Made by a program: the position numbers and the translations under genes
The notes under the pieces: model-generated
The model's database searches: none
What the model was told of the DNA's origin: nothing
The model's input: only the letters and a program-made list of their open reading frames with translations
Assembly (NCBI RefSeq): GCF_014042165.1
Contig: NZ_JACDZE010000001.1
Span: forward strand, 890,595 to 954,594
DNA length: 64,000 nucleotides
From: Moheibacter lacus
Lineage (GTDB): Bacteria; Bacteroidota; Bacteroidia; Flavobacteriales; Weeksellaceae
Reading direction: 5' to 3'
In this document: one piece after another, positions 1 through 64,000 of the stretch
Position numbering within the stretch: position 1 is the first letter of the stretch
Layout: each line of letters opens with the position of its first letter

Positions 1-359
1 TTCTCGAAATCTTTTTCGGAAAAAGATTCGCCCATAAAATCTACGTCATAATAAAATCCATTTTCGATTGCCGGACCGATGGTCAATTTGGCATTTGGAT
101 AAAATTCCATGATCGCTTGCGCCAATAGGTGAGCAGACGAATGCCAAAATGCTTTTTTCCCTAAATCATCATTCCACGTCAACAACTGAACGGTAGCGTC
201 TTCGGTAATCGTGGTGGTGGTTTCCACCTGATTGCCGTTAACTACTGCGGATATGACATTTCGCGCCAATCCTTCGCTTATGCTCAGTGCAATATCCATC
301 GGCGTTACGCCGCTTTCATATTGCCTGATGCTCCCGTCCGGAAGTGTAATGTTGATCAT
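1..359 (-). CDS. thrS: Threonine--tRNA ligase, N-terminal part (cut by window edge)
   Basis: Cytoplasmic enzyme that charges tRNA-Thr. Only the first 119 codons are in the window; the rest lies beyond base 1. The visible part starts with a TGS domain ([10 protein letters not shown], roughly residues 1-60). It continues into the editing domain, where H73-x-x-x-H77 in an [11 protein letters not shown] motif gives two of the zinc/editing residues, followed by the [11 protein letters not shown] segment typical of ThrS. The ATG at 359 is the natural start because the TGS domain begins directly there. The gene is transcribed away from the CoA-transferase at 456, so the 96-bp gap between them carries divergent promoters. 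Family assignment is firm from motifs; the catalytic core cannot be seen here. Confidence 0.95.
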
Positions 360-439
360 TTTAATTAAATTTTTGAGGTGCAAATTTACGATTTTTGATG
401 AGATTGGTCATTTAATTTTAAGAACTAAATCTATCTTGG

Positions 440-447
440 TAAATTTG
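440..447 (+). promoter_or_regulatory. -7 element (TAAATTTG) of the CoA-transferase gene
   Basis: The octamer matches the Bacteroidota -7 consensus TAnnTTTG. Only 8 nt separate it from the ATG at 456, so the transcript probably has almost no leader. No clear -33 TTG is seen at the usual distance. Confidence 0.5.
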
Positions 448-455
448 GTAGCAAT

Positions 456-1733
456 ATGGAAAATCATCAATTCATTTCAGGAGAAGAAGCTGTAAATTTA
501 ATCAACAGCGGCGATCGGGTTTTTGTGCATGGAAGTGCGGCAACGCCTTTGTTTTTGTTGAATCTTTTATTGAAAAGAGCCGGAGAAATATCTGATGTGG
601 AAATCGTCTCCATCAGCATGTTTGGAGAAGTTGACTGGAAACAACCTGGGGTGACCGATAGTTTTTATTTGAATTCCCTTTTTGTTTCTTCTAACATCCG
701 CGAATGGGCCAATAGTTCGCGAGGTCGTTATGTTCCGATTTTCTTAAGTGAAATCCCTCTCTTATTTGAAAATGGGTATTTACCGTTGGATGTGGCGATT
801 GTTCAAGTTTCACCTCCTGACCAACATGGATATTGTAGTTTGGGAACTTCGGTTGATGCGGCTTGGTCGGCGGTTCGAACCGCCAAAAAAGTCATCGCGC
901 AAGTGAACCCAAAAATGCCGCGAACTCTGGGGGATTCTCCTATTCATAGTTCAAAATTTAGTGCGATGGTTTGGCACGAAACAGAACTTCCTTCGGTGGA
1001 CTATGGAAGCAAAATCAATGAAACAATTCAGAAAATTGGCGAAAACGTGGCAGGCTTGATCGAAGATGGTTCTACTTTACAGGCCGGAATCGGTGCGATT
1101 CCGGATGCGGTTTTGAATTGTTTAAAAAACCATAAAGACTTAGGCATTCATACTGAAATGTTTTCAGATGGTGTGATTCCGCTTATCGCGTCTGGAGTTG
1201 TCAACAATGAAAAAAAGAAAATTCTCAGAGGAAAAACGGTTACTTCTTTTGTTGCCGGAACACAGAAAGTCTATGATTTCGTTCATGACAATCCGAGTAT
1301 GTCCTTTATGAATGTTTCTTTGGTTAACGATTCCGGAACCATACGCCAAAACCCGAGAGTGGTGGCGATCAATAGTGCACTCGAAGTGGATCTGACAGGT
1401 CAGATTTGCTCGGACTCTATCGGAACCTATCAATATTCGGGAATCGGAGGTCAAATGGATTTTATGCGAGGAGCGGCTCTTTCTGCGGGAGGAAAACCCA
1501 TCATAGCGATTCCTTCTGTAACCAATAAAGGAATTTCCCGAATAACACCATTTCTAAAAGAAGGCGCGGGAGTTGTAACGACCAGAGGTCATGCGCATTA
1601 TATCGTAACGGAATACGGCGTTGTGAATTTATATGGCAAAAATCTGGAACAGCGTTCCAAATTGCTCATCGGCATCGCACATCCTGACCATAGAGAAGCA
1701 TTGGAAAAAGCGCATTTTGAAAGGTTTCAATAA
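456..1733 (+). CDS. Acetyl-CoA hydrolase/transferase family protein
   Basis: Cytoplasmic CoA-transferase of the acetyl-CoA hydrolase / 4-hydroxybutyrate CoA-transferase family, 425 residues, which is the usual length. These enzymes move CoA between short acyl groups, for example acetate with succinate or butyrate derivatives, through a glutamyl-CoA intermediate. The likely catalytic glutamate is E234 in the HTEMFSDG motif. The C-terminal half carries the glycine-rich ALSAGGKPIIAIPS stretch and the TRGHAHYIVTEYG segment common to the family. The ATG at 456 is supported by a promoter element just upstream. The gene stands alone, divergent from thrS and convergent with the phosphoesterase at 1799. 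The exact acyl substrate cannot be told from sequence. Confidence 0.88.
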   Translation: MENHQFISGEEAVNLINSGDRVFVHGSAATPLFLLNLLLKRAGEISDVEIVSISMFGEVDWKQPGVTDSFYLNSLFVSSNIREWANSSRGRYVPIFLSEIPLLFENGYLPLDVAIVQVSPPDQHGYCSLGTSVDAAWSAVRTAKKVIAQVNPKMPRTLGDSPIHSSKFSAMVWHETELPSVDYGSKINETIQKIGENVAGLIEDGSTLQAGIGAIPDAVLNCLKNHKDLGIHTEMFSDGVIPLIASGVVNNEKKKILRGKTVTSFVAGTQKVYDFVHDNPSMSFMNVSLVNDSGTIRQNPRVVAINSALEVDLTGQICSDSIGTYQYSGIGGQMDFMRGAALSAGGKPIIAIPSVTNKGISRITPFLKEGAGVVTTRGHAHYIVTEYGVVNLYGKNLEQRSKLLIGIAHPDHREALEKAHFERFQ

Positions 1734-1798
1734 GGTTTTAAAAAAAACGGCAGAATCTGAAAAGATGCTACCGCTTATTATAAAACATATGAGGCTTT

Positions 1799-3376
1799 CT
1801 ATTTTTTTGCTTCTATCCGATAGGTTTCTGTATCTGAAAAAGTTCGCCCAAACATATCGGTTATTTTGATTTCGATTTTATGGTTTCCGACACCCAATTT
1901 ATTGGAGATTTTGGCAGACCAAATATGAGAACTTTCCACCGGATTGGATGGTCTTCTTCCGGTCAATAAAGTTACGGACAAGTCCCATTTCTGAACGGCT
2001 GCATAATAGGAAGGATCTTCTGTTTTGACTTTAACCATCGGTTTCCATTCTCCATCATCAAATCTAATCTCTACTTTGTCATTTTCCGTTCCCATAAACA
2101 CGTTGGCAAATACCATTGCGGTATTCCAACCTTTATCGGCAACGACTTTTGGCGCATAGATTTCCATTTTATAGTCCAATGGTTTTCCAACTACTTTGTA
2201 ATCCAACTCATATTGGTTTCCTTTAATATTAAGAAAAGCATAGCCCACCGGCGTTCCGTCACGCATGGTCGAAACCGGCACTCCGTTTTCATTGAATTCT
2301 CCCGAATACCAATCTCCTGAAGTCGTCCCAACGTTATATTCATGTAAAGGTTTTGCGCCCTTCCAACCTTGGTCTTCTGTGTAAAATTGATTGGTTTGGA
2401 AGTGTGTATGCGCCGAAAGCAAGAGGATATTTGGATAATCTTTTAACAAATCAAATAATTGCTGACGACTTTCCGGATGGAAATGCTGTTCGTCTCCGAC
2501 AAATAATGGAATGTGAAATGAAATGACGATCAGCTTATCTTTATCGATGAATTTTAAATTATTCTGAACGAATTCAATTTGATCCGGTCGAAATCCACCC
2601 CAATAACCTTTTCCATCGCGAGGATCAGGATAAATGATGTCATCTAAGATCAAAAAGTGTGCTTCACCGTAATTAAAAGCATAATTGGCTGGCCCAAAAT
2701 TTAACTCAAATGTTTCATCTGAATAGAGATCTTCCTTGGCTTCATAATTCATGTCATGGTTACCGATGACGTTGTACCAGGGCAAACCCATTTCTTTCAT
2801 CACTTCTTTGTAAGGTGGATGATACGATAAATTGTCCCCGACCAAATCTCCTAAACTGATTCCGAGCAGCACACCATTTTTATTGTTTGCAGCTTCCGTT
2901 ACGATGGCTTTTCTGAAATATTCCAATTCTTCAAGCGAATAAGGTTGCGGATCTCCAAAAAGAAAGGCAGAGAAATCTTTGGACTCGTTTTGCGCGACCA
3001 TTCCAAAATCTACAGATTTGGGTAATTTCCCGGTTGGAGCAACGGCCTTGTACTTAAAATCGGCATCAGGAGATCCATTGGGTTTATGTGTCACATAAAA
3101 TTTCGGCAAATTGAATTCATCTATAGCAAATGCATAGCCGGAAGGTTTGATCACAAAAATTTGGTTGTCATCAGAAAGGGGAAGTTCATATTTTCCGTTT
3201 TCGTCGGTTTGTACCACTTGAATTCCATTGGAAACGGAAACTTTTGCCAATCCTTTTTCTTTTCTTTCTTTTTTACCGTTTTGGTTGGCATCTTCATAGA
3301 CAAATCCGCTCACTTTTTTTTGCGCAAAAGCCAAAGTACCGCAAAGCGTAAGGAGTATTAAAATTGATTTTTTCAT
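1799..3376 (-). CDS. Secreted calcineurin-like phosphoesterase with N- and C-terminal accessory domains
   Basis: Exported metallophosphoesterase, 525 residues from the chosen start. The signal peptide is MKKSILILLTLCGTLAFAQ; an upstream in-frame ATG at 3406 would bury it, so 3376 is preferred. Residues ~20-105 form a beta-rich N-terminal domain (MetallophosN type). The catalytic core has G141-D-P-Q, G176-D177, G205-N-H-D, H288 in SFHIPL and A322-H-T-H. A C-terminal domain follows. The first motif reads D-P-Q instead of the usual D-x-H, a subfamily variant I believe is common in Bacteroidota. It lies downstream of susC-susD on the same strand and is the only enzyme there, so it probably cleaves phosphoesters whose products SusCD imports. 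The substrate is unknown. Confidence 0.88.
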   Translation of the reverse strand: MKKSILILLTLCGTLAFAQKKVSGFVYEDANQNGKKERKEKGLAKVSVSNGIQVVQTDENGKYELPLSDDNQIFVIKPSGYAFAIDEFNLPKFYVTHKPNGSPDADFKYKAVAPTGKLPKSVDFGMVAQNESKDFSAFLFGDPQPYSLEELEYFRKAIVTEAANNKNGVLLGISLGDLVGDNLSYHPPYKEVMKEMGLPWYNVIGNHDMNYEAKEDLYSDETFELNFGPANYAFNYGEAHFLILDDIIYPDPRDGKGYWGGFRPDQIEFVQNNLKFIDKDKLIVISFHIPLFVGDEQHFHPESRQQLFDLLKDYPNILLLSAHTHFQTNQFYTEDQGWKGAKPLHEYNVGTTSGDWYSGEFNENGVPVSTMRDGTPVGYAFLNIKGNQYELDYKVVGKPLDYKMEIYAPKVVADKGWNTAMVFANVFMGTENDKVEIRFDDGEWKPMVKVKTEDPSYYAAVQKWDLSVTLLTGRRPSNPVESSHIWSAKISNKLGVGNHKIEIKITDMFGRTFSDTETYRIEAKK

Positions 3377-3418
3377 GTGTTTATTTTTTATTTTTTCTAT
3401 TGTCACATGTAACCTTAG

Positions 3419-3467
3419 ATGATTAAAATAATCATTAAGACGTGTGTTTAAAGATTATTTTAATCAT
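3419..3467. repeat. 15-bp AT-only inverted repeat between susD and the phosphoesterase gene
   Basis: Positions 3419-3433 (ATGATTAAAATAATC) and 3453-3467 are exact reverse complements, 19 nt apart. The left arm is itself part of a shorter hairpin. There is no GC-rich stem or U-tract, so it is not a standard terminator. It could be an operator, an RNA-processing stem or an attenuating hairpin that sets phosphoesterase expression relative to susCD. Confidence 0.55.
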
Positions 3468-3504
3468 GTCGGTTTCATTTTTAAAATTGAATTTTTTAAG
3501 GTGA

Positions 3505-4938
3505 TTAATTCACGTCCCACCAAACTTTTGCGTTGATGGTGTTTCCGCCCATTTCCTGAACTGCTTGGTCGTAATTTTCTGAATTATAAATATTTGGAGA
3601 ATCCGGATAAAGCATACGGGATGGCATAACACCGTTATTTTCCATGGAATTGGTAACCGGTAGAATTGGAAATCCGGTTCTTCTGTATTCAGACCATTGC
3701 TGATAATCCGTAAAAAAGAGCGACAAATACTTTTGTAGCATAATTCTTTCCAACGAACCATCATAAGCAGCAAAGGAATTATCGAAATAGGTTTCGTCAA
3801 AATTTTGATTTGTCCAAAATTCAATTGATGACTTAACGCCTTCTTTATAATGACCTTCTGCATCGTTAAAATGTCCTTTTAGTGCTGCTTCTGCTTTGAT
3901 GAATTGGAGTTCGGAATACGACATCAAAATAATCGGCATAGGCGCGATGATGAGTGGTTGTTTTAAACCGGACGGTGTATATGGAAAATCAGAGCCTGCG
4001 TTGTCAAATCCGGCAGGAATACCCAAATATCCAATTGTATTTCCCTCTAAATCTTTTGCTTCGTTTGCAAATATGGGCAATCTCGGATCTTCTAATTCAT
4101 TAAGTTGATCGATAAAAAATGATGCATAAGTGCGCGCATTGCTAAAATCCTGTTCTCTTGGCCAAGGAGACAAATTGGGTGTTACACCGGTTACGGTTAG
4201 AACTGCAGCATCTGAATTGTCTTCAAAAACTGGATAAACTGTGGGGTTATGAAGCATCGTTTCAATTTGCTGCCAAGCATCAGGTTGACGATCAGACACT
4301 CTAAGCAACAACCTCAAACGAAGAGAGTTGGTAAATTTTTTCCATTTGACCAAATCATTTTGGTACAGCAAATCGCTTGCATACAAAAGGGATTCTTCTA
4401 GGTTGTACAAATGATTGGCTTGTTCCAAATCATTTAAAATCTGAGTATAAATGTCTTGTTGTTTGTCAAATTTCGGAGTAAAATTCCCTTGTTCGGCCTG
4501 AAAAGCCTCTGAGAAAGGTACACTTCCAAACATATCGGTCAGATTGGAAACGATCATGGCGCGAAGCGTTAAATTGATTGCGGTATAGTTTTCATCTTCC
4601 AATTCAAAAGATTTGTTGAGCATCTCATTTACATTCCCCAGCGCATCATAGGCTGCATTCCATACCGAGCTTCCTGTTCCTACAGTAATGTGGTACCGAT
4701 GAACATCTCCAGTAATAGAAGGATAAGGAAAATGTACCTGCATGAGTTGACTGGTGATGTCATAATTCTTTCTTGCATTGTTTGAAGCGATGTTATAAAT
4801 CACCGGATTGAGCATGGAAGAAGGATTGATTTCAGAGACCTCATTTGGGTTGGTGTTGATGTCTTCAAACCCCTCTGTACAGGACACGACATTAGCCGAT
4901 AAGAACGTGATTATTAATAATTTAACTATATTTTTCAT
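3505..4938 (-). CDS. SusD/RagB-type nutrient-binding outer-membrane lipoprotein
   Basis: Surface lipoprotein that captures a nutrient and hands it to the TonB-dependent channel encoded just upstream. The start at 4938 gives MKNIVKLLIITFLSANVVSC, a lipoprotein signal with Cys20 as lipid-attachment site; an in-frame upstream start at 5034 overlaps susC and is rejected. The mature N-terminus TEGFEDINTNPN and the internal helical repeats match the SusD-like family that includes RagB. Length, 477 residues, is typical. It follows susC by 10 bp and is surely cotranscribed. The ligand is unknown; no glycoside hydrolase is nearby, so a sugar is not implied. Confidence 0.9.
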   Translation of the reverse strand: MKNIVKLLIITFLSANVVSCTEGFEDINTNPNEVSEINPSSMLNPVIYNIASNNARKNYDITSQLMQVHFPYPSITGDVHRYHITVGTGSSVWNAAYDALGNVNEMLNKSFELEDENYTAINLTLRAMIVSNLTDMFGSVPFSEAFQAEQGNFTPKFDKQQDIYTQILNDLEQANHLYNLEESLLYASDLLYQNDLVKWKKFTNSLRLRLLLRVSDRQPDAWQQIETMLHNPTVYPVFEDNSDAAVLTVTGVTPNLSPWPREQDFSNARTYASFFIDQLNELEDPRLPIFANEAKDLEGNTIGYLGIPAGFDNAGSDFPYTPSGLKQPLIIAPMPIILMSYSELQFIKAEAALKGHFNDAEGHYKEGVKSSIEFWTNQNFDETYFDNSFAAYDGSLERIMLQKYLSLFFTDYQQWSEYRRTGFPILPVTNSMENNGVMPSRMLYPDSPNIYNSENYDQAVQEMGGNTINAKVWWDVN

Positions 4939-4948
4939 TTTAATTGAA

Positions 4949-7900
4949 TTAAAGTTTAACATTGATACTAAATCCATAGGAAGCCGTAGAAGGCATTTGT
5001 CCCATTTCAACTCCGGGAACTTGTACGGCACCATTTAATGCTGCAGTTTCCGGATCATAAAGTGGAAAATCTGAAATGGTCAATAAATCTCTTCCAAAAA
5101 CGGTAAAAGAAAGTCCTTGCAGTCCAGATTTTGCATATAAACGTTTGGGCACATCATAAGATAGACTTACTTCTCTGAGTTTGATATAAGAAGCGTCAAA
5201 AGAATTGGACTCTACGTTGGCACGTCGATAATATTTGGCATAATAGTTTGCAATTGTGGTTTGCTCAGTATTGGGCGAATAAGAGCCATCTTCGTTTAAA
5301 ACCACGCCTTCTCCTATGATAAATCCATCTTCTCGCCCCATCAAAGTTCCTTTTAATTTACCTTGTTCCATCATTTTATGATAGGATTGCGAATAAACGA
5401 TTCCGCCATATTGCGCATCAAAATTGAAACTAAACCTCAGGTTTTTATAAGTAAAAGTATTGGTCAGACCTGCACGCCAATCAGGTGATGCATCACCAAT
5501 TAACTCTATGTCTTCCGGATAGGCAGGAATTCCATCTTTATAAACGATATTTCCTTCCGGGTCCCTTACAAAACCATATCCATACAGCGCCGTAACAGAA
5601 CCTCCAACTTTTGCAATCATGCTTACCGTTCCTGCCGTTGCAATCACCTGTTCTTCACCTGCTTCTGCTGGTAAAGAAAGTACTTCACTTTCATTTTTGG
5701 ACCAAGTACCACTGATTTCCCATTTAAAATCATTCGTTCTGATCGGTGTACCTGTTAATAGAATCTCTAAACCTCGGTTACGAACTTCTCCTGCATTGGT
5801 GTAATAATAACTGTACCCAGAAGTAATGTCCACCGGAATTGGTATAATCTGATTTCGGGTGTCTGTTTGATAAACCGTCAAATCTAGTCCAAAACGGTTT
5901 TTAAACATTCTCAATTCAAACCCTGTTTCCCAGTTGGTTGAAATTTCAGGTTTCAAATTTCCGTTGTATAAATAATTATCCATAGAAGCTGAACTTGCAA
6001 AATCACTATTTGAATAATATTTACTTGTTTGATAAGGATCTGTATCGCTTCCAACTTGAGCAAAAGACAATCTGTATTTTAACATATCAATGGATGAGCC
6101 CATCTTAAAAATATCATCCAATATAAAACTGGAAACAACCGAAGGATAGAAATAGGAATTGTGATGACTAGGCAAAGTGCTCGACCAATCGTTTCGTCCT
6201 GTTAAATCCAAAAATATTTGGTTTCGAAACGCAAAAGAGAACATACCATAGAAACTGTTGATCTTTTTGTTTCGGTCTCGGGTATTGGCCAGTGGCGTGT
6301 TGACACCATTTGAAAGCATATAAACATAGGGCACAACCAATGCGTCTACCGAAGCCTCCAGAAGGTTGTATTTGTAGTCCATGCTATTTCCACCGATATG
6401 TCCGTCGAATGTAAAATCTTCTCCCCATTTATCTTTGTATGACAATAAGAAATCTAAATTGGTTTCATATTTATTGATGTCTTGTCTTTTGTAATATCCA
6501 TTTGGGGAACGATTCAAATCAAAAGGACGCTTCTGTTCTGTTTTCTGAGTATAATTATTGATCGCCGCTCTTACCATCAAATTAAATTTGGAAGAAAGAT
6601 TGAAATCAAATTTCATATTACCCATGATCCTGTTGTTACGCATCGGGTTAACAGCCTCATAAGCAATCACATAAGGATTGTCGATGTAGGAACTAAATGG
6701 TTGGATCTGGCTATAGCCTTCTTCTCCTGCATACCATCTCGGTTTGTACCAGTTTAGGTCAACGTTTGGATTTTGAAAAATCATAAAATAAGCAATTGAG
6801 CCATTGTTATAACCAGTTCCCGGAAGGTTGTCACTTTTCTTCATGGTATAATTCACCACAGATGATACTTTTATCCATTTCGAAATCTGATAGTTGGCGT
6901 TCAATGAGGTTGCATAACTATTGAAACCGGTATTGGGCATGATCCATTCGTTTTGGATATTACCTATCGATGCACGGTAATTTCCTTTTTCGTCACCACC
7001 AGAAATGGAAACTTCGTTTCTAAAGGTCGTTCCGGTTCTCCAAAATGATTTTCTATTGTCATCATACCCTCTCCAGAGCTGTCTTTCCGAGCTTTGACCC
7101 TGTAATGTTGGATCGTATTGAAAAAAGTACTGTCCGTCAAACTTAGGGCCAAAAGCACTACTTGTCCCGCTAGTTCCAGGACCATCTTCAGACGCACCAT
7201 AAGAATAATAAGGATTTCCCTCATCATCAAAATAATTTCCGGTTCCTTGACCATATTCATATTGATAATCAGGCCATCTGTTCACCACATCGATCATGGT
7301 ACTTGATTTGAATTCGATGCCGATTTTTTGGTTTTTCTTTCCCGATTTTGTAGTGATGATGACCACTCCATTTCCAGCTCTGGAGCCATAAAGAGCTGCA
7401 GCAGCCGCTCCTTTTAGAACCGTCACCGTTTCTATATCGTCCTGATTGATATCCGCAATTGAATTTCCAAAATCAATCGGAGAATCATTTCCCATATAAG
7501 CTGTTTCATTTCCGGATGAAGTCATCTCAGTGGTCATGGGAACGCCGTCAATGACGATCAAAGCTCCTTGATTTGCCAATTTTAATGAGTTGCTTCCTCT
7601 TAATTTGATAACCTGTGAGTTGATAGGTCCAGATCCCGAAGAAACTATATTCAAACCGGCTACTTTTCCTTTCAATCCGCTGGACCAGTTGTTGGACTCA
7701 GCAGTTGATAATTCTTCCGCATTTATCGTTTGTTGGGCATAACCCAATTTTTTCTCTTCTCGCTTGATTCCCAAAGCGGTTACCACGACTCCTTCCAATT
7801 CCGTTATCGGATTCATGCGGACCATGATGGAGTTGTTTTCTCCTTCATTTACATCAAAACCGTCGATGTAATAAGGCTCAAAATTGGGTTTGTCAAAAGT

Positions 7901-8158
7901 TAGATTGTATTCTACTCCCGAATTTAACCCACTGATGGAGAAATTTCCATTTGTATCCGTCATCACAAACTGGCTGTCAGACAAGTCTTCTGCAGAAGTT
8001 GCATCTACCATCACTCCTTCCAAAGGTTTTCCATCTAAATCCTTAACAGATCCTTTTACGATCCCACTGGCTTGCTGGGCGTGAAGCATCGCATTGAAGC
8101 AACATAAAAACAGTAAGGACACAAAAATTTTCATACTCAATTTGTTTTTCATTTCCAT
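4949..8158 (-). CDS. SusC/RagA-family TonB-dependent outer-membrane transporter
   Basis: Outer-membrane beta-barrel that takes up nutrients using TonB energy, working with the SusD-like lipoprotein. The start at 8158 (8152 is equally possible) gives a signal peptide ending at FNAMLHAQ. Then come a carboxypeptidase-like regulatory domain (SGIVKGSVKDLDGKPLEGV), a TonB-box-like EGVVVTALGIKREEK segment, and the plug domain with GLKGKVAGLNI, LRGSNSLKLANQ, IVIDGVPM and the SusC signature ALYGSRAGNGVVIITTKSG. The rest is barrel and ends SINVKL. About 1,070 residues, normal for SusC. The ECF sigma factor and FecR anti-sigma factor upstream point to ligand-induced transcription, although no extra N-terminal STN signalling domain is evident. 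Confidence 0.93.
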   Translation of the reverse strand: MEMKNKLSMKIFVSLLFLCCFNAMLHAQQASGIVKGSVKDLDGKPLEGVMVDATSAEDLSDSQFVMTDTNGNFSISGLNSGVEYNLTFDKPNFEPYYIDGFDVNEGENNSIMVRMNPITELEGVVVTALGIKREEKKLGYAQQTINAEELSTAESNNWSSGLKGKVAGLNIVSSGSGPINSQVIKLRGSNSLKLANQGALIVIDGVPMTTEMTSSGNETAYMGNDSPIDFGNSIADINQDDIETVTVLKGAAAAALYGSRAGNGVVIITTKSGKKNQKIGIEFKSSTMIDVVNRWPDYQYEYGQGTGNYFDDEGNPYYSYGASEDGPGTSGTSSAFGPKFDGQYFFQYDPTLQGQSSERQLWRGYDDNRKSFWRTGTTFRNEVSISGGDEKGNYRASIGNIQNEWIMPNTGFNSYATSLNANYQISKWIKVSSVVNYTMKKSDNLPGTGYNNGSIAYFMIFQNPNVDLNWYKPRWYAGEEGYSQIQPFSSYIDNPYVIAYEAVNPMRNNRIMGNMKFDFNLSSKFNLMVRAAINNYTQKTEQKRPFDLNRSPNGYYKRQDINKYETNLDFLLSYKDKWGEDFTFDGHIGGNSMDYKYNLLEASVDALVVPYVYMLSNGVNTPLANTRDRNKKINSFYGMFSFAFRNQIFLDLTGRNDWSSTLPSHHNSYFYPSVVSSFILDDIFKMGSSIDMLKYRLSFAQVGSDTDPYQTSKYYSNSDFASSASMDNYLYNGNLKPEISTNWETGFELRMFKNRFGLDLTVYQTDTRNQIIPIPVDITSGYSYYYTNAGEVRNRGLEILLTGTPIRTNDFKWEISGTWSKNESEVLSLPAEAGEEQVIATAGTVSMIAKVGGSVTALYGYGFVRDPEGNIVYKDGIPAYPEDIELIGDASPDWRAGLTNTFTYKNLRFSFNFDAQYGGIVYSQSYHKMMEQGKLKGTLMGREDGFIIGEGVVLNEDGSYSPNTEQTTIANYYAKYYRRANVESNSFDASYIKLREVSLSYDVPKRLYAKSGLQGLSFTVFGRDLLTISDFPLYDPETAALNGAVQVPGVEMGQMPSTASYGFSINVKL

Positions 8159-8230
8159 AATTTTAGTCATAGCTCTGGCTGAATCAAATATCAACCATTT
8201 GATTTTTAGCCTTTTATATTTAATTTTGAA

Positions 8231-9256
8231 TTATTTTTCGATTAGAATCTCATTCGCTTTTTCCGTAAACTTCAGTTCATTTAATTCGCACAAGGTTTGG
8301 ATAGAATGGTTCAGTTCGTCTTGTATATATAGATCACCTGTAAATGTCAACCCTTCTAATTCGTCAGCATTGTAGGTTATTTTTTTCTTGTAAATTTTAC
8401 TCAGTTGACGCAAAACCTCACTCAGATTCTCCTTTTTGAATTTTAAGATTTCAACGCCTTTTTCTATTTCCATCGCAGAAGTTTCATACGTTGATTGCAC
8501 TTTGGCCGACTTTTGAGGTTGGAAATGTCTTTGTCGATCGGAAATTTCATCGATGATCAATTTTTCACCCGGACTCAAATAAATAGCGGAAAATCGGGAC
8601 TTGCTCTTGTCGGAAGAATTTACCACGATTTTTCCTTCAATTAATTGAATTTGAATAGTATCAGAACGACCATCAACCGTAAAAGCCGTTCCCAAAGCTG
8701 TTGTATAATAATCCTTTGACTCCACAACAAAAGGCAATTCCGGGTTTTTGGCCACTTTAAAATATCCTTTTCCTATGAGTTTTACATTTCGGTTTTGATT
8801 TCCATAGCCGAGATCATATTTGATTTTTGAATTGGGAAACAATTTGACCTTCGAACCATCTTCCATTTCGAAAAACATCATCTTATCTTGGTGTGGATTT
8901 TCGATAACGGTCAGCTGGGTTTCGGAAATTTCGGGAAGGTTTGAATTTGAATTTTGAAGCGCAACAAAACCTATTGTAAAAATAACCAAAACCGCCGCCG
9001 CTATTTTGTATAGAAATCTATGTTTCCGGATTTTTTCCTTTTTCTTTTGCTCCGAAATCTTTTGGTGCAATTCTTTTAAAATAATTTTGAATTTCTCTTC
9101 TTTTGAAGAATTCGAAGAAGAATAAGCATTTAATTCAAATTCACTTTTTAACTTTTGAAAATGCCGTACCTCTCTTTTTTCTAAGAGTTGGAGCAATCTC
9201 TTTTTTTCCTCTTCAGTCGATGTTCCTTCCCAGTATTTTTTAAGTAGTTCTTCCAT
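8231..9256 (-). CDS. FecR-family anti-sigma factor
   Basis: Inner-membrane regulator that holds the ECF sigma factor encoded upstream until the cognate outer-membrane transporter signals ligand. Residues 1-80 are cytoplasmic and charged, residues ~82-101 form one transmembrane helix, and the periplasmic part carries a FecR domain (FEMEDGSKVKLFPNSKIKY, then VKLIGKGYFKVAKNPELPFVVES). A C-terminal DUF4974-like region (FKKENLSEVLRQLSKIYKKKI) resembles the STN fold. 341 residues, typical. It sits between the sigma factor and susC in the same orientation, with a 74-bp gap to the sigma gene. Confidence 0.92.
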   Translation of the reverse strand: MEELLKKYWEGTSTEEEKKRLLQLLEKREVRHFQKLKSEFELNAYSSSNSSKEEKFKIILKELHQKISEQKKKEKIRKHRFLYKIAAAVLVIFTIGFVALQNSNSNLPEISETQLTVIENPHQDKMMFFEMEDGSKVKLFPNSKIKYDLGYGNQNRNVKLIGKGYFKVAKNPELPFVVESKDYYTTALGTAFTVDGRSDTIQIQLIEGKIVVNSSDKSKSRFSAIYLSPGEKLIIDEISDRQRHFQPQKSAKVQSTYETSAMEIEKGVEILKFKKENLSEVLRQLSKIYKKKITYNADELEGLTFTGDLYIQDELNHSIQTLCELNELKFTEKANEILIEK

Positions 9257-9330
9257 AGCTTACATACTTAAAAACGTGGCGAAGTAGATTTGGGGGTGGA
9301 TTTTAAGATTAACAAAACGTAACCAAATGC

Positions 9331-9915
9331 TTAAGAAAAGTAATCCATCATTCCAACCGTAATGGAGAGTTGTAGGATAGACGGATATTTTAAAGCAACG
9401 TATTTTCTGATCAATTGATTGGACTGCTTCAAATGATCTTTTACTGTTTCTTTTGAGATTTCTAATTTTTCCGCTACTTCTTCTTTGGATAGTCCCTCAA
9501 AGCGATACAACTGAAAAACTTCTTTTTTTCTGGCCGGTAAAACACTGATCGCTTCTTCCAAAATTTTCATTTTCAATAGCTCCGCTTCCTCGTCCATTTC
9601 ATTTATTTCTTCCGTAATGTTTTCAAGAAGACTTTCTACTTTTTCTGAAGAAACCAAAGTAGATTTTATCTTTCCACGCAAATGGCTGATGGATTTATTA
9701 TAACTCACCACAAAAAGCCAACCACCGACACTGTCCTCGTTTGACAATTTATCCTTGTTTTCCCAAAGCGTCAAAAATACTTCTTGCAAAATATCCAATG
9801 CCAATTCTTCATCATGTACCAACTTTTTGATGTTTCGATAAACGGCTTTTTGGTATTTTGAATAGACTTTATCAAATTGATTCAAATCAACATGGTACGA
9901 AGCTAAAATCTTCAT
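9331..9915 (-). CDS. ECF-type RNA polymerase sigma factor
   Basis: Extracytoplasmic-function sigma factor of 194 residues. Region 2 is seen in LVHDEELALDILQEVFLTLW followed by GGWLFVVSYNKSISHLRGK. Region 4 is seen in LPARKKEVFQLYRFEGLSKEEVAEKLEISKE, followed by a basic recognition helix. It is the first gene of a sigma-FecR-SusC-SusD-phosphoesterase series and is expected to switch that locus on. The ATG at 9915 places region 2 about 15 residues from the start, normal for the family. The C-terminal tail after the recognition helix is hydrophobic (PSILQLSITVGMMDYFS), as in many Bacteroidota FecI-like factors. Confidence 0.93.
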   Translation of the reverse strand: MKILASYHVDLNQFDKVYSKYQKAVYRNIKKLVHDEELALDILQEVFLTLWENKDKLSNEDSVGGWLFVVSYNKSISHLRGKIKSTLVSSEKVESLLENITEEINEMDEEAELLKMKILEEAISVLPARKKEVFQLYRFEGLSKEEVAEKLEISKETVKDHLKQSNQLIRKYVALKYPSILQLSITVGMMDYFS

Positions 9916-10012
9916 TTGGGTTTTATAATAAGGAATTAAGAAATTATTTATAAAATTAAATCGTCATCCCTATTCAATAAAAAATTCTGGATTATTAAAA
10001 TATTAAATCCTT

Positions 10013-11110
10013 CTAAGCCCTGGCTCTTTTCATGTAAAAATAAGCCGTCAAGATTCCAAAAAGAAAATTGGGTCCCCAAGCCGCCACAAATGGTGAAACA
10101 TAGCCTTGAGTCGAATAGGTAAGCGAAATCTGGTTAAAGAAAATATAGACAAACGCCAAAATAATCCCCAACGCCAAATTGAGTCCAATTCCTCCCCGTC
10201 GTTTTTGAGAGGAAAGTGAAAGCGCCAAAAGCGTCAAAATAAAAGTAGAAAATGGCGAGCTGTTCCGTTGGTGCAATTCGTTCATGTAGGCATTCACACT
10301 GGCTGATCCTTTGAATTTTTGTTTTTGGATGAAATCATTTAGCTCCAGTGAATTCATCGTTTCCGCCACATAACCTTCAGGTAAAATCTCATCAGGTGTC
10401 GCTTTGAATTTCCGTTTTAAGGTGATTTGATAACCTAAGCTATCGCGAAAATCCGATTTCACTTTTTTGATAAAAGCACTTCTCAATATGTAAACAGAAT
10501 CTTTTTCGTCCCAATTAAAAGAAGAAGCGATGATTTGGTATTTCAATTTTTCTTCTTTGTCAAATTCCTGAAAGACAAAACTCGTCCCTCGCTTTTGTAC
10601 ACGGTCATAATTCTGTGCAAAAATGTATTCGTTGGGAGAAATTTGGGACGAAATCTTTTGTCGTTCATAATATTCGCCCTTTTTCGTATTGCTTAAAAGA
10701 TATTCGTATTGGTAGGTATTTTTCTTGATGTTAGCCCAGGGAAGCGCAAAATTATTGACAAAAAGTGCGACGATGGCTATTGCAGCTGCTACCCAAATGT
10801 AGGGTTTTGTGATTCGAAAAAAACTGATTCCTCCTGCTTGAGCCGCCACGATTTCGGTTTGCATGGTCAGCCTAGAAGTAAAATAAATCACTGAAATAAA
10901 TACCGCAACCGGTAAAAAAGTATTGACCAACCAAACCGCCCAATATGGGTAAAAATGGATCAGCGCAGCCATAGGCGTAGAACCATTGTCTTCAATTCTT
11001 CCCAATTTTTGACTCAAATCGATGATAACCGCAATCGTCGACAAAATGATCACCATAAAAAAGAAGGTGCTCACGAAATTCTTGACGATGTATTTATCAA
11101 ATATTTTCAA
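10013..11110 (-). CDS. LptF/LptG-family permease (lipopolysaccharide export)
   Basis: Inner-membrane permease subunit of the YjgP/YjgQ (LptF/LptG) family, which extracts LPS from the inner membrane for the Lpt bridge. 365 residues. It has the family layout: an N-terminal helix after MKIFDKYIVKNFV, helices near residues 15-35, 55-80 and 100-125, a long periplasmic beta domain (about 130-265), and three C-terminal helices ending ILTAYFYMKRA. It directly abuts tgt: the tgt stop codon ends at the base next to this start, so the two are translationally coupled. tgt-lptG order is, to my knowledge, common in Bacteroidota. LptF versus LptG cannot be decided from one copy. Confidence 0.88.
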   Translation of the reverse strand: MKIFDKYIVKNFVSTFFFMVIILSTIAVIIDLSQKLGRIEDNGSTPMAALIHFYPYWAVWLVNTFLPVAVFISVIYFTSRLTMQTEIVAAQAGGISFFRITKPYIWVAAAIAIVALFVNNFALPWANIKKNTYQYEYLLSNTKKGEYYERQKISSQISPNEYIFAQNYDRVQKRGTSFVFQEFDKEEKLKYQIIASSFNWDEKDSVYILRSAFIKKVKSDFRDSLGYQITLKRKFKATPDEILPEGYVAETMNSLELNDFIQKQKFKGSASVNAYMNELHQRNSSPFSTFILTLLALSLSSQKRRGGIGLNLALGIILAFVYIFFNQISLTYSTQGYVSPFVAAWGPNFLFGILTAYFYMKRARA

Positions 11111-12241
11111 TTATAATCTTTGTTTAAGTTTTGGGAGAATTTGATTTTTCCATTCGCTGAAATCCCCGTCTAAAATATGTTTTCTTGCGGTCTGTACCAA
11201 ATCCAAATAAAAAGCAAGATTATGAACCGAAGCAATTTGTTTTCCCAAATATTCCTCCGCCACAAACAAATGTCGCACATAAGCTTTTGAATACTCAGAA
11301 TCAACATAACTTTTCCCCATTTCGTCCAAAGGCGAAAAATCATCTTTCCATTTGGCGTTTTTCATGTTCATCACGCCGTTCCATGTAAACAACATTCCGT
11401 TTCGGGCATTTCGGGTCGGCATCACACAATCAAATTGATCCACGCCCAGCGCAATGCATTCCAGCAAATTCCAAGGGGTTCCAACACCCATCAGATATCT
11501 CGGTTTCTCCGTGGGTAAAATATCCGTTACCAAATCCGTGATTTCATACATCACCTCTTCCGGCTCGCCCACACTCAGTCCACCTATTGCATTTCCTTCT
11601 GCTCCGAAATTGGCGACATATTCTGCCGATTCTTTGCGTAAATCATGAAAAGAATTTCCCTGAACGATCGGATACAAAGTTTGTTCATATCCATACAACG
11701 GCGGATTTTCATTTAACCAAGTTCTACACCTTTCCAACCAACGATGTGTCACTTGCATGGCGCGTTTTGCGTCTTTGTATTCGGCAGGAATTCCGGTCAA
11801 TTCATCAAATGCCATGATGATGTCTGCTCCTATGTTTCGTTGAATTTCCATCGAATATTCGGGTGAAAACATATGGTAAGAACCGTCGATGTGCGATTTA
11901 AACCGAACTCCTTCTTCCGAAACTTTTCTACGATCTGAAAGCGAATACACCTGAAAACCACCACTATCCGTTAAAATCGGTCTGTCCCAATTCATGAATT
12001 TGTGCAAACCTCCGGCTTGGTTCAAAATCCCGATTCCTGGACGCAAATAAAGATGGTAGGTGTTTCCCAAAATGATTTGGGCTTTAATGTCTTCTTTTAA
12101 TTCACGTTGGTGAACGGATTTTACGCTTGCTACCGTCCCAACCGGCATAAAAATAGGCGTTTGGATTTCACCATGTGCGGTAGAAATCTTTCCGGCTCTT
12201 GCTTTGGAGTTTGGGTCTTTTCCTTGGATCTCAAATTTCAT
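11111..12241 (-). CDS. tgt: tRNA-guanine transglycosylase (queuosine pathway)
   Basis: Exchanges guanine-34 of GUN-anticodon tRNAs for preQ1, the base-exchange step of queuosine synthesis. 376 residues from the ATG at 12241, placed right after a -7 promoter element; a longer in-frame start at 12268 would lie upstream of that element. Motifs: LTDSGGFQV (first catalytic Asp), GGLSVGEP, and FDCVMPTRNARNG (nucleophilic Asp). The usual C-x-C-x-x-C zinc ligands are replaced: the segment equivalent to E. coli PLDPECDCYTC reads PLDEMGKSYVD, while the fourth ligand, the His of SVHNL, is kept. The overall fold motifs are intact, so the enzyme is probably active without, or with a changed, zinc site. 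Confidence 0.93.
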   Translation of the reverse strand: MKFEIQGKDPNSKARAGKISTAHGEIQTPIFMPVGTVASVKSVHQRELKEDIKAQIILGNTYHLYLRPGIGILNQAGGLHKFMNWDRPILTDSGGFQVYSLSDRRKVSEEGVRFKSHIDGSYHMFSPEYSMEIQRNIGADIIMAFDELTGIPAEYKDAKRAMQVTHRWLERCRTWLNENPPLYGYEQTLYPIVQGNSFHDLRKESAEYVANFGAEGNAIGGLSVGEPEEVMYEITDLVTDILPTEKPRYLMGVGTPWNLLECIALGVDQFDCVMPTRNARNGMLFTWNGVMNMKNAKWKDDFSPLDEMGKSYVDSEYSKAYVRHLFVAEEYLGKQIASVHNLAFYLDLVQTARKHILDGDFSEWKNQILPKLKQRL

Positions 12242-12246
12242 CGCTG

Positions 12247-12254
12247 CAAAGATA
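12247..12254 (-). promoter_or_regulatory. -7 element (TATCTTTG) of tgt
   Basis: Perfect TAnnTTTG on the minus strand, 5 nt before the tgt ATG at 12241. It decides the start codon in favour of 12241 and predicts a leaderless or near-leaderless mRNA. Confidence 0.55.
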
Positions 12255-12330
12255 TTTGAATTCTGCATACTTAAAATCTTAAATTCGGGTTAAAACTCTC
12301 AAGTCTTTCCTTAAGCGATTAATTTTCAAT

Positions 12331-12338
12331 TATTTTTG
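12331..12338 (+). promoter_or_regulatory. -7 element (TATTTTTG) of mscS-dacB
   Basis: Perfect TAnnTTTG match, 17 nt upstream of the ATG at 12356. The expected leader is about 10-14 nt. Confidence 0.5.
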
Positions 12339-12355
12339 CCAAAAACAGTTTTTAA

Positions 12356-13189
12356 ATGGAAAAAGAAGTGGAGAAATACAGTTGGATCATAGACGAAATC
12401 ATCAAATACGGAATGAAGATAGGAATTGCGATTTTTATCATTGTAGCGGGGTTTTGGTTAGGAAGTTGGCTGAAAGGAGTCATCAGAAAACGAATGATCA
12501 AACGAAATTTAGATCCATCCATTAGAGAATTTGCTCTACCTGTAATCGATGTCGTTTTCAAAATTCTCGTTTTATTAACTGCAGTGAATACGGTCGGCAT
12601 TGAAATCACATCTTTTGCGGCTATTATGGCCGGTTTGGCTGCCGGAGTCGGACTTTCTCTTCAGGGAAGTTTATCGAATTTGGCAGGTGGACTTTTGATC
12701 ATCATGTTCAAACCTTTTAAAGTGGGAGATTTCATTGAAGCACTTGGAAATAGTGGAACGGTAGAATCCATCAGTATTTTGTACACGACCATCGTTACTG
12801 TAAATCAACAAGTTGTGATTTTACCCAACTCCAGTTTGTTAAATAATCCAATCATGAATTATTCAGTAAAACCTACCAGAAGGTTGGATATAAAAATTGG
12901 AATTTCTTATAGCGATGATGTTGAAAAAACACAAAAAATCTTAAAGGATATGCTAGAAAATGATCCTTATATCATCAAAGATCAACCGATTACAGTTGAG
13001 GTTTTAGAATTTGCGGACAGCAGTGTGAATTTGGCCGTCAGAGCTTTTGTAAAAAGAGAAGATTATTGGGACGCCTATTTTAAATTGTACAAACAAACCA
13101 AAACAGTTCTAGATAAAAACGGAATCTCCATACCATTTCCGCAGACTGAAATGCGCATCATTCAACCTACAAATGAATCTCCTCAATGA
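12356..13189 (+). CDS. Small-conductance mechanosensitive channel (MscS family)
   Basis: Inner-membrane channel that opens under membrane tension to release solutes during osmotic downshock. 277 residues, close to E. coli MscS. Three hydrophobic stretches are visible: ~22-40, ~60-80 and the pore-lining TM3 at ~84-115 (AAIMAGLAAGVGLSLQGSLSNLAGG) with the alternating Ala/Gly pattern of MscS. The beta domain follows: FKPFKVGDFIEALGNSGTVESI, then VVILPNSSLLNNPIMNYS. The C-terminal alpha/beta domain ends FPQTEMRII. It overlaps the next gene by 4 bp (ATGA), which couples channel and cell-wall hydrolase translation. Confidence 0.93.
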   Translation: MEKEVEKYSWIIDEIIKYGMKIGIAIFIIVAGFWLGSWLKGVIRKRMIKRNLDPSIREFALPVIDVVFKILVLLTAVNTVGIEITSFAAIMAGLAAGVGLSLQGSLSNLAGGLLIIMFKPFKVGDFIEALGNSGTVESISILYTTIVTVNQQVVILPNSSLLNNPIMNYSVKPTRRLDIKIGISYSDDVEKTQKILKDMLENDPYIIKDQPITVEVLEFADSSVNLAVRAFVKREDYWDAYFKLYKQTKTVLDKNGISIPFPQTEMRIIQPTNESPQ

Positions 13190-14451
13190 TCCGCTTTAAA
13201 CTGCTCTTCGTTTTATGTTTAGGGTGGGTTCATGTTTTCGCCCAAACTTCTGATTGGGTAAAGGATTATTTGGAATCCGATTTTTACAAAACCCAATTCA
13301 CCGGATTTTATTTATACGATCCGGTTTCCAAACAGGTTTTGGAAAATTATAACGGCGAAAAATATTTCACCCCGGCTTCCAACGTTAAAATCCTATCGCT
13401 TTACAGTGCGATGAAAGTCCTCCCTGACTCCATTCCCGCACTACGTTACGAGCGAAAAGACGGAGATTTGTTTATCGAAGGATTGGGTGACCCAACTTTT
13501 TTACATCCTGAATTTAAATCGGTCAGAACGGTTTTGGACTTTTTGAAAAAAGAACCCGGAAAAATTTATTTGCATTGGGGTAATTTTGATGGAACAAGAT
13601 TGGGACTGGGTTGGTCATGGGAGGATTATGAAAAATATTATTCGCCTGAACGAAGCGAATTTCCACTTTATGGAAATATGGCGACGGTCAAAAAGGGCAA
13701 AGGAGGTCCCTCTGCATTTCCGCTGACTTTAGCCGATTCGGTCGAATATGAAGAAAGTTTGTTCAGTCGTGATTTTTATGAAAATAAATTTAAAATCGGA
13801 TCCCGAAATGGTTCTTCCACCAAAGTTCCTTTTGTTGTCAAAGATGAATTGATCAGACAAATGCTAGAAGATGCTGTTTCAAAAGAAGTGTCACTCACCG
13901 ATCAAAAATTATCCAAAAATGCTAAAATATTGTTCAGTCTTCCTTCCGATTTGGTCTATAAAAGGATGATGGAAAAAAGTGATAATTTCCTCGCAGAGCA
14001 AATCTTATTGATGGTTTCCGCTCAAATTTCAAATTCTATGAATTCAGAAAAAGCCATCAATTACATAAAATCCAAATACTTAAAAGGGCTTTCTCATGAT
14101 CCGGTTTGGGTAGATGGTTCGGGACTTTCCCGATACAATTTATTTACGCCCAAAGACATGGTTTTTGTGTTGGATAAATTGTATGGCGAATTCCCGCAGG
14201 AACGTTTGTTCAACATCTTTGCCGTCGGAGGTAGAACCGGAACTTTAAGAGGAAGTTATGGCGGACCGACTCCTTATGTTTATGCCAAATCCGGCACGCT
14301 TTCCAACAATTATTGCCTCAGCGGATATTTAAAAACGAATTCAGGAAAAGTGCTGATTTTCAGCGTGATGAACAACCATTTTCAAAAAGAAAATTGGCAA
14401 GTCCGACAACAAACCCAGAAATTATTGGAACACATCCGGGACAATTATTAA
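13186..14451 (+). CDS. dacB: D-alanyl-D-alanine carboxypeptidase/endopeptidase (PBP4 type)
   Basis: Periplasmic class C penicillin-binding protein that trims D-Ala or cuts peptidoglycan cross-links. 421 residues with a signal peptide (MIRFKLLFVLCLGWVHVFAQ). All three active-site motifs are present: S65-N-V-K68 (nucleophile), S265-D-N267 and K368-S-G370 in place of the more common KTG. The region between the first two motifs is the long insertion typical of PBP4 rather than PBP5. The start overlaps the mscS stop by 4 bp. The gene symbol is by family; carboxypeptidase versus endopeptidase activity cannot be separated by sequence. Confidence 0.9.
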   Translation: MIRFKLLFVLCLGWVHVFAQTSDWVKDYLESDFYKTQFTGFYLYDPVSKQVLENYNGEKYFTPASNVKILSLYSAMKVLPDSIPALRYERKDGDLFIEGLGDPTFLHPEFKSVRTVLDFLKKEPGKIYLHWGNFDGTRLGLGWSWEDYEKYYSPERSEFPLYGNMATVKKGKGGPSAFPLTLADSVEYEESLFSRDFYENKFKIGSRNGSSTKVPFVVKDELIRQMLEDAVSKEVSLTDQKLSKNAKILFSLPSDLVYKRMMEKSDNFLAEQILLMVSAQISNSMNSEKAINYIKSKYLKGLSHDPVWVDGSGLSRYNLFTPKDMVFVLDKLYGEFPQERLFNIFAVGGRTGTLRGSYGGPTPYVYAKSGTLSNNYCLSGYLKTNSGKVLIFSVMNNHFQKENWQVRQQTQKLLEHIRDNY

Positions 14452-14513
14452 ATTATCTTGAGTTCGATATCAAAACATTAAGATTTAAGGTAGATGTGAA
14501 TGAATAAAAACTT

Positions 14514-14570
14514 ATAATTTATCTATAAGTCAATTTATTAATGTCTTTTAAGAAATCAACTAGTTGATTT
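14514..14570. repeat. Inverted repeats in the dacB-cmk gap
   Basis: The AT-rich gap between two convergent genes holds a 6-bp hairpin (CTTATA...TATAAG, near 14510-14529) and a perfect 18-bp palindrome, AAATCAACTAGTTGATTT, at 14553-14570. The decamer AAATCAACTA occurs again beside the cmk stop codon near 14680. No U-tract follows, so this is not a classic terminator; a protein-binding site or RNA stem is possible. Confidence 0.5.
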
Positions 14571-14680
14571 AAGAATAGAAAACTTAAATCATTTATGATA
14601 CCTTTCTGATCTATTTGTATCAATTCATTTCTCAACTACTTAATGTTAAAAGATAATTGATTTATAATGAGTCAATTAAA

Positions 14681-15364
14681 TCAACTAATTCCTTTGATGA
14701 TTGCTAAAACTTCTGCCAAAGTTTCTTGTGGTGTCAATTTCCCATTGTCCACCAAAACCGCATCCTCTGCTTGTTTTAAAGGTGAAATTTCCCGTGTCGA
14801 ATCGATGTGATCCCGCTCAGAAATATTTTGAAAAACTGCTTCAAAAGTTGCCGGAGTATCTGTTTTTAACAATTCTTCGTATCGGCGTTTGGCGCGCTCT
14901 TCCGCAGAAGCATTGAGAAATATTTTCAAATCGGCGTTTGGAAAAACGGTCGTCCCTATGTCCCGACCATCCATCACGATTCTTTTTTTCTCGCCCATTT
15001 TCCGTTGAAGATTCACCGCAAAAGAACGGACTTCAGGTATTTTGGCGATCAAACTTACTTTGGATGAAACTTCCATCGCACGGATTTTTTCTTCGACATT
15101 TTCACCATTCAAAAAGATTTCATTTTTACCTGTATCCGGATTGAGTTCGAAGTGAATGTCCATGAATTCCAATTGCGGAAGCAATTCAAATTCGTTGACC
15201 TGATTTCCATCGATCATCCCATTTTCCAGCGCATAAAGCGAAATCGCTCTGTACATCGCACCACTGTCTATGTGGATATATCCCAATTCTTTGGCCAATA
15301 ATTTGGCAAGTGTACTTTTTCCGGTGGATGAAAATCCGTCGATAGCTATGATGAGGTCGCGCAT
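14681..15364 (-). CDS. cmk: (d)CMP kinase
   Basis: Cytidylate kinase, which phosphorylates CMP and dCMP with ATP in pyrimidine salvage and supply. 227 residues. The P-loop is G10-FSSTG-K-S17, followed by the CMP-binding DSGAMYRAI segment, the MDGRDIGTTVFP motif and the lid ERAKRRYEEL; the SPLKQAEDAVLVDN box closes the core. The start at 15364 lies 4 nt after a -7 element. Downstream on the same strand there is only a 229-bp AT-rich gap; upstream is porQ in the same orientation, a pairing I recall as common in Bacteroidota. Confidence 0.95.
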   Translation of the reverse strand: MRDLIIAIDGFSSTGKSTLAKLLAKELGYIHIDSGAMYRAISLYALENGMIDGNQVNEFELLPQLEFMDIHFELNPDTGKNEIFLNGENVEEKIRAMEVSSKVSLIAKIPEVRSFAVNLQRKMGEKKRIVMDGRDIGTTVFPNADLKIFLNASAEERAKRRYEELLKTDTPATFEAVFQNISERDHIDSTREISPLKQAEDAVLVDNGKLTPQETLAEVLAIIKGIS

Positions 15365-15368
15365 TTAA

Positions 15369-15376
15369 CAAAAGTA
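15369..15376 (-). promoter_or_regulatory. -7 element (TACTTTTG) of cmk
   Basis: Perfect TAnnTTTG on the minus strand. The sequence reads box-TTAA-ATG, a 4-nt gap, so cmk is probably transcribed separately from porQ as a leaderless message. Confidence 0.55.
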
Positions 15377-15410
15377 GAAAGTAAATACTAAAAACTAAAA
15401 TGTATTTTTA

Positions 15411-15438
15411 CTCCCCTCATTTGGCGGGACTGGGGGAG
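15411..15438. repeat. GC-rich intergenic hairpin element between cmk and porQ
   Basis: CTCCCC at 15411-15416 pairs with GGGGAG at 15433-15438 around a G-rich interior (TGGCGGGACTGG). It stands out in an AT-rich gap and resembles the short CTCCCC...GGGGGAG intergenic elements I recall from many Bacteroidota genomes. It is 2 bp from the porQ stop codon and could protect or end that mRNA, though it has no U-tract. Confidence 0.45.
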
Positions 15439-15440
15439 AC

Positions 15441-16463
15441 TTAATAATAAGGATTGCTTCGCCAATAATTGCTTCCTTGGATCAATCGATCCAAATTGAT
15501 GATCATCCCAAAATGATTGGAGTTTGAACCTTTGTAATAATTGGCGTGAGCAAATTCAAATCGGAAAGCATGCACACGGATTCCAAATCCATACGTCAAT
15601 CCCGCAAAAGTCCTTTTATCTTCCAGAGCCAATTCATTTCCGCGTTTGAAATTATAACCCAGTCGGATGTTGAATCCTCTTCCCGGAAACAATTCACCAC
15701 CAATCGAAATATGATCAATCACTTTTCTACCAAATCCAACTTCCTGTCCGTTTTCATTGTATGGCATGGAAATGTCAAATTTCTGCAAATCATGAAGCGT
15801 CAAACTCAATTCCAACGGCACATATTCTAGTCGATGCGAAATCCCCAAATTGACCTGCAACGGCATTTTTTCTTTAGTTCCGGCATAAGTTTGGAGTTGC
15901 GTCCCGATGTTTCTTACAGAAAGCGCGACATTGGTTTCATAATCCACATCGTGAAAAACCAATCCCAAGTCGGCCGCAATGGCGTGTGAGGAATAAGATT
16001 CAATTCTCGAATTGATGTATTTAGCATTGACGCCGACTGTAAAAAAATCGCTTAGATTTCGGGCATAACCGACAACGATTGCGGCATCTTTTGCACTGAA
16101 ATCTCCGGTAGCATTGTCGTTTTCATCATAGCCTCGGAAATCACCATAATCGACGTATTGGCCATGGATGGAGAAAAATTCATCGTCGTCGTATTGATAC
16201 ACAAAAGAAGCCGTCCCGAAATTCACATCGGCCAAATAATTGACATAATTAATCGCCATCTGACCATGGGATTGTTCATTCATCAAAGCCGGATTCCAAT
16301 ACGACATATTGGGATCTGCGTCCCAGGCCGATTGTGCATTTCCACCGAGCGCAGCTTGGCGAGGCGAAGTCGTGATGTTGACAAATTCATATACGCGGGT
16401 ACCGTCTTGCGCTGTCAAAAAAACAGAAAACAAAAATAGCAGAATCGTATACGATTTGGTCAT
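15441..16463 (-). CDS. porQ: Type IX secretion system protein PorQ
   Basis: Outer-membrane beta-barrel protein of the PorV/PorQ family, needed for type IX secretion. 340 residues. Signal peptide MTKSYTILLFLFSVFLTAQ, then the family hallmark TSPRQAALGGNAQSAWDADPNMSYWNPALM at about residues 33-62 and alternating amphipathic strands to the end, finishing RSNPYY. The window also encodes two proteins with C-terminal type IX sorting domains (40271-41428 and 48712-49830), so the machinery and its cargo are both represented. The start lies 4 nt after a -7 element. Confidence 0.88.
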   Translation of the reverse strand: MTKSYTILLFLFSVFLTAQDGTRVYEFVNITTSPRQAALGGNAQSAWDADPNMSYWNPALMNEQSHGQMAINYVNYLADVNFGTASFVYQYDDDEFFSIHGQYVDYGDFRGYDENDNATGDFSAKDAAIVVGYARNLSDFFTVGVNAKYINSRIESYSSHAIAADLGLVFHDVDYETNVALSVRNIGTQLQTYAGTKEKMPLQVNLGISHRLEYVPLELSLTLHDLQKFDISMPYNENGQEVGFGRKVIDHISIGGELFPGRGFNIRLGYNFKRGNELALEDKRTFAGLTYGFGIRVHAFRFEFAHANYYKGSNSNHFGMIINLDRLIQGSNYWRSNPYY

Positions 16464-16467
16464 CGGG

Positions 16468-16475
16468 CAAAAATA
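16468..16475 (-). promoter_or_regulatory. -7 element (TATTTTTG) of porQ
   Basis: Perfect TAnnTTTG on the minus strand, 4 nt (CCCG) before the porQ ATG; predicts a leaderless transcript. Confidence 0.55.
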
Positions 16476-16596
16476 AGAATTATGTAGATAACGGAATTGA
16501 AGTTTTTTTCTTGTGTGGTAGGTATTTCTTTTAGGAATAAGTTTTAATTTTTATGAAATTATTTTTTCAGCGACAGGGATTGGCGGAGTGTCATAT

Positions 16597-16604
16597 TATA
16601 TTTG
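16597..16604 (+). promoter_or_regulatory. -7 element (TATATTTG) that decides the start of the orphan gene
   Basis: Perfect TAnnTTTG match. An upstream TTG start at 16602 would lie inside this element and could not be in the transcript, so the ATG at 16620 is the real start. Confidence 0.5.
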
Positions 16605-16619
16605 ATTAAATCATTTGAA

Positions 16620-17015
16620 ATGGAACAAACAAAAAATTCTCAAGACTGGAAATCAAAATTTTCCAAAATATTTCGAAATACCGATCGCCCTAAATTAGAT
16701 GTTTACGAACTTTATCTCAACAAAACGGAATTTGTCCCAAACTTTCTGGACATCACAAATGCTGATGTGAAAAGCATTCACGAACATTTCTTACAGAAAT
16801 ACGAATTTTCAATTGAAGGGGAGCATTCCTTTTTGGAATTGGATTTTTCGGATCATGATTTGAAAAATGAGCAATTGTTTTATTGGGTAAAAAACGTATT
16901 GATTCATTTTAATTTTCAACAGGAATCTATTTTCATCTTGTATGGAAATGTAGAAAAGGGTTTTGTGTTGAAGTTGGTGGAGTGTTGGCGGAAATTGGAT
17001 TACGGAAAGCTGTAA
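16620..17015 (+). CDS. Uncharacterised 131-residue protein
   Basis: I do not recognise this protein. It is soluble, acidic and rich in aromatic residues, without signal peptide, membrane helix or cysteine motif. The N-terminus is basic and polar (MEQTKNSQDWKSKFSKIF), then an alternating pattern of predicted helices and strands follows, with FLELDFSDHD and ESIFILYGN as likely strands. It opens a run of loosely spaced plus-strand accessory genes after porQ; the next gene in that run is a pseudogene. Codon use is AT-rich like its neighbours. It could be an immunity-like or stress-related orphan, but nothing in the sequence proves that. Confidence 0.7.
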   Translation: MEQTKNSQDWKSKFSKIFRNTDRPKLDVYELYLNKTEFVPNFLDITNADVKSIHEHFLQKYEFSIEGEHSFLELDFSDHDLKNEQLFYWVKNVLIHFNFQQESIFILYGNVEKGFVLKLVECWRKLDYGKL

Positions 17016-17058
17016 TTTTTCAGGAAATTAAATAATTAGATTTGAAAAAAAAGTAATT

Positions 17059-17658
17059 ATGTATAAATTAACCTTCGAGCCGTTTATAGGAAAGAATTAT
17101 TAACAAAGTGATTTTAAAATCTTCATATAAGGTGAGAGTCATTATTATGATAGCGATTTTACTAATTTGCCTAAAAGTCTAACGCAAGATGTTGTAATTC
17201 AATATTTAAAATATGTGGAAACAGGCAAGCACCATTGCAACTGGATGAGAACTTTTACTCGTTTTGCAAATATTTTTAGTGGAGTTAGATTTAATTCTAA
17301 AAGCAATTTCGCCTTCTGGAATTCTATTGCATTTTACAATTACGTAAAATATCCCACAGCAAAAACACGATTATTTCCAAGTAATGAAGATTTTATAAAA
17401 AGTTTAGAGGCTTTTAAAGAAACTTTAGAAAGTTTAAAACCAGATTTGATAATCTTCTGGGGAGATAGACTTTGGAATAATTTTCCAAAAGAAAACCATA
17501 AACAAATCAACCGAGATGAAACTAAAATTCACTATTTAGATTATCAGAGAAAAATTCCATTTAAAGTAATTCCGCATCCTGCATCATCAAAATTGTCCTA
17601 TCCTCATACAAATGAAATTAAGGATTATATAAAATTAGTAAAAAGCATAACCCTTTAA
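17059..17658 (+). pseudogene. Uracil-DNA-glycosylase-like protein, broken by two in-frame stops
   Basis: From the ATG at 17059 the frame reads through 199 codons except for two TAA stops, at 17101-17103 (codon 15) and 17128-17130 (codon 24). Between and after them the protein sense is continuous: FKIFI, stop, G-E-S-H-Y-Y-D, then on to TNLPKSLTQDVV. The remaining open part (from a TTG at 17167) lacks the GESHY motif. The C-terminal part has PDLIIFWGDRLW and VIPHPASSKLSYPH, which recall motifs of the uracil-DNA glycosylase superfamily (a GE-x-P-like first motif and an HP-x-S second motif). The family call is tentative. The gene is most likely inactive, or makes an N-truncated product. Confidence 0.6.
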
Positions 17659-17675
17659 TATTTACTGAAAAACTA

Positions 17676-18281
17676 ATGCACCTCCTCCACCTCTCCGACT
17701 CCCACAACCAACACAGAAGTTTAGAAAACTTACCGGAAGCTGATATCATCGTCCATTCCGGTGATTTTTCATTTGCCGGAACTCGAGCGGAATTTTTGGA
17801 TTTTCTCAACTGGTTTTTAGGTTTGGATTACCAACATAAAATTTTCATCGGCGGAAACCACGATTATTTCCTAGAAGGAAAATCACAAAAAGACATTCAG
17901 AAAATGCTGCCTAAAAATTGCCATTATCTTTTTCACAGCGGCGTAACCATTGAAAACATCAAATTCTGGGGCGTGCCGATGTTTGTTTCAGAAGATATTG
18001 ACGGTTCATATTTCCGGAAAATCAAACGAATTCCGAAAAACACAGACATTTTGATTTCGCACAATCCGCCGTTTGGGATTTTGGATTTGGACGGAAAAAT
18101 CAATTTCGTATGTAAAAGTTTAGGGGAAAAAATAGTAGAAATCAAACCCAAATTTCATCTATTTGGACACATTCATAACGCTTTCGGAATTGAAAAATCA
18201 AAACACACCACTTTTTCAAACGCTTCTATTCTTAACGGAAACTACGAATTTCAAAACCTTCCAAATATTTTTGTCGTTTAA
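17676..18281 (+). CDS. Small calcineurin-like metallophosphoesterase
   Basis: Cytoplasmic phosphoesterase of 201 residues, without signal peptide. All metal-binding motifs are present: D8-x-H10 (LSDSH), G-D in HSGDFS, G-N-H-D in FIGGNHDYF, H in SHNPPFG, and G-H-I-H in LFGHIHNAF. The short form resembles the MPPED/class III group of cyclic-nucleotide or nucleotide phosphodiesterases; the substrate is not known. It follows the broken glycosylase-like gene by 17 bp and precedes an AAA ATPase with its own promoter. These genes may form a mobile or lineage-specific set. Confidence 0.88.
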   Translation: MHLLHLSDSHNQHRSLENLPEADIIVHSGDFSFAGTRAEFLDFLNWFLGLDYQHKIFIGGNHDYFLEGKSQKDIQKMLPKNCHYLFHSGVTIENIKFWGVPMFVSEDIDGSYFRKIKRIPKNTDILISHNPPFGILDLDGKINFVCKSLGEKIVEIKPKFHLFGHIHNAFGIEKSKHTTFSNASILNGNYEFQNLPNIFVV

Positions 18282-18316
18282 AGAACAACGCGACATCAAT
18301 TGACGTTTCCTAATCC

Positions 18317-18324
18317 TATTTTTG
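18317..18324 (+). promoter_or_regulatory. -7 element (TATTTTTG) of the AAA ATPase gene
   Basis: Perfect TAnnTTTG match, 24 nt before the ATG at 18349. A TTG lies at 18300-18302, slightly closer than usual for a -33 element. Confidence 0.45.
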
Positions 18325-18348
18325 TATTCAACTTAAAAATGCTAACCC

Positions 18349-19485
18349 ATGCAACTCGAAAAATTTATCCAAGAAAACGCAGAAAAATTTAACCAAAATC
18401 GATTCTCTGAAAAATATAATCTATCAGACAAACCATTAGTTTTTGAAGAGAGACGCCGAAGTTATCTCAACGAACAAAAATTGTTCATGGCTTATTTCGG
18501 TGAAATTCCGAATTTGATGGAAGAAGAAAATATCAATTGTAAAAAGGCGGTTGAATGGTTTATCAAAAATTATGGAAATCAAATCAAGGATATGCATTTC
18601 AGCAAAGTTGAATTGGAGTCAAGCAAAAATAATGTTTCGGAATTTGATGATGTTTTTTTCTTGCTCGACCAAGATTTATTGGTCGATTTTGATACCAATC
18701 AATCCAAAATGCGGATCTTATTTCGGAAAACCAATTTCGAATTCGTTGAAAAAATCAGAAAATCCTTGTTGAAATTTCGAAGTAGAAAAAGACAGAAACC
18801 GGAAATTCATCTGATCACAAAAGAACCTTACGGGATTGATTTGCAAGAATTTGAAATTCAAAAACCCAAACTGGCGATTCAAGACAATTACAACGATGAT
18901 TTTCTTGAAATCCACCAAACCATTTTAAAAAGACTGCAAACCAAAAAGGACAAAGGTTTGGTTTTGTTGCACGGAAAACCCGGAACCGGAAAAACGTCCT
19001 ACATCCGATATTTGATTACTTCTTTGAAGAAAAAAGTGATTTTCTTACCGCTCAACATGGCGGCAGAAATCACCAATCCGGGCTTGATGAAATTGCTTAT
19101 CAACAATCCCGATTCGATTTTTGTGATTGAAGATGCCGAAAATATTATCATGGATCGCGAAGAAAACGGAAATTCACCAGTTTCCACTTTGTTGAATTTA
19201 TCGGACGGATTGTTGTCCGATTGTTTGAACATCCAAATCATCTGTTCGTTTAACACTGATATTTCCAAAGTCGATTCTGCACTTTTGCGCAAAGGAAGAT
19301 TGATTGCCAAATATGAATTCAAAGAATTGGAAGCGGAAAAAGCGCAAAATCTTTCTGAGAAATTGGGCTTTAAAACCCATATTTCCAAACCGATGAACCT
19401 GACCGATATTTACAATCAGGAAGAAAAAAACGGGAATCATACCGCACAAAGAAAATCAATTGGTTTTGTGAAAGCGGTGGGTTGA
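18349..19485 (+). CDS. AAA-family ATPase of unknown role
   Basis: Soluble 378-residue protein. Residues 1-190 form a family-specific region with no motif I recognise. The C-terminal half is an AAA module: Walker A G209-KPGTG-K-T216, Walker B I257-FVIED-AE with E261/D262, sensor 1 N302 in SFNTD, and arginines R314 and R317 as likely finger or sensor residues in LLRKGRL. The module resembles the Bcs1/CDC48-like clade of remodelling ATPases rather than DNA helicases. No protease, nuclease or partner gene is directly adjacent; the next genes are a toxin-antitoxin pair. It could remodel a protein partner encoded elsewhere. Confidence 0.82.
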   Translation: MQLEKFIQENAEKFNQNRFSEKYNLSDKPLVFEERRRSYLNEQKLFMAYFGEIPNLMEEENINCKKAVEWFIKNYGNQIKDMHFSKVELESSKNNVSEFDDVFFLLDQDLLVDFDTNQSKMRILFRKTNFEFVEKIRKSLLKFRSRKRQKPEIHLITKEPYGIDLQEFEIQKPKLAIQDNYNDDFLEIHQTILKRLQTKKDKGLVLLHGKPGTGKTSYIRYLITSLKKKVIFLPLNMAAEITNPGLMKLLINNPDSIFVIEDAENIIMDREENGNSPVSTLLNLSDGLLSDCLNIQIICSFNTDISKVDSALLRKGRLIAKYEFKELEAEKAQNLSEKLGFKTHISKPMNLTDIYNQEEKNGNHTAQRKSIGFVKAVG

Positions 19486-19578
19486 TTTAGAACGCTTTAA
19501 CTTAATTAAAGTTATTGCTATTCTTTTTGCTAAAACAAAATTTTCGTAAGAACCATCGCAACAAATAAACTAATTAGT

Positions 19579-19586
19579 TAACTTTG
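19579..19586 (+). promoter_or_regulatory. -7 element (TAACTTTG) of the toxin-antitoxin operon
   Basis: Perfect TAnnTTTG match, 4 nt before the GTG start at 19591; supports a leaderless toxin message and fixes the start codon. Confidence 0.5.
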
Positions 19587-19590
19587 TGGT

Positions 19591-19929
19591 GTGATTAGAA
19601 CGATTGTTTTATATGAAGATCATTTTCTAAAGTTTCATAAAGACCAAGAATTAACGGTTCAAGAAAAAATTGAATACGTTTTGGATATGGTTCGATTTGA
19701 AAACCATGTGCCAAAGAGGTTTTTTAAGCGACTTGAAAATACAGATGGAATTTATGAAGTTCGAGTCATCACTAGCTTCAAAAGCATAAGAATTTTGTGT
19801 TTTTTGGATGATGGAAATTTGGTGGTTTTAATGAATTGTTTTCTCAAAAAAACACAAAAAACACCTAAAAAGGAAATTAACCTCGCTGAAAAATTAAAAA
19901 AAGAATATTTAAATAATAAAAATGTCTAA
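19591..19929 (+). CDS. HigB/Gp49-like type II toxin
   Basis: 112-residue protein of the phage Gp49-like / HigB branch of the RelE superfamily, which cleaves mRNA on the ribosome. Evidence: N-terminal IVLYEDHFLKFHKDQ, helix LTVQEKIEYVLDMV, then the strands YEVRVITSFKSIRILCFLDDGNLVVLMNCFLKKTQKTP, which is the typical RelE core with a basic K/R-rich end. It begins with GTG right after a -7 element. The toxin precedes the antitoxin, as in HigBA systems, and overlaps it by 8 bp. The antitoxin's helix-turn-helix domain would repress this promoter. Confidence 0.85.
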   Translation: MIRTIVLYEDHFLKFHKDQELTVQEKIEYVLDMVRFENHVPKRFFKRLENTDGIYEVRVITSFKSIRILCFLDDGNLVVLMNCFLKKTQKTPKKEINLAEKLKKEYLNNKNV

Positions 19930-20221
19930 AATGAACAGTATAACAAATTTTGAAGATCTTTTGATTGATAAATATGGAGAAAAGGGAACTCCAAACCGTG
20001 ATAAATTTGACGCAGATTCTCTTGCATTTCGATTGGGCATTATGTTGAAAGAGGCACGAAAAGAGGCAAATTTAACGCAAGAAGAATTGGCCGAAAAAAC
20101 TGGAACGAAGAAAAGTTATATTTCACGAATCGAAAGAGGATTGAGCGATATTCAAATCTCGACTTATTATAAATTGATTGAAATTGGATTGGGTAAAAGT
20201 TTAAATATTTCTATCCATTAA
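19922..20221 (+). CDS. HigA-like XRE-family antitoxin
   Basis: 99-residue antitoxin and autorepressor. The C-terminal half is an XRE helix-turn-helix (EARKEANLTQEELAEKTGTK, then SYISRIERGLSDIQISTYYKL). The N-terminal half, about 40 residues, is acidic and probably neutralises the toxin. An alternative start at the second methionine (19931) is possible, but the first gives the usual 8-bp overlap with the toxin gene. Expected to bind the short interval around 19560-19590. Confidence 0.87.
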   Translation: MSKMNSITNFEDLLIDKYGEKGTPNRDKFDADSLAFRLGIMLKEARKEANLTQEELAEKTGTKKSYISRIERGLSDIQISTYYKLIEIGLGKSLNISIH

Positions 20222-20249
20222 AAATTGAAATTGTATAAACACATTCGTT

Positions 20250-20444
20250 ATGAAACCAAAAAAACTAGAAACCATCACGGTCAGTATGCAGGAAATTTGG
20301 CAGCAAACTACGCCAAAAGTGCACAAGAGCAAGAAACATTACAGTCGTAAAGACAAACATAAAAAAAATCCGGATCGCCAAAATCCGGATTTTTTTTTAT
20401 CATTTTCATTCCGAAGCTTCGGAATCAAATTAACTCATTATTAA
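20250..20444 (+). CDS. Small basic protein whose frame runs through a terminator; candidate ArfA-like rescue factor
   Basis: 64-codon ORF; I do not recognise a named family. The N-terminal part ([19 protein letters not shown]) is followed by a basic tail, K26-SKK-H30-Y31-S-R33-K34-D-K36-H37-K-K. The Y-x-R-K-x-K-H pattern matches the tail of E. coli ArfA (SYMRKGKH), which places itself in the empty mRNA channel of stalled ribosomes. Codons 38-50 form the stem-loop and U-tract of a strong intrinsic terminator (20361-20398) and the stop is only at 20442-20444. Most transcripts should therefore end without a stop codon near codon 49, giving a tmRNA-tagged protein while tmRNA works and a stable product when it fails. 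The codons after the terminator (LSFSF...) look unconstrained. Coding status is inferred. Confidence 0.5.
20361..20398. terminator. Bidirectional intrinsic terminator inside the small basic ORF
   Basis: Stem of 15 bp: seven A plus ATCCGGAT (20361-20375) pairs with ATCCGGAT plus seven T (20383-20397); the loop is CGCCAAA. An eight-T tract follows on the plus strand and an A-tract gives the same on the minus strand, so it serves both the small ORF and alaS, whose stop is at 20441. Confidence 0.85.
20408..20425. repeat. Perfect 18-bp palindrome downstream of alaS
   Basis: ATTCCGAAGCTTCGGAAT lies between the alaS stop and the shared terminator. On the alaS mRNA it can form a short hairpin just after the stop codon, upstream of the terminator. 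Confidence 0.5.
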
Positions 20445-23053
20445 ATTAAATTTTTCGCTTTCTCCAACGCTCTTTCCAATCCTGAAACATCCTTCCCTCC
20501 TGCCGTTGCAAAGAAAGGCTGTCCGCCTCCGCCACCTTGGATTTCTTTTCCTAAATCACGTACGATTTGTCCGGCGTTCAATCCTTTTTCCGCCACTAAA
20601 TTATCGGAAATCGCTACCGTAATCGATGGTTTTCCGTCGTGGTCAGAAGCCACAATTAACAATACATTTTCCAACTCTTTACGCAATGGAAATGCGATTT
20701 GTTTGATGTTTTCCGGACTCAAACTCGTTTTTACTGCAAGGAAATTGATTCCGTTTTTATTTTCAAAAGATTTTTTCCAATTTTCCTTTTCCTGACCTGC
20801 TTGTTGCGCAGCAAATTTTTCCAATTGGGATTTCAATTCTTTGTTTTCGTCCAAAAGTTTTTGAACCGCTTCTACCGGTTCTACCGGATTTTTCAGCGTA
20901 TGCAGAATTTCGTTGTATTTGGAATAAATTTCTTTCAATTCGTCGATCGCGGCAATTCCGGTCGTAGCTTCAATTCTACGAATTCCTGCCGCACTTGAAC
21001 TTTCATTTTTCAATTTGAACAAAATAATATCGGCCGTATTTTCAACATGCGTTCCACCACATAATTCGATGGAATCTCCAAATTTCACCATCCGCACAAC
21101 ATCGCCATATTTCTCTCCAAAAAGTGCCATCGCACCTTCTTCCAACGCTTTTTTGAAAGGAACAGATCGTTTTTCTTCGAGTGGAATTCGGTCAAAAATC
21201 TTTTGGTTGACTTGTTTGGAAACTTCTGTCAATTCCTCTTCCGTCATTTTATTGAAATGAGAAAAATCAAAACGCAGATAGTCCGGCCCCACATAAGAAC
21301 CTTTTTGCTCCACATGCGTCCCCAATACCTCACGCAAAGCTTCATGCAACAAATGCGTCGCCGAGTGATTTCGCATGATATGATTTCTGCGTTCCTTATC
21401 CACAACGGCTTTGAAAGGCATGTCCAAATGTTTCGGTAGTTTTTCCGTGAAATGAACGATCAGGTTGTTTTCCTTTTTGGTGTTGAGAATTTCAATTTTT
21501 TCACCATTTACAATCGATTCGATATAACCCGTATCCCCAACTTGTCCTCCACTTTCCGCATAAAAAGGCGTGGCTTGAAACACCAATTGATAAAAAGTTC
21601 CGGTTTTATTTTCCACTTTTCGGTAGCGCGTGATTTTTACATCAGCTTCCAAATAATCGTATCCGATGAATTCCTCTACTTTGTCTTCGATCAATTCTGT
21701 CCAGTCAGAAGCCGAAAAAGAAGTCGCCGATTTGGAGCGTTGTTTTTGTTTTTCCATTTCCGATTCAAATCCTTTCTCGTCAATGGTCAAACTTTTTTCT
21801 TCCGCAATGATTCTCGATAAATCAGCCGGAAAACCATAAGTGTCGTACAATTCAAAAACGACTTCACCTGGGATTTCTTTTAAATTCGAATTGTTTTGAA
21901 TGAAATTGTCCAAACGGATTAATCCTTGGTCGATGGTTCTCAAAAAACTCGTTTCTTCTTCTTTGATGACTTCTGTCACCAATTGAATTTGTTTCCCCAA
22001 TTCCGGGAAAACTTCGCCCATTTGGTTTTGAAAAATCGGCAATAATTTATAAATGAATGGTTCGTTTAGGTCTAAGAAACGATAACCATAGCTGATCGCT
22101 CTCCGTAAAATTCGACGGATGACGTATCCGGCGCCGGTATTGGACGGCAATTGACCGTCAGCGATCACAAAAGAAACTGCTCTCAAATGATCTACCACAA
22201 CGCGAAAAGCTACATCTGTTGTGAAATGTTCACCGTATTTTTTACCTGAAATTTTTTCCAATTCCTGAATCAATGGTTGGAAAACGTCGGTATCATAATT
22301 CGAAGTTTTTCCTTGTAAAACCATCGCCAAACGCTCAAACCCCATTCCGGTATCGATGCTTTTTGCGGGCAAAATTTCCAGCGAACCATCTGCTTTGCGC
22401 AAATATTCCATAAAAACCAGGTTCCAAACTTCGATCACTTGTGGATGGTCTTGGTTCACCAAATCACGTCCGGGAACGAGTGCTTTTTCCTCTGCTGAAC
22501 GGATGTCTACATGAATTTCGGAACAAGGACCACAAGGACCTGTTTCGCCCATTTCCCAGAAATTGTCTTTTTTATTTCCAAATAAAATGCGTTCTTCCGC
22601 AATGTGTTTTTTCCATAATTCCAAAGCCTCATCATCCTGAGCCGTCCCATCCTTTTCATCTCCTTCAAAAACGGTTACGTAAAGATTTTCCTTTGGGATT
22701 TTATAGACTTCTGTCAACAATTCCCAAGCCCATTCGATGGCTTCTTTTTTAAAATAATCTCCAAACGACCAATTTCCCAACATTTCAAACATGGTGTGGT
22801 GATAGGTGTCTTTTCCCACATCATCGAGATCGTTGTGTTTTCCGGAAACGCGCAAACATTTTTGGGTATCGGCAATTCGCAAAGAAGTCGGTTTTTTATA
22901 GCCGAGGAAAAAATCTTTGAATTGTGCCATTCCTGAATTGTTAAACATCAAAGTCGGATCGTCTTTTAAAACAATGGGTGCTGATGGTACAATCAAATGT
23001 TGTTTGGATTCAAAAAAATCTAAAAACTGTTGGCGTATCTGTTTGGATGTCAT
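20441..23053 (-). CDS. alaS: Alanine--tRNA ligase
   Basis: Charges tRNA-Ala and edits Ser/Gly mischarging. 870 residues, full length. The catalytic domain shows [14 protein letters not shown] and [15 protein letters not shown]. The editing domain has the [13 protein letters not shown] (H-x-x-x-H) and [11 protein letters not shown] (C-x-x-x-H) zinc motifs. The C-Ala domain ends with the glycine-rich [18 protein letters not shown]. The gene is convergent with the small basic ORF and shares its terminator. The cognate tRNA-Ala(GGC) gene is in the same window at 59385. Confidence 0.97.
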
Positions 23054-23171
23054 TTTCTAAAAATTGAGTTGCAAAATTCGTGAATTTGATTGAGTTATTG
23101 AAACAGATGTTGAGAAATTCTGATCCAATTGTTTGTATATTCCTTATTGTAAAGTTTTTTATAGTTGTTTT

Positions 23172-23479
23172 ATGATTTCCATGATAGAGAAGAATTTGAT
23201 TCCGTTGCGTGATTTGTGTAAAACATATCATGTAGACAATCTTTTTTTGTTCGGCTCGGCGGCAAGAAATAAATTCAAAAAAGAAAGTGATTTTGATTTT
23301 TTGGTCAATTTTTCTTCTGAATTAGATTTAATGAATTATGCGGATAATTATTTTGATTTTATGTCTGAACTACAACAACTCTTCGGTCGAGAAATTATTT
23401 GGTTACAGAAAAATCATTAAAAAACCCTGTTCTTATCCAGAAAATAAATAAATCCAAAATTCCGATCTATGAGACCTGA
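23172..23479 (+). pseudogene. MNT-type nucleotidyltransferase with a one-base deletion
   Basis: Minimal nucleotidyltransferase domain, the antitoxin-like partner (MntA) of HEPN/MNT systems. From ATG 23172 the protein has L-F-G-S28-A-x(9)-E-S-D40-F-D42-F-L-V, the GS...DxD active site. After residue 75 (about 23396) the frame slips: the open frame ends at 23420 after a foreign tail (IWLQKNH). Adding one base near 23397 restores a continuous family-like end, LVTEKSLKNPVLIQKINK through PIYET, with a stop at 23477-23479. A missing G (ATT-GAT to ATT-AT) explains it exactly. The ancestral length is about 102 residues. No HEPN partner follows. It may be a decayed gene or a sequencing error. Confidence 0.75.
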
Positions 23480-23574
23480 GATTCTCAACTTAAAGAACGA
23501 AATAGAGGATTTTAAAAATTAAAAAACGCATCTATTTGACATTCATTTCATTAAGTAATATTTACAATTTCCTT

Positions 23575-23595
23575 AACAACAATCTGTTGTTTTTT
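23575..23595 (+). terminator. Probable intrinsic terminator before the M23 peptidase gene
   Basis: AACAACA (23575-23581) pairs with TGTTGTT (23585-23591) around a 3-nt loop, followed by a T-tract. The stem is AT-rich, hence moderate confidence. Confidence 0.5.
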
Positions 23596-23641
23596 CCCGT
23601 TATTTTGTCGGACACAAGAGGAACAAAACACACAACAAAGA

Positions 23642-24610
23642 ATGGGGATTAAAAAATTCAAGTACAACGCAAAAACCACATCCTTCAAACCTATTAAAAA
23701 CCAAAGAATTAGAAATTTTCGTAATCTAGCGGCATTTCTAATCGTGACTGCTTTTTTTGGCATCATTTCCGGTTTCATTTTCAGCAATAAAGTCAATTCG
23801 CCAGAAGAGAATTCACTGGCAGCAGAATTGAAAGAAATGAAAATTCAGTATGAATTGTTAAATAAAAAAGTCAAACAATCACAAGAAGTTTTGGGTCAAA
23901 TCGAGAACCGAGACAATAATATTTACCGCAGTTATTTCGAATTGGATCCTATATCTGAAGATGTCAGAAAAGCAGGATTTGGTGGTGTGAATCGTTATTC
24001 GAAATTCACGGATTGGAAATATGGCGATTTGGTTTCTGATGTAGCAAAGAACATTGATATACTCAATAAACAGATGGTGATACAGTCCAAATCTCTGGAT
24101 GAAATCGTCATCAGCGCAAAAGAAAAAGACAAAATGTTGCGTCATTTGCCGGCGATTCAACCGGTTGCCAATAAAGACCTGACGCGTCTGGCTTCAGGAT
24201 ATGGAATGCGCATGCATCCGATTTTAAAAATCAGCAAAATGCACGCCGGAACAGATTTTGCCGCCCATATAGGAACACCAATTTATGCAACAGGAGACGG
24301 AAAAGTTACCTTAGCAGGAAGAGAGGGTGGCTATGGAAATGTCGTGAAAATCAAACACGGTTATGGCTATGAAACGCTTTATGCGCACATGAGCAAAATT
24401 AAAACGAGATCCGGTCAAAACGTAAAAAGAGGTGATATCATCGGCTATGTGGGAAACACAGGGCTTTCTACAGGGCCACATTTGCACTATGAAATTCATA
24501 AAGATGGTCAACCGATCGATCCGGTTTCTTATTTTTATCAAGATGTAAGTCCGGATGAATTTAACGTTTTGCTCGATAAGTCTCAGCAAATGTCTGTATC
24601 TTTGGACTAA
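23642..24610 (+). CDS. Membrane-anchored M23 (LytM) peptidase
   Basis: Peptidoglycan endopeptidase or activator, 322 residues. A basic cytoplasmic N-terminus is followed by one transmembrane helix (about residues 28-47), a coiled-coil stretch (SLAAELKEMKIQYELLNKKV and onward), then the LytM domain at about residues 190-305. Zinc ligands are seen in the H-A-G-T-D motif (KMHAGTDF) and H-L-H-Y-E (TGPHLHYEIH), with the YAHMSK catalytic His between them, so the site looks complete rather than degenerate. Coiled coil plus LytM resembles the MepM group. The stop codon directly abuts the MerR-type gene, so the two are one operon. Confidence 0.9.
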   Translation: MGIKKFKYNAKTTSFKPIKNQRIRNFRNLAAFLIVTAFFGIISGFIFSNKVNSPEENSLAAELKEMKIQYELLNKKVKQSQEVLGQIENRDNNIYRSYFELDPISEDVRKAGFGGVNRYSKFTDWKYGDLVSDVAKNIDILNKQMVIQSKSLDEIVISAKEKDKMLRHLPAIQPVANKDLTRLASGYGMRMHPILKISKMHAGTDFAAHIGTPIYATGDGKVTLAGREGGYGNVVKIKHGYGYETLYAHMSKIKTRSGQNVKRGDIIGYVGNTGLSTGPHLHYEIHKDGQPIDPVSYFYQDVSPDEFNVLLDKSQQMSVSLD

Positions 24611-24952
24611 ATGCACGTCGAATTACCAGATAAAATCTATTACAGCATTGGGGAAGTTTCCAAAGCTTTTGGTGTAAACGCTTCTCTGATTCGTTTTTGG
24701 GAAAAAGAGTTTGAAGTGATTTCTCCCAAAAAGAATAAAAAAGGCAATCGTTATTTTACCCAACAAGACATCAAAAACCTGAAGTTAATTTACCATTTAG
24801 TAAAAGAACGCGGTTATACACTTGATGGTGCAAAAACGGCTCTGGAAGAAAATCAATCGATCAAAGAAGACGTTGAGCTAATTGCCAGAATGGAGTCAAT
24901 TCGTTCAGAATTAGTGCGTTTAAAAGAGAGTTTTGATTTGGGTGCAGATTAA
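24611..24952 (+). CDS. MerR-family transcriptional regulator
   Basis: 113-residue DNA-binding protein. The N-terminal winged helix-turn-helix is clear: YYSIGEVSKAFGVNASLIRF, then WEKEFEVISPKKNKKGNRYF and TQQDIKNLKLIYHLVKERGYTLDGAKTAL. The C-terminal part is a short dimerisation helix without metal-binding cysteines. The start codon follows the M23 peptidase stop with no gap. In Bacteroidota this pairing of an M23 peptidase with a MerR-like gene appears, as far as I recall, to be conserved; a role in cell-wall or envelope control is an inference. Confidence 0.88.
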   Translation: MHVELPDKIYYSIGEVSKAFGVNASLIRFWEKEFEVISPKKNKKGNRYFTQQDIKNLKLIYHLVKERGYTLDGAKTALEENQSIKEDVELIARMESIRSELVRLKESFDLGAD

Positions 24953-24970
24953 TTGATTTTATTTCTCTTC

Positions 24971-25765
24971 CTATCCCCTATTTTTCAATTGAATTTTATA
25001 AATCAAATTTCTTGCAGTATTTCTGGGAATGAGTCTTGGTAAAATCGATAAAAATTGACAACTCAAAGATGGCAAACAAACCACTTTTCCCTTACGCATT
25101 GCGCGAATTCCATAGGCCGCAACTTCTCCCGGTTCGCTGTTCATCGAATTGATTTTCGCTTCCTTATCTGCCGCCACATTCTTTCGGAAATTGGTATTGA
25201 CAACGCCGGGACAAAGCACACTTATCCTAACATTTGAACCTTTATTTTCCCGAGCAATGGCTTCTGTAAACGAAATTAAAAATGCTTTGGTCGAATAATA
25301 AATCGACATCAAAGGACCCGGTTGAAATCCGGCCAAAGAGGAAATATTCAGAATTTCCCCTTCATTTCTTTCCAACATGCCTTTTAGGAATAATTTTGTC
25401 AACGCCATCGGTGTCGTTACATGTAATCCCGCCATGGTCAATTCCGAATTCAAATTGGTTTCTGAAAAATTTCCAAATACACCAAAACCCGCATTGTTCA
25501 CCAATCCAAAAACAGTCAAATCATTTTCAACCGTAAAATCATAAACTTCTTGAGCAAAAGAAACCTGAGAAACGTCCCTTACCAGCACTTTTACATCTAC
25601 AGCATAATTAGATCGGATCTCATTTGCGGTAGCATCGAGCATTTCCGAATTGATGTCGGCCAAAATTAAAGCATAACCATCCTTTGCATATATTTTTGCA
25701 AATTCTTTTCCCAAGCCAGAAGCCGCTCCGGTTATGATGACGTATTTATTTTTGATAAGACTAAT
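24971..25765 (-). CDS. Short-chain dehydrogenase with an ATT (non-ATG) start
   Basis: NAD(P)-dependent oxidoreductase of the SDR superfamily, about 264 residues. The Rossmann motif T12-G-A-A-S-G-L-G19, the NNAGFG motif and the Y-x-x-x-K pair (YYSTK) are present. A TTG start at 25714 would cut through the Rossmann motif and is rejected. Going upstream in frame, no ATG, GTG or TTG is met before the promoter-like TATATTTA (25774-25781); the best candidate start is ATT at 25765, giving a natural N-terminus (I/M)-SLIKNKYVIITG. So either ATT is used, or the ATG mutated and the gene is poorly expressed. The sequence resembles the SDR group annotated DltE/YqjQ; the substrate is unknown. Confidence 0.8.
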   Translation of the reverse strand: MSLIKNKYVIITGAASGLGKEFAKIYAKDGYALILADINSEMLDATANEIRSNYAVDVKVLVRDVSQVSFAQEVYDFTVENDLTVFGLVNNAGFGVFGNFSETNLNSELTMAGLHVTTPMALTKLFLKGMLERNEGEILNISSLAGFQPGPLMSIYYSTKAFLISFTEAIARENKGSNVRISVLCPGVVNTNFRKNVAADKEAKINSMNSEPGEVAAYGIRAMRKGKVVCLPSLSCQFLSILPRLIPRNTARNLIYKIQLKNRG

Positions 25766-25773
25766 TTTGGCGG

Positions 25774-25781
25774 TAAATATA
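25774..25781 (-). promoter_or_regulatory. -7-like element (TATATTTA) of the SDR gene
   Basis: Seven of eight bases fit TAnnTTTG on the minus strand. It lies 8 nt before the ATT codon at 25765, the same spacing seen at the CoA-transferase gene, and supports that codon as the start. Confidence 0.4.
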
Positions 25782-25881
25782 AATAATTTCTAAAAACAGA
25801 AGTCTCAATTACTTAGGAACCTTCCATTTCATTTTTCAATTTTGTTCAAAACTTAAGCACACTCAATTCCTTCATTTTTCC

Positions 25882-25889
25882 TAACTTTA
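25882..25889 (+). promoter_or_regulatory. -7-like element (TAACTTTA) of dnaE
   Basis: Near match to TAnnTTTG, 30 nt before the dnaE ATG at 25920. Confidence 0.35.
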
Positions 25890-25919
25890 TACATTCAATT
25901 TCAACTTTTTTAGCTGTAC

Positions 25920-28900
25920 ATGTTTCTAATTTACGATACCGAAACCACCGGTTTACCAAAAGATTTTAATGCTCCTGTAACCGATACGGACAACTGGCCG
26001 CGCATGGTTCAAATCGCTTGGCAATTGCACGATAAAACCGGAAAATTAATTGAGAATAAAAACTATATCGTTCGACCGGACGGATACGATATTCCTTTTA
26101 ATGCAGCGCAAATCCATGGTATCACAACCGAAAAAGCGATCAAAGAAGGGATTCCCCTTCAAACGGTTTTAGATGAATTCCGAAAAGCATTGCAACAATC
26201 AGAAGTGCTGGGTGGTCACAACTTAAGTTTTGACCAAGGAATCGTCGGTGCAGAGTTTGTGCGGTCTGAATTGGATTACCATGAAATTGATTTGCCGATT
26301 GTCGATACAATGGAATTATCAACAGAATTTTGTGCACTTCCCGGAGGCCGAGGCGGCAGATTTAAATCTCCCAAATTAGAAGAATTACACGAAGTGCTTT
26401 TCAAAGAAAAATTTGACGAAGCGCATAATGCCGCAGCTGACGTAAATGCGACAGCAAGGTCATTCATGGAATTGCTTCGAATTGGTGTTTTTAAAAAAGA
26501 ACAAGTTCTTTTATCAGAAGAAGAATTCGAAGCATTTAAAGAAATTAACTCCGGACCTTTTCAGCCTTTTGACATCGTTATAGAAGACCAAGTCAAAAGC
26601 CACCAAAACACAAATGATGGTCAAAATTTAGCGTTAAATAAAACAGCAAAATCGACTACAGATGCGCCGTTCTTTCATTTTCATAACCATACTTCTTTTT
26701 CTATTCTGACCGCAACCACATCTGTTGATGCTTTGGTTCAGAAAGCGATTGAAGAAAAAATGCCGGCAGTCGGCATAACCGATATGGGAAATTTGATGGG
26801 TGCATTTAAATTTGTGAGTGCCGTTAAACGGGCCAATTCCAGTTTAGAAAATCCGATCAAACCCATCATCGGTTGTGAAGTATATGTTTCGGAAAATTAT
26901 ACCCAAAATAAATTTACAAAAGACAATCCCGATCGAAGATTTACGCAATTATTGATTGCAAAAAACAAAGCAGGTTTTAAAAACCTTTCCAAAATTTCTT
27001 CTACAGGGTTTATCGATGGTTATTACGCCGGATTTCCGCGCGTTGGAAAAAATGTAATTGAAGAATATAAAGAAAACCTCATCGCCACCACCGGAAGTTT
27101 GACCGGAGAGGTTCCCAATTTGATTCTAAATGTTGGTGAAAACCAAGCGGAAGAAGCTTTTGTGTATTGGCATAATTTATTTGGGGAGGATTTTTATGTC
27201 GAAATCATTCGCCACGGATTGCCGGAAGAAGAACATGTCAATCAGGTTTTAATCAAATTTGCAGAAAAATACAACGTCAAAGTTCTGGCCCAAAACAACA
27301 CATTTTATATCGGTCAAGCAGATGCAGAAGCGCATGACATCTTGCTCTGTGTACGTGATGGTGAAAAGAAAAACACACCGATAGGGCGTGGAAGAGGAAC
27401 CCGATTTGGTTTTCCAAATGATGAATTCTATTTCAAATCCCAAGATCAAATGCGCTCTCTTTTTCACGATATTCCGGAATCGATCGATAATTTATCTGAA
27501 TTATTGGACAAAATCGAACCTTATGAATTGGCGAGCGATGTTTTATTGCCCAAATTTGCGATTCCTGAAGAGTTTAAAGATGCAGCAGACGAGGCTGACA
27601 ACGGGACTCGCGGCGAAATGGCCTATCTGAGACATATCACCTACGTCGGTGCAGAAAAACGATATAGAGAAATTACTCCAGACATCAAGGAACGACTGGA
27701 CTTTGAGTTGGATACCATAGAAAGAACAGGCTATCCGGGCTATTTTTTAATCGTGCAGGATTTTACTTCACAAGCTAGAAAAATGGGCGTTTCAGTTGGG
27801 CCCGGACGGGGTTCTGCTGCTGGTTCTGCGGTAGCCTATTGCATCGGAATCACCAACGTAGATCCGATTGCGTACAATCTCCTTTTTGAGCGTTTCTTAA
27901 ATCCGGACAGGGTTTCACTTCCCGATATCGATATCGATTTCGATGACCGTGGACGCGATAAAATTATACAATGGGTGGTGGACAAATACGGAAAAAGTCA
28001 GGTAGCCCAAATCATTACTTATGGAACGATGGCCGGAAAATCGGCGATCCGCGATACCGGACGGGTTTTGGATTTACCGCTTCCCGATACGGATAGGATT
28101 GCAAAAAAGACCCATTTGAAATTGAACAAATTGTTCAACATGGATGAAAAAGCATTGAAATCTGCTTTTGGAAGTGATGAATTTAACGATTCCATGGAAT
28201 TGAAAAAAATCAGAGAACAAGATACGCTGGAAGCCAAAACACTTCAACAAGCAACGGTTATCGAAGGTTCGCTTCGTAATACCGGAATTCATGCTTGTGG
28301 TGTCATCATCACCCCGAAAGACATCAGGGAACTCGTTCCTGTGGCTGTTGCCAAAGATGCTGAACTTTTGGTTACCCAATTTGATAATTCCGTAGTAGAA
28401 TCTGCCGGATTGTTGAAAATGGACTTTTTAGGACTTCGAACTTTGACCATCATCAACGATGCCATCGATTTGATTGAAAAAAACCATGGCGTGAAAATCA
28501 ATCCGGACGAAATTCCACTGGACGATAAAAAAACCTACGAACTTTTCCAACGTGCCGAAACAATAGCCATTTTCCAATATGAATCTCCCGGGATGCAAAA
28601 GCACATGAAAGCTTTGAAGCCCGATAAATTTGATGATTTAATTGCGATGAATGCTCTGTACCGACCGGGGCCGCTTCAGTATATCCCCAATTTCATCAAC
28701 CGTAAACACGGAATCGAAGAAATCGTCTATGATCTACCGGAAATGGAGGAGCATCTTGCTGAAACTTATGGAATTACGGTATATCAGGAGCAAGTGATGT
28801 TGTTGTCTCAAAAACTGGCCAATTTTACCAAAGGTGAAGCCGACGTTCTAAGAAAAGCGATGGGTAAAAAGCAGCGCGATGTTTTGGATAAAATGAAACC

Positions 28901-30251
28901 CAAATTTCTCGAAGGTGGAGAGGCCAATAACCATCCGAAAAAGGTTTTGGAAAAAGTTTGGAACGACTGGGAAGCCTTTGCCGAATATGCTTTTAACAAA
29001 TCGCATTCGACTTGTTATGCGCTGATCGGCTACCATACCGGTTATTTAAAAGCGCATTATCCGGCTGAATTTATGGCGGCGGTTTTGAGTAACAACATGA
29101 GCAACATCAAATCGGTCACCTTTTTTATGGAAGAATGTAAATCGCTGGGAATTCCGGTTTTAGGACCCGATGTCAACGAAAGTTCTTTTGCATTCTCGGT
29201 AAACGATGAAGGCGCGATTCGGTTTGGGATGGGAGCTATAAAAGGTGTTGGAGGTGCTGCGGTAGAGTCCATTTTAGGAGAACGTGAGGAAAATGGGAAA
29301 TTTGCAACGATTTTTGACTTTGTACAAAGGGTGGATCTGCGTCAGGCCAATAAAAAAACGATCGAAAATCTAGCTTTGGCAGGCGCTTTTGATGAGTTCG
29401 AAATACACCGAGCGCAGTTTTTTTATGACGAAGACGGTTCGAGTAATTTAGAGAAATTGATACGATATGGCGCTTCTTTTCAAGATTCAAAAAACAGTGC
29501 TCAAGCTTCATTATTTGGAGATTTGGCAGAAGAAATTGAAATCATAAAGCCGCATTTACCGACGTGTCAGCCTTGGAATTCGATCCAAAAGTTGAATCGG
29601 GAAAAAGAAGTCGTAGGGATTTATATTTCGTCTCATCCTTTGAATGATTATTTGGACGAATTCAATTTTTACCAAAATACTTCGCTCAAACAACTCAAAG
29701 AAAACCAGGAAAAACTCATCGGCCGTGAACTTTCTGTCGCCGGAATCATCACCGATGCCCAACATAAAACATCCAATAAGGACGGAAGAGAATTTGGTGT
29801 TTTTACGTTGGAAGATTTTGATGATAGTTATGAATTCATGTTGTTTGGGGAAGATTATTTAAAATTCAAACATTTTTTACAGCCCAATATGATGTTGGGT
29901 GCTAAAATTTCTGTGACGGAACGGGTTTTTAAAGATAAGGACGGGAAGGTTACCGGAAGAAGAATTTATGTCAACATCAATAAAATGCAGTTGCTGAGTG
30001 AAATACTGGAAGGAATTGCAAAAAAAGTCGTCATTACGGTCAATGTGGCTGATTTGACCAAGGAAATTTATGAGGAATTGGTCAAAATATTTGAGAAACA
30101 CAAAGGAGAAAAGTCGGTTTTGTTTGTGATGAATGATTTGGAAAACAAAACCCAACTCAAACTTCCGGCGACCAAAACCAAGGTAGAAATCAGCAAAGAA
30201 TTGTTGACCGAATTAAGGGAATTGCCCAATTTGGTTTTTCAATTGAATTGA
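25920..30251 (+). CDS. dnaE: DNA polymerase III alpha subunit with fused N-terminal exonuclease
   Basis: Replicative DNA polymerase, 1443 residues, about 280 longer than E. coli DnaE. Residues 1-190 are a DEDDh proofreading exonuclease (LIYDTETTGLP, GGHNLSFDQGIVGAEF and H-N-A-A-A-D in AHNAAADVNA). A linker leads to the PHP domain (HFHNHTSFSILTATTSV, H-x-H present, and GITDMGNLMGAF) from about residue 258. The polymerase core follows with GPGRGSAAGS and the catalytic P-D-I-D-I-D-F-D near residues 662-669, then the helix-hairpin-helix, OB fold (LIGRELSVAGIITDAQ) and C-terminal domain. The epsilon-alpha fusion is, to my knowledge, a Bacteroidota trait and replaces or supplements a free dnaQ. It is a single gene between divergent SDR and trxA. 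Confidence 0.96.
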   Translation: MFLIYDTETTGLPKDFNAPVTDTDNWPRMVQIAWQLHDKTGKLIENKNYIVRPDGYDIPFNAAQIHGITTEKAIKEGIPLQTVLDEFRKALQQSEVLGGHNLSFDQGIVGAEFVRSELDYHEIDLPIVDTMELSTEFCALPGGRGGRFKSPKLEELHEVLFKEKFDEAHNAAADVNATARSFMELLRIGVFKKEQVLLSEEEFEAFKEINSGPFQPFDIVIEDQVKSHQNTNDGQNLALNKTAKSTTDAPFFHFHNHTSFSILTATTSVDALVQKAIEEKMPAVGITDMGNLMGAFKFVSAVKRANSSLENPIKPIIGCEVYVSENYTQNKFTKDNPDRRFTQLLIAKNKAGFKNLSKISSTGFIDGYYAGFPRVGKNVIEEYKENLIATTGSLTGEVPNLILNVGENQAEEAFVYWHNLFGEDFYVEIIRHGLPEEEHVNQVLIKFAEKYNVKVLAQNNTFYIGQADAEAHDILLCVRDGEKKNTPIGRGRGTRFGFPNDEFYFKSQDQMRSLFHDIPESIDNLSELLDKIEPYELASDVLLPKFAIPEEFKDAADEADNGTRGEMAYLRHITYVGAEKRYREITPDIKERLDFELDTIERTGYPGYFLIVQDFTSQARKMGVSVGPGRGSAAGSAVAYCIGITNVDPIAYNLLFERFLNPDRVSLPDIDIDFDDRGRDKIIQWVVDKYGKSQVAQIITYGTMAGKSAIRDTGRVLDLPLPDTDRIAKKTHLKLNKLFNMDEKALKSAFGSDEFNDSMELKKIREQDTLEAKTLQQATVIEGSLRNTGIHACGVIITPKDIRELVPVAVAKDAELLVTQFDNSVVESAGLLKMDFLGLRTLTIINDAIDLIEKNHGVKINPDEIPLDDKKTYELFQRAETIAIFQYESPGMQKHMKALKPDKFDDLIAMNALYRPGPLQYIPNFINRKHGIEEIVYDLPEMEEHLAETYGITVYQEQVMLLSQKLANFTKGEADVLRKAMGKKQRDVLDKMKPKFLEGGEANNHPKKVLEKVWNDWEAFAEYAFNKSHSTCYALIGYHTGYLKAHYPAEFMAAVLSNNMSNIKSVTFFMEECKSLGIPVLGPDVNESSFAFSVNDEGAIRFGMGAIKGVGGAAVESILGEREENGKFATIFDFVQRVDLRQANKKTIENLALAGAFDEFEIHRAQFFYDEDGSSNLEKLIRYGASFQDSKNSAQASLFGDLAEEIEIIKPHLPTCQPWNSIQKLNREKEVVGIYISSHPLNDYLDEFNFYQNTSLKQLKENQEKLIGRELSVAGIITDAQHKTSNKDGREFGVFTLEDFDDSYEFMLFGEDYLKFKHFLQPNMMLGAKISVTERVFKDKDGKVTGRRIYVNINKMQLLSEILEGIAKKVVITVNVADLTKEIYEELVKIFEKHKGEKSVLFVMNDLENKTQLKLPATKTKVEISKELLTELRELPNLVFQLN

Positions 30252-30317
30252 TTTTGAAATTTATAGATGGATTGATAATTCCTATGAATTTAACGATTCG
30301 GTTAAATAAATTTAATT

Positions 30318-30325
30318 TACTTTTG
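30318..30325 (+). promoter_or_regulatory. -7 element (TACTTTTG) of trxA
   Basis: Perfect TAnnTTTG match, 28 nt upstream of the trxA ATG. Confidence 0.5.
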
Positions 30326-30353
30326 AATGTTTAATCTAAATAAATAACTGAAA

Positions 30354-30674
30354 ATGGCACTTGAAGTAACAGATACATCGTTTGCAAAAGACGTATTGGA
30401 AGCCGGAAAGCCGGCAATGGTTGACTTTTGGGCAACTTGGTGTGGTCCATGTCGTATGGTCGCTCCAACAGTTGAAGAATTGGCAAAAGAATTTGACGGT
30501 CAAGCTGTAGTTGCAAAAGTTGATGTAGATAATAATCAACAAATCGCAGCAGAATATGGCATCCGTAACATCCCTACCATTTTATTTTTTAAAGACGGAC
30601 AAGTCGTGGACAAAGTTGTAGGTGTGGTTCCAAAAGCACAATTGGAACAAAAACTAAAAGCGATTATGAATTAA
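30354..30674 (+). CDS. trxA: Thioredoxin
   Basis: Cytoplasmic disulfide reductant, 106 residues, the classic size. Active site W-A-T-W-C30-G-P-C33, the cis-proline in RNIPTILFF, and the conserved core YNITVDNN-like VAKVDVDNNQQIAAEYGI. It has its own promoter element upstream and a strong terminator directly downstream, so it is a single-gene unit. Confidence 0.97.
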   Translation: MALEVTDTSFAKDVLEAGKPAMVDFWATWCGPCRMVAPTVEELAKEFDGQAVVAKVDVDNNQQIAAEYGIRNIPTILFFKDGQVVDKVVGVVPKAQLEQKLKAIMN

Positions 30675-30693
30675 ATTGAAAAATATTCAATTC

Positions 30694-30723
30694 AAAACCC
30701 GAAGGACTTCTTCGGGTTTTTTT
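30694..30723 (+). terminator. Intrinsic terminator of trxA
   Basis: AAAACCCGAAG (30694-30704) pairs with CTTCGGGTTTT (30710-30720), 5-nt loop, followed by further T residues. Confidence 0.85.
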
Positions 30724-30831
30724 AAAGTTTTAGGTCTGATTTGCCTTAACAAAATTTAACATAATTCTACCAATAAATTAGCGCAAACCAATCGACAAAA
30801 TGTGCAACTTAGCGTGCTTAAATTTAACAAG

Positions 30832-31836
30832 ATGCAGAACGATCTGACCTCAATTGACATCAAGCAAGTCAGTGAAGAAATAGAAAGAGAAAGTCAGGTG
30901 ATTTATCGGCTTTCAAACGAAATCAACAAAAAAGTAATTGGCCAAGAAAAAATGGTCGAAAGTCTGTTAATCGGGCTTTTGGCAAACGGTCATGTTTTAT
31001 TAGAAGGCGTTCCCGGTTTGGCGAAGACTTTGGCAATTAAAACCTTATCAGAAGCGGTAAACGGAAGTTTTTCGAGAATTCAGTTTACACCGGATTTGCT
31101 TCCCGCCGATGTCGTCGGAACCTTGATTTACAACATCAAAGAAAACGATTTCAAAATCAAAAAAGGACCGATTTTCACCAATTTCGTTCTAGCGGACGAA
31201 ATCAACCGATCGCCGGCAAAAGTTCAATCTGCTTTGTTAGAAGCGATGCAGGAAAAACAAGTTACAATCGGCGATGAAACTTATAAATTGGAAAATCCGT
31301 TTTTGGTTTTGGCGACACAAAATCCGGTAGAACAGGAAGGAACTTATCCTTTACCGGAAGCACAAGTCGACCGATTTATGTTGAAAACTGTAATTACTTA
31401 TCCGAATCGTGAGGCAGAAAGATTGGTTTTACGAAACAGCATTGACGAATCATTTCCTAAGGTTGAAAAAGTAATTGATTTACAAGAAATTCTTCGCGCC
31501 AGAGAAATGGTGAAAAAAGTTTATATGGACGAGAAAATCGAACGTTATATTCTCGATATCATTTCCGCTACGAGAAAACCGTCTGATTTTGGTTTGTCAA
31601 GATTATCTCCGCTGATTTCATTCGGTGCTTCTCCGCGCGGTTCAATTAATTTGGCTTTATCCGCACGTGTTTTTGCGTTTTTGAGAAGACGTGCTTATGT
31701 GATTCCGGAAGATGTTCGCGCAATGAGCAAAGACGTTTTGCGTCACAGAATTGGTTTGAGTTACGAAGCCGAAGCTGAAAATATCAATGCTGATTTTATC
31801 ATCGACGAAATCCTCAATGCTATTCCGATTCCTTAA
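30832..31836 (+). CDS. MoxR-family AAA+ ATPase
   Basis: Chaperone-like ATPase of the MoxR family and first gene of the bat operon. From the ATG at 30832 it has 334 residues; an upstream in-frame GTG at 30802 adds ten unconserved residues. Walker A G-V-P-G-L-A-K-T, Walker B VLADEIN, the LLEAMQEKQVTIG insert, sensor 1 ATQNPVEQEGTYPLPEAQ-type loop with DRFML, and the C-terminal lid with SPRGSINLALSARVFAFLRRR. MoxR proteins are thought to help metal insertion or maturation of VWA-domain partners; here the partners would be the BatA and BatB proteins and the DUF58 protein encoded next. Confidence 0.93.
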   Translation: MQNDLTSIDIKQVSEEIERESQVIYRLSNEINKKVIGQEKMVESLLIGLLANGHVLLEGVPGLAKTLAIKTLSEAVNGSFSRIQFTPDLLPADVVGTLIYNIKENDFKIKKGPIFTNFVLADEINRSPAKVQSALLEAMQEKQVTIGDETYKLENPFLVLATQNPVEQEGTYPLPEAQVDRFMLKTVITYPNREAERLVLRNSIDESFPKVEKVIDLQEILRAREMVKKVYMDEKIERYILDIISATRKPSDFGLSRLSPLISFGASPRGSINLALSARVFAFLRRRAYVIPEDVRAMSKDVLRHRIGLSYEAEAENINADFIIDEILNAIPIP

Positions 31837-31868
31837 TAAAAAACTAGAAGGTCGAAGTTATATTTTAA

Positions 31869-31902
31869 AAACTTTTAAACTTTGAACCTTAAACTTTAAA
31901 CT
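31869..31902. repeat. Heptamer-type intergenic repeat (AAACTTT units)
   Basis: Four and a half near-identical units, AAACTTTT-AAACTTT-GAACCTT-AAACTTT-AAACT, fill the gap between moxR and the DUF58 gene. Similar runs recur in Bacteroidota intergenic DNA as far as I recall. The function is unknown; it lies inside an operon and just before a TTG start. Confidence 0.6.
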
Positions 31903-31907
31903 AAATT

Positions 31908-32783
31908 TTGGACACCAAAGAAATCATCAAAAAAGTCAAACGGATTGAGCTGAAAAGCCGCCGAAAAGCCAATAATCTTTTTATGGGCGAATACCATAGC
32001 TCGTTCAAAGGTCGTGGGATGATTTTTTCTGAAATTCGTCCGTATCAATACGGCGATGATGTCCGAAATATCGATTGGAACAAAACCGCACATTTCAACG
32101 AACCTTATGTAAAGATTTTTGAAGAAGAACGGGAATTGACGATGGTTTTGATGGTGGATGTAAGTGCATCGGAAAATTTCGGAACCAAGAAACAATTTAA
32201 ATCCGATACGATTGCGGAAATCTGTGCTACGCTTGCCATTTCGGCGATTACATACAATGATAAAGTCGGTTTAGTTTTATTTTCAGAAGAAATCGAATTG
32301 TTCATTCCGCCCAAAAAAGGAAAAAAACACGTCTTGCGAATCATCCGGGAATTGGTCAATTATGAACCTAAAAATTCGAAAAATAATCTTTCCGATGCCC
32401 TACGATTTTTGATGGATGCTTTTAAAAGAAAGGCCAATGTTTTTATCCTTTCCGATTTTATGGACGAAAGCAATTATTTAAAAAATCTAAAAATCGCAGC
32501 CAAAAAACACGATGTAACAGGAATCAGAATTTATGATGAAAAAGAAACCGAAATTCCTGATTTGGGCATGGTGAGGATGGTAGACGCCGAGACCGGTGAA
32601 AGAAAGTTTATCAATACTTCATCCTATCAAATTCGCAAAAAATACAAAGATTATTATGCGCAAATGGCGTATGAATTTACCCAAGAATTCAATGCCGCAG
32701 GTGCCGGAAACATGAGCATCCGAGCAGATGAAGATTTCATCAAACCTTTATTGAATTATTTTAAAAAACATGCGGTGAAATGA
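31908..32783 (+). CDS. DUF58-family protein (VWA-like), Bat operon
   Basis: 291-residue cytoplasmic or peripheral protein. It begins with TTG at 31908; the N-terminus MDTKEIIKKVKRIELKSRR is the conserved family start, so no other codon fits. DUF58 signature: FKGRGMIFSEIRPYQYGDDVRNIDWNKTAHFNEPYVK. A degenerate VWA fold follows, with the MIDAS-like D-V-S-A-S. DUF58 proteins accompany MoxR and Bat proteins in envelope-stress operons. The next gene starts inside the last codons (4-bp overlap, ATGA). Confidence 0.9.
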   Translation: MDTKEIIKKVKRIELKSRRKANNLFMGEYHSSFKGRGMIFSEIRPYQYGDDVRNIDWNKTAHFNEPYVKIFEEERELTMVLMVDVSASENFGTKKQFKSDTIAEICATLAISAITYNDKVGLVLFSEEIELFIPPKKGKKHVLRIIRELVNYEPKNSKNNLSDALRFLMDAFKRKANVFILSDFMDESNYLKNLKIAAKKHDVTGIRIYDEKETEIPDLGMVRMVDAETGERKFINTSSYQIRKKYKDYYAQMAYEFTQEFNAAGAGNMSIRADEDFIKPLLNYFKKHAVK

Positions 32784-33784
32784 GGAAATGGATGGATCTT
32801 ATAGGTTGGAAGATAGAAGATGGAAGATGGAAGTTTTTTTTCTTATCTTTTGTTTTATGTCTTATGTCTAATTTCTCCTTCGGTCAAATCGACACCCGAA
32901 TCGACACGGCTCATATCAAAATAGGCGAACCGATTCAATACACTTTAACCGTTCCCATTCACGATAAATCTGAAATCAAACTTCCGGAATTAAAAGATAC
33001 GCTGAGTTTTCACATCGAAATTCTAAACCAAAGAATCGACACGATTTTTGAAGGAGAAAAGAAAAATTTGGTGCAACATCTGACGCTAACGAGTTTTGAT
33101 CCGGGTAACTTTCTCATTCGATCTTTACCGGTTGTTGTAGACGAAGACACTTTGCTATCGCATTCTTTCCAAATCATGGTAGATGAAGTCAAAATCGACT
33201 CTGCCAATCTCGCCGGATTTCCCATCAAAACCATCATGGAAGAAGAATATACCTGGCGCGACTATTGGGACAAATATTGGATGTATTTTGCAGTTGGTGC
33301 TTTGGTCTTTCTCGCTTTGTTGATCGTTGCGATTTTGTTTTTACGGGACAAAAAGCGAAAAGAAATTGGTACTAAAACCATCAAAACACCATATGAAGAA
33401 GCAAAAGATGCTTTGAAAAATTTAGACAAAAAGAAATACCTGACCAAAGGACAAATCAATCCTTATTATTCGGAACTTTCCTTTGTTTTAAGACGGTATT
33501 TGGGAAAGGTTTTTCATTTTTCTTCGTTGGAATTATTGTCTGATGATTTGGTAGATCATTTTCAAAAAACGACGCATTTGGACAAAAATCAAATCGATCA
33601 ATTGAAAGAATTTTTATTTGAATCCGATTTGGTGAAATTTGCCAAAGCTGTTCCTGACGAAAATCGACATGAATTTTATCGAAAATGGGTGGAAGATTTA
33701 ATAGAAAAAATCAAACCCATGGAACTGGAAGACGAAACGATCCAAGAGTTGAGGCCAAACGAAAAATATAGAAAATTGAAGTGA
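32780..33784 (+). CDS. Bat-operon membrane protein (DUF4381/BatE-like)
   Basis: 334 residues. A signal-like hydrophobic segment ends SNFSFGQ near residue 36, a periplasmic Ig-like domain follows, then one transmembrane helix (about 166-190, YFAVGALVFLALLIVAILFL) and a cytoplasmic helical domain. This position between the DUF58 gene and batA is standard in Bacteroidota bat loci and the product is often left unnamed. Odd point: codons 10-19 are built of a 7-bp tandem repeat (GGAAGAT, 32808-32833) that looks like an intergenic repeat caught inside the gene; the start could also be internal, near the ATG that opens MSNFSFGQ, though that would shorten the signal. Confidence 0.82.
   Translation: MRKWMDLIGWKIEDGRWKFFFLSFVLCLMSNFSFGQIDTRIDTAHIKIGEPIQYTLTVPIHDKSEIKLPELKDTLSFHIEILNQRIDTIFEGEKKNLVQHLTLTSFDPGNFLIRSLPVVVDEDTLLSHSFQIMVDEVKIDSANLAGFPIKTIMEEEYTWRDYWDKYWMYFAVGALVFLALLIVAILFLRDKKRKEIGTKTIKTPYEEAKDALKNLDKKKYLTKGQINPYYSELSFVLRRYLGKVFHFSSLELLSDDLVDHFQKTTHLDKNQIDQLKEFLFESDLVKFAKAVPDENRHEFYRKWVEDLIEKIKPMELEDETIQELRPNEKYRKLK
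32808..32833. repeat. 7-bp tandem repeat (GGAAGAT x 3.7) at the start of the Bat-operon membrane gene
   Basis: Units GGAAGAT-AGAAGAT-GGAAGAT-GGAAG. It is read as part of the coding frame (KIEDGRWK) ahead of the signal-like segment, giving a repeat of W-K-x-E-D-G-R-W type. Confidence 0.7.
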
Positions 33785-34800
33785 TGGGAAATTTTGAATT
33801 TCAAAATCCATGGTTGCTGTTGCTGCTTCTATTGATTCCGCTGTTGATCTTTTTGCGAATCAAAAGAAAAAAGCCGGATGATGCGTTGATAATTTCGTCC
33901 TTAAAACCATTTGAAAATTCGGAAAGTCTACTCGCTAAATTCAAACCATTATTGTTCGTTTTCAGACTGATCGCTATTGCATTGATGATCATAGCGCTTG
34001 CCCGTCCCCAAATCGTGGAAATGACCTCAACGGTAAAGTCGGACAAAGGAATTGACATCCTCATGGTGGTAGATACTTCTCTCAGTATGCTCGCAAGAGA
34101 TTTAAAACCGGACCGATTGGAAGCTTTGAAGGAAGTAGCTGAGAATTTTGCTATCGACAGACCGACGGACCGAATCGGTTTGGTGGCTTATTCGGGAGAA
34201 GCCATTGCAAAAGTACCATTGACCACCGATCATAAGGTTTTAATCGAAGAAATCCGGAAATTAAAAACCGGCGAATTGGAAGATGGAACTGCAATTGGCG
34301 TAGGATTGGCAACGGCGATCAACCATTTGACCGATAGTAAAGCGGCGAGTAAAATCATCATTTTAATTACGGATGGTGTGGAGTCGATTGATTACCGAAA
34401 TGATTTGTTGTATATTTCACCACAGGATGCGACGCAAATTGCGGTAAACAAAGACATCAAAGTGTACACAATCGGTGTTGGAACCAATGGTCGGGCACCT
34501 TTCCCTACCGGTCGTGATCTCTTTGATGACGAACTCATTTTTACCATGCAACCTGTTGATATAGATGAACCATTGCTCAAATACATCGCAGGACAAACCG
34601 GAGGACAATATTTCCGCGCTACGGACAATGAATCTTTGCAAGAGATTTACAGCCAAATCGATCAAATGGAAAAAACCGAAATCAACGAAATCAAATATTA
34701 CAATTACACCGAATTGTTCATGAAATTTTTGACTTGGGCATTGGTTTTTTTGGCTGCAGAATTCATTTTACGTAAAACCCTTTTTAAAGAATTGACCTAA
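33784..34800 (+). CDS. batA: BatA-like VWA-domain membrane protein
   Basis: 338 residues; ATG at 33784 overlaps the previous stop by 1 bp (TGATG). Two N-terminal transmembrane helices (about 9-26 and 57-78), a VWA domain with a complete MIDAS (D-T-S-L-S in ILMVVDTSLSML, then the T and D positions of GELEDGTAIG and ILITDGVES), and a C-terminal helix (LFMKFLTWALVFLAAEFIL). Bat proteins were named for aerotolerance in Bacteroides; they seem to act on envelope redox or stress together with MoxR. Overlaps batB by 1 bp. Confidence 0.92.
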   Translation: MGNFEFQNPWLLLLLLLIPLLIFLRIKRKKPDDALIISSLKPFENSESLLAKFKPLLFVFRLIAIALMIIALARPQIVEMTSTVKSDKGIDILMVVDTSLSMLARDLKPDRLEALKEVAENFAIDRPTDRIGLVAYSGEAIAKVPLTTDHKVLIEEIRKLKTGELEDGTAIGVGLATAINHLTDSKAASKIIILITDGVESIDYRNDLLYISPQDATQIAVNKDIKVYTIGVGTNGRAPFPTGRDLFDDELIFTMQPVDIDEPLLKYIAGQTGGQYFRATDNESLQEIYSQIDQMEKTEINEIKYYNYTELFMKFLTWALVFLAAEFILRKTLFKELT

Positions 34801-35810
34801 TGAGTTGGGCTTTACCGGAAAATAGCATTTGGTTTTTATTGGTTCCAATTTTTATTGGACTGGCGATTTATGTTCAAAATTGGCGAAAAAAAACCAGAGA
34901 AAAATTTGCTGACGCTGATTTGATTCCGAAATTATTTCCATCTGTTGCAAATTCGCGAAGCAAAATCAAATTATTTTTCATTCTCATCGGTTTGATTTTC
35001 ACAATTTTAGCCTTGATGGATCCGCTTTATGGCGAAGAAGAAATCAAAATCAAAAGAGAAGGAATCGACATCATTTATGCGCTGGATTTGTCCAATAGTA
35101 TGAATGCGGAAGATGTTGTGCCAAGCCGTTTAGACCGTGCAAAAAAGATCATTTCGGAGTCCGTTGGTAAGTTGGCGGGAGATCGCGTAGGATTGATTGT
35201 TTTTGCGGCAGATGCGTATTCGATTTCGCCTTTGACCAATGATTATACGGCGATTCAGTCCTACATCAGCAGCGCCAGTCCTGAATTGATTTCGCAGCAA
35301 GGCACCAACTTTTCTTCTGTTGCGCTCAAAGCCGCCGAAATGTTTGAAAACGCACCGACAACCGGAAAACTATTGGTGATTTTATCTGATGGAGAAGACA
35401 ATGAAAACAGCGTTTCCAAAGCCATTCAAACCGCAAAAGATAGCAACATCCACATCGTCACCATCGGTATAGGAACGCCAAATGGTGGGCCAATCCCTAT
35501 GAACGTTGGCGGATTTGAAGAATTTAAAATGGATAGATACGGAGAAACCGTTATTTCCAAATTGGTGGAAGGTTCTATGGAATCTCTCGCCAAATCCACT
35601 TCCGGATTTTACATCCGGGTCAACCAAACCCAAGACGCCCTGAATAAACTGCACAGTTATTTAGCGACGCTCGACAAAGAAGTGCAGGATATGGCGATGA
35701 GCAAAGATAAAAAACATGTTTTTCAATGGTTACTCGCTTTGGCTTTGGTTTTTATTTTTATAGATACTTTAACAACTGAACATAAACTTTTTAACAACAA
35801 AAAACGATAG
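34800..35810 (+). CDS. batB: BatB-like VWA-domain membrane protein
   Basis: 336 residues, homologous in layout to BatA: two N-terminal helices, VWA domain with D-L-S-N-S (YALDLSNSMNAEDV), G-T-N-F and ILSDGEDNE as MIDAS elements, and a C-terminal membrane anchor (WLLALALVFIFIDTL). Starts 1 bp inside the batA stop (TAATG). BatA and BatB probably form a pair in the inner membrane with the VWA domains in the periplasm. Confidence 0.92.
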   Translation: MSWALPENSIWFLLVPIFIGLAIYVQNWRKKTREKFADADLIPKLFPSVANSRSKIKLFFILIGLIFTILALMDPLYGEEEIKIKREGIDIIYALDLSNSMNAEDVVPSRLDRAKKIISESVGKLAGDRVGLIVFAADAYSISPLTNDYTAIQSYISSASPELISQQGTNFSSVALKAAEMFENAPTTGKLLVILSDGEDNENSVSKAIQTAKDSNIHIVTIGIGTPNGGPIPMNVGGFEEFKMDRYGETVISKLVEGSMESLAKSTSGFYIRVNQTQDALNKLHSYLATLDKEVQDMAMSKDKKHVFQWLLALALVFIFIDTLTTEHKLFNNKKR

Positions 35811-35823
35811 TTTTGTCCACAGG

Positions 35824-36654
35824 ATGCCTATGATAAAACATATACTGACTTTTCTTTTTTTGATGCCAATTCTTCACAACCTTTCTGCTCAGCAATCGGA
35901 TGCGAAAGACTATATCATCAGCGGTAATCAAAATTATATGGAAGGGAATTTTACCAAAGCAGAAGCTCAATACAAATCTGCGCTTGGTGAAGACAGCAAT
36001 TCGATCAAAGGAAACTATAATCTCGGTAACTCGCTTTACAAACAGAAAAGAATGGACGAAGCCCGGGTTCACTATGACCGAGTGATCCAAAACTTAAATG
36101 CCACAAATTCCGATAAACACAAAGCCTACCATAACATCGGGAAATCCTATTTGGACGAAAAAAATCCTGAAAAAGCCGTTGCCAATTTAAAAGAGGCATT
36201 AAAATTGAATCCTTATGATGATGAAACGCGGTACAATTATGCTTTAGCCAGAAAACAATTGGAAGAGCAGCAAGAAGAAAAAGACGAAAAGAATCAGGAG
36301 AAAAAGGAGAATCAAGACGGATCCAATGAAGATCAAAAAGATTCTAAAGACAATGCTGAAAAACAAGACGAAGGCGACAAAGGTGAAAACAATGAAAACC
36401 AAAAGCCTGAAAATGAAAACGGTCAACAACCCGATGGTGAAAACGGAAACGAGGATGGAGACGGAAAAGCACCTGAAAACCAGCAAATCACAAAAGGGTC
36501 TGATGGGAAGGAAAAAAGTTCTTCTCAACCCATGAATACAGAAAGACAAGAAGGACTCCTAGATGCGCTTCGTCAACAAGAACAGGAAACACTCAAAAAA
36601 ATAATCAGTCAAAAAGCACAAAAAGTTAGAGTAAATACGGAAAAAGATTGGTGA
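35824..36654 (+). CDS. batC: BatC-like TPR protein
   Basis: 276-residue exported protein. Signal peptide ends LSAQ near residue 22. Three to four tetratricopeptide repeats cover about residues 28-145 (YMEGNFTKAEAQYKSAL, SYLDEKNPEKAVANLKEALK). Then comes a highly charged, low-complexity stretch of about 90 residues made of E, K, N, D and Q, and a short conserved helix (LLDALRQQEQETLKKIIS) at the end. TPR proteins at this place act as scaffolds for the VWA proteins. Overlaps batD by 1 bp (TGATG). Confidence 0.9.
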   Translation: MPMIKHILTFLFLMPILHNLSAQQSDAKDYIISGNQNYMEGNFTKAEAQYKSALGEDSNSIKGNYNLGNSLYKQKRMDEARVHYDRVIQNLNATNSDKHKAYHNIGKSYLDEKNPEKAVANLKEALKLNPYDDETRYNYALARKQLEEQQEEKDEKNQEKKENQDGSNEDQKDSKDNAEKQDEGDKGENNENQKPENENGQQPDGENGNEDGDGKAPENQQITKGSDGKEKSSSQPMNTERQEGLLDALRQQEQETLKKIISQKAQKVRVNTEKDW

Positions 36655-38411
36655 TGTTGAAACAGATTTTTCTTTTATGGATTTTATTTTGCTCCGCGAA
36701 TTTTTTATCGGGACAGGAAATTACATTTAAAAGTCAGGCCAGTAAAACCGAAGTTTCTGTCAACGAGCGCTTTGTCGTCCAATTTGTGTTGACCTACGGA
36801 CAAGAAAATCTTTCTTTCGATAAACAACCCAAACTTCCCGACTTCCGAGAATTGACGCGTTTGGGTGAGTCACAAATCAACAGTTTCCAGTTCATCAATG
36901 GAAATGCCTTTAACCAATCCGGAGTAGAAGTTGTGCTCGTTGCTGACCGAGAAGGCGAATTTACCATAGGCGCCGCCACTTGTACAATCAACGGAAAACG
37001 CTACAAAACCAATCCCATAAAGATTTCGGTAAAAAAAGGTTTAAAACCCAAAACGCAAGGTGGAAAACGTTTACAAGGTGCATTTATCACAACAGAAGTT
37101 TCAGATGAAAATCCTTTTTTAAATCAAGAAGTGATTTTAACGGTGAAAATGTATGCACGGGATTATTCGATTTTAAATCGAATCCGAAATTATCAAGAAC
37201 CGGATTTCAACAATTTGATGGCCAAGTTCGTCAGTGAAAAACTCGATGAAGACGAAAAACAAGTATTGATCAACGGCACAACTTTCATTCAAAAAGTTCT
37301 GGCTCGTTATGTTTTGTTTCCACAAAAATCAGGTGAAATAGAAATCGATCCATTTGCATTAAATGTTTTAATTTCAGGCTATTATGGCGCTGAAAACGTG
37401 CAATTGACTTCAGATCCCATACGGTTGAAAGTAAGAAATTTACCCCCTGGAAAACCAGATAATTTCAGTGGAGCAGTGGGAAATTATAAACTCAATGCTT
37501 CCCTTTCCAAAAAAGAAGTGAACGCAAATGAAGCCGTGAATTTGGAGGTGGAAATCGTCGGTTCCGGAAATTTAAATACCTTAAAAACACCTGAAGTTCC
37601 GGTTCCGGAACATATCGAAACCTTTGCGCCCAAAAAGAAAGATGCCTTTGAAATCCGTCCATCCGGAATGAAAGGTGCAGTGGAAGAAAAACATGTACTG
37701 GTGCCACAGTATGGTGGAGATTATCAAATAGGCCCGATTGCTTTTAATTATTTTGATCCTTCCAAAGAAAAATACATCACGCTGAAAACCAAATCACTTC
37801 TGCTTTCAGTCGAAGGTCCGGAACCTCCGAAAACAGATACGATACAGGAAAACGAAGAACTGACCGATCATGTCCGTACCGACTCTTCAACCTTTGATCC
37901 AAGCTCCATCGTCCCACAACAAATCACAGAAGTGAAAGACAAAGTGGTGGAGACGGTTGCCAAAGAAAACAATTGGATTTGGGCTTTGCTCGCCGGATTG
38001 GTTGTGGTAGCTGGTTTGTTTTTTTGGTGGAATAGAAAACGGTCGGCTGACAAAACCTCAACCAAAACTTTGAGTGAAAAACAATTGAACAGCAAATTCA
38101 ATTCACAGATTAACAACATGTTATCTGACTTAAAAGCTTTGGCACAACAAAATGACACTTCCGCATTTTTATCGCTTCAAGAAGATATTTTGACAAAAAT
38201 AGGCATGCATTTTAGTGGAACGGAATTCGCTGAATTCACAGAATCTTCCGTCGCAGAGAAACTTCAAACTTCCTTCGGAAATCTTGCTGACCAATGGAAA
38301 TCCTTGTTGCTGGAATGCAAAGAATCCAAATATGCTTTTGGTACATCAGAAAAAAGTCTGATGGAAAAATTCCGTGAAACAGAAGCGGTTTGGAAAGGAT
38401 TTCAGAAATGA
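36654..38411 (+). CDS. batD: BatD-like oxygen-tolerance membrane protein
   Basis: 585 residues, last gene of the operon. Signal peptide (MLKQIFLLWILFCSANFLSG), then tandem Ig-like beta domains (TFKSQASKTEVSVNERFVVQ; FITTEVSDENPFLNQEVILTV; GNYKLNASLSKKEVNANEAV), one transmembrane helix near residues 441-463 (WALLAGLVVVAGLFFWW) and a cytoplasmic helical tail. This matches the BatD/oxygen-tolerance family. The ATG at 36654 overlaps the batC stop; an in-frame TTG 6 bp upstream is unlikely. Confidence 0.92.
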   Translation: MLKQIFLLWILFCSANFLSGQEITFKSQASKTEVSVNERFVVQFVLTYGQENLSFDKQPKLPDFRELTRLGESQINSFQFINGNAFNQSGVEVVLVADREGEFTIGAATCTINGKRYKTNPIKISVKKGLKPKTQGGKRLQGAFITTEVSDENPFLNQEVILTVKMYARDYSILNRIRNYQEPDFNNLMAKFVSEKLDEDEKQVLINGTTFIQKVLARYVLFPQKSGEIEIDPFALNVLISGYYGAENVQLTSDPIRLKVRNLPPGKPDNFSGAVGNYKLNASLSKKEVNANEAVNLEVEIVGSGNLNTLKTPEVPVPEHIETFAPKKKDAFEIRPSGMKGAVEEKHVLVPQYGGDYQIGPIAFNYFDPSKEKYITLKTKSLLLSVEGPEPPKTDTIQENEELTDHVRTDSSTFDPSSIVPQQITEVKDKVVETVAKENNWIWALLAGLVVVAGLFFWWNRKRSADKTSTKTLSEKQLNSKFNSQINNMLSDLKALAQQNDTSAFLSLQEDILTKIGMHFSGTEFAEFTESSVAEKLQTSFGNLADQWKSLLLECKESKYAFGTSEKSLMEKFRETEAVWKGFQK

Positions 38412-38446
38412 TTTAACCGCGATTTGACATGAAATTATCTTTTGAG

Positions 38447-38479
38447 TTGGGGTTTATCAAACTCCCCTTATTACCTTTG
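38447..38479 (+). promoter_or_regulatory. Promoter of marC (TTG-N22-TACCTTTG)
   Basis: A -33 TTG at 38447-38449 and a perfect -7 TAnnTTTG at 38472-38479, 22 nt apart. The leader before the ATG at 38496 is about 10-12 nt, which rules out upstream in-frame starts. Confidence 0.6.
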
Positions 38480-38495
38480 CAAGAAATTTTGGACG

Positions 38496-39095
38496 ATGAC
38501 AGACTTTTTTGCAAAAATTTCTATTAAAGAAATCGGAACTTGTTTTGCGGTGTTGTTTGCCGTTATTGACATTTTGGGAAGTATTCCGATTATCGCAAAC
38601 ATAAGAAGTAAAGTTGGTGTAATCCAATCAGAAAAAGCTTCCATCGTGGCTGGTGTGATCATGATTTCCTTTTTGTTTTTTGGAACGAAGATTTTGACTT
38701 TCATCGGAATCGATGTTGAATCCTTTGCGGTTGCAGGAGCCTTTGTCATTTTTGTAATCGCTCTAGAAATGATCTTGGGCATTGAAATTCAAAGAGACCA
38801 TGCGCCAGAAGCAGCTTCTATCGTTCCGATCGCCTTTCCTTTAATTGCCGGAGCAGGATCACTGACCACAGTATTGAGTTTAAGAGCAGAATTTAGTGAC
38901 ATTAACATCATCATAGGAGTAATTCTCAATATGCTTATTGTATATTTGGTATTGCGAAATGCGGGTCGTTTGGAAAAGTTGATAGGGCCCGGCATCATGT
39001 CAGTTCTTAAAAAGGTTTTTGGGATCATTTTGTTGTCGATTGCCGTTAAATTATTTGTGTCCAACATCGGTGCGCTTTTTGTCCAAAACTTCTAA
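38496..39095 (+). CDS. MarC-family integral membrane protein
   Basis: 199 residues with six predicted transmembrane helices. Family motifs: KEIGTCFAVLFAVIDILGSIPI at the N-terminus and AFPLIAGAGSLTTVLSL in the middle. MarC/YchE/YhgN proteins have a solute-exporter-like fold; their substrate is unknown and the old antibiotic-resistance role is not supported. The ATG at 38496 is chosen because it lies just downstream of the promoter; a TTG at 38442 lies upstream of it. Confidence 0.88.
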   Translation: MTDFFAKISIKEIGTCFAVLFAVIDILGSIPIIANIRSKVGVIQSEKASIVAGVIMISFLFFGTKILTFIGIDVESFAVAGAFVIFVIALEMILGIEIQRDHAPEAASIVPIAFPLIAGAGSLTTVLSLRAEFSDINIIIGVILNMLIVYLVLRNAGRLEKLIGPGIMSVLKKVFGIILLSIAVKLFVSNIGALFVQNF

Positions 39096-39131
39096 TTATC
39101 AATGGATTAGAATTGATTTAAAAAATTAAAA

Positions 39132-39341
39132 ATGAAAACATTTGTTTATATCGCATTATTCATCATCCTGGGTTCCTTTGTGTTCAATTTGGTGTCCATG
39201 GATTATGAAATGGGGCTAATGAGTGAGGAAAACCGACCGTATATCATCGGTTTAGGTGCTGGGGTTTGTGGGTTGATTCTATGCGCTATTTTTCTGAAAT
39301 ACTATCGTTTGAAATCGAATTTAGAACATCGATCAAATTAA
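39132..39341 (+). CDS. Small two-helix membrane protein, unknown role
   Basis: 69 residues with two hydrophobic segments (VYIALFIILGSFVFNLV and IIGLGAGVCGLILCAIFL) joined by a short acidic loop. I do not recognise a named family. It follows marC by 36 bp on the same strand and its last 56 bp overlap the 3' end of rnpA on the other strand. The clean ATG, the two-helix pattern and the normal codon use speak for a real gene. Confidence 0.7.
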   Translation: MKTFVYIALFIILGSFVFNLVSMDYEMGLMSEENRPYIIGLGAGVCGLILCAIFLKYYRLKSNLEHRSN

Positions 39342-39666
39342 GCATCGCTTTTTCAATTCTGGTAAAATCATGGATTTCATTTGTGGTATAAATGAACATG
39401 ACTTCGAGTTTGGAAGACAAATTCAAATGGTGTTGATGCAAGCGGAACGCTTCTCTGATTCTTCTTTTCAACAAATTTCGATGAACGGCTTTTTTGAATA
39501 ACTTTTTGGGAACGCTGACGGCGATTTTGAAACCGGGTTTTTCATTTGGTTCAAAATAATAAACCGATTTGAGCGGAAAGGCTTTTGTGCTTTTTCCGGA
39601 AAGGAAAAGTCTTTCGATCTTTTTTTGGCTTTTCAGTCTTTTATCGGCGCCTAGTGTAAACTTCAT
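39286..39666 (-). CDS. rnpA: Ribonuclease P protein component
   Basis: Protein subunit of RNase P, which removes 5' leaders from tRNA precursors. 126 residues. The RNR motif is clear (KKLFKKAVHRNLLKRRIREAFR), preceded by FKIAVSVPKK. The start is the ATG at 39666, which gives MKFTLGADKRLKSQKK. rpmH is not adjacent, unlike in many phyla. The last 18 codons overlap the small membrane-protein gene on the opposite strand. Confidence 0.95.
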   Translation of the reverse strand: MKFTLGADKRLKSQKKIERLFLSGKSTKAFPLKSVYYFEPNEKPGFKIAVSVPKKLFKKAVHRNLLKRRIREAFRLHQHHLNLSSKLEVMFIYTTNEIHDFTRIEKAMLNLIDVLNSISNDSISEK

Positions 39667-39732
39667 CAATTCAGATTATCATCCTATAATTAATTCAAAG
39701 GTAATTCATTCGAAGAAATAAGAAAGAATGCC

Positions 39733-39740
39733 TAATTTTG
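39733..39740 (+). promoter_or_regulatory. -7 element (TAATTTTG) of brxA
   Basis: Perfect TAnnTTTG match, 23 nt before the ATG at 39764. Confidence 0.5.
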
Positions 39741-39763
39741 ATGCAAATTTAAATTTTTAAGAA

Positions 39764-40174
39764 ATGTATCCAGAAGAAATAGTAATACCGATGAAAGAAC
39801 AATTGACTTTTAACGGTTTTGAGGATTTGACTACTGCTGAAAAGGTGGACGAAGCCATGAAAAAAGAAGGAACGACTTTGGTGATGGTAAATAGTGTTTG
39901 TGGTTGTGCTGCTGGAGCTGCTCGACCAGGCGTACTTTTGTCGCTTACGGGGGAAAAAGCACCTAAAAACTTGACCACTGTTTTTGCCGGATTTGATTTG
40001 GATGCGGTAAAACGTGTACGTGAATATTTGATGCCTTTTCCTCCAAGTTCTCCTGCTGTAGCGCTTTTCAAAGACGGAGAATTGGTGCATATGTTGGAGC
40101 GTCACCACATCGAGGGACATTCTGCCCAAGCGATTGCTGAAAACCTAAAACAAGCTTACGCAGAGTTTGTTTAA
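39764..40174 (+). CDS. BrxA/BrxB-family bacilliredoxin
   Basis: Thioredoxin-like protein of 136 residues from the YphP/YqiW family. The redox motif is C46-G-C48 in VNSVCGCAAGAARPG. The family reduces bacillithiol mixed disulfides on proteins in Firmicutes and in those Bacteroidota that make bacillithiol. Single-gene unit with its own promoter element and terminator. Confidence 0.92.
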   Translation: MYPEEIVIPMKEQLTFNGFEDLTTAEKVDEAMKKEGTTLVMVNSVCGCAAGAARPGVLLSLTGEKAPKNLTTVFAGFDLDAVKRVREYLMPFPPSSPAVALFKDGELVHMLERHHIEGHSAQAIAENLKQAYAEFV

Positions 40175-40197
40175 AATTTCAGTATAAAGATTTTTAG

Positions 40198-40233
40198 CCC
40201 TTTAATTCATTCAAATTAAAGGGTTTGTTTTTT
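40198..40233 (+). terminator. Intrinsic terminator of the bacilliredoxin gene
   Basis: CCCTTTAATT (40198-40207) pairs with AATTAAAGGG (40214-40223), loop of 6, then TTTGTTTTTT. Confidence 0.8.
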
Positions 40234-40242
40234 AAAAAATTG

Positions 40243-40250
40243 TACTTTTA
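40243..40250 (+). promoter_or_regulatory. -7-like element (TACTTTTA) of the M28 peptidase gene
   Basis: Near match to TAnnTTTG, 20 nt upstream of the ATG at 40271. Confidence 0.35.
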
Positions 40251-40270
40251 TCGACATATTTTAACCTAAA

Positions 40271-41428
40271 ATGAAATTAACACACACTCTTTTATTATTC
40301 GGAATTCTTTTATCATATACAGCTTTCGGACAAACACACAATGCTTATTATCAAACACTTGTCAATCAAGTTAGCGCCGATCAATTGGAATCCAAACTGA
40401 CATCATTCGCCAATTTTGGGGAAAAACAATTGGGTTCACCGGAAGCCTCCAATGCTTTTAACTGGTTGGTGGATCTTTACGAATCTTGGGGCTACACTTC
40501 TATCGAACAACATGAAGTAAATGCTTGGGGAGAAAGTGGCTACAACCTCATCGTTACCAAAACCGGAACCGTTTATCCGGACACCTATATCATCATCGAC
40601 GGTCATTACGACACGATCAATGGTCCGGGCGCCAATGACAATGGAAGTGGAACGGCAATTATCCTAGAAATGGCGAGAATCTTAAAAGATATTCCTACCG
40701 AATATTCCATCAAATTCATCCATTTTACTGCTGAAGAATGGGGATTAATCGGGAGTTACCAATACGTGGAAGACATCGTTTTGCCACAAAACTTGGATAT
40801 AAGATTGGTCTTTAACATAGATCAGGTTGGGGGTATCGCCGGTGATATAAATGATACGATAACCTGTGAACAAGACGAAGAATTTCCCAGCAGCAACAAT
40901 TCTCAATCCTCGCTCTTTACCAATCAACTAATGACTTGTGTGGAGCTTTATTCTGATTTGGAAACCAATCTGGGTGAGGCCTATGGCTCTGATTATGTGC
41001 CATTTCAGGAAGAAGGTTTTGTGGTAACGGGGTTATATGAGTACAATGAATCACCTTATCCGCATACTTCAGAAGATACTTTGGAAAATGTAGATTTCGG
41101 GTTCATTCTTCAAGTTGCAAAAGCAACGATGGGGGCGATATGTCATTTCGCTGTAGTTCAGGAAGATATGAGCGTCAACGACGCCAATTTTGATCAGGTT
41201 CAAATATTTCCCAATCCGGTTGATGATGAATTAATTGTTCAGTCCAATTCAGCAAAAATTTCTAAAATACATTTGACCGATCTTACCGGAAAAATCCTTT
41301 GGAGTTCGTCAAAAGTTGAGAGCGAAATGAAAATCAACACTTCTCATCTTCCAAATGGCGTTTATCTTTTGAACTTAATGAAAGGAAAGTTGAGTTCGTC
41401 AAAAAAAATCATTGTACAACATAAATAA
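40271..41428 (+). CDS. Secreted M28 aminopeptidase with type IX sorting domain
   Basis: 385-residue exported zinc peptidase. Signal peptide ends AFGQ at about residue 20. The M28 core shows H-Y-D (IIDGHYDTI), GPGANDNGSGTA with a metal-binding Asp, F-T-A-E-E-W (general base and ligand), and a C-terminal ligand His in YPHTSED. The last ~75 residues form a type IX secretion sorting domain (VQIFPNPVDDELIV, then LPNGVYLLNLMKG and IIVQHK at the end), so it is expected to be exported by the system PorQ belongs to and released or anchored at the surface. ribE follows after 6 bp. Confidence 0.9.
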   Translation: MKLTHTLLLFGILLSYTAFGQTHNAYYQTLVNQVSADQLESKLTSFANFGEKQLGSPEASNAFNWLVDLYESWGYTSIEQHEVNAWGESGYNLIVTKTGTVYPDTYIIIDGHYDTINGPGANDNGSGTAIILEMARILKDIPTEYSIKFIHFTAEEWGLIGSYQYVEDIVLPQNLDIRLVFNIDQVGGIAGDINDTITCEQDEEFPSSNNSQSSLFTNQLMTCVELYSDLETNLGEAYGSDYVPFQEEGFVVTGLYEYNESPYPHTSEDTLENVDFGFILQVAKATMGAICHFAVVQEDMSVNDANFDQVQIFPNPVDDELIVQSNSAKISKIHLTDLTGKILWSSSKVESEMKINTSHLPNGVYLLNLMKGKLSSSKKIIVQHK

Positions 41429-41434
41429 TCCGCT

Positions 41435-42022
41435 TTGTTTACAGGAATAGTTGAAAATATAGGGACAATCGAACGCATCGAAAAAGAAGAATCAAACGTT
41501 CATTTTTGGTTAAGTTGTGCTTTCACAAACGAACTTAAAATCGACCAAAGCGTTTCGCATAACGGTGTTTGTTTGACTGTCGTCGAAATTTCCGATGCCA
41601 TTTATAAAGTAACCGCGATAGACGAAACCCTTAAAAAAACCAATTTAGGTCAACTTTTAGCTGGAAATAAGGTCAATTTAGAACGATGTATGCGTTTTAA
41701 CGACCGTTTGGATGGCCATATCGTTCAGGGTCATGTAGACCAAACAGCGGTATTAAAATCAATCGAAAATGAAAAAGGAAGTTATGTGCTTACTTTCCTT
41801 TATGATGAAATTTCTTCCGGAAATGTTACCGTACCAAAAGGATCCATTTGTGTAAACGGTATTAGTTTAACCGTTGTAGATTCTAAAGTCGGTGAATTTT
41901 CAGTTGCGATCATTCCTTATACATGGGAAAACACCAATTTGCACGAATTAAAATCAGGAGATATTGTAAATTTAGAATTTGATATCATCGGCAAATACAT
42001 ACAACGTCTGATGAACCGATAA
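41435..42022 (+). CDS. ribE: Riboflavin synthase, alpha chain
   Basis: Dismutates two 6,7-dimethyl-8-ribityllumazine molecules to riboflavin. 195 residues with the internal duplication typical of the enzyme: MFTGIVENIGTIERI and SHNGVCLTVVEI in the first half, then GHIVQGHVDQTAVL and CVNGISLTVVDSKVGEFSVAIIPYTWENTNL in the second. The start codon is TTG at 41435, fixed by the invariant MFTGIVE N-terminus. No FMN riboswitch precedes it; it is 6 bp behind the M28 peptidase and 3 bp ahead of a histidine kinase. Confidence 0.95.
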   Translation: MFTGIVENIGTIERIEKEESNVHFWLSCAFTNELKIDQSVSHNGVCLTVVEISDAIYKVTAIDETLKKTNLGQLLAGNKVNLERCMRFNDRLDGHIVQGHVDQTAVLKSIENEKGSYVLTFLYDEISSGNVTVPKGSICVNGISLTVVDSKVGEFSVAIIPYTWENTNLHELKSGDIVNLEFDIIGKYIQRLMNR

Positions 42023-42025
42023 ACC

Positions 42026-43474
42026 ATGGTAAAACGGCTTAATTTATCCCAAAGGATTTTTGCTGCGATGTTTTTAGTCCTGCTATTTACATCCGTTTCC
42101 ATAACGTTTATTACATCCTATAATTTCCAAGAACAAAATAGGATTTTTGCAGAAGATCTATTGAAAGCGAAAGAAAACCAAGTGATCGCCGCAATTGATT
42201 ATGAGCTAGATCGTTACCCGAATTTAGCAACCGATAAAAATATTTATGATGTGCTGGAAAATGTAATTCTTGGTATTTCTGATGTTCATAAAACGGATAT
42301 TAATGTCTTTGACGTCCGTGGAAACTTGATGTTGACTACAGAGGCAAAAGATGTTCCATCAAGGGTTTTACCGGACCGGGTTTTGGATAGTTTATCTAGA
42401 AATTTGGAATACCTGGAAATTCCGGTAGATGTGGGACGCGGAAAAACCTATTTGACTACATATCAATACATTAACAATTACAAAGGCGAACCGGTTGCCA
42501 TCGTAAATCTCCCTTATAAATCAGATAGATCATTGTTCAAAGAAAACATGAATGCATTATTGAGCCGTTTTGCAGGTGTTTTATTTTTGGTTTTGATCGT
42601 GGGAGGTTTTTTGTCCTGGATCATGGCCAAACAAATCACAAAAAAAATTGAACTAATTGCCGGAAAAATCAAACAAACCGATGTCGTTATTCATAACAAA
42701 CCCATTGATTATCAACAAAAAGACGAATTAAAACCATTGGTTGACTCCTACAATGAAATGTTGGAAAAACTGAATCACCAATCCAATTTACTCGCCATCA
42801 CAGAGCGAGAAGAAGCTTGGCGCGAAGTGGCCAAACAAGTAGCACATGAAATCAAAAATCCCTTAACGCCTATGCGGATGATGATTCAAAATTATGTGCG
42901 CAAATATGATCCTGAAGACCCCAAATCAAAGGAAAAACTAAAAGACCTTTCCGAAACCCTGGTTACCCAAATCGATACGATGTCAGCCATCGCTGAAGCC
43001 TTTTCTGATTTTGCGCGTATGCCTTTGCGTAAAGATGAAGAAATCGATGTGGTCAATACCATCGAAACCGCATTGGAGATTTTTCCCGAAAATACAGTCA
43101 AATTTGAGTCTTCTGTAAAAGAATTGAAAATTCATTTTGACAAAATTTATTTAATTCGAATCATTACCAATTTGGTTAAAAATGCCATTCAAGCCGTACC
43201 AATGGAAAGAAGTCCGGAAATACATGTCAACCTGCAAAAAATGAAAGATCTATTGGTAATAAGGGTTTCTGACAACGGAGTCGGAATCGCACCAAAAATA
43301 GGCGATAGGATATTTGAACCCAAATTTACCACAACTACGGGTGGAATGGGATTGGGACTGGCCATGGTAAAAAAAATCGTAGAAGACTATAACGGCAGCA
43401 TCCACTATCAAAGCGAAGAAAATCGAGGAACCGAATTTATCATAAAATTTCCGCATGGGAAAATCGGTTTTTAA
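42026..43474 (+). CDS. Sensor histidine kinase (NtrY-like)
   Basis: 482-residue membrane kinase. Transmembrane helices at about 11-29 and 188-208 flank a periplasmic sensor domain. After a HAMP-like linker (KQITKKIELIAGKI), the dimerisation domain holds the phosphoacceptor His in QVAHEIKNPLTPMRMM. The ATPase domain has the N box NLVKNAIQAVP, D-N-G-V-G-I-A, F-E-P-K-F-T-T and G-M-G-L-G-L-A. No response regulator is encoded beside it, so its partner lies elsewhere. The H-E-I-K-N-P-L-T-P form is typical of NtrY/AtoS-type kinases. It overlaps the trmN6-like gene by 20 bp. Confidence 0.9.
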   Translation: MVKRLNLSQRIFAAMFLVLLFTSVSITFITSYNFQEQNRIFAEDLLKAKENQVIAAIDYELDRYPNLATDKNIYDVLENVILGISDVHKTDINVFDVRGNLMLTTEAKDVPSRVLPDRVLDSLSRNLEYLEIPVDVGRGKTYLTTYQYINNYKGEPVAIVNLPYKSDRSLFKENMNALLSRFAGVLFLVLIVGGFLSWIMAKQITKKIELIAGKIKQTDVVIHNKPIDYQQKDELKPLVDSYNEMLEKLNHQSNLLAITEREEAWREVAKQVAHEIKNPLTPMRMMIQNYVRKYDPEDPKSKEKLKDLSETLVTQIDTMSAIAEAFSDFARMPLRKDEEIDVVNTIETALEIFPENTVKFESSVKELKIHFDKIYLIRIITNLVKNAIQAVPMERSPEIHVNLQKMKDLLVIRVSDNGVGIAPKIGDRIFEPKFTTTTGGMGLGLAMVKKIVEDYNGSIHYQSEENRGTEFIIKFPHGKIGF

Positions 43475-44159
43475 ATTCAAAGAATTCGAAATTAATCAAG
43501 AAAAATCGGCCATGAAAGTTGGAACCGATGGTGTTTTACTGGGCGCTTGGGTCAAAGCCGAAAGTCCTAAAAGAATTTTGGACATCGGTGCAGGAACCGG
43601 ACTCATTTCATTGATGTTGGCTCAGCGATATCCTCAGGCAGAAATAATCGGTGTTGAACCTCAAGAAGATGCTTATTTTGAAGCCGGAAAAAATGTTAAG
43701 CATTCAAAATTTAGCGCAGAAATTAACATTGTAAATGACCGAATTCAAACGTTTTTTTCAGAAGAAAAATTTGATTTGATCCTAAGCAATCCACCTTTTT
43801 TTGAATTCACACATAAGGAAAATTCTTCCCGAAATAGTGCAAGACAGCAAACCGATTTGACTTTTGAAGAATTGATTTCACATTCAGAAAGCTTATTGAA
43901 CCCAAATGGAAAATTCGCAGTAATTATTCCATTTGATGCTGAAACCGTTTTTAAAAATTTTGCTTCGAATTTCAATTTATATCCGGAAAGGATTACCCAT
44001 GTAAAAGGAAACCTAAATGCCCATTTTAAAAGAAGTTTGATGCTATTTTCCCGCCATCTTTCAGATCCGAAAATTGATGAACTTATCATCGAAATTTCGA
44101 GAAACAATTATACGGAAGAATATATCGCCCTTACCCGAGATTTTTATTTAAAAATGTGA
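43455..44159 (+). CDS. tRNA1(Val) A37 N6-methyltransferase-like protein
   Basis: SAM-dependent methyltransferase of the YfiC/TrmN6 family, 234 residues. The N-terminus has FEINQEKSAMKVGTDGVLLGAW, the SAM-binding motif is ILDIGAGTGLISLMLAQRYP, and the catalytic N-P-P-F motif is in LILSNPPFFEF. It modifies A37 of tRNA1(Val) in E. coli; the target here is assumed by family. It starts inside the kinase gene (20-bp overlap) and its stop codon directly abuts the stop of the convergent ABC gene. Confidence 0.9.
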   Translation: MGKSVFKFKEFEINQEKSAMKVGTDGVLLGAWVKAESPKRILDIGAGTGLISLMLAQRYPQAEIIGVEPQEDAYFEAGKNVKHSKFSAEINIVNDRIQTFFSEEKFDLILSNPPFFEFTHKENSSRNSARQQTDLTFEELISHSESLLNPNGKFAVIIPFDAETVFKNFASNFNLYPERITHVKGNLNAHFKRSLMLFSRHLSDPKIDELIIEISRNNYTEEYIALTRDFYLKM

Positions 44160-45137
44160 CTAGATCAATCGATATTGATTCAAATTAAGTGAAACAAAAT
44201 TCGATTCCGGAATGGATTTGGAATAAAACTTTAAAATAACATCGTTCCGCATCACCTCAACCAAATAATCTCTTCCTTGGTAAAAAGACTGAAGGATTTG
44301 AAAAGCATTTCCTGAGCTTTGAATTTCTAATTCTTCCGGATAAATCAATGCCGATCGACTTTCGGAAATTTCGATGCCAAACAAATCTTTCATTTCCTTT
44401 GGTTTTAGTACCACATATTCTCCGAGAAGACTCGCAACATATTCATTCACAGGATTATTTCTCAGATTTTCAGGTGTGTCATATTGTTCTATTGCTCCGT
44501 TTTTCATGATCATAATTTGGTTTGAAAAACCCAATACATCTTTGGCGTCATGCGTAGTCAAAAAAACGGTACAACCGGTATTTTTAGCCCAATTCCAAAT
44601 GTTTTTTCTCAATTCAAATTTCAAAGGTTGGTCCAGGTGACTGTAAGGCTCGTCCAATAAAAGCAATTTGGGTGAAGTTGCAATCGCCCTGGCAATGGCA
44701 ACTCTTTGGCGCTGACCTCCACTTAATTTATTTGGAAATTGAGCTTTAAAATCGAGTAAATTAACAACTTCCAATGCTTTTTCGATGGTTTGTTTTTTGA
44801 GTGGAATATCAAAGTTGCTTAAATATTTTCCGACGTTTTCTTCCACAGTAACGAAATCCAATAAATCAAATTCCTGTGGAACCAATTTCATGTCAGGATG
44901 TCCAGGAATCAAATTAAATTTGGGTCCGGTGACCAATTTGTCTTCGAAACAAATTCTACCTGAAACTACTTCTTCCAATCCATAAACCAATTTCAATAAA
45001 GTCGATTTCCCGCTTCCACTTTCTCCTAAAACCGAAATAAATTCGCCCCTATTGACTTGAAAGTTAATGTTTTTCAAAATCGGTAAATCCTTTGCATAAA
45101 AAAATTCGAGTTGTTCAACTTTTAACATCTTGACCAT
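44160..45137 (-). CDS. ABC transporter ATP-binding protein
   Basis: 325-residue nucleotide-binding subunit. Walker A G-E-S-G-S-G-K-S-T near residue 40, Q-loop VPQEFDLLDF, signature LSGGQRQRVAIARA, Walker B LLLLDEPYSHLD and H-loop TTHDAKDV. The C-terminal ~90 residues form a regulatory (TOBE/OB-like) extension as in polyamine, iron or molybdate importers. No permease or binding-protein gene is adjacent, so the partner is elsewhere. The start could also be the ATG at 45128 (MLKVEQLEF). It ends with zero gap against the convergent methyltransferase gene. Confidence 0.88.
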   Translation of the reverse strand: MVKMLKVEQLEFFYAKDLPILKNINFQVNRGEFISVLGESGSGKSTLLKLVYGLEEVVSGRICFEDKLVTGPKFNLIPGHPDMKLVPQEFDLLDFVTVEENVGKYLSNFDIPLKKQTIEKALEVVNLLDFKAQFPNKLSGGQRQRVAIARAIATSPKLLLLDEPYSHLDQPLKFELRKNIWNWAKNTGCTVFLTTHDAKDVLGFSNQIMIMKNGAIEQYDTPENLRNNPVNEYVASLLGEYVVLKPKEMKDLFGIEISESRSALIYPEELEIQSSGNAFQILQSFYQGRDYLVEVMRNDVILKFYSKSIPESNFVSLNLNQYRLI

Positions 45138-45210
45138 TTAAGTTGAACAAAATTCAAAAAATTATTCCTTTAATCCCATAAATATTCCAATTCCTTATCC
45201 TACATCAATT

Positions 45211-45239
45211 TTTGGGGCAAGGTTTTTGCGGTATTTTTG
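45211..45239 (+). promoter_or_regulatory. Promoter of the YceI gene (TTTG-N17-TATTTTTG)
   Basis: A -33 TTTG at 45211-45214 and a perfect -7 element at 45232-45239 with the classic 17-nt spacer; the best full promoter in the window. The ATG at 45256 is 16 nt downstream, and an upstream in-frame start at 45226 would overlap the promoter. Confidence 0.65.
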
Positions 45240-45255
45240 CCTAAAATTTAAAAAA

Positions 45256-45918
45256 ATGAAAAAAGTACTATTAGGATTATCATTCGTCGGAATGGCATTT
45301 TTAGCTTCTTGTGGACCAAAAGATACGGTAGAGGCAACAGAAGCACAAGATTCTGCTTCAGCATCTGCTGAGTCGGTTGCATATGCCTTGAACACCGACA
45401 TCAGTTCCGTAACTTGGAAAGGTGGGAAAATCTTTGAAGACACTTCAAAACCGGAAGAAGGTCACTATGGAGTTGTTAAATTAAAATCAGGTGAAGTTAC
45501 GGTTAAAGGAGGTGTTTTGGAGTCTGGAAAATTTGTAGCAGATCAAACGACTTTTGAAAGTGCAGATTTAAACGAAGACGCTGAATCTAAGGTAAAATTG
45601 GATGGACATTTGAAATCAGCTGATTTCCTAGATGTTGAAAAATTCCCGGAAGCAACTTTTGAAGTTACTGCTGCAAAAGCTTTGACAGAAGGAGATTATA
45701 ACACTGAGATTTCAGGAAATTTGGATTTCCGTGGCGTTCCAAAAAACATCACTTTTAAAGCCAATGTTACAGAAGAAGGTGACAAAGTAACCATCAAATC
45801 AGAAGAATTTAAAATCAACCGTCAAGATTTCGGCATCACTTTTAAAGGTGGTGGCGGTTCTATCATCAAAGACGATGTGATTTTACAAGTAGATCTTTCT
45901 GCAGACAAAAAAATGTAA
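45256..45918 (+). CDS. YceI-family lipoprotein
   Basis: 220 residues. Lipoprotein signal with Cys in LASC at about residue 19, a spacer rich in A, S and E, then a YceI lipocalin-like barrel: SVTWKGGKIFEDTSKPEEGHYG, FVADQTTFESADL, the motif DFLDVEKFPEATFE, GNLDFRGVPKNITF, and INRQDFGITF near the end. YceI proteins bind long-chain polyisoprenoids or amphiphiles; their role in the envelope is not settled. Own promoter and terminator. Confidence 0.92.
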   Translation: MKKVLLGLSFVGMAFLASCGPKDTVEATEAQDSASASAESVAYALNTDISSVTWKGGKIFEDTSKPEEGHYGVVKLKSGEVTVKGGVLESGKFVADQTTFESADLNEDAESKVKLDGHLKSADFLDVEKFPEATFEVTAAKALTEGDYNTEISGNLDFRGVPKNITFKANVTEEGDKVTIKSEEFKINRQDFGITFKGGGGSIIKDDVILQVDLSADKKM

Positions 45919-45935
45919 TTGTTTTAAATATTTTG

Positions 45936-45964
45936 AAAAGCTCCGCTCTGTCGGGGCTTTTTTT
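45936..45964 (+). terminator. Intrinsic terminator of the YceI gene
   Basis: AAAAGCTCCG (45936-45945) pairs with CGGGGCTTTT (45952-45961, one G-U pair), loop CTCTGT, followed by more T. It lies just before hutI and rules out hutI starts upstream of 45964. Confidence 0.85.
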
Positions 45965-45977
45965 GTTACATAAACCT

Positions 45978-45985
45978 TATTTTTA
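45978..45985 (+). promoter_or_regulatory. -7-like element (TATTTTTA) of hutI
   Basis: Seven of eight bases fit TAnnTTTG; 4 nt (TCCC) separate it from the ATG at 45990, a leaderless arrangement. Confidence 0.45.
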
Positions 45986-45989
45986 TCCC

Positions 45990-47213
45990 ATGAAATTAAT
46001 CGGACCATTTTCCCAAATCATTACACTTGCAGGAATTCCTTTAAAAGGCGCTGTGAAAGATGAACAATTGGAAATCATTTCAAATGCCGGAATTCTTGTT
46101 GAAAACGGAATTATCCAGAAATTAGGAGAATTTCAATCGCTTCGAAATGATTTTCCTAAAGCGGAGTTAGAAGAAATTAAAGGTGAAAACGTATTGCTTC
46201 CGGGATTTGTCGATAGCCATACGCATATTTGTTTTGGTGGAAATCGATCGCGCGATTTTGCGATGCGTTTGAACGGTAAAACTTATCTGGAAATTGCAGA
46301 AAGCGGCGGCGGAATCTGGAGTACAGTTACCAATACGAGAAATGAGTCCAAAGAAAATTTGATCCAATCTACTACTAAAAATGTAAACCATGCGCTTCAA
46401 AATGGTACCACAACCATCGAAATCAAAAGTGGATATGGTTTAAGTGTGGAAAGTGAATTAAAAATGTTGGAAGCCATCCAATTTGTAAAATCAACTTCAG
46501 AAGCTGATATCATTCCTACTTTTTTGGGCGCTCACATGAAACCGAGAGATTTTGAAGGTTCCAACTCTGAATATTTGGAACTTTTAGTCAACGAAGTTTT
46601 TCCGGTTTTAAAAGAAAAAAAATTGGCCAATCGCATCGATATTTTCACTGAAAAATCTGCTTTTTCTGTTGAAGAAAGCAGATTTTATCTACAAAAAGCA
46701 AAAGAGTCTGGATTTGAAATTACCATTCATGCTGACCAATTCACGCCGGGAGGAAGTTTACTTGCAGTAGAATTTGCTGCGCTAAGCGCAGATCACCTCG
46801 AATTTTCCAGTGAAAAAGAAATCCAAGCTTTGGCAAATTCTGATGTAGTCGCAACCGCTTTGCCGGGCGCATCCATAGGTTTAGGAATGCAATATACGCC
46901 TGCTAGAAAATTATTGGATGCGGGTGCTTGTTTGTCGATTGCTTCGGATTGGAATCCGGGTTCAGCTCCGATGGGAGATTTATTGACCCAAGCTTCTATC
47001 CTCGCAACTTTTGAAAAATTATCCATGGCTGAAGTGCTTTCTGGCATCACATTTCGCGCAGCAAAAGCCTTAAATTTTTCAGATAGGGGAACATTGGAAA
47101 TCGGTAAAAAAGCAGATTTGGTTGCTTTTCCTACAAATGATTTTCGAGACATCATCTATCTTCAAGGGCAATTGAAGCCGAATTCCGTTTGGAAAAACGG
47201 TAATTTGATTTAA
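45990..47213 (+). CDS. hutI: Imidazolonepropionase (histidine degradation)
   Basis: Hydrolyses imidazolonepropionate to formiminoglutamate in histidine catabolism. 407 residues from the ATG at 45990, which follows the YceI terminator and a -7-like element. Amidohydrolase motifs: V-D-S-H-T-H (metal ligands), GGGIWSTVTNTR, TTTIEIKSGYGLSVESELKML, HADQFTPGG, SADHLEF and ASDWNPGSAP (metal-binding Asp). Other hut genes are not in the window, so the pathway is scattered or partial here. Confidence 0.95.
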   Translation: MKLIGPFSQIITLAGIPLKGAVKDEQLEIISNAGILVENGIIQKLGEFQSLRNDFPKAELEEIKGENVLLPGFVDSHTHICFGGNRSRDFAMRLNGKTYLEIAESGGGIWSTVTNTRNESKENLIQSTTKNVNHALQNGTTTIEIKSGYGLSVESELKMLEAIQFVKSTSEADIIPTFLGAHMKPRDFEGSNSEYLELLVNEVFPVLKEKKLANRIDIFTEKSAFSVEESRFYLQKAKESGFEITIHADQFTPGGSLLAVEFAALSADHLEFSSEKEIQALANSDVVATALPGASIGLGMQYTPARKLLDAGACLSIASDWNPGSAPMGDLLTQASILATFEKLSMAEVLSGITFRAAKALNFSDRGTLEIGKKADLVAFPTNDFRDIIYLQGQLKPNSVWKNGNLI

Positions 47214-47231
47214 AGAATTATTGTACTTTTG
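47205..47231 (+). promoter_or_regulatory. Promoter of yicC-gmk (TTG-N16-TACTTTTG)
   Basis: A -33 TTG at 47205-47207 inside the end of hutI and a perfect -7 element at 47224-47231. The ATG at 47252 is 20 nt further. Confidence 0.5.
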
Positions 47232-47251
47232 ACCCAATTCAAAATTGATTT

Positions 47252-48112
47252 ATGATCCAATCCATGACCGGTTATGGAAAAGCCGTAGCAGAATGTTCCG
47301 ATAAAAAATTAACCGTAGAAATCCGTTCACTTAACAGTAAATCGCTCGATTTGAACACGCGATTGCCCTTTTTATACAAAGAAAAAGAATTGGAAATTCG
47401 CAAGATTTTATCCGAAAAATTGCAACGCGGAAAAGTCGATTTTTCCATCCAAACGGAAATTACTGCGGACAATAAAACCCAGCAAATCAATTCTGATATC
47501 ATCAAAGCTTATATGCAAGAATTTCGTCAAATCGTTCCGGAAGCAAATGATGCCGAACTGCTTTCCATCGTGATGCGTTTGCCAGACGTGATGACGTTTA
47601 CTTGTAATTCTTTGGCGGAGGACGAATGGGATTTGTGTCAAAAAATCATCCTAGAAGCCATCGAAAATTTACAATTCTTCCGAACAGATGAGGGCAAAGT
47701 TCTGGAACAAGAATTTGTACAAAGGATCCAGATCATTTTAAGTTTATTGATTGATATTGAGCCATTTGAAAAAGAAAGAATCGGAATTTTAAAGGAAAGA
47801 TTTGTCAAAAATTTGGAAGAATTATCTGTCGAATATGATGAAAATCGATTTGAACAAGAATTGGTTTATTATCTAGAAAAACTGGATGTTACGGAAGAAA
47901 AGGTTCGTTTAAAAAACCATTGCGAATATTTCTTAAAAACCTTGGAAAGTCCTGATTCAAACGGTAAAAAATTGGGTTTTATCACACAGGAAATCGGTCG
48001 AGAAATCAATACGCTAGGTTCCAAATCCAATCATTCGGAAATGCAAAAAATAGTGGTGCAAATGAAAGATGAATTGGAAAAAATTAAAGAACAAGCTTTG
48101 AATATTCTTTAA
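47252..48112 (+). CDS. YicC-family endoribonuclease
   Basis: 286 residues. The conserved N-terminus MIQSMTGYGKA and the C-terminal EIGREINTLGSKSNHSEMQ box define the YicC/YloC family, shown in other bacteria to be an endoribonuclease involved in RNA decay. Middle region is helical (LPFLYKEKELEIRKILSEKL; KLDVTEEKVRLKNHCEYFL). It is followed by gmk, a pairing found in many phyla. Confidence 0.93.
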   Translation: MIQSMTGYGKAVAECSDKKLTVEIRSLNSKSLDLNTRLPFLYKEKELEIRKILSEKLQRGKVDFSIQTEITADNKTQQINSDIIKAYMQEFRQIVPEANDAELLSIVMRLPDVMTFTCNSLAEDEWDLCQKIILEAIENLQFFRTDEGKVLEQEFVQRIQIILSLLIDIEPFEKERIGILKERFVKNLEELSVEYDENRFEQELVYYLEKLDVTEEKVRLKNHCEYFLKTLESPDSNGKKLGFITQEIGREINTLGSKSNHSEMQKIVVQMKDELEKIKEQALNIL

Positions 48113-48147
48113 ATTTGAAAATTCGTTAATTTGAGAATTTGAAAATG
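48112..48147. repeat. AATTTGAAAA-type intergenic repeat between yicC and gmk
   Basis: Three near-copies of AATTTGA(A/G)AA in 36 bp (48112-48121, about 48129-48136, 48137-48147). It resembles the other short self-similar islands of this window and fills almost the whole gap before the gmk GTG. Confidence 0.55.
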
Positions 48148-48152
48148 ATTTT

Positions 48153-48722
48153 GTGAAAAATAAAGGAAAATTAATCATCGTTTCAGCGCCATCAGGCGCA
48201 GGAAAAACCACTTTGGTCAAACATCTTTTGGAAGAAATGTCTGACTTGGAATTTTCTGTTTCTTGTGCTACGCGTAGTCCGAGAGAAAACGAAATCCACG
48301 GAAAAGATTATTATTTTATTTCGGCAGAAGAATTCAAAGAAAAAATTGACAATCAGGAATTTGCAGAGTTTGAAGAAGTCTATACCGATAATTTTTATGG
48401 TACTTTAAAATCGGAAATCGAACGAATTTGGGCGGAAGGAAAAACCGTAATTTTTGATATCGATGTAGTCGGTGGTTTGAATTTGAAAAAGATTTATCCT
48501 GAAAATTCTTTGGGAATTTTCATCATGCCACCTTCTGTAGAGGAATTAGAAAAGCGTTTGCGTGGTCGAAATACAGAAACTGAAGAGAAACTTCAAATGC
48601 GTGTAAAAAAGGCTGAAAAAGAGCTTTTATTGGCGCCTGAATTTGACGTGGTTCTGATCAATGAAAATTTGGAAGTTAGTAAACAAGAGATTGAGGATTT
48701 GGTTAAAAATTTTATTGTTTAA
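48153..48722 (+). CDS. gmk: Guanylate kinase
   Basis: Phosphorylates GMP to GDP. 189 residues. P-loop A-P-S-G-A-G-K-T near residues 11-18, the GMP-binding region SVSCATRSPRENEIHGKDYYF, EFAEFEEVYTDNFYGT, and the lid RLRGRNTETEE. The start is GTG at 48153 (MKNKGKLIIVS), directly behind a short repeat element. The last 11 bp overlap the convergent type IX cargo gene. Confidence 0.95.
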   Translation: MKNKGKLIIVSAPSGAGKTTLVKHLLEEMSDLEFSVSCATRSPRENEIHGKDYYFISAEEFKEKIDNQEFAEFEEVYTDNFYGTLKSEIERIWAEGKTVIFDIDVVGGLNLKKIYPENSLGIFIMPPSVEELEKRLRGRNTETEEKLQMRVKKAEKELLLAPEFDVVLINENLEVSKQEIEDLVKNFIV

Positions 48723-49830
48723 TAAGTTTTTTTGTTTCTGTTTTTCCGTTTGCTAATCTAATTTTCAAAATATAAACACCTCTGGATTTGTCTCCTAAAT
48801 TTATTTCTGAAGAATTAGCATTATATTGATTTAGTTTTTGGCCTACGATATTGTAGAGTTCTATTCTTTCTATTTTTTGATCGGATTTTATCATTAAAAT
48901 ATCTTTAACTGGATTGGGATAAACGGTAACTACTCCTTGATTTTCAACTTCATAATTTCCTAAAAAATCTTGTTTGTTTACAATGCCCGTAACAAACTCT
49001 AAATCTGTTTCTGCGTACATTGAAAATTCATTTGTTGCTAAATCGCATAGATAAAAATCTCCGGTCCAGTTATCTACTATCATTATTTTGTTCTGACCAC
49101 GTAAATAATGCATTGCTCCAAAATTAAATTCCAAGTCAAAATTAATTGGGATTTGCGTGATAGTATTTGAGTTTAATGAATAAGAATACAAAACTCTTTC
49201 ATTTTCTAAACCATTTCCTATTAAGAATAGTTCATTGGATTCAGGTTTATAGGTAAGACCTTGAAAAGAACCTTGATTTTCAGATGTATCACCAAAATCG
49301 GAAAGATCGATTAATTCGCTTGATGTTTCTTCCGGAAGATTAACCTTCATTAATTTCGTAGAAACATAAACCCCAATTGTATATTGATCTGATATATAAT
49401 AGAATTCTTCCGCATCTCCACTATTTCTTACAATACTTGTACTTTTTGAACCATCAACAGCACCTACCTCAGCCATGTATCCAGTCACTGTTCCAATAAT
49501 GTAGCACTCGGTTTCTTGTGGTGTATTTTCATAAATTATAAACTCTCCTCCTGATTCCATTTTAAAACCCAATTTTTCTTGTTGAATATATAATTTATCT
49601 GAATTGGGTTGGTAGGTGAGTTGTTTTCCTCCTATCATCTCGGAAAATTCACCCGTTTCAAATTCTTCTAATAATTGATATTCATTTTCAATTGTATTTG
49701 TTACCACATTAAATTCTTTTAAATAGGTTGGTGAACCTTTAAATTCTTGGTCACTTATTACATAATAAGTGTCTTCAAACTGGGAAAACACAAAAACAGG
49801 AAAAACCAAAAGAAGTATAAATTTTTTCAT
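48712..49830 (-). CDS. Secreted protein with type IX sorting domain, probable beta-propeller
   Basis: 372 residues. Signal peptide MKKFILLLVFPVFVFSQ. The central ~270 residues contain repeated beta-rich segments with a YYISD or YKPESNELFLIGNG flavour, suggestive of a propeller, but no enzyme motif is seen. The C-terminal ~75 residues are a type IX sorting domain: VVTVYPNPVKDILMIKSD, then SRGVYILKIRLANG and TKKLIKQ. It is expected to be exported by the PorQ-linked machinery and act at the surface. Its 3' end overlaps gmk by 11 bp on the other strand. Function unknown. Confidence 0.85.
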   Translation of the reverse strand: MKKFILLLVFPVFVFSQFEDTYYVISDQEFKGSPTYLKEFNVVTNTIENEYQLLEEFETGEFSEMIGGKQLTYQPNSDKLYIQQEKLGFKMESGGEFIIYENTPQETECYIIGTVTGYMAEVGAVDGSKSTSIVRNSGDAEEFYYISDQYTIGVYVSTKLMKVNLPEETSSELIDLSDFGDTSENQGSFQGLTYKPESNELFLIGNGLENERVLYSYSLNSNTITQIPINFDLEFNFGAMHYLRGQNKIMIVDNWTGDFYLCDLATNEFSMYAETDLEFVTGIVNKQDFLGNYEVENQGVVTVYPNPVKDILMIKSDQKIERIELYNIVGQKLNQYNANSSEINLGDKSRGVYILKIRLANGKTETKKLIKQ

Positions 49831-49858
49831 ATAAGTTGATTTTGAATAAAGTTAAATT

Positions 49859-49894
49859 AAAAATCCATTCGGTTTTATTACCGAATGGATTTTT
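49859..49894 (-). terminator. Intrinsic terminator of pgk
   Basis: 15-bp stem: AAAAATCCATTCGGT (49859-49873) with its complement at 49880-49894, loop TTTATT. It lies 20 bp after the pgk stop; the A-tract gives the U-tract on the minus-strand RNA. It separates pgk from the cargo gene. Confidence 0.85.
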
Positions 49895-49913
49895 ATTATT
49901 TTCAATCAAAATT

Positions 49914-51104
49914 TTAACTCAGAATCGCCGCTACTCCCGGTAATTCTTTTCCTTCCAGACTTTCCAGCATCGCACCACCACCGGTAGAAACATAACTTAC
50001 TTTATCGTCATAACCGTATTGTTTCACAAATGCAACGGAATCACCACCTCCAACTAATGAAAATGCGCCTATTTCTGTCGCTTTTGCAATGGCTTCACCT
50101 AAAGAAATCGTTCCTTTTGCAAAATTATCCATTTCAAAAACGCCCAAAGGTCCGTTCCATAAAATGGTTTTGGAATCTTTGATGACATCAGAAAAAAGTT
50201 TGTTGGTTTCCGGCCCTACATCCATTCCCATCCAACCGTCTGGAATTTCATATACACTGGTAATTTTGGTTTGGGCATCATTGCTGAAATTATCTGCCAC
50301 AACGTTGTCAAATGGCAAATAGATATTCACATCATTATCATCACAAGCTTTTAAAATTTCCAATGCCAGTTCCAATTTATCGTTTTCTACCAATGAATTT
50401 CCGATATCGCCTCCTTGTGCTTTGATAAAAGTATAGGTCATTCCACCACCGATGATCAAATTATCAATCGCCGGTAAAATATTGTCAATAATCGTAATTT
50501 TTGAAGAAACTTTTGCTCCACCTAGAATGGCTGTAACTGGTCCATCTCCGGTTTTCAACACTTTATCTATCGCTTCCAATTCTTGTTTCATCAAATATCC
50601 AAAACATTTGGCATTTGGGAAAAATTCTGCAATAATTGCAGTGGAAGCATGCGCTCTGTGTGCCGTTCCGAAAGCGTCATTGACATAAATATCACCCAAA
50701 TCGGCCAATTTTTTTGCAAAATCTCTATCGCCTTTTTCTTCTTCCGGATGAAAACGTACATTTTCTAACAATAACACTTCGCCCGATTTTAAATTTTCAG
50801 CTTTTTCTCGTGCATCATCACCTACCACATCATCTGCCATGGTTACATTTACACCCAAAATTTCTGAAACTTTTGATACGATATGTTTCAGCGAATATTG
50901 ATCTTCAAATCCATTTTTAGGCCTTCCCAAATGCGTCATCAAAATAACAGCACCTCCATCATTTAAAATTTTTTCTATGGTTGGTTTAGCGGCTTGAATT
51001 CTCGTATCGTCAGTGACATTGAGGTTTTCGTCTTGTGGAACATTAAAATCCACTCGAATTAAGGCTTTTTTGTTTTGGAAATTAAAATCGTCTATTGTTT
51101 GCAT
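49914..51104 (-). CDS. pgk: Phosphoglycerate kinase
   Basis: Glycolytic enzyme converting 1,3-bisphosphoglycerate plus ADP to 3-phosphoglycerate plus ATP. 396 residues. Motifs: [84 protein letters not shown] and the nucleotide-loop [11 protein letters not shown] with TGGGAMLE. It is transcribed leftwards from the long gap at 51105-51731. Confidence 0.97.
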
Positions 51105-51126
51105 TTCGAATTAAATTTGTTGAAAG

Positions 51127-51134
51127 CAAAAGTA
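51127..51134 (-). promoter_or_regulatory. -7 element (TACTTTTG) of pgk
   Basis: Perfect TAnnTTTG on the minus strand, 22 nt before the pgk ATG at 51104. Confidence 0.5.
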
Positions 51135-51250
51135 GTGGAAATCTATTTCATCTGCAGGTTTTGTTTTTCACAATTCACAATACTATTATTATCATTATAT
51201 TTTTTTTAAATTAAAAAAAGAAATTGGTGTATATGTATACACTGTTAATA

Positions 51251-51259
51251 TGTGGATAA
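51251..51259 (-). other. Perfect DnaA box (TTATCCACA on the minus strand)
   Basis: Exact match to the general bacterial DnaA box, inside the candidate origin and 8 bp from a 16-bp inverted repeat. Confidence 0.5.
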
Positions 51260-51731
51260 TTAAATGTAGAATAATTTTATGGATACAGGATTAACAATTA
51301 TTTATGTGTAATTTTGTTTTGAAATGAATGAATTAGGAGGTTATCAACAAAAATTGTTGATTGTTAAAAGGCCATTTTTTAGATAAATTGATTGCTGAAA
51401 ACTATCAATAACTACGTTGAAAATTTCCGTGCCAGATTCAAAAGTTTTCCTTGATTGGTATGATTAATTTTATAGATAGAAATACAAATCAAAAAAGCAA
51501 GTTGATAACCCAAAAATCGATAAAAAGTAATTGAAGATTTATTAACATTTAGTTTACAATACCTAAACCTTGATATTGAATAAGTTAAAGAATTTAAGAA
51601 AAATAGGTTGTTAATAGAGCCGAATTCCTTAATATTTTGTGATATTTCAACTTATTAAGAAAATGTAAAATGGAAGGTAAATTATAAAATTCAATTTCTT
51701 CATAATAAATAAATTAATAAAAATAAACATC

Positions 51732-52160
51732 ATGAAAATAGCCATCGGAGCAGATCATGCAGGAGTTGAATACAAAGAGAAAATAGTAGCGTATTTAACA
51801 GGTAAAGGAATTGAAATTCAAGATTTTGGAACGTTTTCAACAGCCTCTGTTGATTTCCCTGATTTTGCACATCCAACTGCCGAAGCTGTGGAAAACAAAA
51901 AGGTAGATTTCGGAATTTTAATTTGTGGAAGTGGACAAGGTGTGAACATGACAGCCAATAAGCATCAGGGTGTACGATCAGCGCTTTGTTGGAATACGGA
52001 TATCGCGCGATTGACACGTCAACACAATAATGCGAATATCATCGCGCTTCCGGCGAGATTTGTGGCTTACGAATATGCAGTTGAAATGATCGAAACCTTT
52101 TTAAATACTGAATTTGAAGGAGGAAGACATGAAAGAAGAGTAGAGAAGATTTCTTGCTAA
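51732..52160 (+). CDS. rpiB: Ribose-5-phosphate isomerase B
   Basis: Interconverts ribose 5-phosphate and ribulose 5-phosphate in the pentose phosphate pathway. 142 residues, usual size. Motifs: IAIGADHAGVEYKEKI, DFGTFS...SVDFPDFAHPTAEAV, ILICGSGQGVNMTANKHQGVRSALC with the active-site Cys, and the GGRHERRVEKI tail that binds phosphate. It starts directly after the long gene-free gap and precedes rnr. Confidence 0.96.
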   Translation: MKIAIGADHAGVEYKEKIVAYLTGKGIEIQDFGTFSTASVDFPDFAHPTAEAVENKKVDFGILICGSGQGVNMTANKHQGVRSALCWNTDIARLTRQHNNANIIALPARFVAYEYAVEMIETFLNTEFEGGRHERRVEKISC

Positions 52161-52185
52161 ATAGCCATTCTTTTAAACAAAACCT

Positions 52186-52193
52186 TATATTTA
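52186..52193 (+). promoter_or_regulatory. -7-like element (TATATTTA) of rnr
   Basis: Seven of eight bases fit TAnnTTTG; the gap to the ATG at 52198 is 4 nt (TTAG). Confidence 0.4.
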
Positions 52194-52197
52194 TTAG

Positions 52198-54357
52198 ATG
52201 TCAAAAAGAAAATTCAATTCCAAAAATAAAAGAAATACTTCCGGAAAATTCAACCAGAAAATACTGGAAATTCTTTTAAAAAATCCAAATAAACCACAGA
52301 ATTACAAGCAAATAGCTTCTGCTCTTCAAATCACAAGTATCATCGATCGTGAGATTTTGATCAAAGATCTTCAAGCGCTATTGGCCGATAAGAAAATCAA
52401 AGAATCGGATCGAGGAAAATTCAGGGTAAATGCAGACCAGCATTATTTGATGGGAACCATCGATATTACCCAGAGTGGAACGGCTTATGTAACAGTTGAT
52501 GGAATAGAAGATGACATTTTGATTGCTAAAAACAAAAAGAAAAATGCACTTCAGGGAGATGTGGTTAGGATTTATGTTTATCCCAATAAAAATAAAAAGA
52601 AACGACAGGAAGGAGAAGTCATCGATGTGGTCAAAAGATTTAAAACCCTTTTTACAGGAGTTTTTGAAATGCAGCCAAGTGGAAAATATGGATTTGTCGT
52701 GATGGACAATCGTTCTCTTCACGTAGATTTCTATATACCAAAAGATAAATTTAACCAAGCGGAAAACGGTCAAAAAGTGGTCGTTGAAATGAAAGATTGG
52801 CCGGAAGATGCTGACAATCCATTTGGTGAAATCGTAGAAATACTGGGAAATCCGGAAGAAACCAATGCAGAAATGCATGCGATTTTACTCGAATACAATC
52901 TTCCTTATGCCTTTCCGGAAGAAGTGGAACGAGAAGCACAAGAATTGGATGTAGCGATTCATGAAGAGGAAATCCAAGCCAATCGTCGCGATATGCGCGA
53001 TGTGGTGACATTTACAATCGACCCAAAAGATGCCAAAGATTTTGATGATGCTTTATCGCTTAGAAAGTTAGAAAATGGAAATTGGGAAGTTGGGGTTCAT
53101 ATTGCAGATGTAACGCACTATGTACGTCCCGGGACTTTATTGGAACAAGAAGCTTATAACCGTGCAACTTCTGTTTATTTGGTGGATAGGGTAGTGCCGA
53201 TGTTGCCGGAAAACCTGAGCAATGTTGCTTGTTCACTTCGTCCAAATGAAGACAAATACACTTTTTCGGCCGTATTTGAAATGGATGAAAACGCCAAAGT
53301 TATCAACCAATGGTATGGTCGAACGGCAATACATTCTGACCGCCGATTTACCTATGAAGAAGCACAAGAAATCATAGAAGGTGCAGAAGGAGATTTTAAA
53401 GACGAAATTTTGACTTTGGATCGTTTGGCAAAAGTTTTACGTCAGAAAAGGATGAAAGATGGCGCGATTACGTTTGATAAAATCGAAGTCAAATTTGAAT
53501 TAGATGAAAACAATAATCCAATTGGCACTTATTTTAAAATATCAAAAGATGCCAATCATTTGATTGAAGAATTCATGTTGTTATGCAACCGTAAAGTTTC
53601 TGAATACGTATCTACAGATAAAACCGGAAAACCGAATAATAATACGTTTGTCTATAGGGTTCACGATGATCCAGACCCGGACAAATTACAAGATTTGAAA
53701 TTATTCATCAAACAATTTGGTTATACACTCGATTTACGGGACAGAATGTCTGTTACCAAATCCATGAACCAATTGCTTGCAGATGTCAAAGGAAAACCGG
53801 AAGAAAACCTGATTGAAACACTTGCGGTCAGAACGATGAGCAAAGCCAAATATTCGACAGAAAATGATGTCGGGCATTATGGATTGGCATTTAAGTATTA
53901 TTCGCATTTCACATCGCCCATTCGTCGATATCCAGATATGATGGCGCATCGATTGTTACAACTATACTTGGATGGTGGAAAATCACCAGCAGCGGCTCCA
54001 CTTGAAGAAAAATGTATCCATAGTTCATCTCGTGAAAAGTTGGCAGCAGAAGCAGAAAGAGAGTCCATCAAATTCATGCAAGTGAAATACATGGAACAGT
54101 TTGTAGGCGAAGAGTTTTATGGATTTATCACAGGTGTTCAAGAATATGGAATCTTTGTAGAAATACCCGAAACCCGCTGTGAAGGGATGATCAGACTAAG
54201 AAATATGGAAGAAGATTCATTCTATTTTGATGAGAAGAATTATGCTATCGTTGGAAGAAAATCAGGAATTATTTACCAATTGGGTGATAAAGTGATGATC
54301 AAAGTCGCCAAAGCAGACTTACGAAATAAACAACTGGATTTTGAGTTGTTGGGATAA
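52198..54357 (+). CDS. rnr: Ribonuclease R
   Basis: 3'-5' exoribonuclease of the RNB family that degrades structured RNA and helps rRNA quality control. 719 residues. An N-terminal winged helix (KILEILLKNPNKPQNYKQIA), two cold-shock OB domains (TAYVTVDGIEDDILIAKNKK; SGKYGFVVMDNRSLHVDFYI), the catalytic RNB domain with TIDPKDAKDFDDALSL (metal-binding Asp cluster), the HFTSPIRRYPDMMAHRLL motif, and a C-terminal S1 domain (FYGFITGVQEYGIFVEI). The C-terminal Lys-rich tail of E. coli RNase R is absent. Confidence 0.95.
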   Translation: MSKRKFNSKNKRNTSGKFNQKILEILLKNPNKPQNYKQIASALQITSIIDREILIKDLQALLADKKIKESDRGKFRVNADQHYLMGTIDITQSGTAYVTVDGIEDDILIAKNKKKNALQGDVVRIYVYPNKNKKKRQEGEVIDVVKRFKTLFTGVFEMQPSGKYGFVVMDNRSLHVDFYIPKDKFNQAENGQKVVVEMKDWPEDADNPFGEIVEILGNPEETNAEMHAILLEYNLPYAFPEEVEREAQELDVAIHEEEIQANRRDMRDVVTFTIDPKDAKDFDDALSLRKLENGNWEVGVHIADVTHYVRPGTLLEQEAYNRATSVYLVDRVVPMLPENLSNVACSLRPNEDKYTFSAVFEMDENAKVINQWYGRTAIHSDRRFTYEEAQEIIEGAEGDFKDEILTLDRLAKVLRQKRMKDGAITFDKIEVKFELDENNNPIGTYFKISKDANHLIEEFMLLCNRKVSEYVSTDKTGKPNNNTFVYRVHDDPDPDKLQDLKLFIKQFGYTLDLRDRMSVTKSMNQLLADVKGKPEENLIETLAVRTMSKAKYSTENDVGHYGLAFKYYSHFTSPIRRYPDMMAHRLLQLYLDGGKSPAAAPLEEKCIHSSSREKLAAEAERESIKFMQVKYMEQFVGEEFYGFITGVQEYGIFVEIPETRCEGMIRLRNMEEDSFYFDEKNYAIVGRKSGIIYQLGDKVMIKVAKADLRNKQLDFELLG

Positions 54358-54364
54358 ATCTTAG

Positions 54365-54372
54365 TACCTTGC
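54365..54372 (+). promoter_or_regulatory. -7-like element (TACCTTGC) of the LysE-type exporter gene
   Basis: Fits the looser TAnnTTGC form; it is 7 nt before the ATG at 54380. Confidence 0.35.
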
Positions 54373-54379
54373 CAACTCA

Positions 54380-55066
54380 ATGGAATTAGTAGGTTCAGCG
54401 ATATTAATAGGAGTAATTCTAAGTTTGGTTCTGATCGGCCCGGTTTTTTTTATGTTATTGGAAACCAGCGTTTCAAGAGGATGGAGAGCCGCGATTGTAC
54501 TGGATTTAGGTGTGATTACAGCCGATGTTTTTTGCATCTTGATTGCCTATTATGGAAGTAAAGATTTGGCGTTAGCGATTCAAAATAATCCGTCCATCTA
54601 TATTTTTGGCGGATTTTTTATTTTAATTTATGGACTGGTCATGTTCATTTCCAAACCCAATTTTAAAATGCGCAACCTGAATCTCGTCAACCAAAACTAT
54701 TTCAAAACCTTTATGAATGGCTTTTTGTTGAATATTTTGAACATTGGTGTCATCGTTTTTTGGTTTTTTATCGTCAGTACTATTGTAATCCAATACCCAA
54801 GACAAGAAGAAACATTACTTTTTATGAGCATCGTTTTGGGAACATTTTTCATCATCGATTTGGGTAAGATATTTTTGGCGCAAAAAGTAAAAGATAGCTT
54901 TACCATTCGACGCATTTTTTGGTTTAAAAAAACGATTGGATTTATTCTGATGATCTTTGGTGTGATCGTTATCATGAAAGGATTTGGAGCATTTGAAAAC
55001 ATCGACCAACAGATCGAAAACCGTATCCAGAAAGGTGTGACACATGAAAAAGAAAAAACGATTTAA
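54380..55066 (+). CDS. LysE-family exporter
   Basis: Inner-membrane amino-acid or metabolite exporter, 228 residues with six predicted helices. The N-terminus SAILIGVILSLVLIGPVFFMLLETSVSRGWRAA carries the family G-P-x(2)-F-x(6)-S-R-G pattern, followed by LDLGVITADVFCILIAYYG. The C-terminus is charged (NRIQKGVTHEKEKTI). The substrate is unknown. Its stop codon overlaps the stop of the convergent glycosyltransferase gene within a TTAA tetramer. Confidence 0.87.
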   Translation: MELVGSAILIGVILSLVLIGPVFFMLLETSVSRGWRAAIVLDLGVITADVFCILIAYYGSKDLALAIQNNPSIYIFGGFFILIYGLVMFISKPNFKMRNLNLVNQNYFKTFMNGFLLNILNIGVIVFWFFIVSTIVIQYPRQEETLLFMSIVLGTFFIIDLGKIFLAQKVKDSFTIRRIFWFKKTIGFILMIFGVIVIMKGFGAFENIDQQIENRIQKGVTHEKEKTI

Positions 55067-56055
55067 ATCGAATTTTCTATTTTTTCTATGACCAATTCAG
55101 GAGAAATATGTTGAAAAAAGTCTATTTTTTCAGCCTTTTTTGATTCTTTTCCAAACACCGAAGTAGGGCGTTGTTTCATTGTTTGGTCCTGAATCACATC
55201 ATCCATGGACTGACCATAACCGAGAAAACCCATAAAGGGATGGGTATTTCCCCAGATAGAAATCACCCGGGTTCCAACTAGGGAAGCTAGATGCATATTA
55301 GCCGAATCCATAGAAACCATCAATTTTAATTTTTTAATTAATTCTAATTCTTCTTCGAAATTTAAAGTTCCCGCAATAGATTGGATGTTCGGATTTGATT
55401 TCTCCCAAGTTTTTAATTCCTCCGCTTCATTTTTCCCCCCAAATAAATACACTTTTAAACCAGTTTCAGCCAATTTCTCAACAACTTCATGCATTTTATC
55501 GAGCGGATACATTTTGCCTTCATACATCGCATATGGCGCAATTCCGATTGCATTTTCTTTTTCTACTTTGTTTTCAGGAAGTTGATGGGATAATTTCAAC
55601 TCAAAACCCAATTTTCTGAACACATCCGCATAACGTTCAGGCATGGTTTTTATCGGCTTTAGAACCTTATTTTTTTCTAAAAGTGATTTTCTTTCTTTTC
55701 GTCCCTTGTCCAAAACACTGACTTCATTGGTTCTTAAAAATGCACGTATAATTTTGGTTCTCAATACATTATGTAAATCTGCAACACTAGAAATATTGAA
55801 TTGGTTCAATTCTTTTGCAAGTTGATACAAACCTAGAATTCCTTTGTGTTGACCATCTAAATCAGCCGTATAAAACGTTAAATTGGGAATTTGGCTAAAT
55901 AAAGGCTTGAACTTTTCACGTGAAACATATAGAATTTTGACTTCCGGGTTTTGGTTTAGGAATGCTTGAATGACCGGAACTGTCATGGCGACATCTCCTA
56001 ATGCACTGAAACGCATGACCAATAAGGTTTTGGATGAATTTTTAATGGTTGTCAT
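55063..56055 (-). CDS. Glycosyltransferase family 9 protein (heptosyltransferase-like)
   Basis: 330 residues. GT9 features: LLVMRFSALGDVAMTVPVIQAFL at the N-terminus (the F-x-A-x-G-D motif), RKERKSLLEKNKVL, IGIAPYAMYEGKMYP, and the C-terminal donor site LMVSMDSANMHLASLVGTRVISIWGNTHP. GT9 enzymes add heptose or related sugars to the LPS core; the exact sugar is not known. It overlaps the Kef antiporter gene by 4 bp and is probably cotranscribed with it. A parS-like 16-mer (55912-55927) lies inside its coding sequence. Confidence 0.9.
   Translation of the reverse strand: MTTIKNSSKTLLVMRFSALGDVAMTVPVIQAFLNQNPEVKILYVSREKFKPLFSQIPNLTFYTADLDGQHKGILGLYQLAKELNQFNISSVADLHNVLRTKIIRAFLRTNEVSVLDKGRKERKSLLEKNKVLKPIKTMPERYADVFRKLGFELKLSHQLPENKVEKENAIGIAPYAMYEGKMYPLDKMHEVVEKLAETGLKVYLFGGKNEAEELKTWEKSNPNIQSIAGTLNFEEELELIKKLKLMVSMDSANMHLASLVGTRVISIWGNTHPFMGFLGYGQSMDDVIQDQTMKQRPTSVFGKESKKAEKIDFFQHISPELVIEKIENSI
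55912..55927. other. Weak parS-like site inside the glycosyltransferase gene
   Basis: CTTTTCACGTGAAACA matches the remembered parS consensus TGTTTCACGTGAAACA at 14 of 16 positions, with the full TTTCACGTGAAA core. Confidence 0.4.
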
Positions 56056-57941
56056 GATTTTATTTCCAGCTCTTCTTCAGCATGTTCTATGGTTTCCAAG
56101 TCCATTCCTTGATTCAGTTTTTTACGAATTTCTTCGATTTCTTCTTTGGATTTGGAGATATATTCTTCCAGATTTTGACTATGTTTAGAAAGTTTACGCA
56201 ATGAAGCTCGGTCAGCTATGGCAAAGATTTCACCCTGCCGCATCGCTTCATCTCTTGTCAAACCTAATTCTTCCAAAGCATCGACACCTACTTGTACGGC
56301 AGTAAAAAAGTTTTCTCGGTAGACGTCATTAAAACCCTGATTGAAATATTGGTAGGCATCAAATCGATTTCGAGCACGAATCATGATTTTCAAATTTGGA
56401 AAATTTTTCTTCACCAATTCTACCAATACTCTATTGGTTTCAGGTGGATCAATTGCTGCAATTAATAAATCAGCTTCATTGGCTTTTGCCGCCAATAGCG
56501 TGTTTAAATTGGTTGCATCACCAAAAAAGACATTGAAACCGAGTTTTCTTAACAATTCAACTCTTTGGCTGTCATTATCCAAAACGGTAGCACTAAAACC
56601 ACTGTATTTAACGATACGACCGATGGTATTCCCAAAATCTCCATAACCCGCGATGATGACTTTTTTATCTGCATCATCACTGAAATCATAATCCAAATCA
56701 TCCAAATATCCACCCGCTTTTACTTTTTTCATACCCATCATAGGCACAACCCATTTTTCATTAATGATCAACAAGAGCGGCGTGATGGCCATGGTAATGG
56801 CTGTCGTGGCCAATAATAATTCTAACCAATTTTTGGGAATCAATTGTAGTTGATTGCTGAGATTTAGGATGACAAAAGCAAATTCTCCAATTTGGGATAG
56901 AAGAATGGCAAATAAAAAGTTCTGATTGAGTTTTAATTTAAAAACCAATCCTGAAATCATCAAAACCAAACCTTTGATGATCATGATACCAAAAGTCAAA
57001 GCCAAGATGGTCAAAGGCTCATTGATGATCAATCGAAAATTAATGGTTGATCCAACGGCAATAAAGAAAATACCCAATAAAAGTGCTTTAAACGGCTCTA
57101 TGTCAGCTTCTAATTGATGTTTGTATTCGCTATTGGCCAATGTTAATCCGGCCATAAAAGCCCCGAGTGCCGGACTCAAACCCACATAACTCATCAGCAG
57201 AGAAACACCGATTACCAACATTAAAGCAAAAGAAGTAAATAGTTCGCGAACTTGTAATCGGGCGATGTATTTAAAAAATGGATTGACGATGTAATTGCCT
57301 ACAAAAAATATAATGCCAATTGCTGAAATTATGGAAAGGGTTTTCATCCATCCAGGCGCTCCATCCAATAGGGTTTCTGCGTCACCATGTGTTATAATGG
57401 TTGATTTTACAGCTAATAATGGAAGTAAAGCTAAAATAGGAATGACCATGACATCTTGAAAAATCAATACGGAAAAACTAGCTTTTCCGCATGGAGTTTT
57501 AGTCAAACCCTTTTCAGAGAGGGTTTGTAGAATAATTGCCGTTGAGGACATCGCAACCGCAGCGCCTATTGCATAACTTGAGCTTAATGGTAAACCTAAA
57601 AAGTGAAATGCGATGAGTGTTATGATTAAAATGGTTCCAAAGAGTTGGATGCCACCGATTCCGATGATCTTTTTCCGCATTTTCCAAAACTCTTTTGGAT
57701 CTAATTCCAAACCTACCAAAAACAACATCATGACCACACCAAATTCAGCGGCATGCATAATATCTTCTACTTCATCTCGGGAGGAAGTGCCCAGAATCGG
57801 ACCCAACACAAAGGGACCGATCATTACACCTGCAAATAGATATCCGAGAACAGACCCCAAACCCAATCGTTTGGCGATAGGAACACAAACGACAGCTGCG
57901 AATAAATATATAAAAGCTTGAAACAATGAAAATTCACCCAT
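56052..57941 (-). CDS. KefB/KefC-type cation:proton antiporter with RCK_N domain
   Basis: Inner-membrane monovalent cation/proton antiporter, 629 residues. About 12 helices span residues 1-385 (LFAGVMIGPFVLGPI; AMSSTAIILQTLSEKG; LGAFMAGLTLANSEYKHQLE; LLSQIGEFAFVIL). A cytosolic RCK/TrkA-N domain follows at about 420-540 with the NAD-binding VIIAGYGDFGNTIGRIV and DATNLNTLL, then a charged coiled-coil tail. Close in layout to glutathione-gated KefB/KefC potassium exporters. It is 5 bp behind sufE and overlaps the GT9 gene downstream. Confidence 0.93.
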   Translation of the reverse strand: MGEFSLFQAFIYLFAAVVCVPIAKRLGLGSVLGYLFAGVMIGPFVLGPILGTSSRDEVEDIMHAAEFGVVMMLFLVGLELDPKEFWKMRKKIIGIGGIQLFGTILIITLIAFHFLGLPLSSSYAIGAAVAMSSTAIILQTLSEKGLTKTPCGKASFSVLIFQDVMVIPILALLPLLAVKSTIITHGDAETLLDGAPGWMKTLSIISAIGIIFFVGNYIVNPFFKYIARLQVRELFTSFALMLVIGVSLLMSYVGLSPALGAFMAGLTLANSEYKHQLEADIEPFKALLLGIFFIAVGSTINFRLIINEPLTILALTFGIMIIKGLVLMISGLVFKLKLNQNFLFAILLSQIGEFAFVILNLSNQLQLIPKNWLELLLATTAITMAITPLLLIINEKWVVPMMGMKKVKAGGYLDDLDYDFSDDADKKVIIAGYGDFGNTIGRIVKYSGFSATVLDNDSQRVELLRKLGFNVFFGDATNLNTLLAAKANEADLLIAAIDPPETNRVLVELVKKNFPNLKIMIRARNRFDAYQYFNQGFNDVYRENFFTAVQVGVDALEELGLTRDEAMRQGEIFAIADRASLRKLSKHSQNLEEYISKSKEEIEEIRKKLNQGMDLETIEHAEEELEIKS

Positions 57942-57946
57942 GGGGT

Positions 57947-58372
57947 TTAGTTTTTGTTTTTGGCTTGAAATGCGATGGCATAAAATTTAAACTGTTTGAT
58001 CATAGCCAGAAGTCCATTTGCACGAGTCGGTGATAAAAATTCCTGTAAACCGATTTGTTCTATAAAATCTGTATTGGAATTTAAAATATCCTTCGGATTT
58101 TGGTGGTTGTAAATTCGAACCAATAATGCCGCCAGACCTTTTGGTAAAATCGCATCGCTGTCTGCCTCAAAAACCAATTTGTCTTCCTGCATTTTTGCAT
58201 CCAACCAAACTGTAGATTGACAACCTTTTATGACTTTATCTGCCGATTTTTTCTCCTCAGGAAGAGGTTTCAAACTCTTGCCCAATTCTATTAAATGTTC
58301 ATAGCGTTCTTCCCAATTTTCAAAGAAAGAAAATTCGTCTACAATTTCATTTTGAATCTCTTGTATGCTCAT
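57947..58372 (-). CDS. sufE: SufE-family cysteine desulfurase activator
   Basis: Accepts sulfur from SufS on a conserved Cys and passes it to the SUF iron-sulfur scaffold. 141 residues from the ATG at 58372 (MSIQEIQNEIVDEF), 4 nt downstream of a -7 element; an in-frame start at 58390 lies upstream of that element. The active-site Cys is in VIKGCQSTVWLDA. The tail LSPTRANGLLAMIKQ is a family signature. suf partners are not in the window. Confidence 0.92.
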   Translation of the reverse strand: MSIQEIQNEIVDEFSFFENWEERYEHLIELGKSLKPLPEEKKSADKVIKGCQSTVWLDAKMQEDKLVFEADSDAILPKGLAALLVRIYNHQNPKDILNSNTDFIEQIGLQEFLSPTRANGLLAMIKQFKFYAIAFQAKNKN

Positions 58373-58376
58373 TTTA

Positions 58377-58384
58377 CAAAGATA
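58377..58384 (-). promoter_or_regulatory. -7 element (TATCTTTG) of sufE
   Basis: Perfect TAnnTTTG, identical to the tgt box. The sequence is box-TAAA-ATG, a 4-nt gap. It fixes the start codon at 58372. Confidence 0.55.
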
Positions 58385-58397
58385 AAACATAATGATT

Positions 58398-58405
58398 TAA
58401 ATTTG
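58398..58405 (+). promoter_or_regulatory. -7 element (TAAATTTG) of the hydroxyacid dehydrogenase gene
   Basis: Perfect TAnnTTTG match, 18 nt before the ATG at 58424, divergent to the sufE promoter in a 51-bp gap. Confidence 0.5.
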
Positions 58406-58423
58406 TTTCTTGAAAATTAACAA

Positions 58424-59368
58424 ATGAAAGTTTTAGCAATTGATCGCAACCATGATTTATTGGTTCAAGGATTAAAAAACGCCGGATTTGAGGTAGAGGA
58501 AGATTACCATTCATCTAAACAGGAAATCGAAAAACGGATCGAAGAATTTGATGGATTAATTTTAAGAAGTCGCTTTCCGATTGATAAAATCTTTTTGGAA
58601 AAAGCCAATTCCTTAAAATTCATCGGTCGGGTAGGAGCTGGTCTGGAAAACATAGACGAAAGTTTTGCTGCAGAAAAAAATATAAAATTGTTCAATGCGC
58701 CTGAAGGAAATAGAGATGCTGTTGCAGAACACGCTTTAGGCATGTTGTTGATGCTGTTGCATCGGTTGAGGATTGCAGATGCAGAAGTACGAAATGGAAT
58801 TTGGTTAAGGGAAGAAAACAGGGGAGATGAGTTGATGGGAAAAACGGTAGGTATCATCGGTTATGGAAATATGGGAAAGGCTTTTGCAAAAAGATTAAAA
58901 GGTTTTGGTGTAAGGGTCGTTTGTTATGATATTTTACATGATGTAGGAGATGAAAATGCTAAACAAATTGGTTTAAACGAATTCTTTGAAGAAGTTGATG
59001 TGGTGAGTTTGCATACTCCACAAACGAAAGACTCAAACGGTATGGTTAATCAATCATTTATCAATTCATTTAATAAACAAATTTACTTGATCAATACGGC
59101 AAGAGGAAAAGCTGTGGTCACCAAAGATTTGGTAGAAGGGTTAAAATCCGGAAAATTAAAAGGGGCTTGTTTGGATGTTCATGAATATGAAAAAACTTCA
59201 TTTGAAAATTTGAATTGGGATGAAATCCCGGAAGATTTTAAGTATTTGATTGGTTCTGATAAGGTTATATTGGCGCCACATATTGCGGGCTGGACACATC
59301 AGAGCAAAGAAAAGTTGGCACAAACTATTTTGGATAAAATTTTGGTTTGGAAGCAAAAATTTAGCTAA
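58424..59368 (+). CDS. D-2-hydroxyacid dehydrogenase (phosphoglycerate dehydrogenase-like)
   Basis: NAD-dependent dehydrogenase, 314 residues. Substrate-binding GRVGAGLENID, dinucleotide motif VGIIGYGNMGKAFAKRLKGFG, catalytic Arg in LINTARGKAV, Glu in DVHEYEKTSF and His in ILAPHIAGWTHQS. It lacks the C-terminal ACT domain of long SerA forms. The APHIAGWT form and the R-V-G-A-G-L-E-N-I-D motif are typical of the short Bacteroidota enzymes annotated as phosphoglycerate dehydrogenase (first step of serine synthesis), but other 2-hydroxyacids are possible. tRNA-Ala follows after 16 bp on the same strand. Confidence 0.88.
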   Translation: MKVLAIDRNHDLLVQGLKNAGFEVEEDYHSSKQEIEKRIEEFDGLILRSRFPIDKIFLEKANSLKFIGRVGAGLENIDESFAAEKNIKLFNAPEGNRDAVAEHALGMLLMLLHRLRIADAEVRNGIWLREENRGDELMGKTVGIIGYGNMGKAFAKRLKGFGVRVVCYDILHDVGDENAKQIGLNEFFEEVDVVSLHTPQTKDSNGMVNQSFINSFNKQIYLINTARGKAVVTKDLVEGLKSGKLKGACLDVHEYEKTSFENLNWDEIPEDFKYLIGSDKVILAPHIAGWTHQSKEKLAQTILDKILVWKQKFS

Positions 59369-59384
59369 ACTTGTAAATTATTTA

Positions 59385-59458
59385 GGGGATGTAGCTCAGT
59401 TGGCTAGAGCGTTAGACTGGCAGTCTAAAGGTCGTGGGTTCGAGCCCCATCTTCTCCA
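59385..59458 (+). tRNA. tRNA-Ala (anticodon GGC)
   Basis: A complete 74-nt cloverleaf. Acceptor GGGGATG/CTTCTCC with the G3-U70 pair that marks alanine identity (one U-U mismatch at pair 6). D arm GCTC-AGTTGGCTA-GAGC. Anticodon arm TTAGA-CTGGCAG-TCTAA with anticodon GGC. Variable loop AGGTC. T arm GTGGG-TTCGAGC-CCCAT. Discriminator A. CCA is not encoded. Confidence 0.96.
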
Positions 59459-59461
59459 CAA

Positions 59462-59488
59462 AAAAAGCCGGAGATTCTCCGGCTTTTT
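59462..59488. terminator. Bidirectional intrinsic terminator between tRNA-Ala and the OmpA-like gene
   Basis: 12-bp stem: AAAAAGCCGGAG (59462-59473) with CTCCGGCTTTTT (59477-59488), loop ATT. Works for the tRNA on the plus strand and for the lipoprotein operon on the minus strand. Confidence 0.88.
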
Positions 59489-59508
59489 CTATTGATATTC
59501 AATTGTAT

Positions 59509-60207
59509 TTATTCTCCCGCTTGTTGTTGAGCATCTTCAACCATTTTTTCATTGGCTGTGATGGCAAACTCAACTCGTCTGTTTTGTGCTCGGCCAGCAT
59601 CTGTATCATTGGTAGCCCGTGGATTGGTTTCACCTTGACCGATTGAAGATAATCTAGAGGAACTAATTCCTTTTCCTTCTAAATAATTTACCACTGATTT
59701 GGCTCTTCTTTCAGAAAGTCCTTGGTTATAGGCATCAGATCCTTTGCTGTCCGTAAATCCAACGACCAAAATATCGGTGTCCGGATATTCTGAAAAAACA
59801 CCAACCAATTTGTCTAAATTGGACTGAGCTTGCGCAGTCAAATCCGATTTATCATACTCAAACCTTACGTCAGACTGTTCGTCCAAAATAACTTGAATTC
59901 CCTCAGCTGTTCGAACAACTTCTGCTCCAGGAAGGGTATTTTCAATTTTTTTGGCTTGTTTGTCCATATTGTTTCCAATCAAACCACCGGCAACACCACC
60001 GATAACAGCACCGGCAATGGCTCCCAGAACGGCATTGTCTCCACTTCCTACATTGTTACCCAATACACCTCCAATTACCGCACCGGAAGCAGCTCCTGTT
60101 GCAGCTCCTCTTTGGGTGTGGTTGGTGTTTTTTACTGCTTCACAACTGGTAAATAGTAAACCGGCAGTTAATGCAATAGCAGTCATTTTTATGTTTATAT
60201 TTTTCAT
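59509..60207 (-). CDS. OmpA-family lipoprotein with glycine zipper
   Basis: 232 residues. Lipoprotein signal with Cys in LLFTSC near residue 22. Residues ~35-80 are a glycine-zipper segment (GAASGAVIGGVLGNNVGSG; GAVIGGVAGGLIGNN) that may insert in or span the membrane. The C-terminal OmpA domain binds peptidoglycan: VRFEYDKSDLTAQAQSNLDKL, VVGFTDSKGSDAYNQGLSERRA, GETNPRATN and NRRVEF. Anchors the outer membrane to the wall. Likely cotranscribed with the lipocalin-like gene 18 bp upstream. Confidence 0.92.
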   Translation of the reverse strand: MKNINIKMTAIALTAGLLFTSCEAVKNTNHTQRGAATGAASGAVIGGVLGNNVGSGDNAVLGAIAGAVIGGVAGGLIGNNMDKQAKKIENTLPGAEVVRTAEGIQVILDEQSDVRFEYDKSDLTAQAQSNLDKLVGVFSEYPDTDILVVGFTDSKGSDAYNQGLSERRAKSVVNYLEGKGISSSRLSSIGQGETNPRATNDTDAGRAQNRRVEFAITANEKMVEDAQQQAGE

Positions 60208-60225
60208 AACGAATTTGTTTTAGGA

Positions 60226-60756
60226 TTAAGAATTTTTTTGAAATGTATAATTTACACTGATTGGTTTCCCCTCAAACATCAAGTCTTGAACCAAAACGAT
60301 GGTTGATCCGGTATTGGCTGTAACCCTCATTTTATAACCATCTACTACATTTTTTGGTTTTTCACCTTCATAGACCTTTTTGAAGTTAAAATAGTTTTGT
60401 CCTCCTTCTTCTGTTACAAACCATTTGATTTTTGTAGTACCAGAAGGACAATCACCAGCTGCATTTATCGTATAATTTCCCGTTGCATTGTTTTGAACCA
60501 AATGCCATGCGCTTCCTACATAACATTGCGAATTGGCTTCATCAAATACCGTGATGTCCACATAAGATTGTTGGATACCATCTACGGTAACATTTGTAAT
60601 CGTCCAATCACCGCGCATTAACTTTGCGCTGTCTGCAACTGCCTTTGAATTTGTACAGGAAGTAATCATAAATAAAGCCAGTACAAATACTGCAATCATA
60701 CTTTTTCCCGAATTCAACTTTAATGAATCTTGGGATCGTGTAATCTTTAATTTCAT
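60226..60756 (-). CDS. Lipocalin-like lipoprotein
   Basis: 176 residues. Lipoprotein signal (MIAVFVLALFMITSC) preceded by about 18 charged residues; the start may therefore be internal, at the ATG of MIAVF. The mature part begins after a spacer with a G-D-W lipocalin signature (LMRGDWTITNVTVDG) and continues with alternating beta strands to VNYTFQK. Bacteroidota carry many such lipocalin-family lipoproteins next to OmpA-like genes; ligand unknown. The 118-bp region upstream shows nothing notable. Confidence 0.82.
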   Translation of the reverse strand: MKLKITRSQDSLKLNSGKSMIAVFVLALFMITSCTNSKAVADSAKLMRGDWTITNVTVDGIQQSYVDITVFDEANSQCYVGSAWHLVQNNATGNYTINAAGDCPSGTTKIKWFVTEEGGQNYFNFKKVYEGEKPKNVVDGYKMRVTANTGSTIVLVQDLMFEGKPISVNYTFQKNS

Positions 60757-60874
60757 AGTTTTCTAATTTAATTAATAAATGAATAAAATATAACCAATTT
60801 TCACCAGATTTTGGCGACTATTTTCAAGAAACGAAGCCTTGCGCTGGCAAAGAAAAACAAGTGCCTTTAAACGC

Positions 60875-61735
60875 TTATTTTTGGTTTTTTGTAATTCGAT
60901 AGATTACAGAAGAATAATTTCCGGTAAAAAGCCCTAAGAAATTGGATGTGCTCGCAACCAAAATTGCTCGCAAAATTCCAAAAGGGTTGTTTTTGTATCT
61001 CTCTGAAAGCATACTTACATAATAGCTATCAAACCACAACGGATGAGTTTTTTCAATTTTCATACCAAAACTGTTAAAAAGCTTTTGCATACTTTCTGGC
61101 GAAAAATGCCAAAGGTGTCTCGGGACATCATAAGCCGCCCAATGTTCTTTGTAAAATTGAGCATCAAATGATCGGTGGTTTGGAACAGCAATCATTAAGA
61201 CACCGTCGTCTTTAAGTTTGGTTTTTAATTGGTCAATGAAATCGAATAAATCAGGCAAATGCTCCAAAACATGCCAAAGCGTGATGTAATCAAACTGACC
61301 ATTTATTTCAGATAATTTTTTATTGGAAACCGAATTTTCACCTAATTTTTTTACTGCGATATGTCTTGCATTTTCGTTGGGCTCAATTCCAATAACATTC
61401 AAATTCCGGTTTTTGGTATAAGCCAAAAAGTCTCCGGTACCACATCCAAAGTCTAGGAGGGAAGCTTCTTTTTTTTCAACTTTTAATTTGTTGAACTTGT
61501 AACTTATATTGTGGTTTTTTACCAATTGGTATACCTTTTCAAACCAACTGTTTTTTGAATCAGTATGAGAAATATAATTCTTGCTATCGTAGTATTGCTC
61601 TAATTCAACTGGCTGAGGGTGGGTTTCCAAAAACCCATATTTTTTGTTTTCAAATAATTCAAATTCCTCTTCAGTAAGAAAAAAGTCTTTTAATTTTATC
61701 GTCGATTTCGATTTAATATATTTAAAATCAGTCAC
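60875..61735 (-). CDS. Class I SAM-dependent methyltransferase
   Basis: 286 residues. SAM motif I LLDFGCGTGDFLAY, acidic loop VIGIEPNENA, motif FDYITLWHVLEHLPD and post-motif LMIAVPNHRSFDAQFY. The W-H-V-L-E-H-L form and HLWHFSPESM are typical of methyltransferases acting in cell-surface or secondary pathways; the target is unknown. It lies 31 bp downstream of mnmG on the same strand, with a parS-like 16-mer in the gap. Confidence 0.85.
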   Translation of the reverse strand: MTDFKYIKSKSTIKLKDFFLTEEEFELFENKKYGFLETHPQPVELEQYYDSKNYISHTDSKNSWFEKVYQLVKNHNISYKFNKLKVEKKEASLLDFGCGTGDFLAYTKNRNLNVIGIEPNENARHIAVKKLGENSVSNKKLSEINGQFDYITLWHVLEHLPDLFDFIDQLKTKLKDDGVLMIAVPNHRSFDAQFYKEHWAAYDVPRHLWHFSPESMQKLFNSFGMKIEKTHPLWFDSYYVSMLSERYKNNPFGILRAILVASTSNFLGLFTGNYSSVIYRITKNQK

Positions 61736-61744
61736 TTAAGGTTT

Positions 61745-61760
61745 TGTTTCACGTGGAACA
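61745..61760. other. parS-like site between mnmG and the methyltransferase gene
   Basis: TGTTTCACGTGGAACA matches the remembered parS consensus TGTTTCACGTGAAACA at 15 of 16 positions. Confidence 0.6.
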
Positions 61761-61766
61761 ATTGCA

Positions 61767-63635
61767 TTATCTACCCATAAATACCAACAAAATACTTATA
61801 TCCGATGGAGATACACCGCTTATCCTAGAAGCTTGGGCAATCGTTTGGGGTTTGATGTTGTTTAATTTCTGTCTGGCCTCTGAGGAAATGGACTTTAGTT
61901 GCGAATAATCAAAGTTCGCAGGGATTTTTAAATTCTCCAAACGTTTTAATTTATCGGCATTGTCTTTTTCCTTTTGGATATAGCCTTTGTATTTCATTTG
62001 GATTTCCGACTGCTCAACTTCCTCTTCACCCATATTATTTGTCTGAATGAATTCTGTGACCCGATCCAATTTTGTTAAATCACCGATAGAAATTTCAGGC
62101 CTAGTAATCACCGAAACCATTTTAACGCTTTGGGTAATAGGAGAGCCATTTCCTTTTAAAATCGCCGGATTGATTTCGTCCGGGAGGATAGATTGGGACT
62201 CCATGTAGTTCACCAATTGGGATGCGTTTCCATACTTTTCGTCCACTCTTTTTAGTCGCTCATCAGATGCAAGCCCTATTTTATTGGACATTTCAGTCAA
62301 ACGTTCATCAGCATTGTCTTGACGAAGTAATATGCGGTACTCGGCTCGGGAAGTAAACATTCTATATGGTTCTTCCGTTCCTTTTGTGATTAAATCATCG
62401 ATGAGTACGCCGATGTAGGCTTCGTTTCTTTTTAAAATAAAAGGATCTTTTTCATTTATTTTTAAATGAGCATTGATTCCCGCCATCAAACCTTGACTTG
62501 CGGCTTCTTCATAACCTGTGGTGCCATTAATTTGACCGGCAAAATAGAGGTTTTTTATGATTTTGGTTTCAAGTGTATGTTGGAGTTGGGTAGGTGGGAA
62601 GTAGTCATATTCGATGGCATATCCAGGTCTGAATATTTTGGCTTTTTCAAATCCCGGAATGGATCGCAAAGCTTTGGCTTGCACGTCATCAGGCAGCGAG
62701 GTTGAAAATCCATTTACATAATATTCTATGGTATCCCAACCTTCTGGTTCAGCAAATATTTGGTGTCTTTCCCGCTCCGCAAATCGATTGATTTTATCTT
62801 CAATAGAAGGACAATATCGCGGTCCCGTGCTTTGAATAGAGCCGTTGAACATCGGTGAGCGATCAAATCCTTCACGAAGTAAATCGTGTACTTCTGAATT
62901 GGTATACGTTATCCAACAGCTTCTTTGTGTGTTCAGTTGAGTTGTGGAGGTGAAAGAAAATTTCTTTGGTTTTTCGTCACCTTTTTGTTCTTCCATTTTG
63001 GAAAAATCCAAAGATCGACCATCTACTCTGGGAGGTGTTCCGGTTTTCATTCTTCCTGATTCAAAACCTAAATTTACCAATTGTTCTGTGATGCCGGTTG
63101 CTGCTTTTTCGCCCATTCTACCACCACCAAATTGTTTTTCTCCGATGTGGATCAAACCATTTAAAAAAGTTCCATTGGTCAAAATCACAGCTTTTGAACG
63201 TATGCTGATGCCCATTCCTGTGCGTACGCCTACGACCGTGTTGTTTTCGATAATTAAACCACTTACCATATCTTGAAAGAAGTCGATATTGTGATTTTCT
63301 TCTAAAGTTAACCGCCACTTTTCGGCAAAACGCATTCGATCTGACTGCGCCCTTGGACTCCACATCGCCGGCCCTTTGGAAAGGTTGAGCATTTTAAATT
63401 GAATCATGGTTTCATCGGTTATGATACCGGACATTCCGCCTATTGCATCTATCTCACGGACGATTTGTCCTTTTGCGATTCCACCCATAGCTGGATTGCA
63501 GGACATTTGACCTATGGCTTGTAAATTCATGGTTACCAATAAAGTTTTGGAACCCATTTTTGCAGCAGCAGAAGCAGCCTCTGCACCGGCATGGCCACCG
63601 CCGACTACTATGATATCGTATTGATCTAAAAACAT
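61767..63635 (-). CDS. mnmG: tRNA uridine-5-carboxymethylaminomethyl modification enzyme MnmG
   Basis: FAD-dependent subunit of the MnmEG complex that installs (carboxymethyl)aminomethyl groups on U34 of tRNAs. 622 residues. FAD motif [95 protein letters not shown] and [21 protein letters not shown]; the C-terminal [16 protein letters not shown] end is typical. Both ends of the gene are flanked by parS-like palindromes, in keeping with the classic nearness of gidA/mnmG to replication origins. Confidence 0.97.
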
Positions 63636-63656
63636 TTTGTTCTTTTAAATGTTGAA

Positions 63657-63672
63657 TGTTCCACGTGGAACA
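63657..63672. other. parS-like perfect palindrome between ybeY and mnmG
   Basis: TGTTCCACGTGGAACA is a perfect 16-bp palindrome and a symmetric two-base variant of the remembered parS consensus TGTTTCACGTGAAACA, with the CACGTG centre kept. Confidence 0.6.
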
Positions 63673-63673
63673 A

Positions 63674-64000
63674 TTAAATTATTTCTTCCAAAAAAGACAA
63701 GTGACGCTCCTCTGCTTCTTTCATCTTTTTTGCTTCTTCCTCCGTTTTATCTTTATAATTCATAAAATGCAAAATGCCATGAATCATAACACGAGCGAGT
63801 TCATTTTCAAATGATTTTTGATGATTTTCAGCGTTTTCTCTAACCCGATCTACACTGATGTAAACATCACCTGAGATTTCTTTTCCTTCCGAATATTGAA
63901 ATCCAATTACATCTGTATAATAATCATGATCCAAATACTGAATGTTGATGTCCAATAAATATTCGTCATCGCAAAAAATATAATTGATTTCTTCTGTTTG
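63674..64000 (-). CDS. ybeY: Endoribonuclease YbeY, C-terminal part (cut by window edge)
   Basis: rRNA-maturation RNase. The frame stays open past base 64000 (INYIFCDDEYLLDINIQYLDHD at the start of the visible part), so the N-terminus is outside. The metal motif H-G-x-L-H is present (VMIHGILHFM); the third position, usually G-Y-x-H, reads N-Y-K-D-K here, a variant I believe common in Bacteroidota. ISGDVYISVDRVRENA is the upstream family motif. It precedes mnmG on the same strand with a 38-bp gap that contains a parS-like palindrome. Confidence 0.92.
   Translation of the reverse strand, partial: QTEEINYIFCDDEYLLDINIQYLDHDYYTDVIGFQYSEGKEISGDVYISVDRVRENAENHQKSFENELARVMIHGILHFMNYKDKTEEEAKKMKEAEERHLSFLEEII

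Follow-up and report, generated by a model that had tools for sequence, protein, structure and literature searches.

ArfA and BrfA, two ribosome rescue factors already described, are produced from RNAs that are ended or cut inside the reading frame, and a conserved KH in these proteins contacts the mRNA channel, as set out in a review (PMC8012679). The same review describes a stem-loop within the reading frame of E. coli arfA that yields a non-stop mRNA, and it allows that there may be more small rescue factors, hard to find by sequence. A survey of 15,259 genomes reports arfA in 0 of 1,956 FCB-group genomes (a group that includes Bacteroidota) and arfB in 1,426 (PMC11633108). ArfA has been annotated in phages, according to the papers on pelagiphage HTVC027P (gp30; PMC12753301) and Citromicrobium phage RXM (g10; PMC8953757); phage-borne ArfA as such is therefore not new.

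Here we describe a small basic ORF of Moheibacter lacus that was singled out in a first-pass annotation as a candidate ArfA-like, tmRNA-controlled rescue factor with a terminator inside its coding frame. The ORF was analysed within the window, by which we mean the whole 64,000-nucleotide stretch of DNA under study.

A mainly viral family of small basic proteins

The ORF begins 28 nt downstream of an antitoxin gene, which itself follows a toxin gene (Table 1), and its stop codon overlaps that of alaS on the opposite strand. In another genome of the genus (G005), the ATPase gene of the left flank and the alaS gene of the right flank are directly adjacent and the intervening stretch is absent. 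Toxin, antitoxin, ORF and hairpin therefore look like one insertion, with a deletion in G005 as the alternative. The left neighbours differ in the two other genomes of the genus with enough flank (G001 and G004), and two more genomes are cut short. The host genome encodes tmRNA and two PF00472 proteins, by sequence RF1 and RF2-like; no third PF00472 protein was found in it, and that search thus gave no ArfB-like protein.

Table 1 Coordinates and extents of the features at the locus and in related phages
Feature	Position in window	Strand	Remarks
Apparent insertion (toxin, antitoxin, ORF, hairpin)	19486..20440	+	Borders approximate
Gp49-type (RelE/HigB-like) toxin gene, PF05973	19591..19929	+	E 7.1e-17
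HTH antitoxin gene, PF01381	19922..20221	+	E 1e-14
Small basic ORF, 64 codons	20250..20444	+	ATG start, 64 aa, stop 20442-20444
Conserved core, residues 13-37, MQEIW...VxKxKKxYxRKxKH	20286..20360	+	Alignment A2
Part aligning with the ArfA tail, residues about 21-40			PDB profile search
In-frame terminator-like hairpin	20361..20397	+	15 pairs, 7-nt loop
T tract inside the ORF frame	20390..20398	+	Nine T's
Frame 3' of the T tract	20399..20441	+	No alignment to relatives, whose ends differ
Loci with the GTACCGGCCCGTCTACTCTTCCGAC element			L143, L155-L159, L161, L164-L166, L168, L175, L177, L178, L182, L238

An open frame says little about coding here: at the base composition of the window, the chance of meeting no stop is ~0.40 over 13 random codons and ~0.14 over 28, and a missing stop by itself is weak evidence. 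We call the ORF coding because of its homologues, not because its frame is open. A 37-row alignment (A2) of 35 distinct viral-contig proteins, one protein from a metagenome-assembled genome (MAG) and the window protein revealed nine invariant columns. The ratio of mean pN to mean pS was 0.17 for members with the N-terminal motif QERW, 0.24 for those with QEIW and 0.32 for the others, and the window compared with the QEIW group gave a pN of 0.243 and a pS of 0.869, with pS near saturation in these comparisons. Judged from its homologues and these substitution patterns, the window ORF is a true conserved gene under purifying selection, and the homologues and the coding signature sought for the ORF have thus been found.

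The family is mainly viral. With the window protein as query, 62 of 101 candidates on viral contigs were confirmed (up to 71% identical), as against one of 91 candidate stretches in the matching scan of genome contigs, which covered 84,980 species with one genome apiece. A profile search of viral contigs confirmed at least 61 loci among the best 600 candidates, and a QERW query confirmed 96 of 409 candidates, 80 of which were retained; the sets of 62, at least 61 and 80 loci overlap. Among 39 other related genomes there was one convincing match to the window protein (E 5.8e-5), a 43-aa protein with an ordinary stop that is the same MAG gene found in the 84,980-species scan. The five other genomes of the genus gave no match, two of them being only 76% and 81% complete, and sampling 395 genomes from the phylum, 296 from the family and 247 from the class yielded only weak further matches (best E 1.5e-4). 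The first-pass annotation had spoken of a flavobacterial gene, a description that is not supported: with no match in any of these five genus genomes, mostly viral relatives and a place in an apparent insertion, the gene does not resemble a housekeeping gene of flavobacteria. A plasmid origin was rejected, as 72,556 plasmid records held no match.

Neither the window protein nor the family consensus matched anything in a collection of annotated phages, where only four immuto records were recovered with a QERW protein as query. The cultured QERW member is KNV73_gp147, a 'hypothetical protein' of Flavobacterium phage vB_FspM_immuto_2-6A (NC_055915.1), whose host is Flavobacterium sp. LMO8. No tRNA or tmRNA was found near the family's phage genes in six loci. 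Weak matches to DUF7230 (PF23876) were seen in 32 of the 37 members (best E 2.5e-5), the window protein scoring 17.6-18.7 bits, under the curated cut-off of 27; matches to phrog_18092, phrog_6310 and phrog_2701 were seen in 34, 32 and 25 of the 37, respectively (best 3.6e-5). Four ORFs from phylum genomes (L083, L084, L088 and L090) have only a KKxYxRKxK-like basic tail in common with the family and end at ordinary stops, so a wider superfamily exceeds the set studied here. The weak chromosomal matches L085, L086, L087, L089 and L091 were left out as members, as were L231-L234, and L003-L010 were considered in part or not at all.

In-frame hairpins in the QERW branch and in the window

The annotated terminator logic (i.e., a hairpin that would end the RNA before the stop codon) was compared across 138 distinct non-window sequences, sorted by N-terminal motif into 27 QERW, 60 QEIW (45 of them MQEIW) and 51 others. 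Identical 78-nt stretches were merged and loci re-fetched from the same contigs were counted once; L147, which is missing the motif, was excluded, and L140, a diverged long ORF with no hairpin, was kept in the QERW count. In all 60 QEIW sequences the stop follows the YxRKxK motif by 9-36 nt (9-39 nt across QEIW and the others), as opposed to 36 to 309 nt in the 27 QERW sequences. A terminator-like hairpin lies wholly before the stop in 21/27 QERW, 0/60 QEIW and 0/51 other sequences. As background, 18 of 1,999 ORFs neighbouring the gene at these loci had such a hairpin, at least two of the 18 being family members; the choice of these ORFs was greedy, with a minimum of 60 aa that most family members do not reach, and 15 of the 18 cases were itemised. 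Folding gave z-scores below -2, relative to mononucleotide shuffles, for 26/27 QERW, 6/60 QEIW and 5/51 other sequences.

Six of the 27 QERW sequences have no strict in-frame terminator-like site, mostly owing to a weak T tract. In four loci (L159, L163, L164 and L169) the stem is kept and the T tract is poor, which makes cutting by RNase III as possible as termination. RNase III cutting has been reported for E. coli arfA.

The arms of the QERW hairpin co-vary. Among 25 sequences there are 13 distinct arm pairs, 95.6% paired, compared with a mean of 84.7% and a maximum of 94.5% in shuffles; anchoring of the arms was manual, which biases the result towards pairing, and L140 and L176 were left out. 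In 2,000 shuffles of the arms, changes on both sides of a pair averaged 3.1 and never exceeded 11, whereas 12 were observed; the 11 further pair types fall within the shuffled range (mean 8.2, maximum 12). Relatedness among the QERW phages means that these counts are not independent. A MAFFT DNA alignment (A4) was dropped for this purpose because loop lengths shift the stems out of register. By these comparisons, the in-frame hairpin is conserved with co-varying arms in the QERW branch and is not family-wide. The in-frame hairpin of the first-pass annotation thus holds for one branch and not as a general rule, since the stop comes first in all 60 sequences of the window's own subgroup and in 111 of 138 overall. 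A non-stop gene architecture is well supported for the QERW phages, and control by tmRNA is our proposal for what it does.

Three non-QERW sequences (L134, L183 and L204) carry a stop codon within the predicted hairpin and are possibly intermediates between stop-first and non-stop forms. Separately, an element (GTACCGGCCCGTCTACTCTTCCGAC...) is conserved immediately 3' of the gene at 16 immuto-like phage loci (Table 1), some from the same contig or phage; six places in the immuto records match a 12-kb query, so this element may be repeated. Upstream of the gene, L155, L106 and L165 have TTCTTATCTTTAGGTAT-like sequences, which we take to resemble Bacteroidota -7 promoter elements.

In the window, the frame is open through the hairpin and T tract, as annotated, and the stop lies downstream of both. 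Terminator-like hairpins precede their own stop in two of 59 window ORFs (>=60 aa, greedy choice), and of those two the ORF described here has by far the longer stem. The 45 nt 3' of YxRKxK fold at -16.5 kcal/mol (z -7.5 against mononucleotide shuffles), to which only L169 is comparable (-17.7 kcal/mol, z -7.0). From the hairpin and T tract, the RNA 3' end is predicted to fall within the T tract, upstream of any stop codon, and the product of such an mRNA would end at about residue 47-49. On the minus strand the same stem is also terminator-like, and alaS ends convergently at 20441. A perfect palindrome (TTCCGAAGCTTCGGAA) occupies positions 20409-20424, past the T tract and short of the alaS stop; it may be another terminator of alaS or a scar left by an insertion.

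The window copy is of the QEIW type, in which no other member has an in-frame hairpin, and its non-stop arrangement appears to be an isolated case because all 60 relatives of its own subgroup stop first. A tree built on 34 columns is weakly resolved and leaves the window unplaced; on it, three changes are required to explain the non-stop state, and starred branches force at least two of them. Every QERW row but L140 was labelled non-stop for this count, weak T tracts included. Taken with the QEIW stops, the tree leaves the window copy as either an independent second non-stop origin or a captured gene minus its stop. In the latter case, a captured phage gene would have lost its stop by drift upstream of an ordinary terminator common to alaS, and the in-frame position of the hairpin would be meaningless. 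The stop-first state of the whole subgroup agrees with such a history, as do the 13 of those 60 relatives with a terminator-like hairpin after the stop, the ease with which 13 codons stay open by chance and the ability of a bidirectional hairpin to serve alaS. Against such a history stand an intact coding core, a hairpin that ranks with the most stable in the whole set and the conservation of this arrangement among QERW sequences. We regard loss of the stop by drift as a possible, if doubtful, account of this copy. We favour an independent non-stop origin because the hairpin is very stable and the core intact, and our tmRNA-gated reading of the window gene is tentative.

Similarity to ArfA and the proposed function

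The basic tail of the protein had been likened to that of E. coli ArfA on the strength of the pattern Y-x-R-K-x-K-H. Residues 31-37 of the window protein read YSRKDKH, and profile searches point the same way. The profile of the 37 members in A2 returned six matches up to E 10 from 177,635 distinct PDB sequences, and all six were versions of E. coli ArfA (E 0.093-0.4). With a profile that includes the QERW branch (A6), ArfA versions were the top six of eight matches (E 0.075-0.27), the remaining two being unrelated proteins (E 0.81 and 0.9). ArfA E-values of ~0.1 are not significant singly. When ArfA was searched together with 100,000 shuffles, it ranked first of the 89,002 sequences reported, with 14.4 bits against 12.8 for the best shuffle. 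The aligned stretch covers ~20 residues, RxxVxKNKK-xYxRKxKH, within ArfA chain residues 25-50, with three residues at the hyphen in ArfA only.

Beyond this tail, the protein shares little with ArfA, as anticipated. None of the 37 members matched the Pfam ArfA family (PF03889) at E up to 10, in a search whose filters drop most matches above 0.1, and the N-terminal half of ArfA, with its DPLF-type segment, found no alignable counterpart in the family. Profile-profile comparison with a four-row ArfA alignment gave a probability of 2% and an E of 0.024. By sequence, then, the family tail resembles the mRNA-channel tail of ArfA over ~20 basic residues. Because the E-values are ~0.1, the profile-profile probability is 2% and the Pfam family is unmatched, we say only that the family may work like ArfA and do not class it as ArfA.

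We propose that the family is an ArfA-like rescue factor whose gene, in the QERW branch and the window copy, is non-stop and tmRNA-gated. We judge this somewhat better than an even bet, a grade that refers to the family being such a rescue factor and with which drift in the window copy alone is compatible. The product would be a protein of ~40-50 residues. Where a ribosome has stalled at the end of an mRNA, its K/R-rich tail (KxKKxYxRKxKHK) would occupy the vacant mRNA entry channel, and its short N-terminal part (TxQEIW or TxQERW) would recruit a release factor, RF2 being the likeliest. For the window and the QERW branch, we propose that transcription ends, or that the RNA is cut, at the hairpin within the reading frame. 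Ribosomes would run to the end of this stop-less mRNA and stall, and tmRNA would tag the product for destruction. When trans-translation is overwhelmed or inhibited, the small protein would instead be released and accumulate, its tail would enter empty mRNA channels and a release factor would then be brought in.

A competing explanation is that these phage proteins bind ribosomes or RNA but have no part in rescue (e.g., they redirect or slow host translation), and that the QERW hairpin limits the protein for another reason. Consistent with this, 111 of the 138 sequences stop soon after the motif, so that tmRNA gating is not tied to function; the ArfA likeness is restricted to the basic tail, and no function has been assigned to the three phage families that most members match. 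Yet the tail match preserves order and spacing and singles out ArfA from the whole PDB set, and a non-stop mRNA is a known mark of ArfA and BrfA in the review cited above (PMC8012679). We consider a role outside rescue unlikely.

The neighbouring genes offer another interpretation, in which the ORF is the third part of a toxin-antitoxin cassette and clears ribosomes from mRNAs cut by the RelE/HigB-like toxin. The close spacing of the ORF to the antitoxin gene within one apparent insertion would fit such a role, and the only other close bacterial homologue (L002/L011) adjoins a ParE-type toxin gene. However, the toxin gene in L002 is oppositely oriented, and a motif scan beside 29 other antitoxin loci, a few of which end early at contig ends, found no such ORF at any of them, including one 90% identical. 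The pairing of ORF and antitoxin is therefore not general, and an accessory gene of the toxin-antitoxin system is disfavoured and, in our estimation, quite improbable. Finally, a chance ORF across a bidirectional terminator, to which the easily opened frame would lend itself, is ruled out by dozens of viral homologues of up to 71% identity, the invariant columns and a pN far below pS, and we give it practically no credence.

A broader version of our proposal is that a widespread family of small genes in Bacteroidota phages is an unrecognised rescue factor, that one branch, including a cultured Immutovirus, has no usable stop and so yields the factor only under tmRNA overload in infection (e.g., phage- or defence-driven mRNA cleavage), that ArfA-less bacteria captured such genes and that at least one copy gained the gate on its own. 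We advance this combination tentatively, at a little short of even chances. If true, a tmRNA-gated phage factor would turn overload of trans-translation into a signal that can be read during infection, and non-stop control would have arisen again in viruses. The cultured pair of immuto_2-6A and Flavobacterium sp. LMO8 makes the proposal testable.

Comparison with described rescue factors

Our search of the open-access literature found no paper on the family, on non-stop control in phages or on DUF7230. The genes of known phages also hold closer relatives of ArfA. In Salmonella phage Arash (L235, 1917-2141), an ArfA-like gene is annotated 'ribosomal protein L2', and its product is 63% identical to E. 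coli ArfA over residues 4-41. In Pseudomonas phage pf16 (L236, ~1986-2135), an ArfA-like frame is unannotated on its own strand and is overlapped by an antisense hypothetical gene. An ArfA-like frame in Pseudomonas phage Y3 (L237, 2007-2156; record UNVERIFIED) contains a strong GC-rich hairpin before its stop, perhaps a sign that a closer relative of ArfA is also under non-stop control.

DUF7230, phrog_18092, phrog_6310 and phrog_2701 resemble the family in being short with a matching basic tail, and they have no assigned function. ArfT of Francisella is likewise small (~40 aa) and charged and recruits release factors, according to two papers (PMC8012679, PMC6514570); as described there, it differs in working with both RF1 and RF2 and in its charged helix, which is often repeated. 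BrfA of Bacillus is similar in having a Rho-independent terminator before the stop and a KH-containing tail that enters the mRNA channel, and differs in being described as likely limited to Bacillus, all according to the same review (PMC8012679); the BrfA structure named there (6SZS) was absent from the PDB matches of A2 and A6 up to E 10. Compared with E. coli ArfA (PF03889), the family tail is three residues shorter between KK and Y, the N-terminal part is TxQE(I/R)W in a protein of ~40 aa where ArfA has its DPLF-type segment, and most members stop normally. What the family has in common with ArfA is small size, and its tail resembles that of ArfA in having VxKNKK..xYxRKxKH in the same order.
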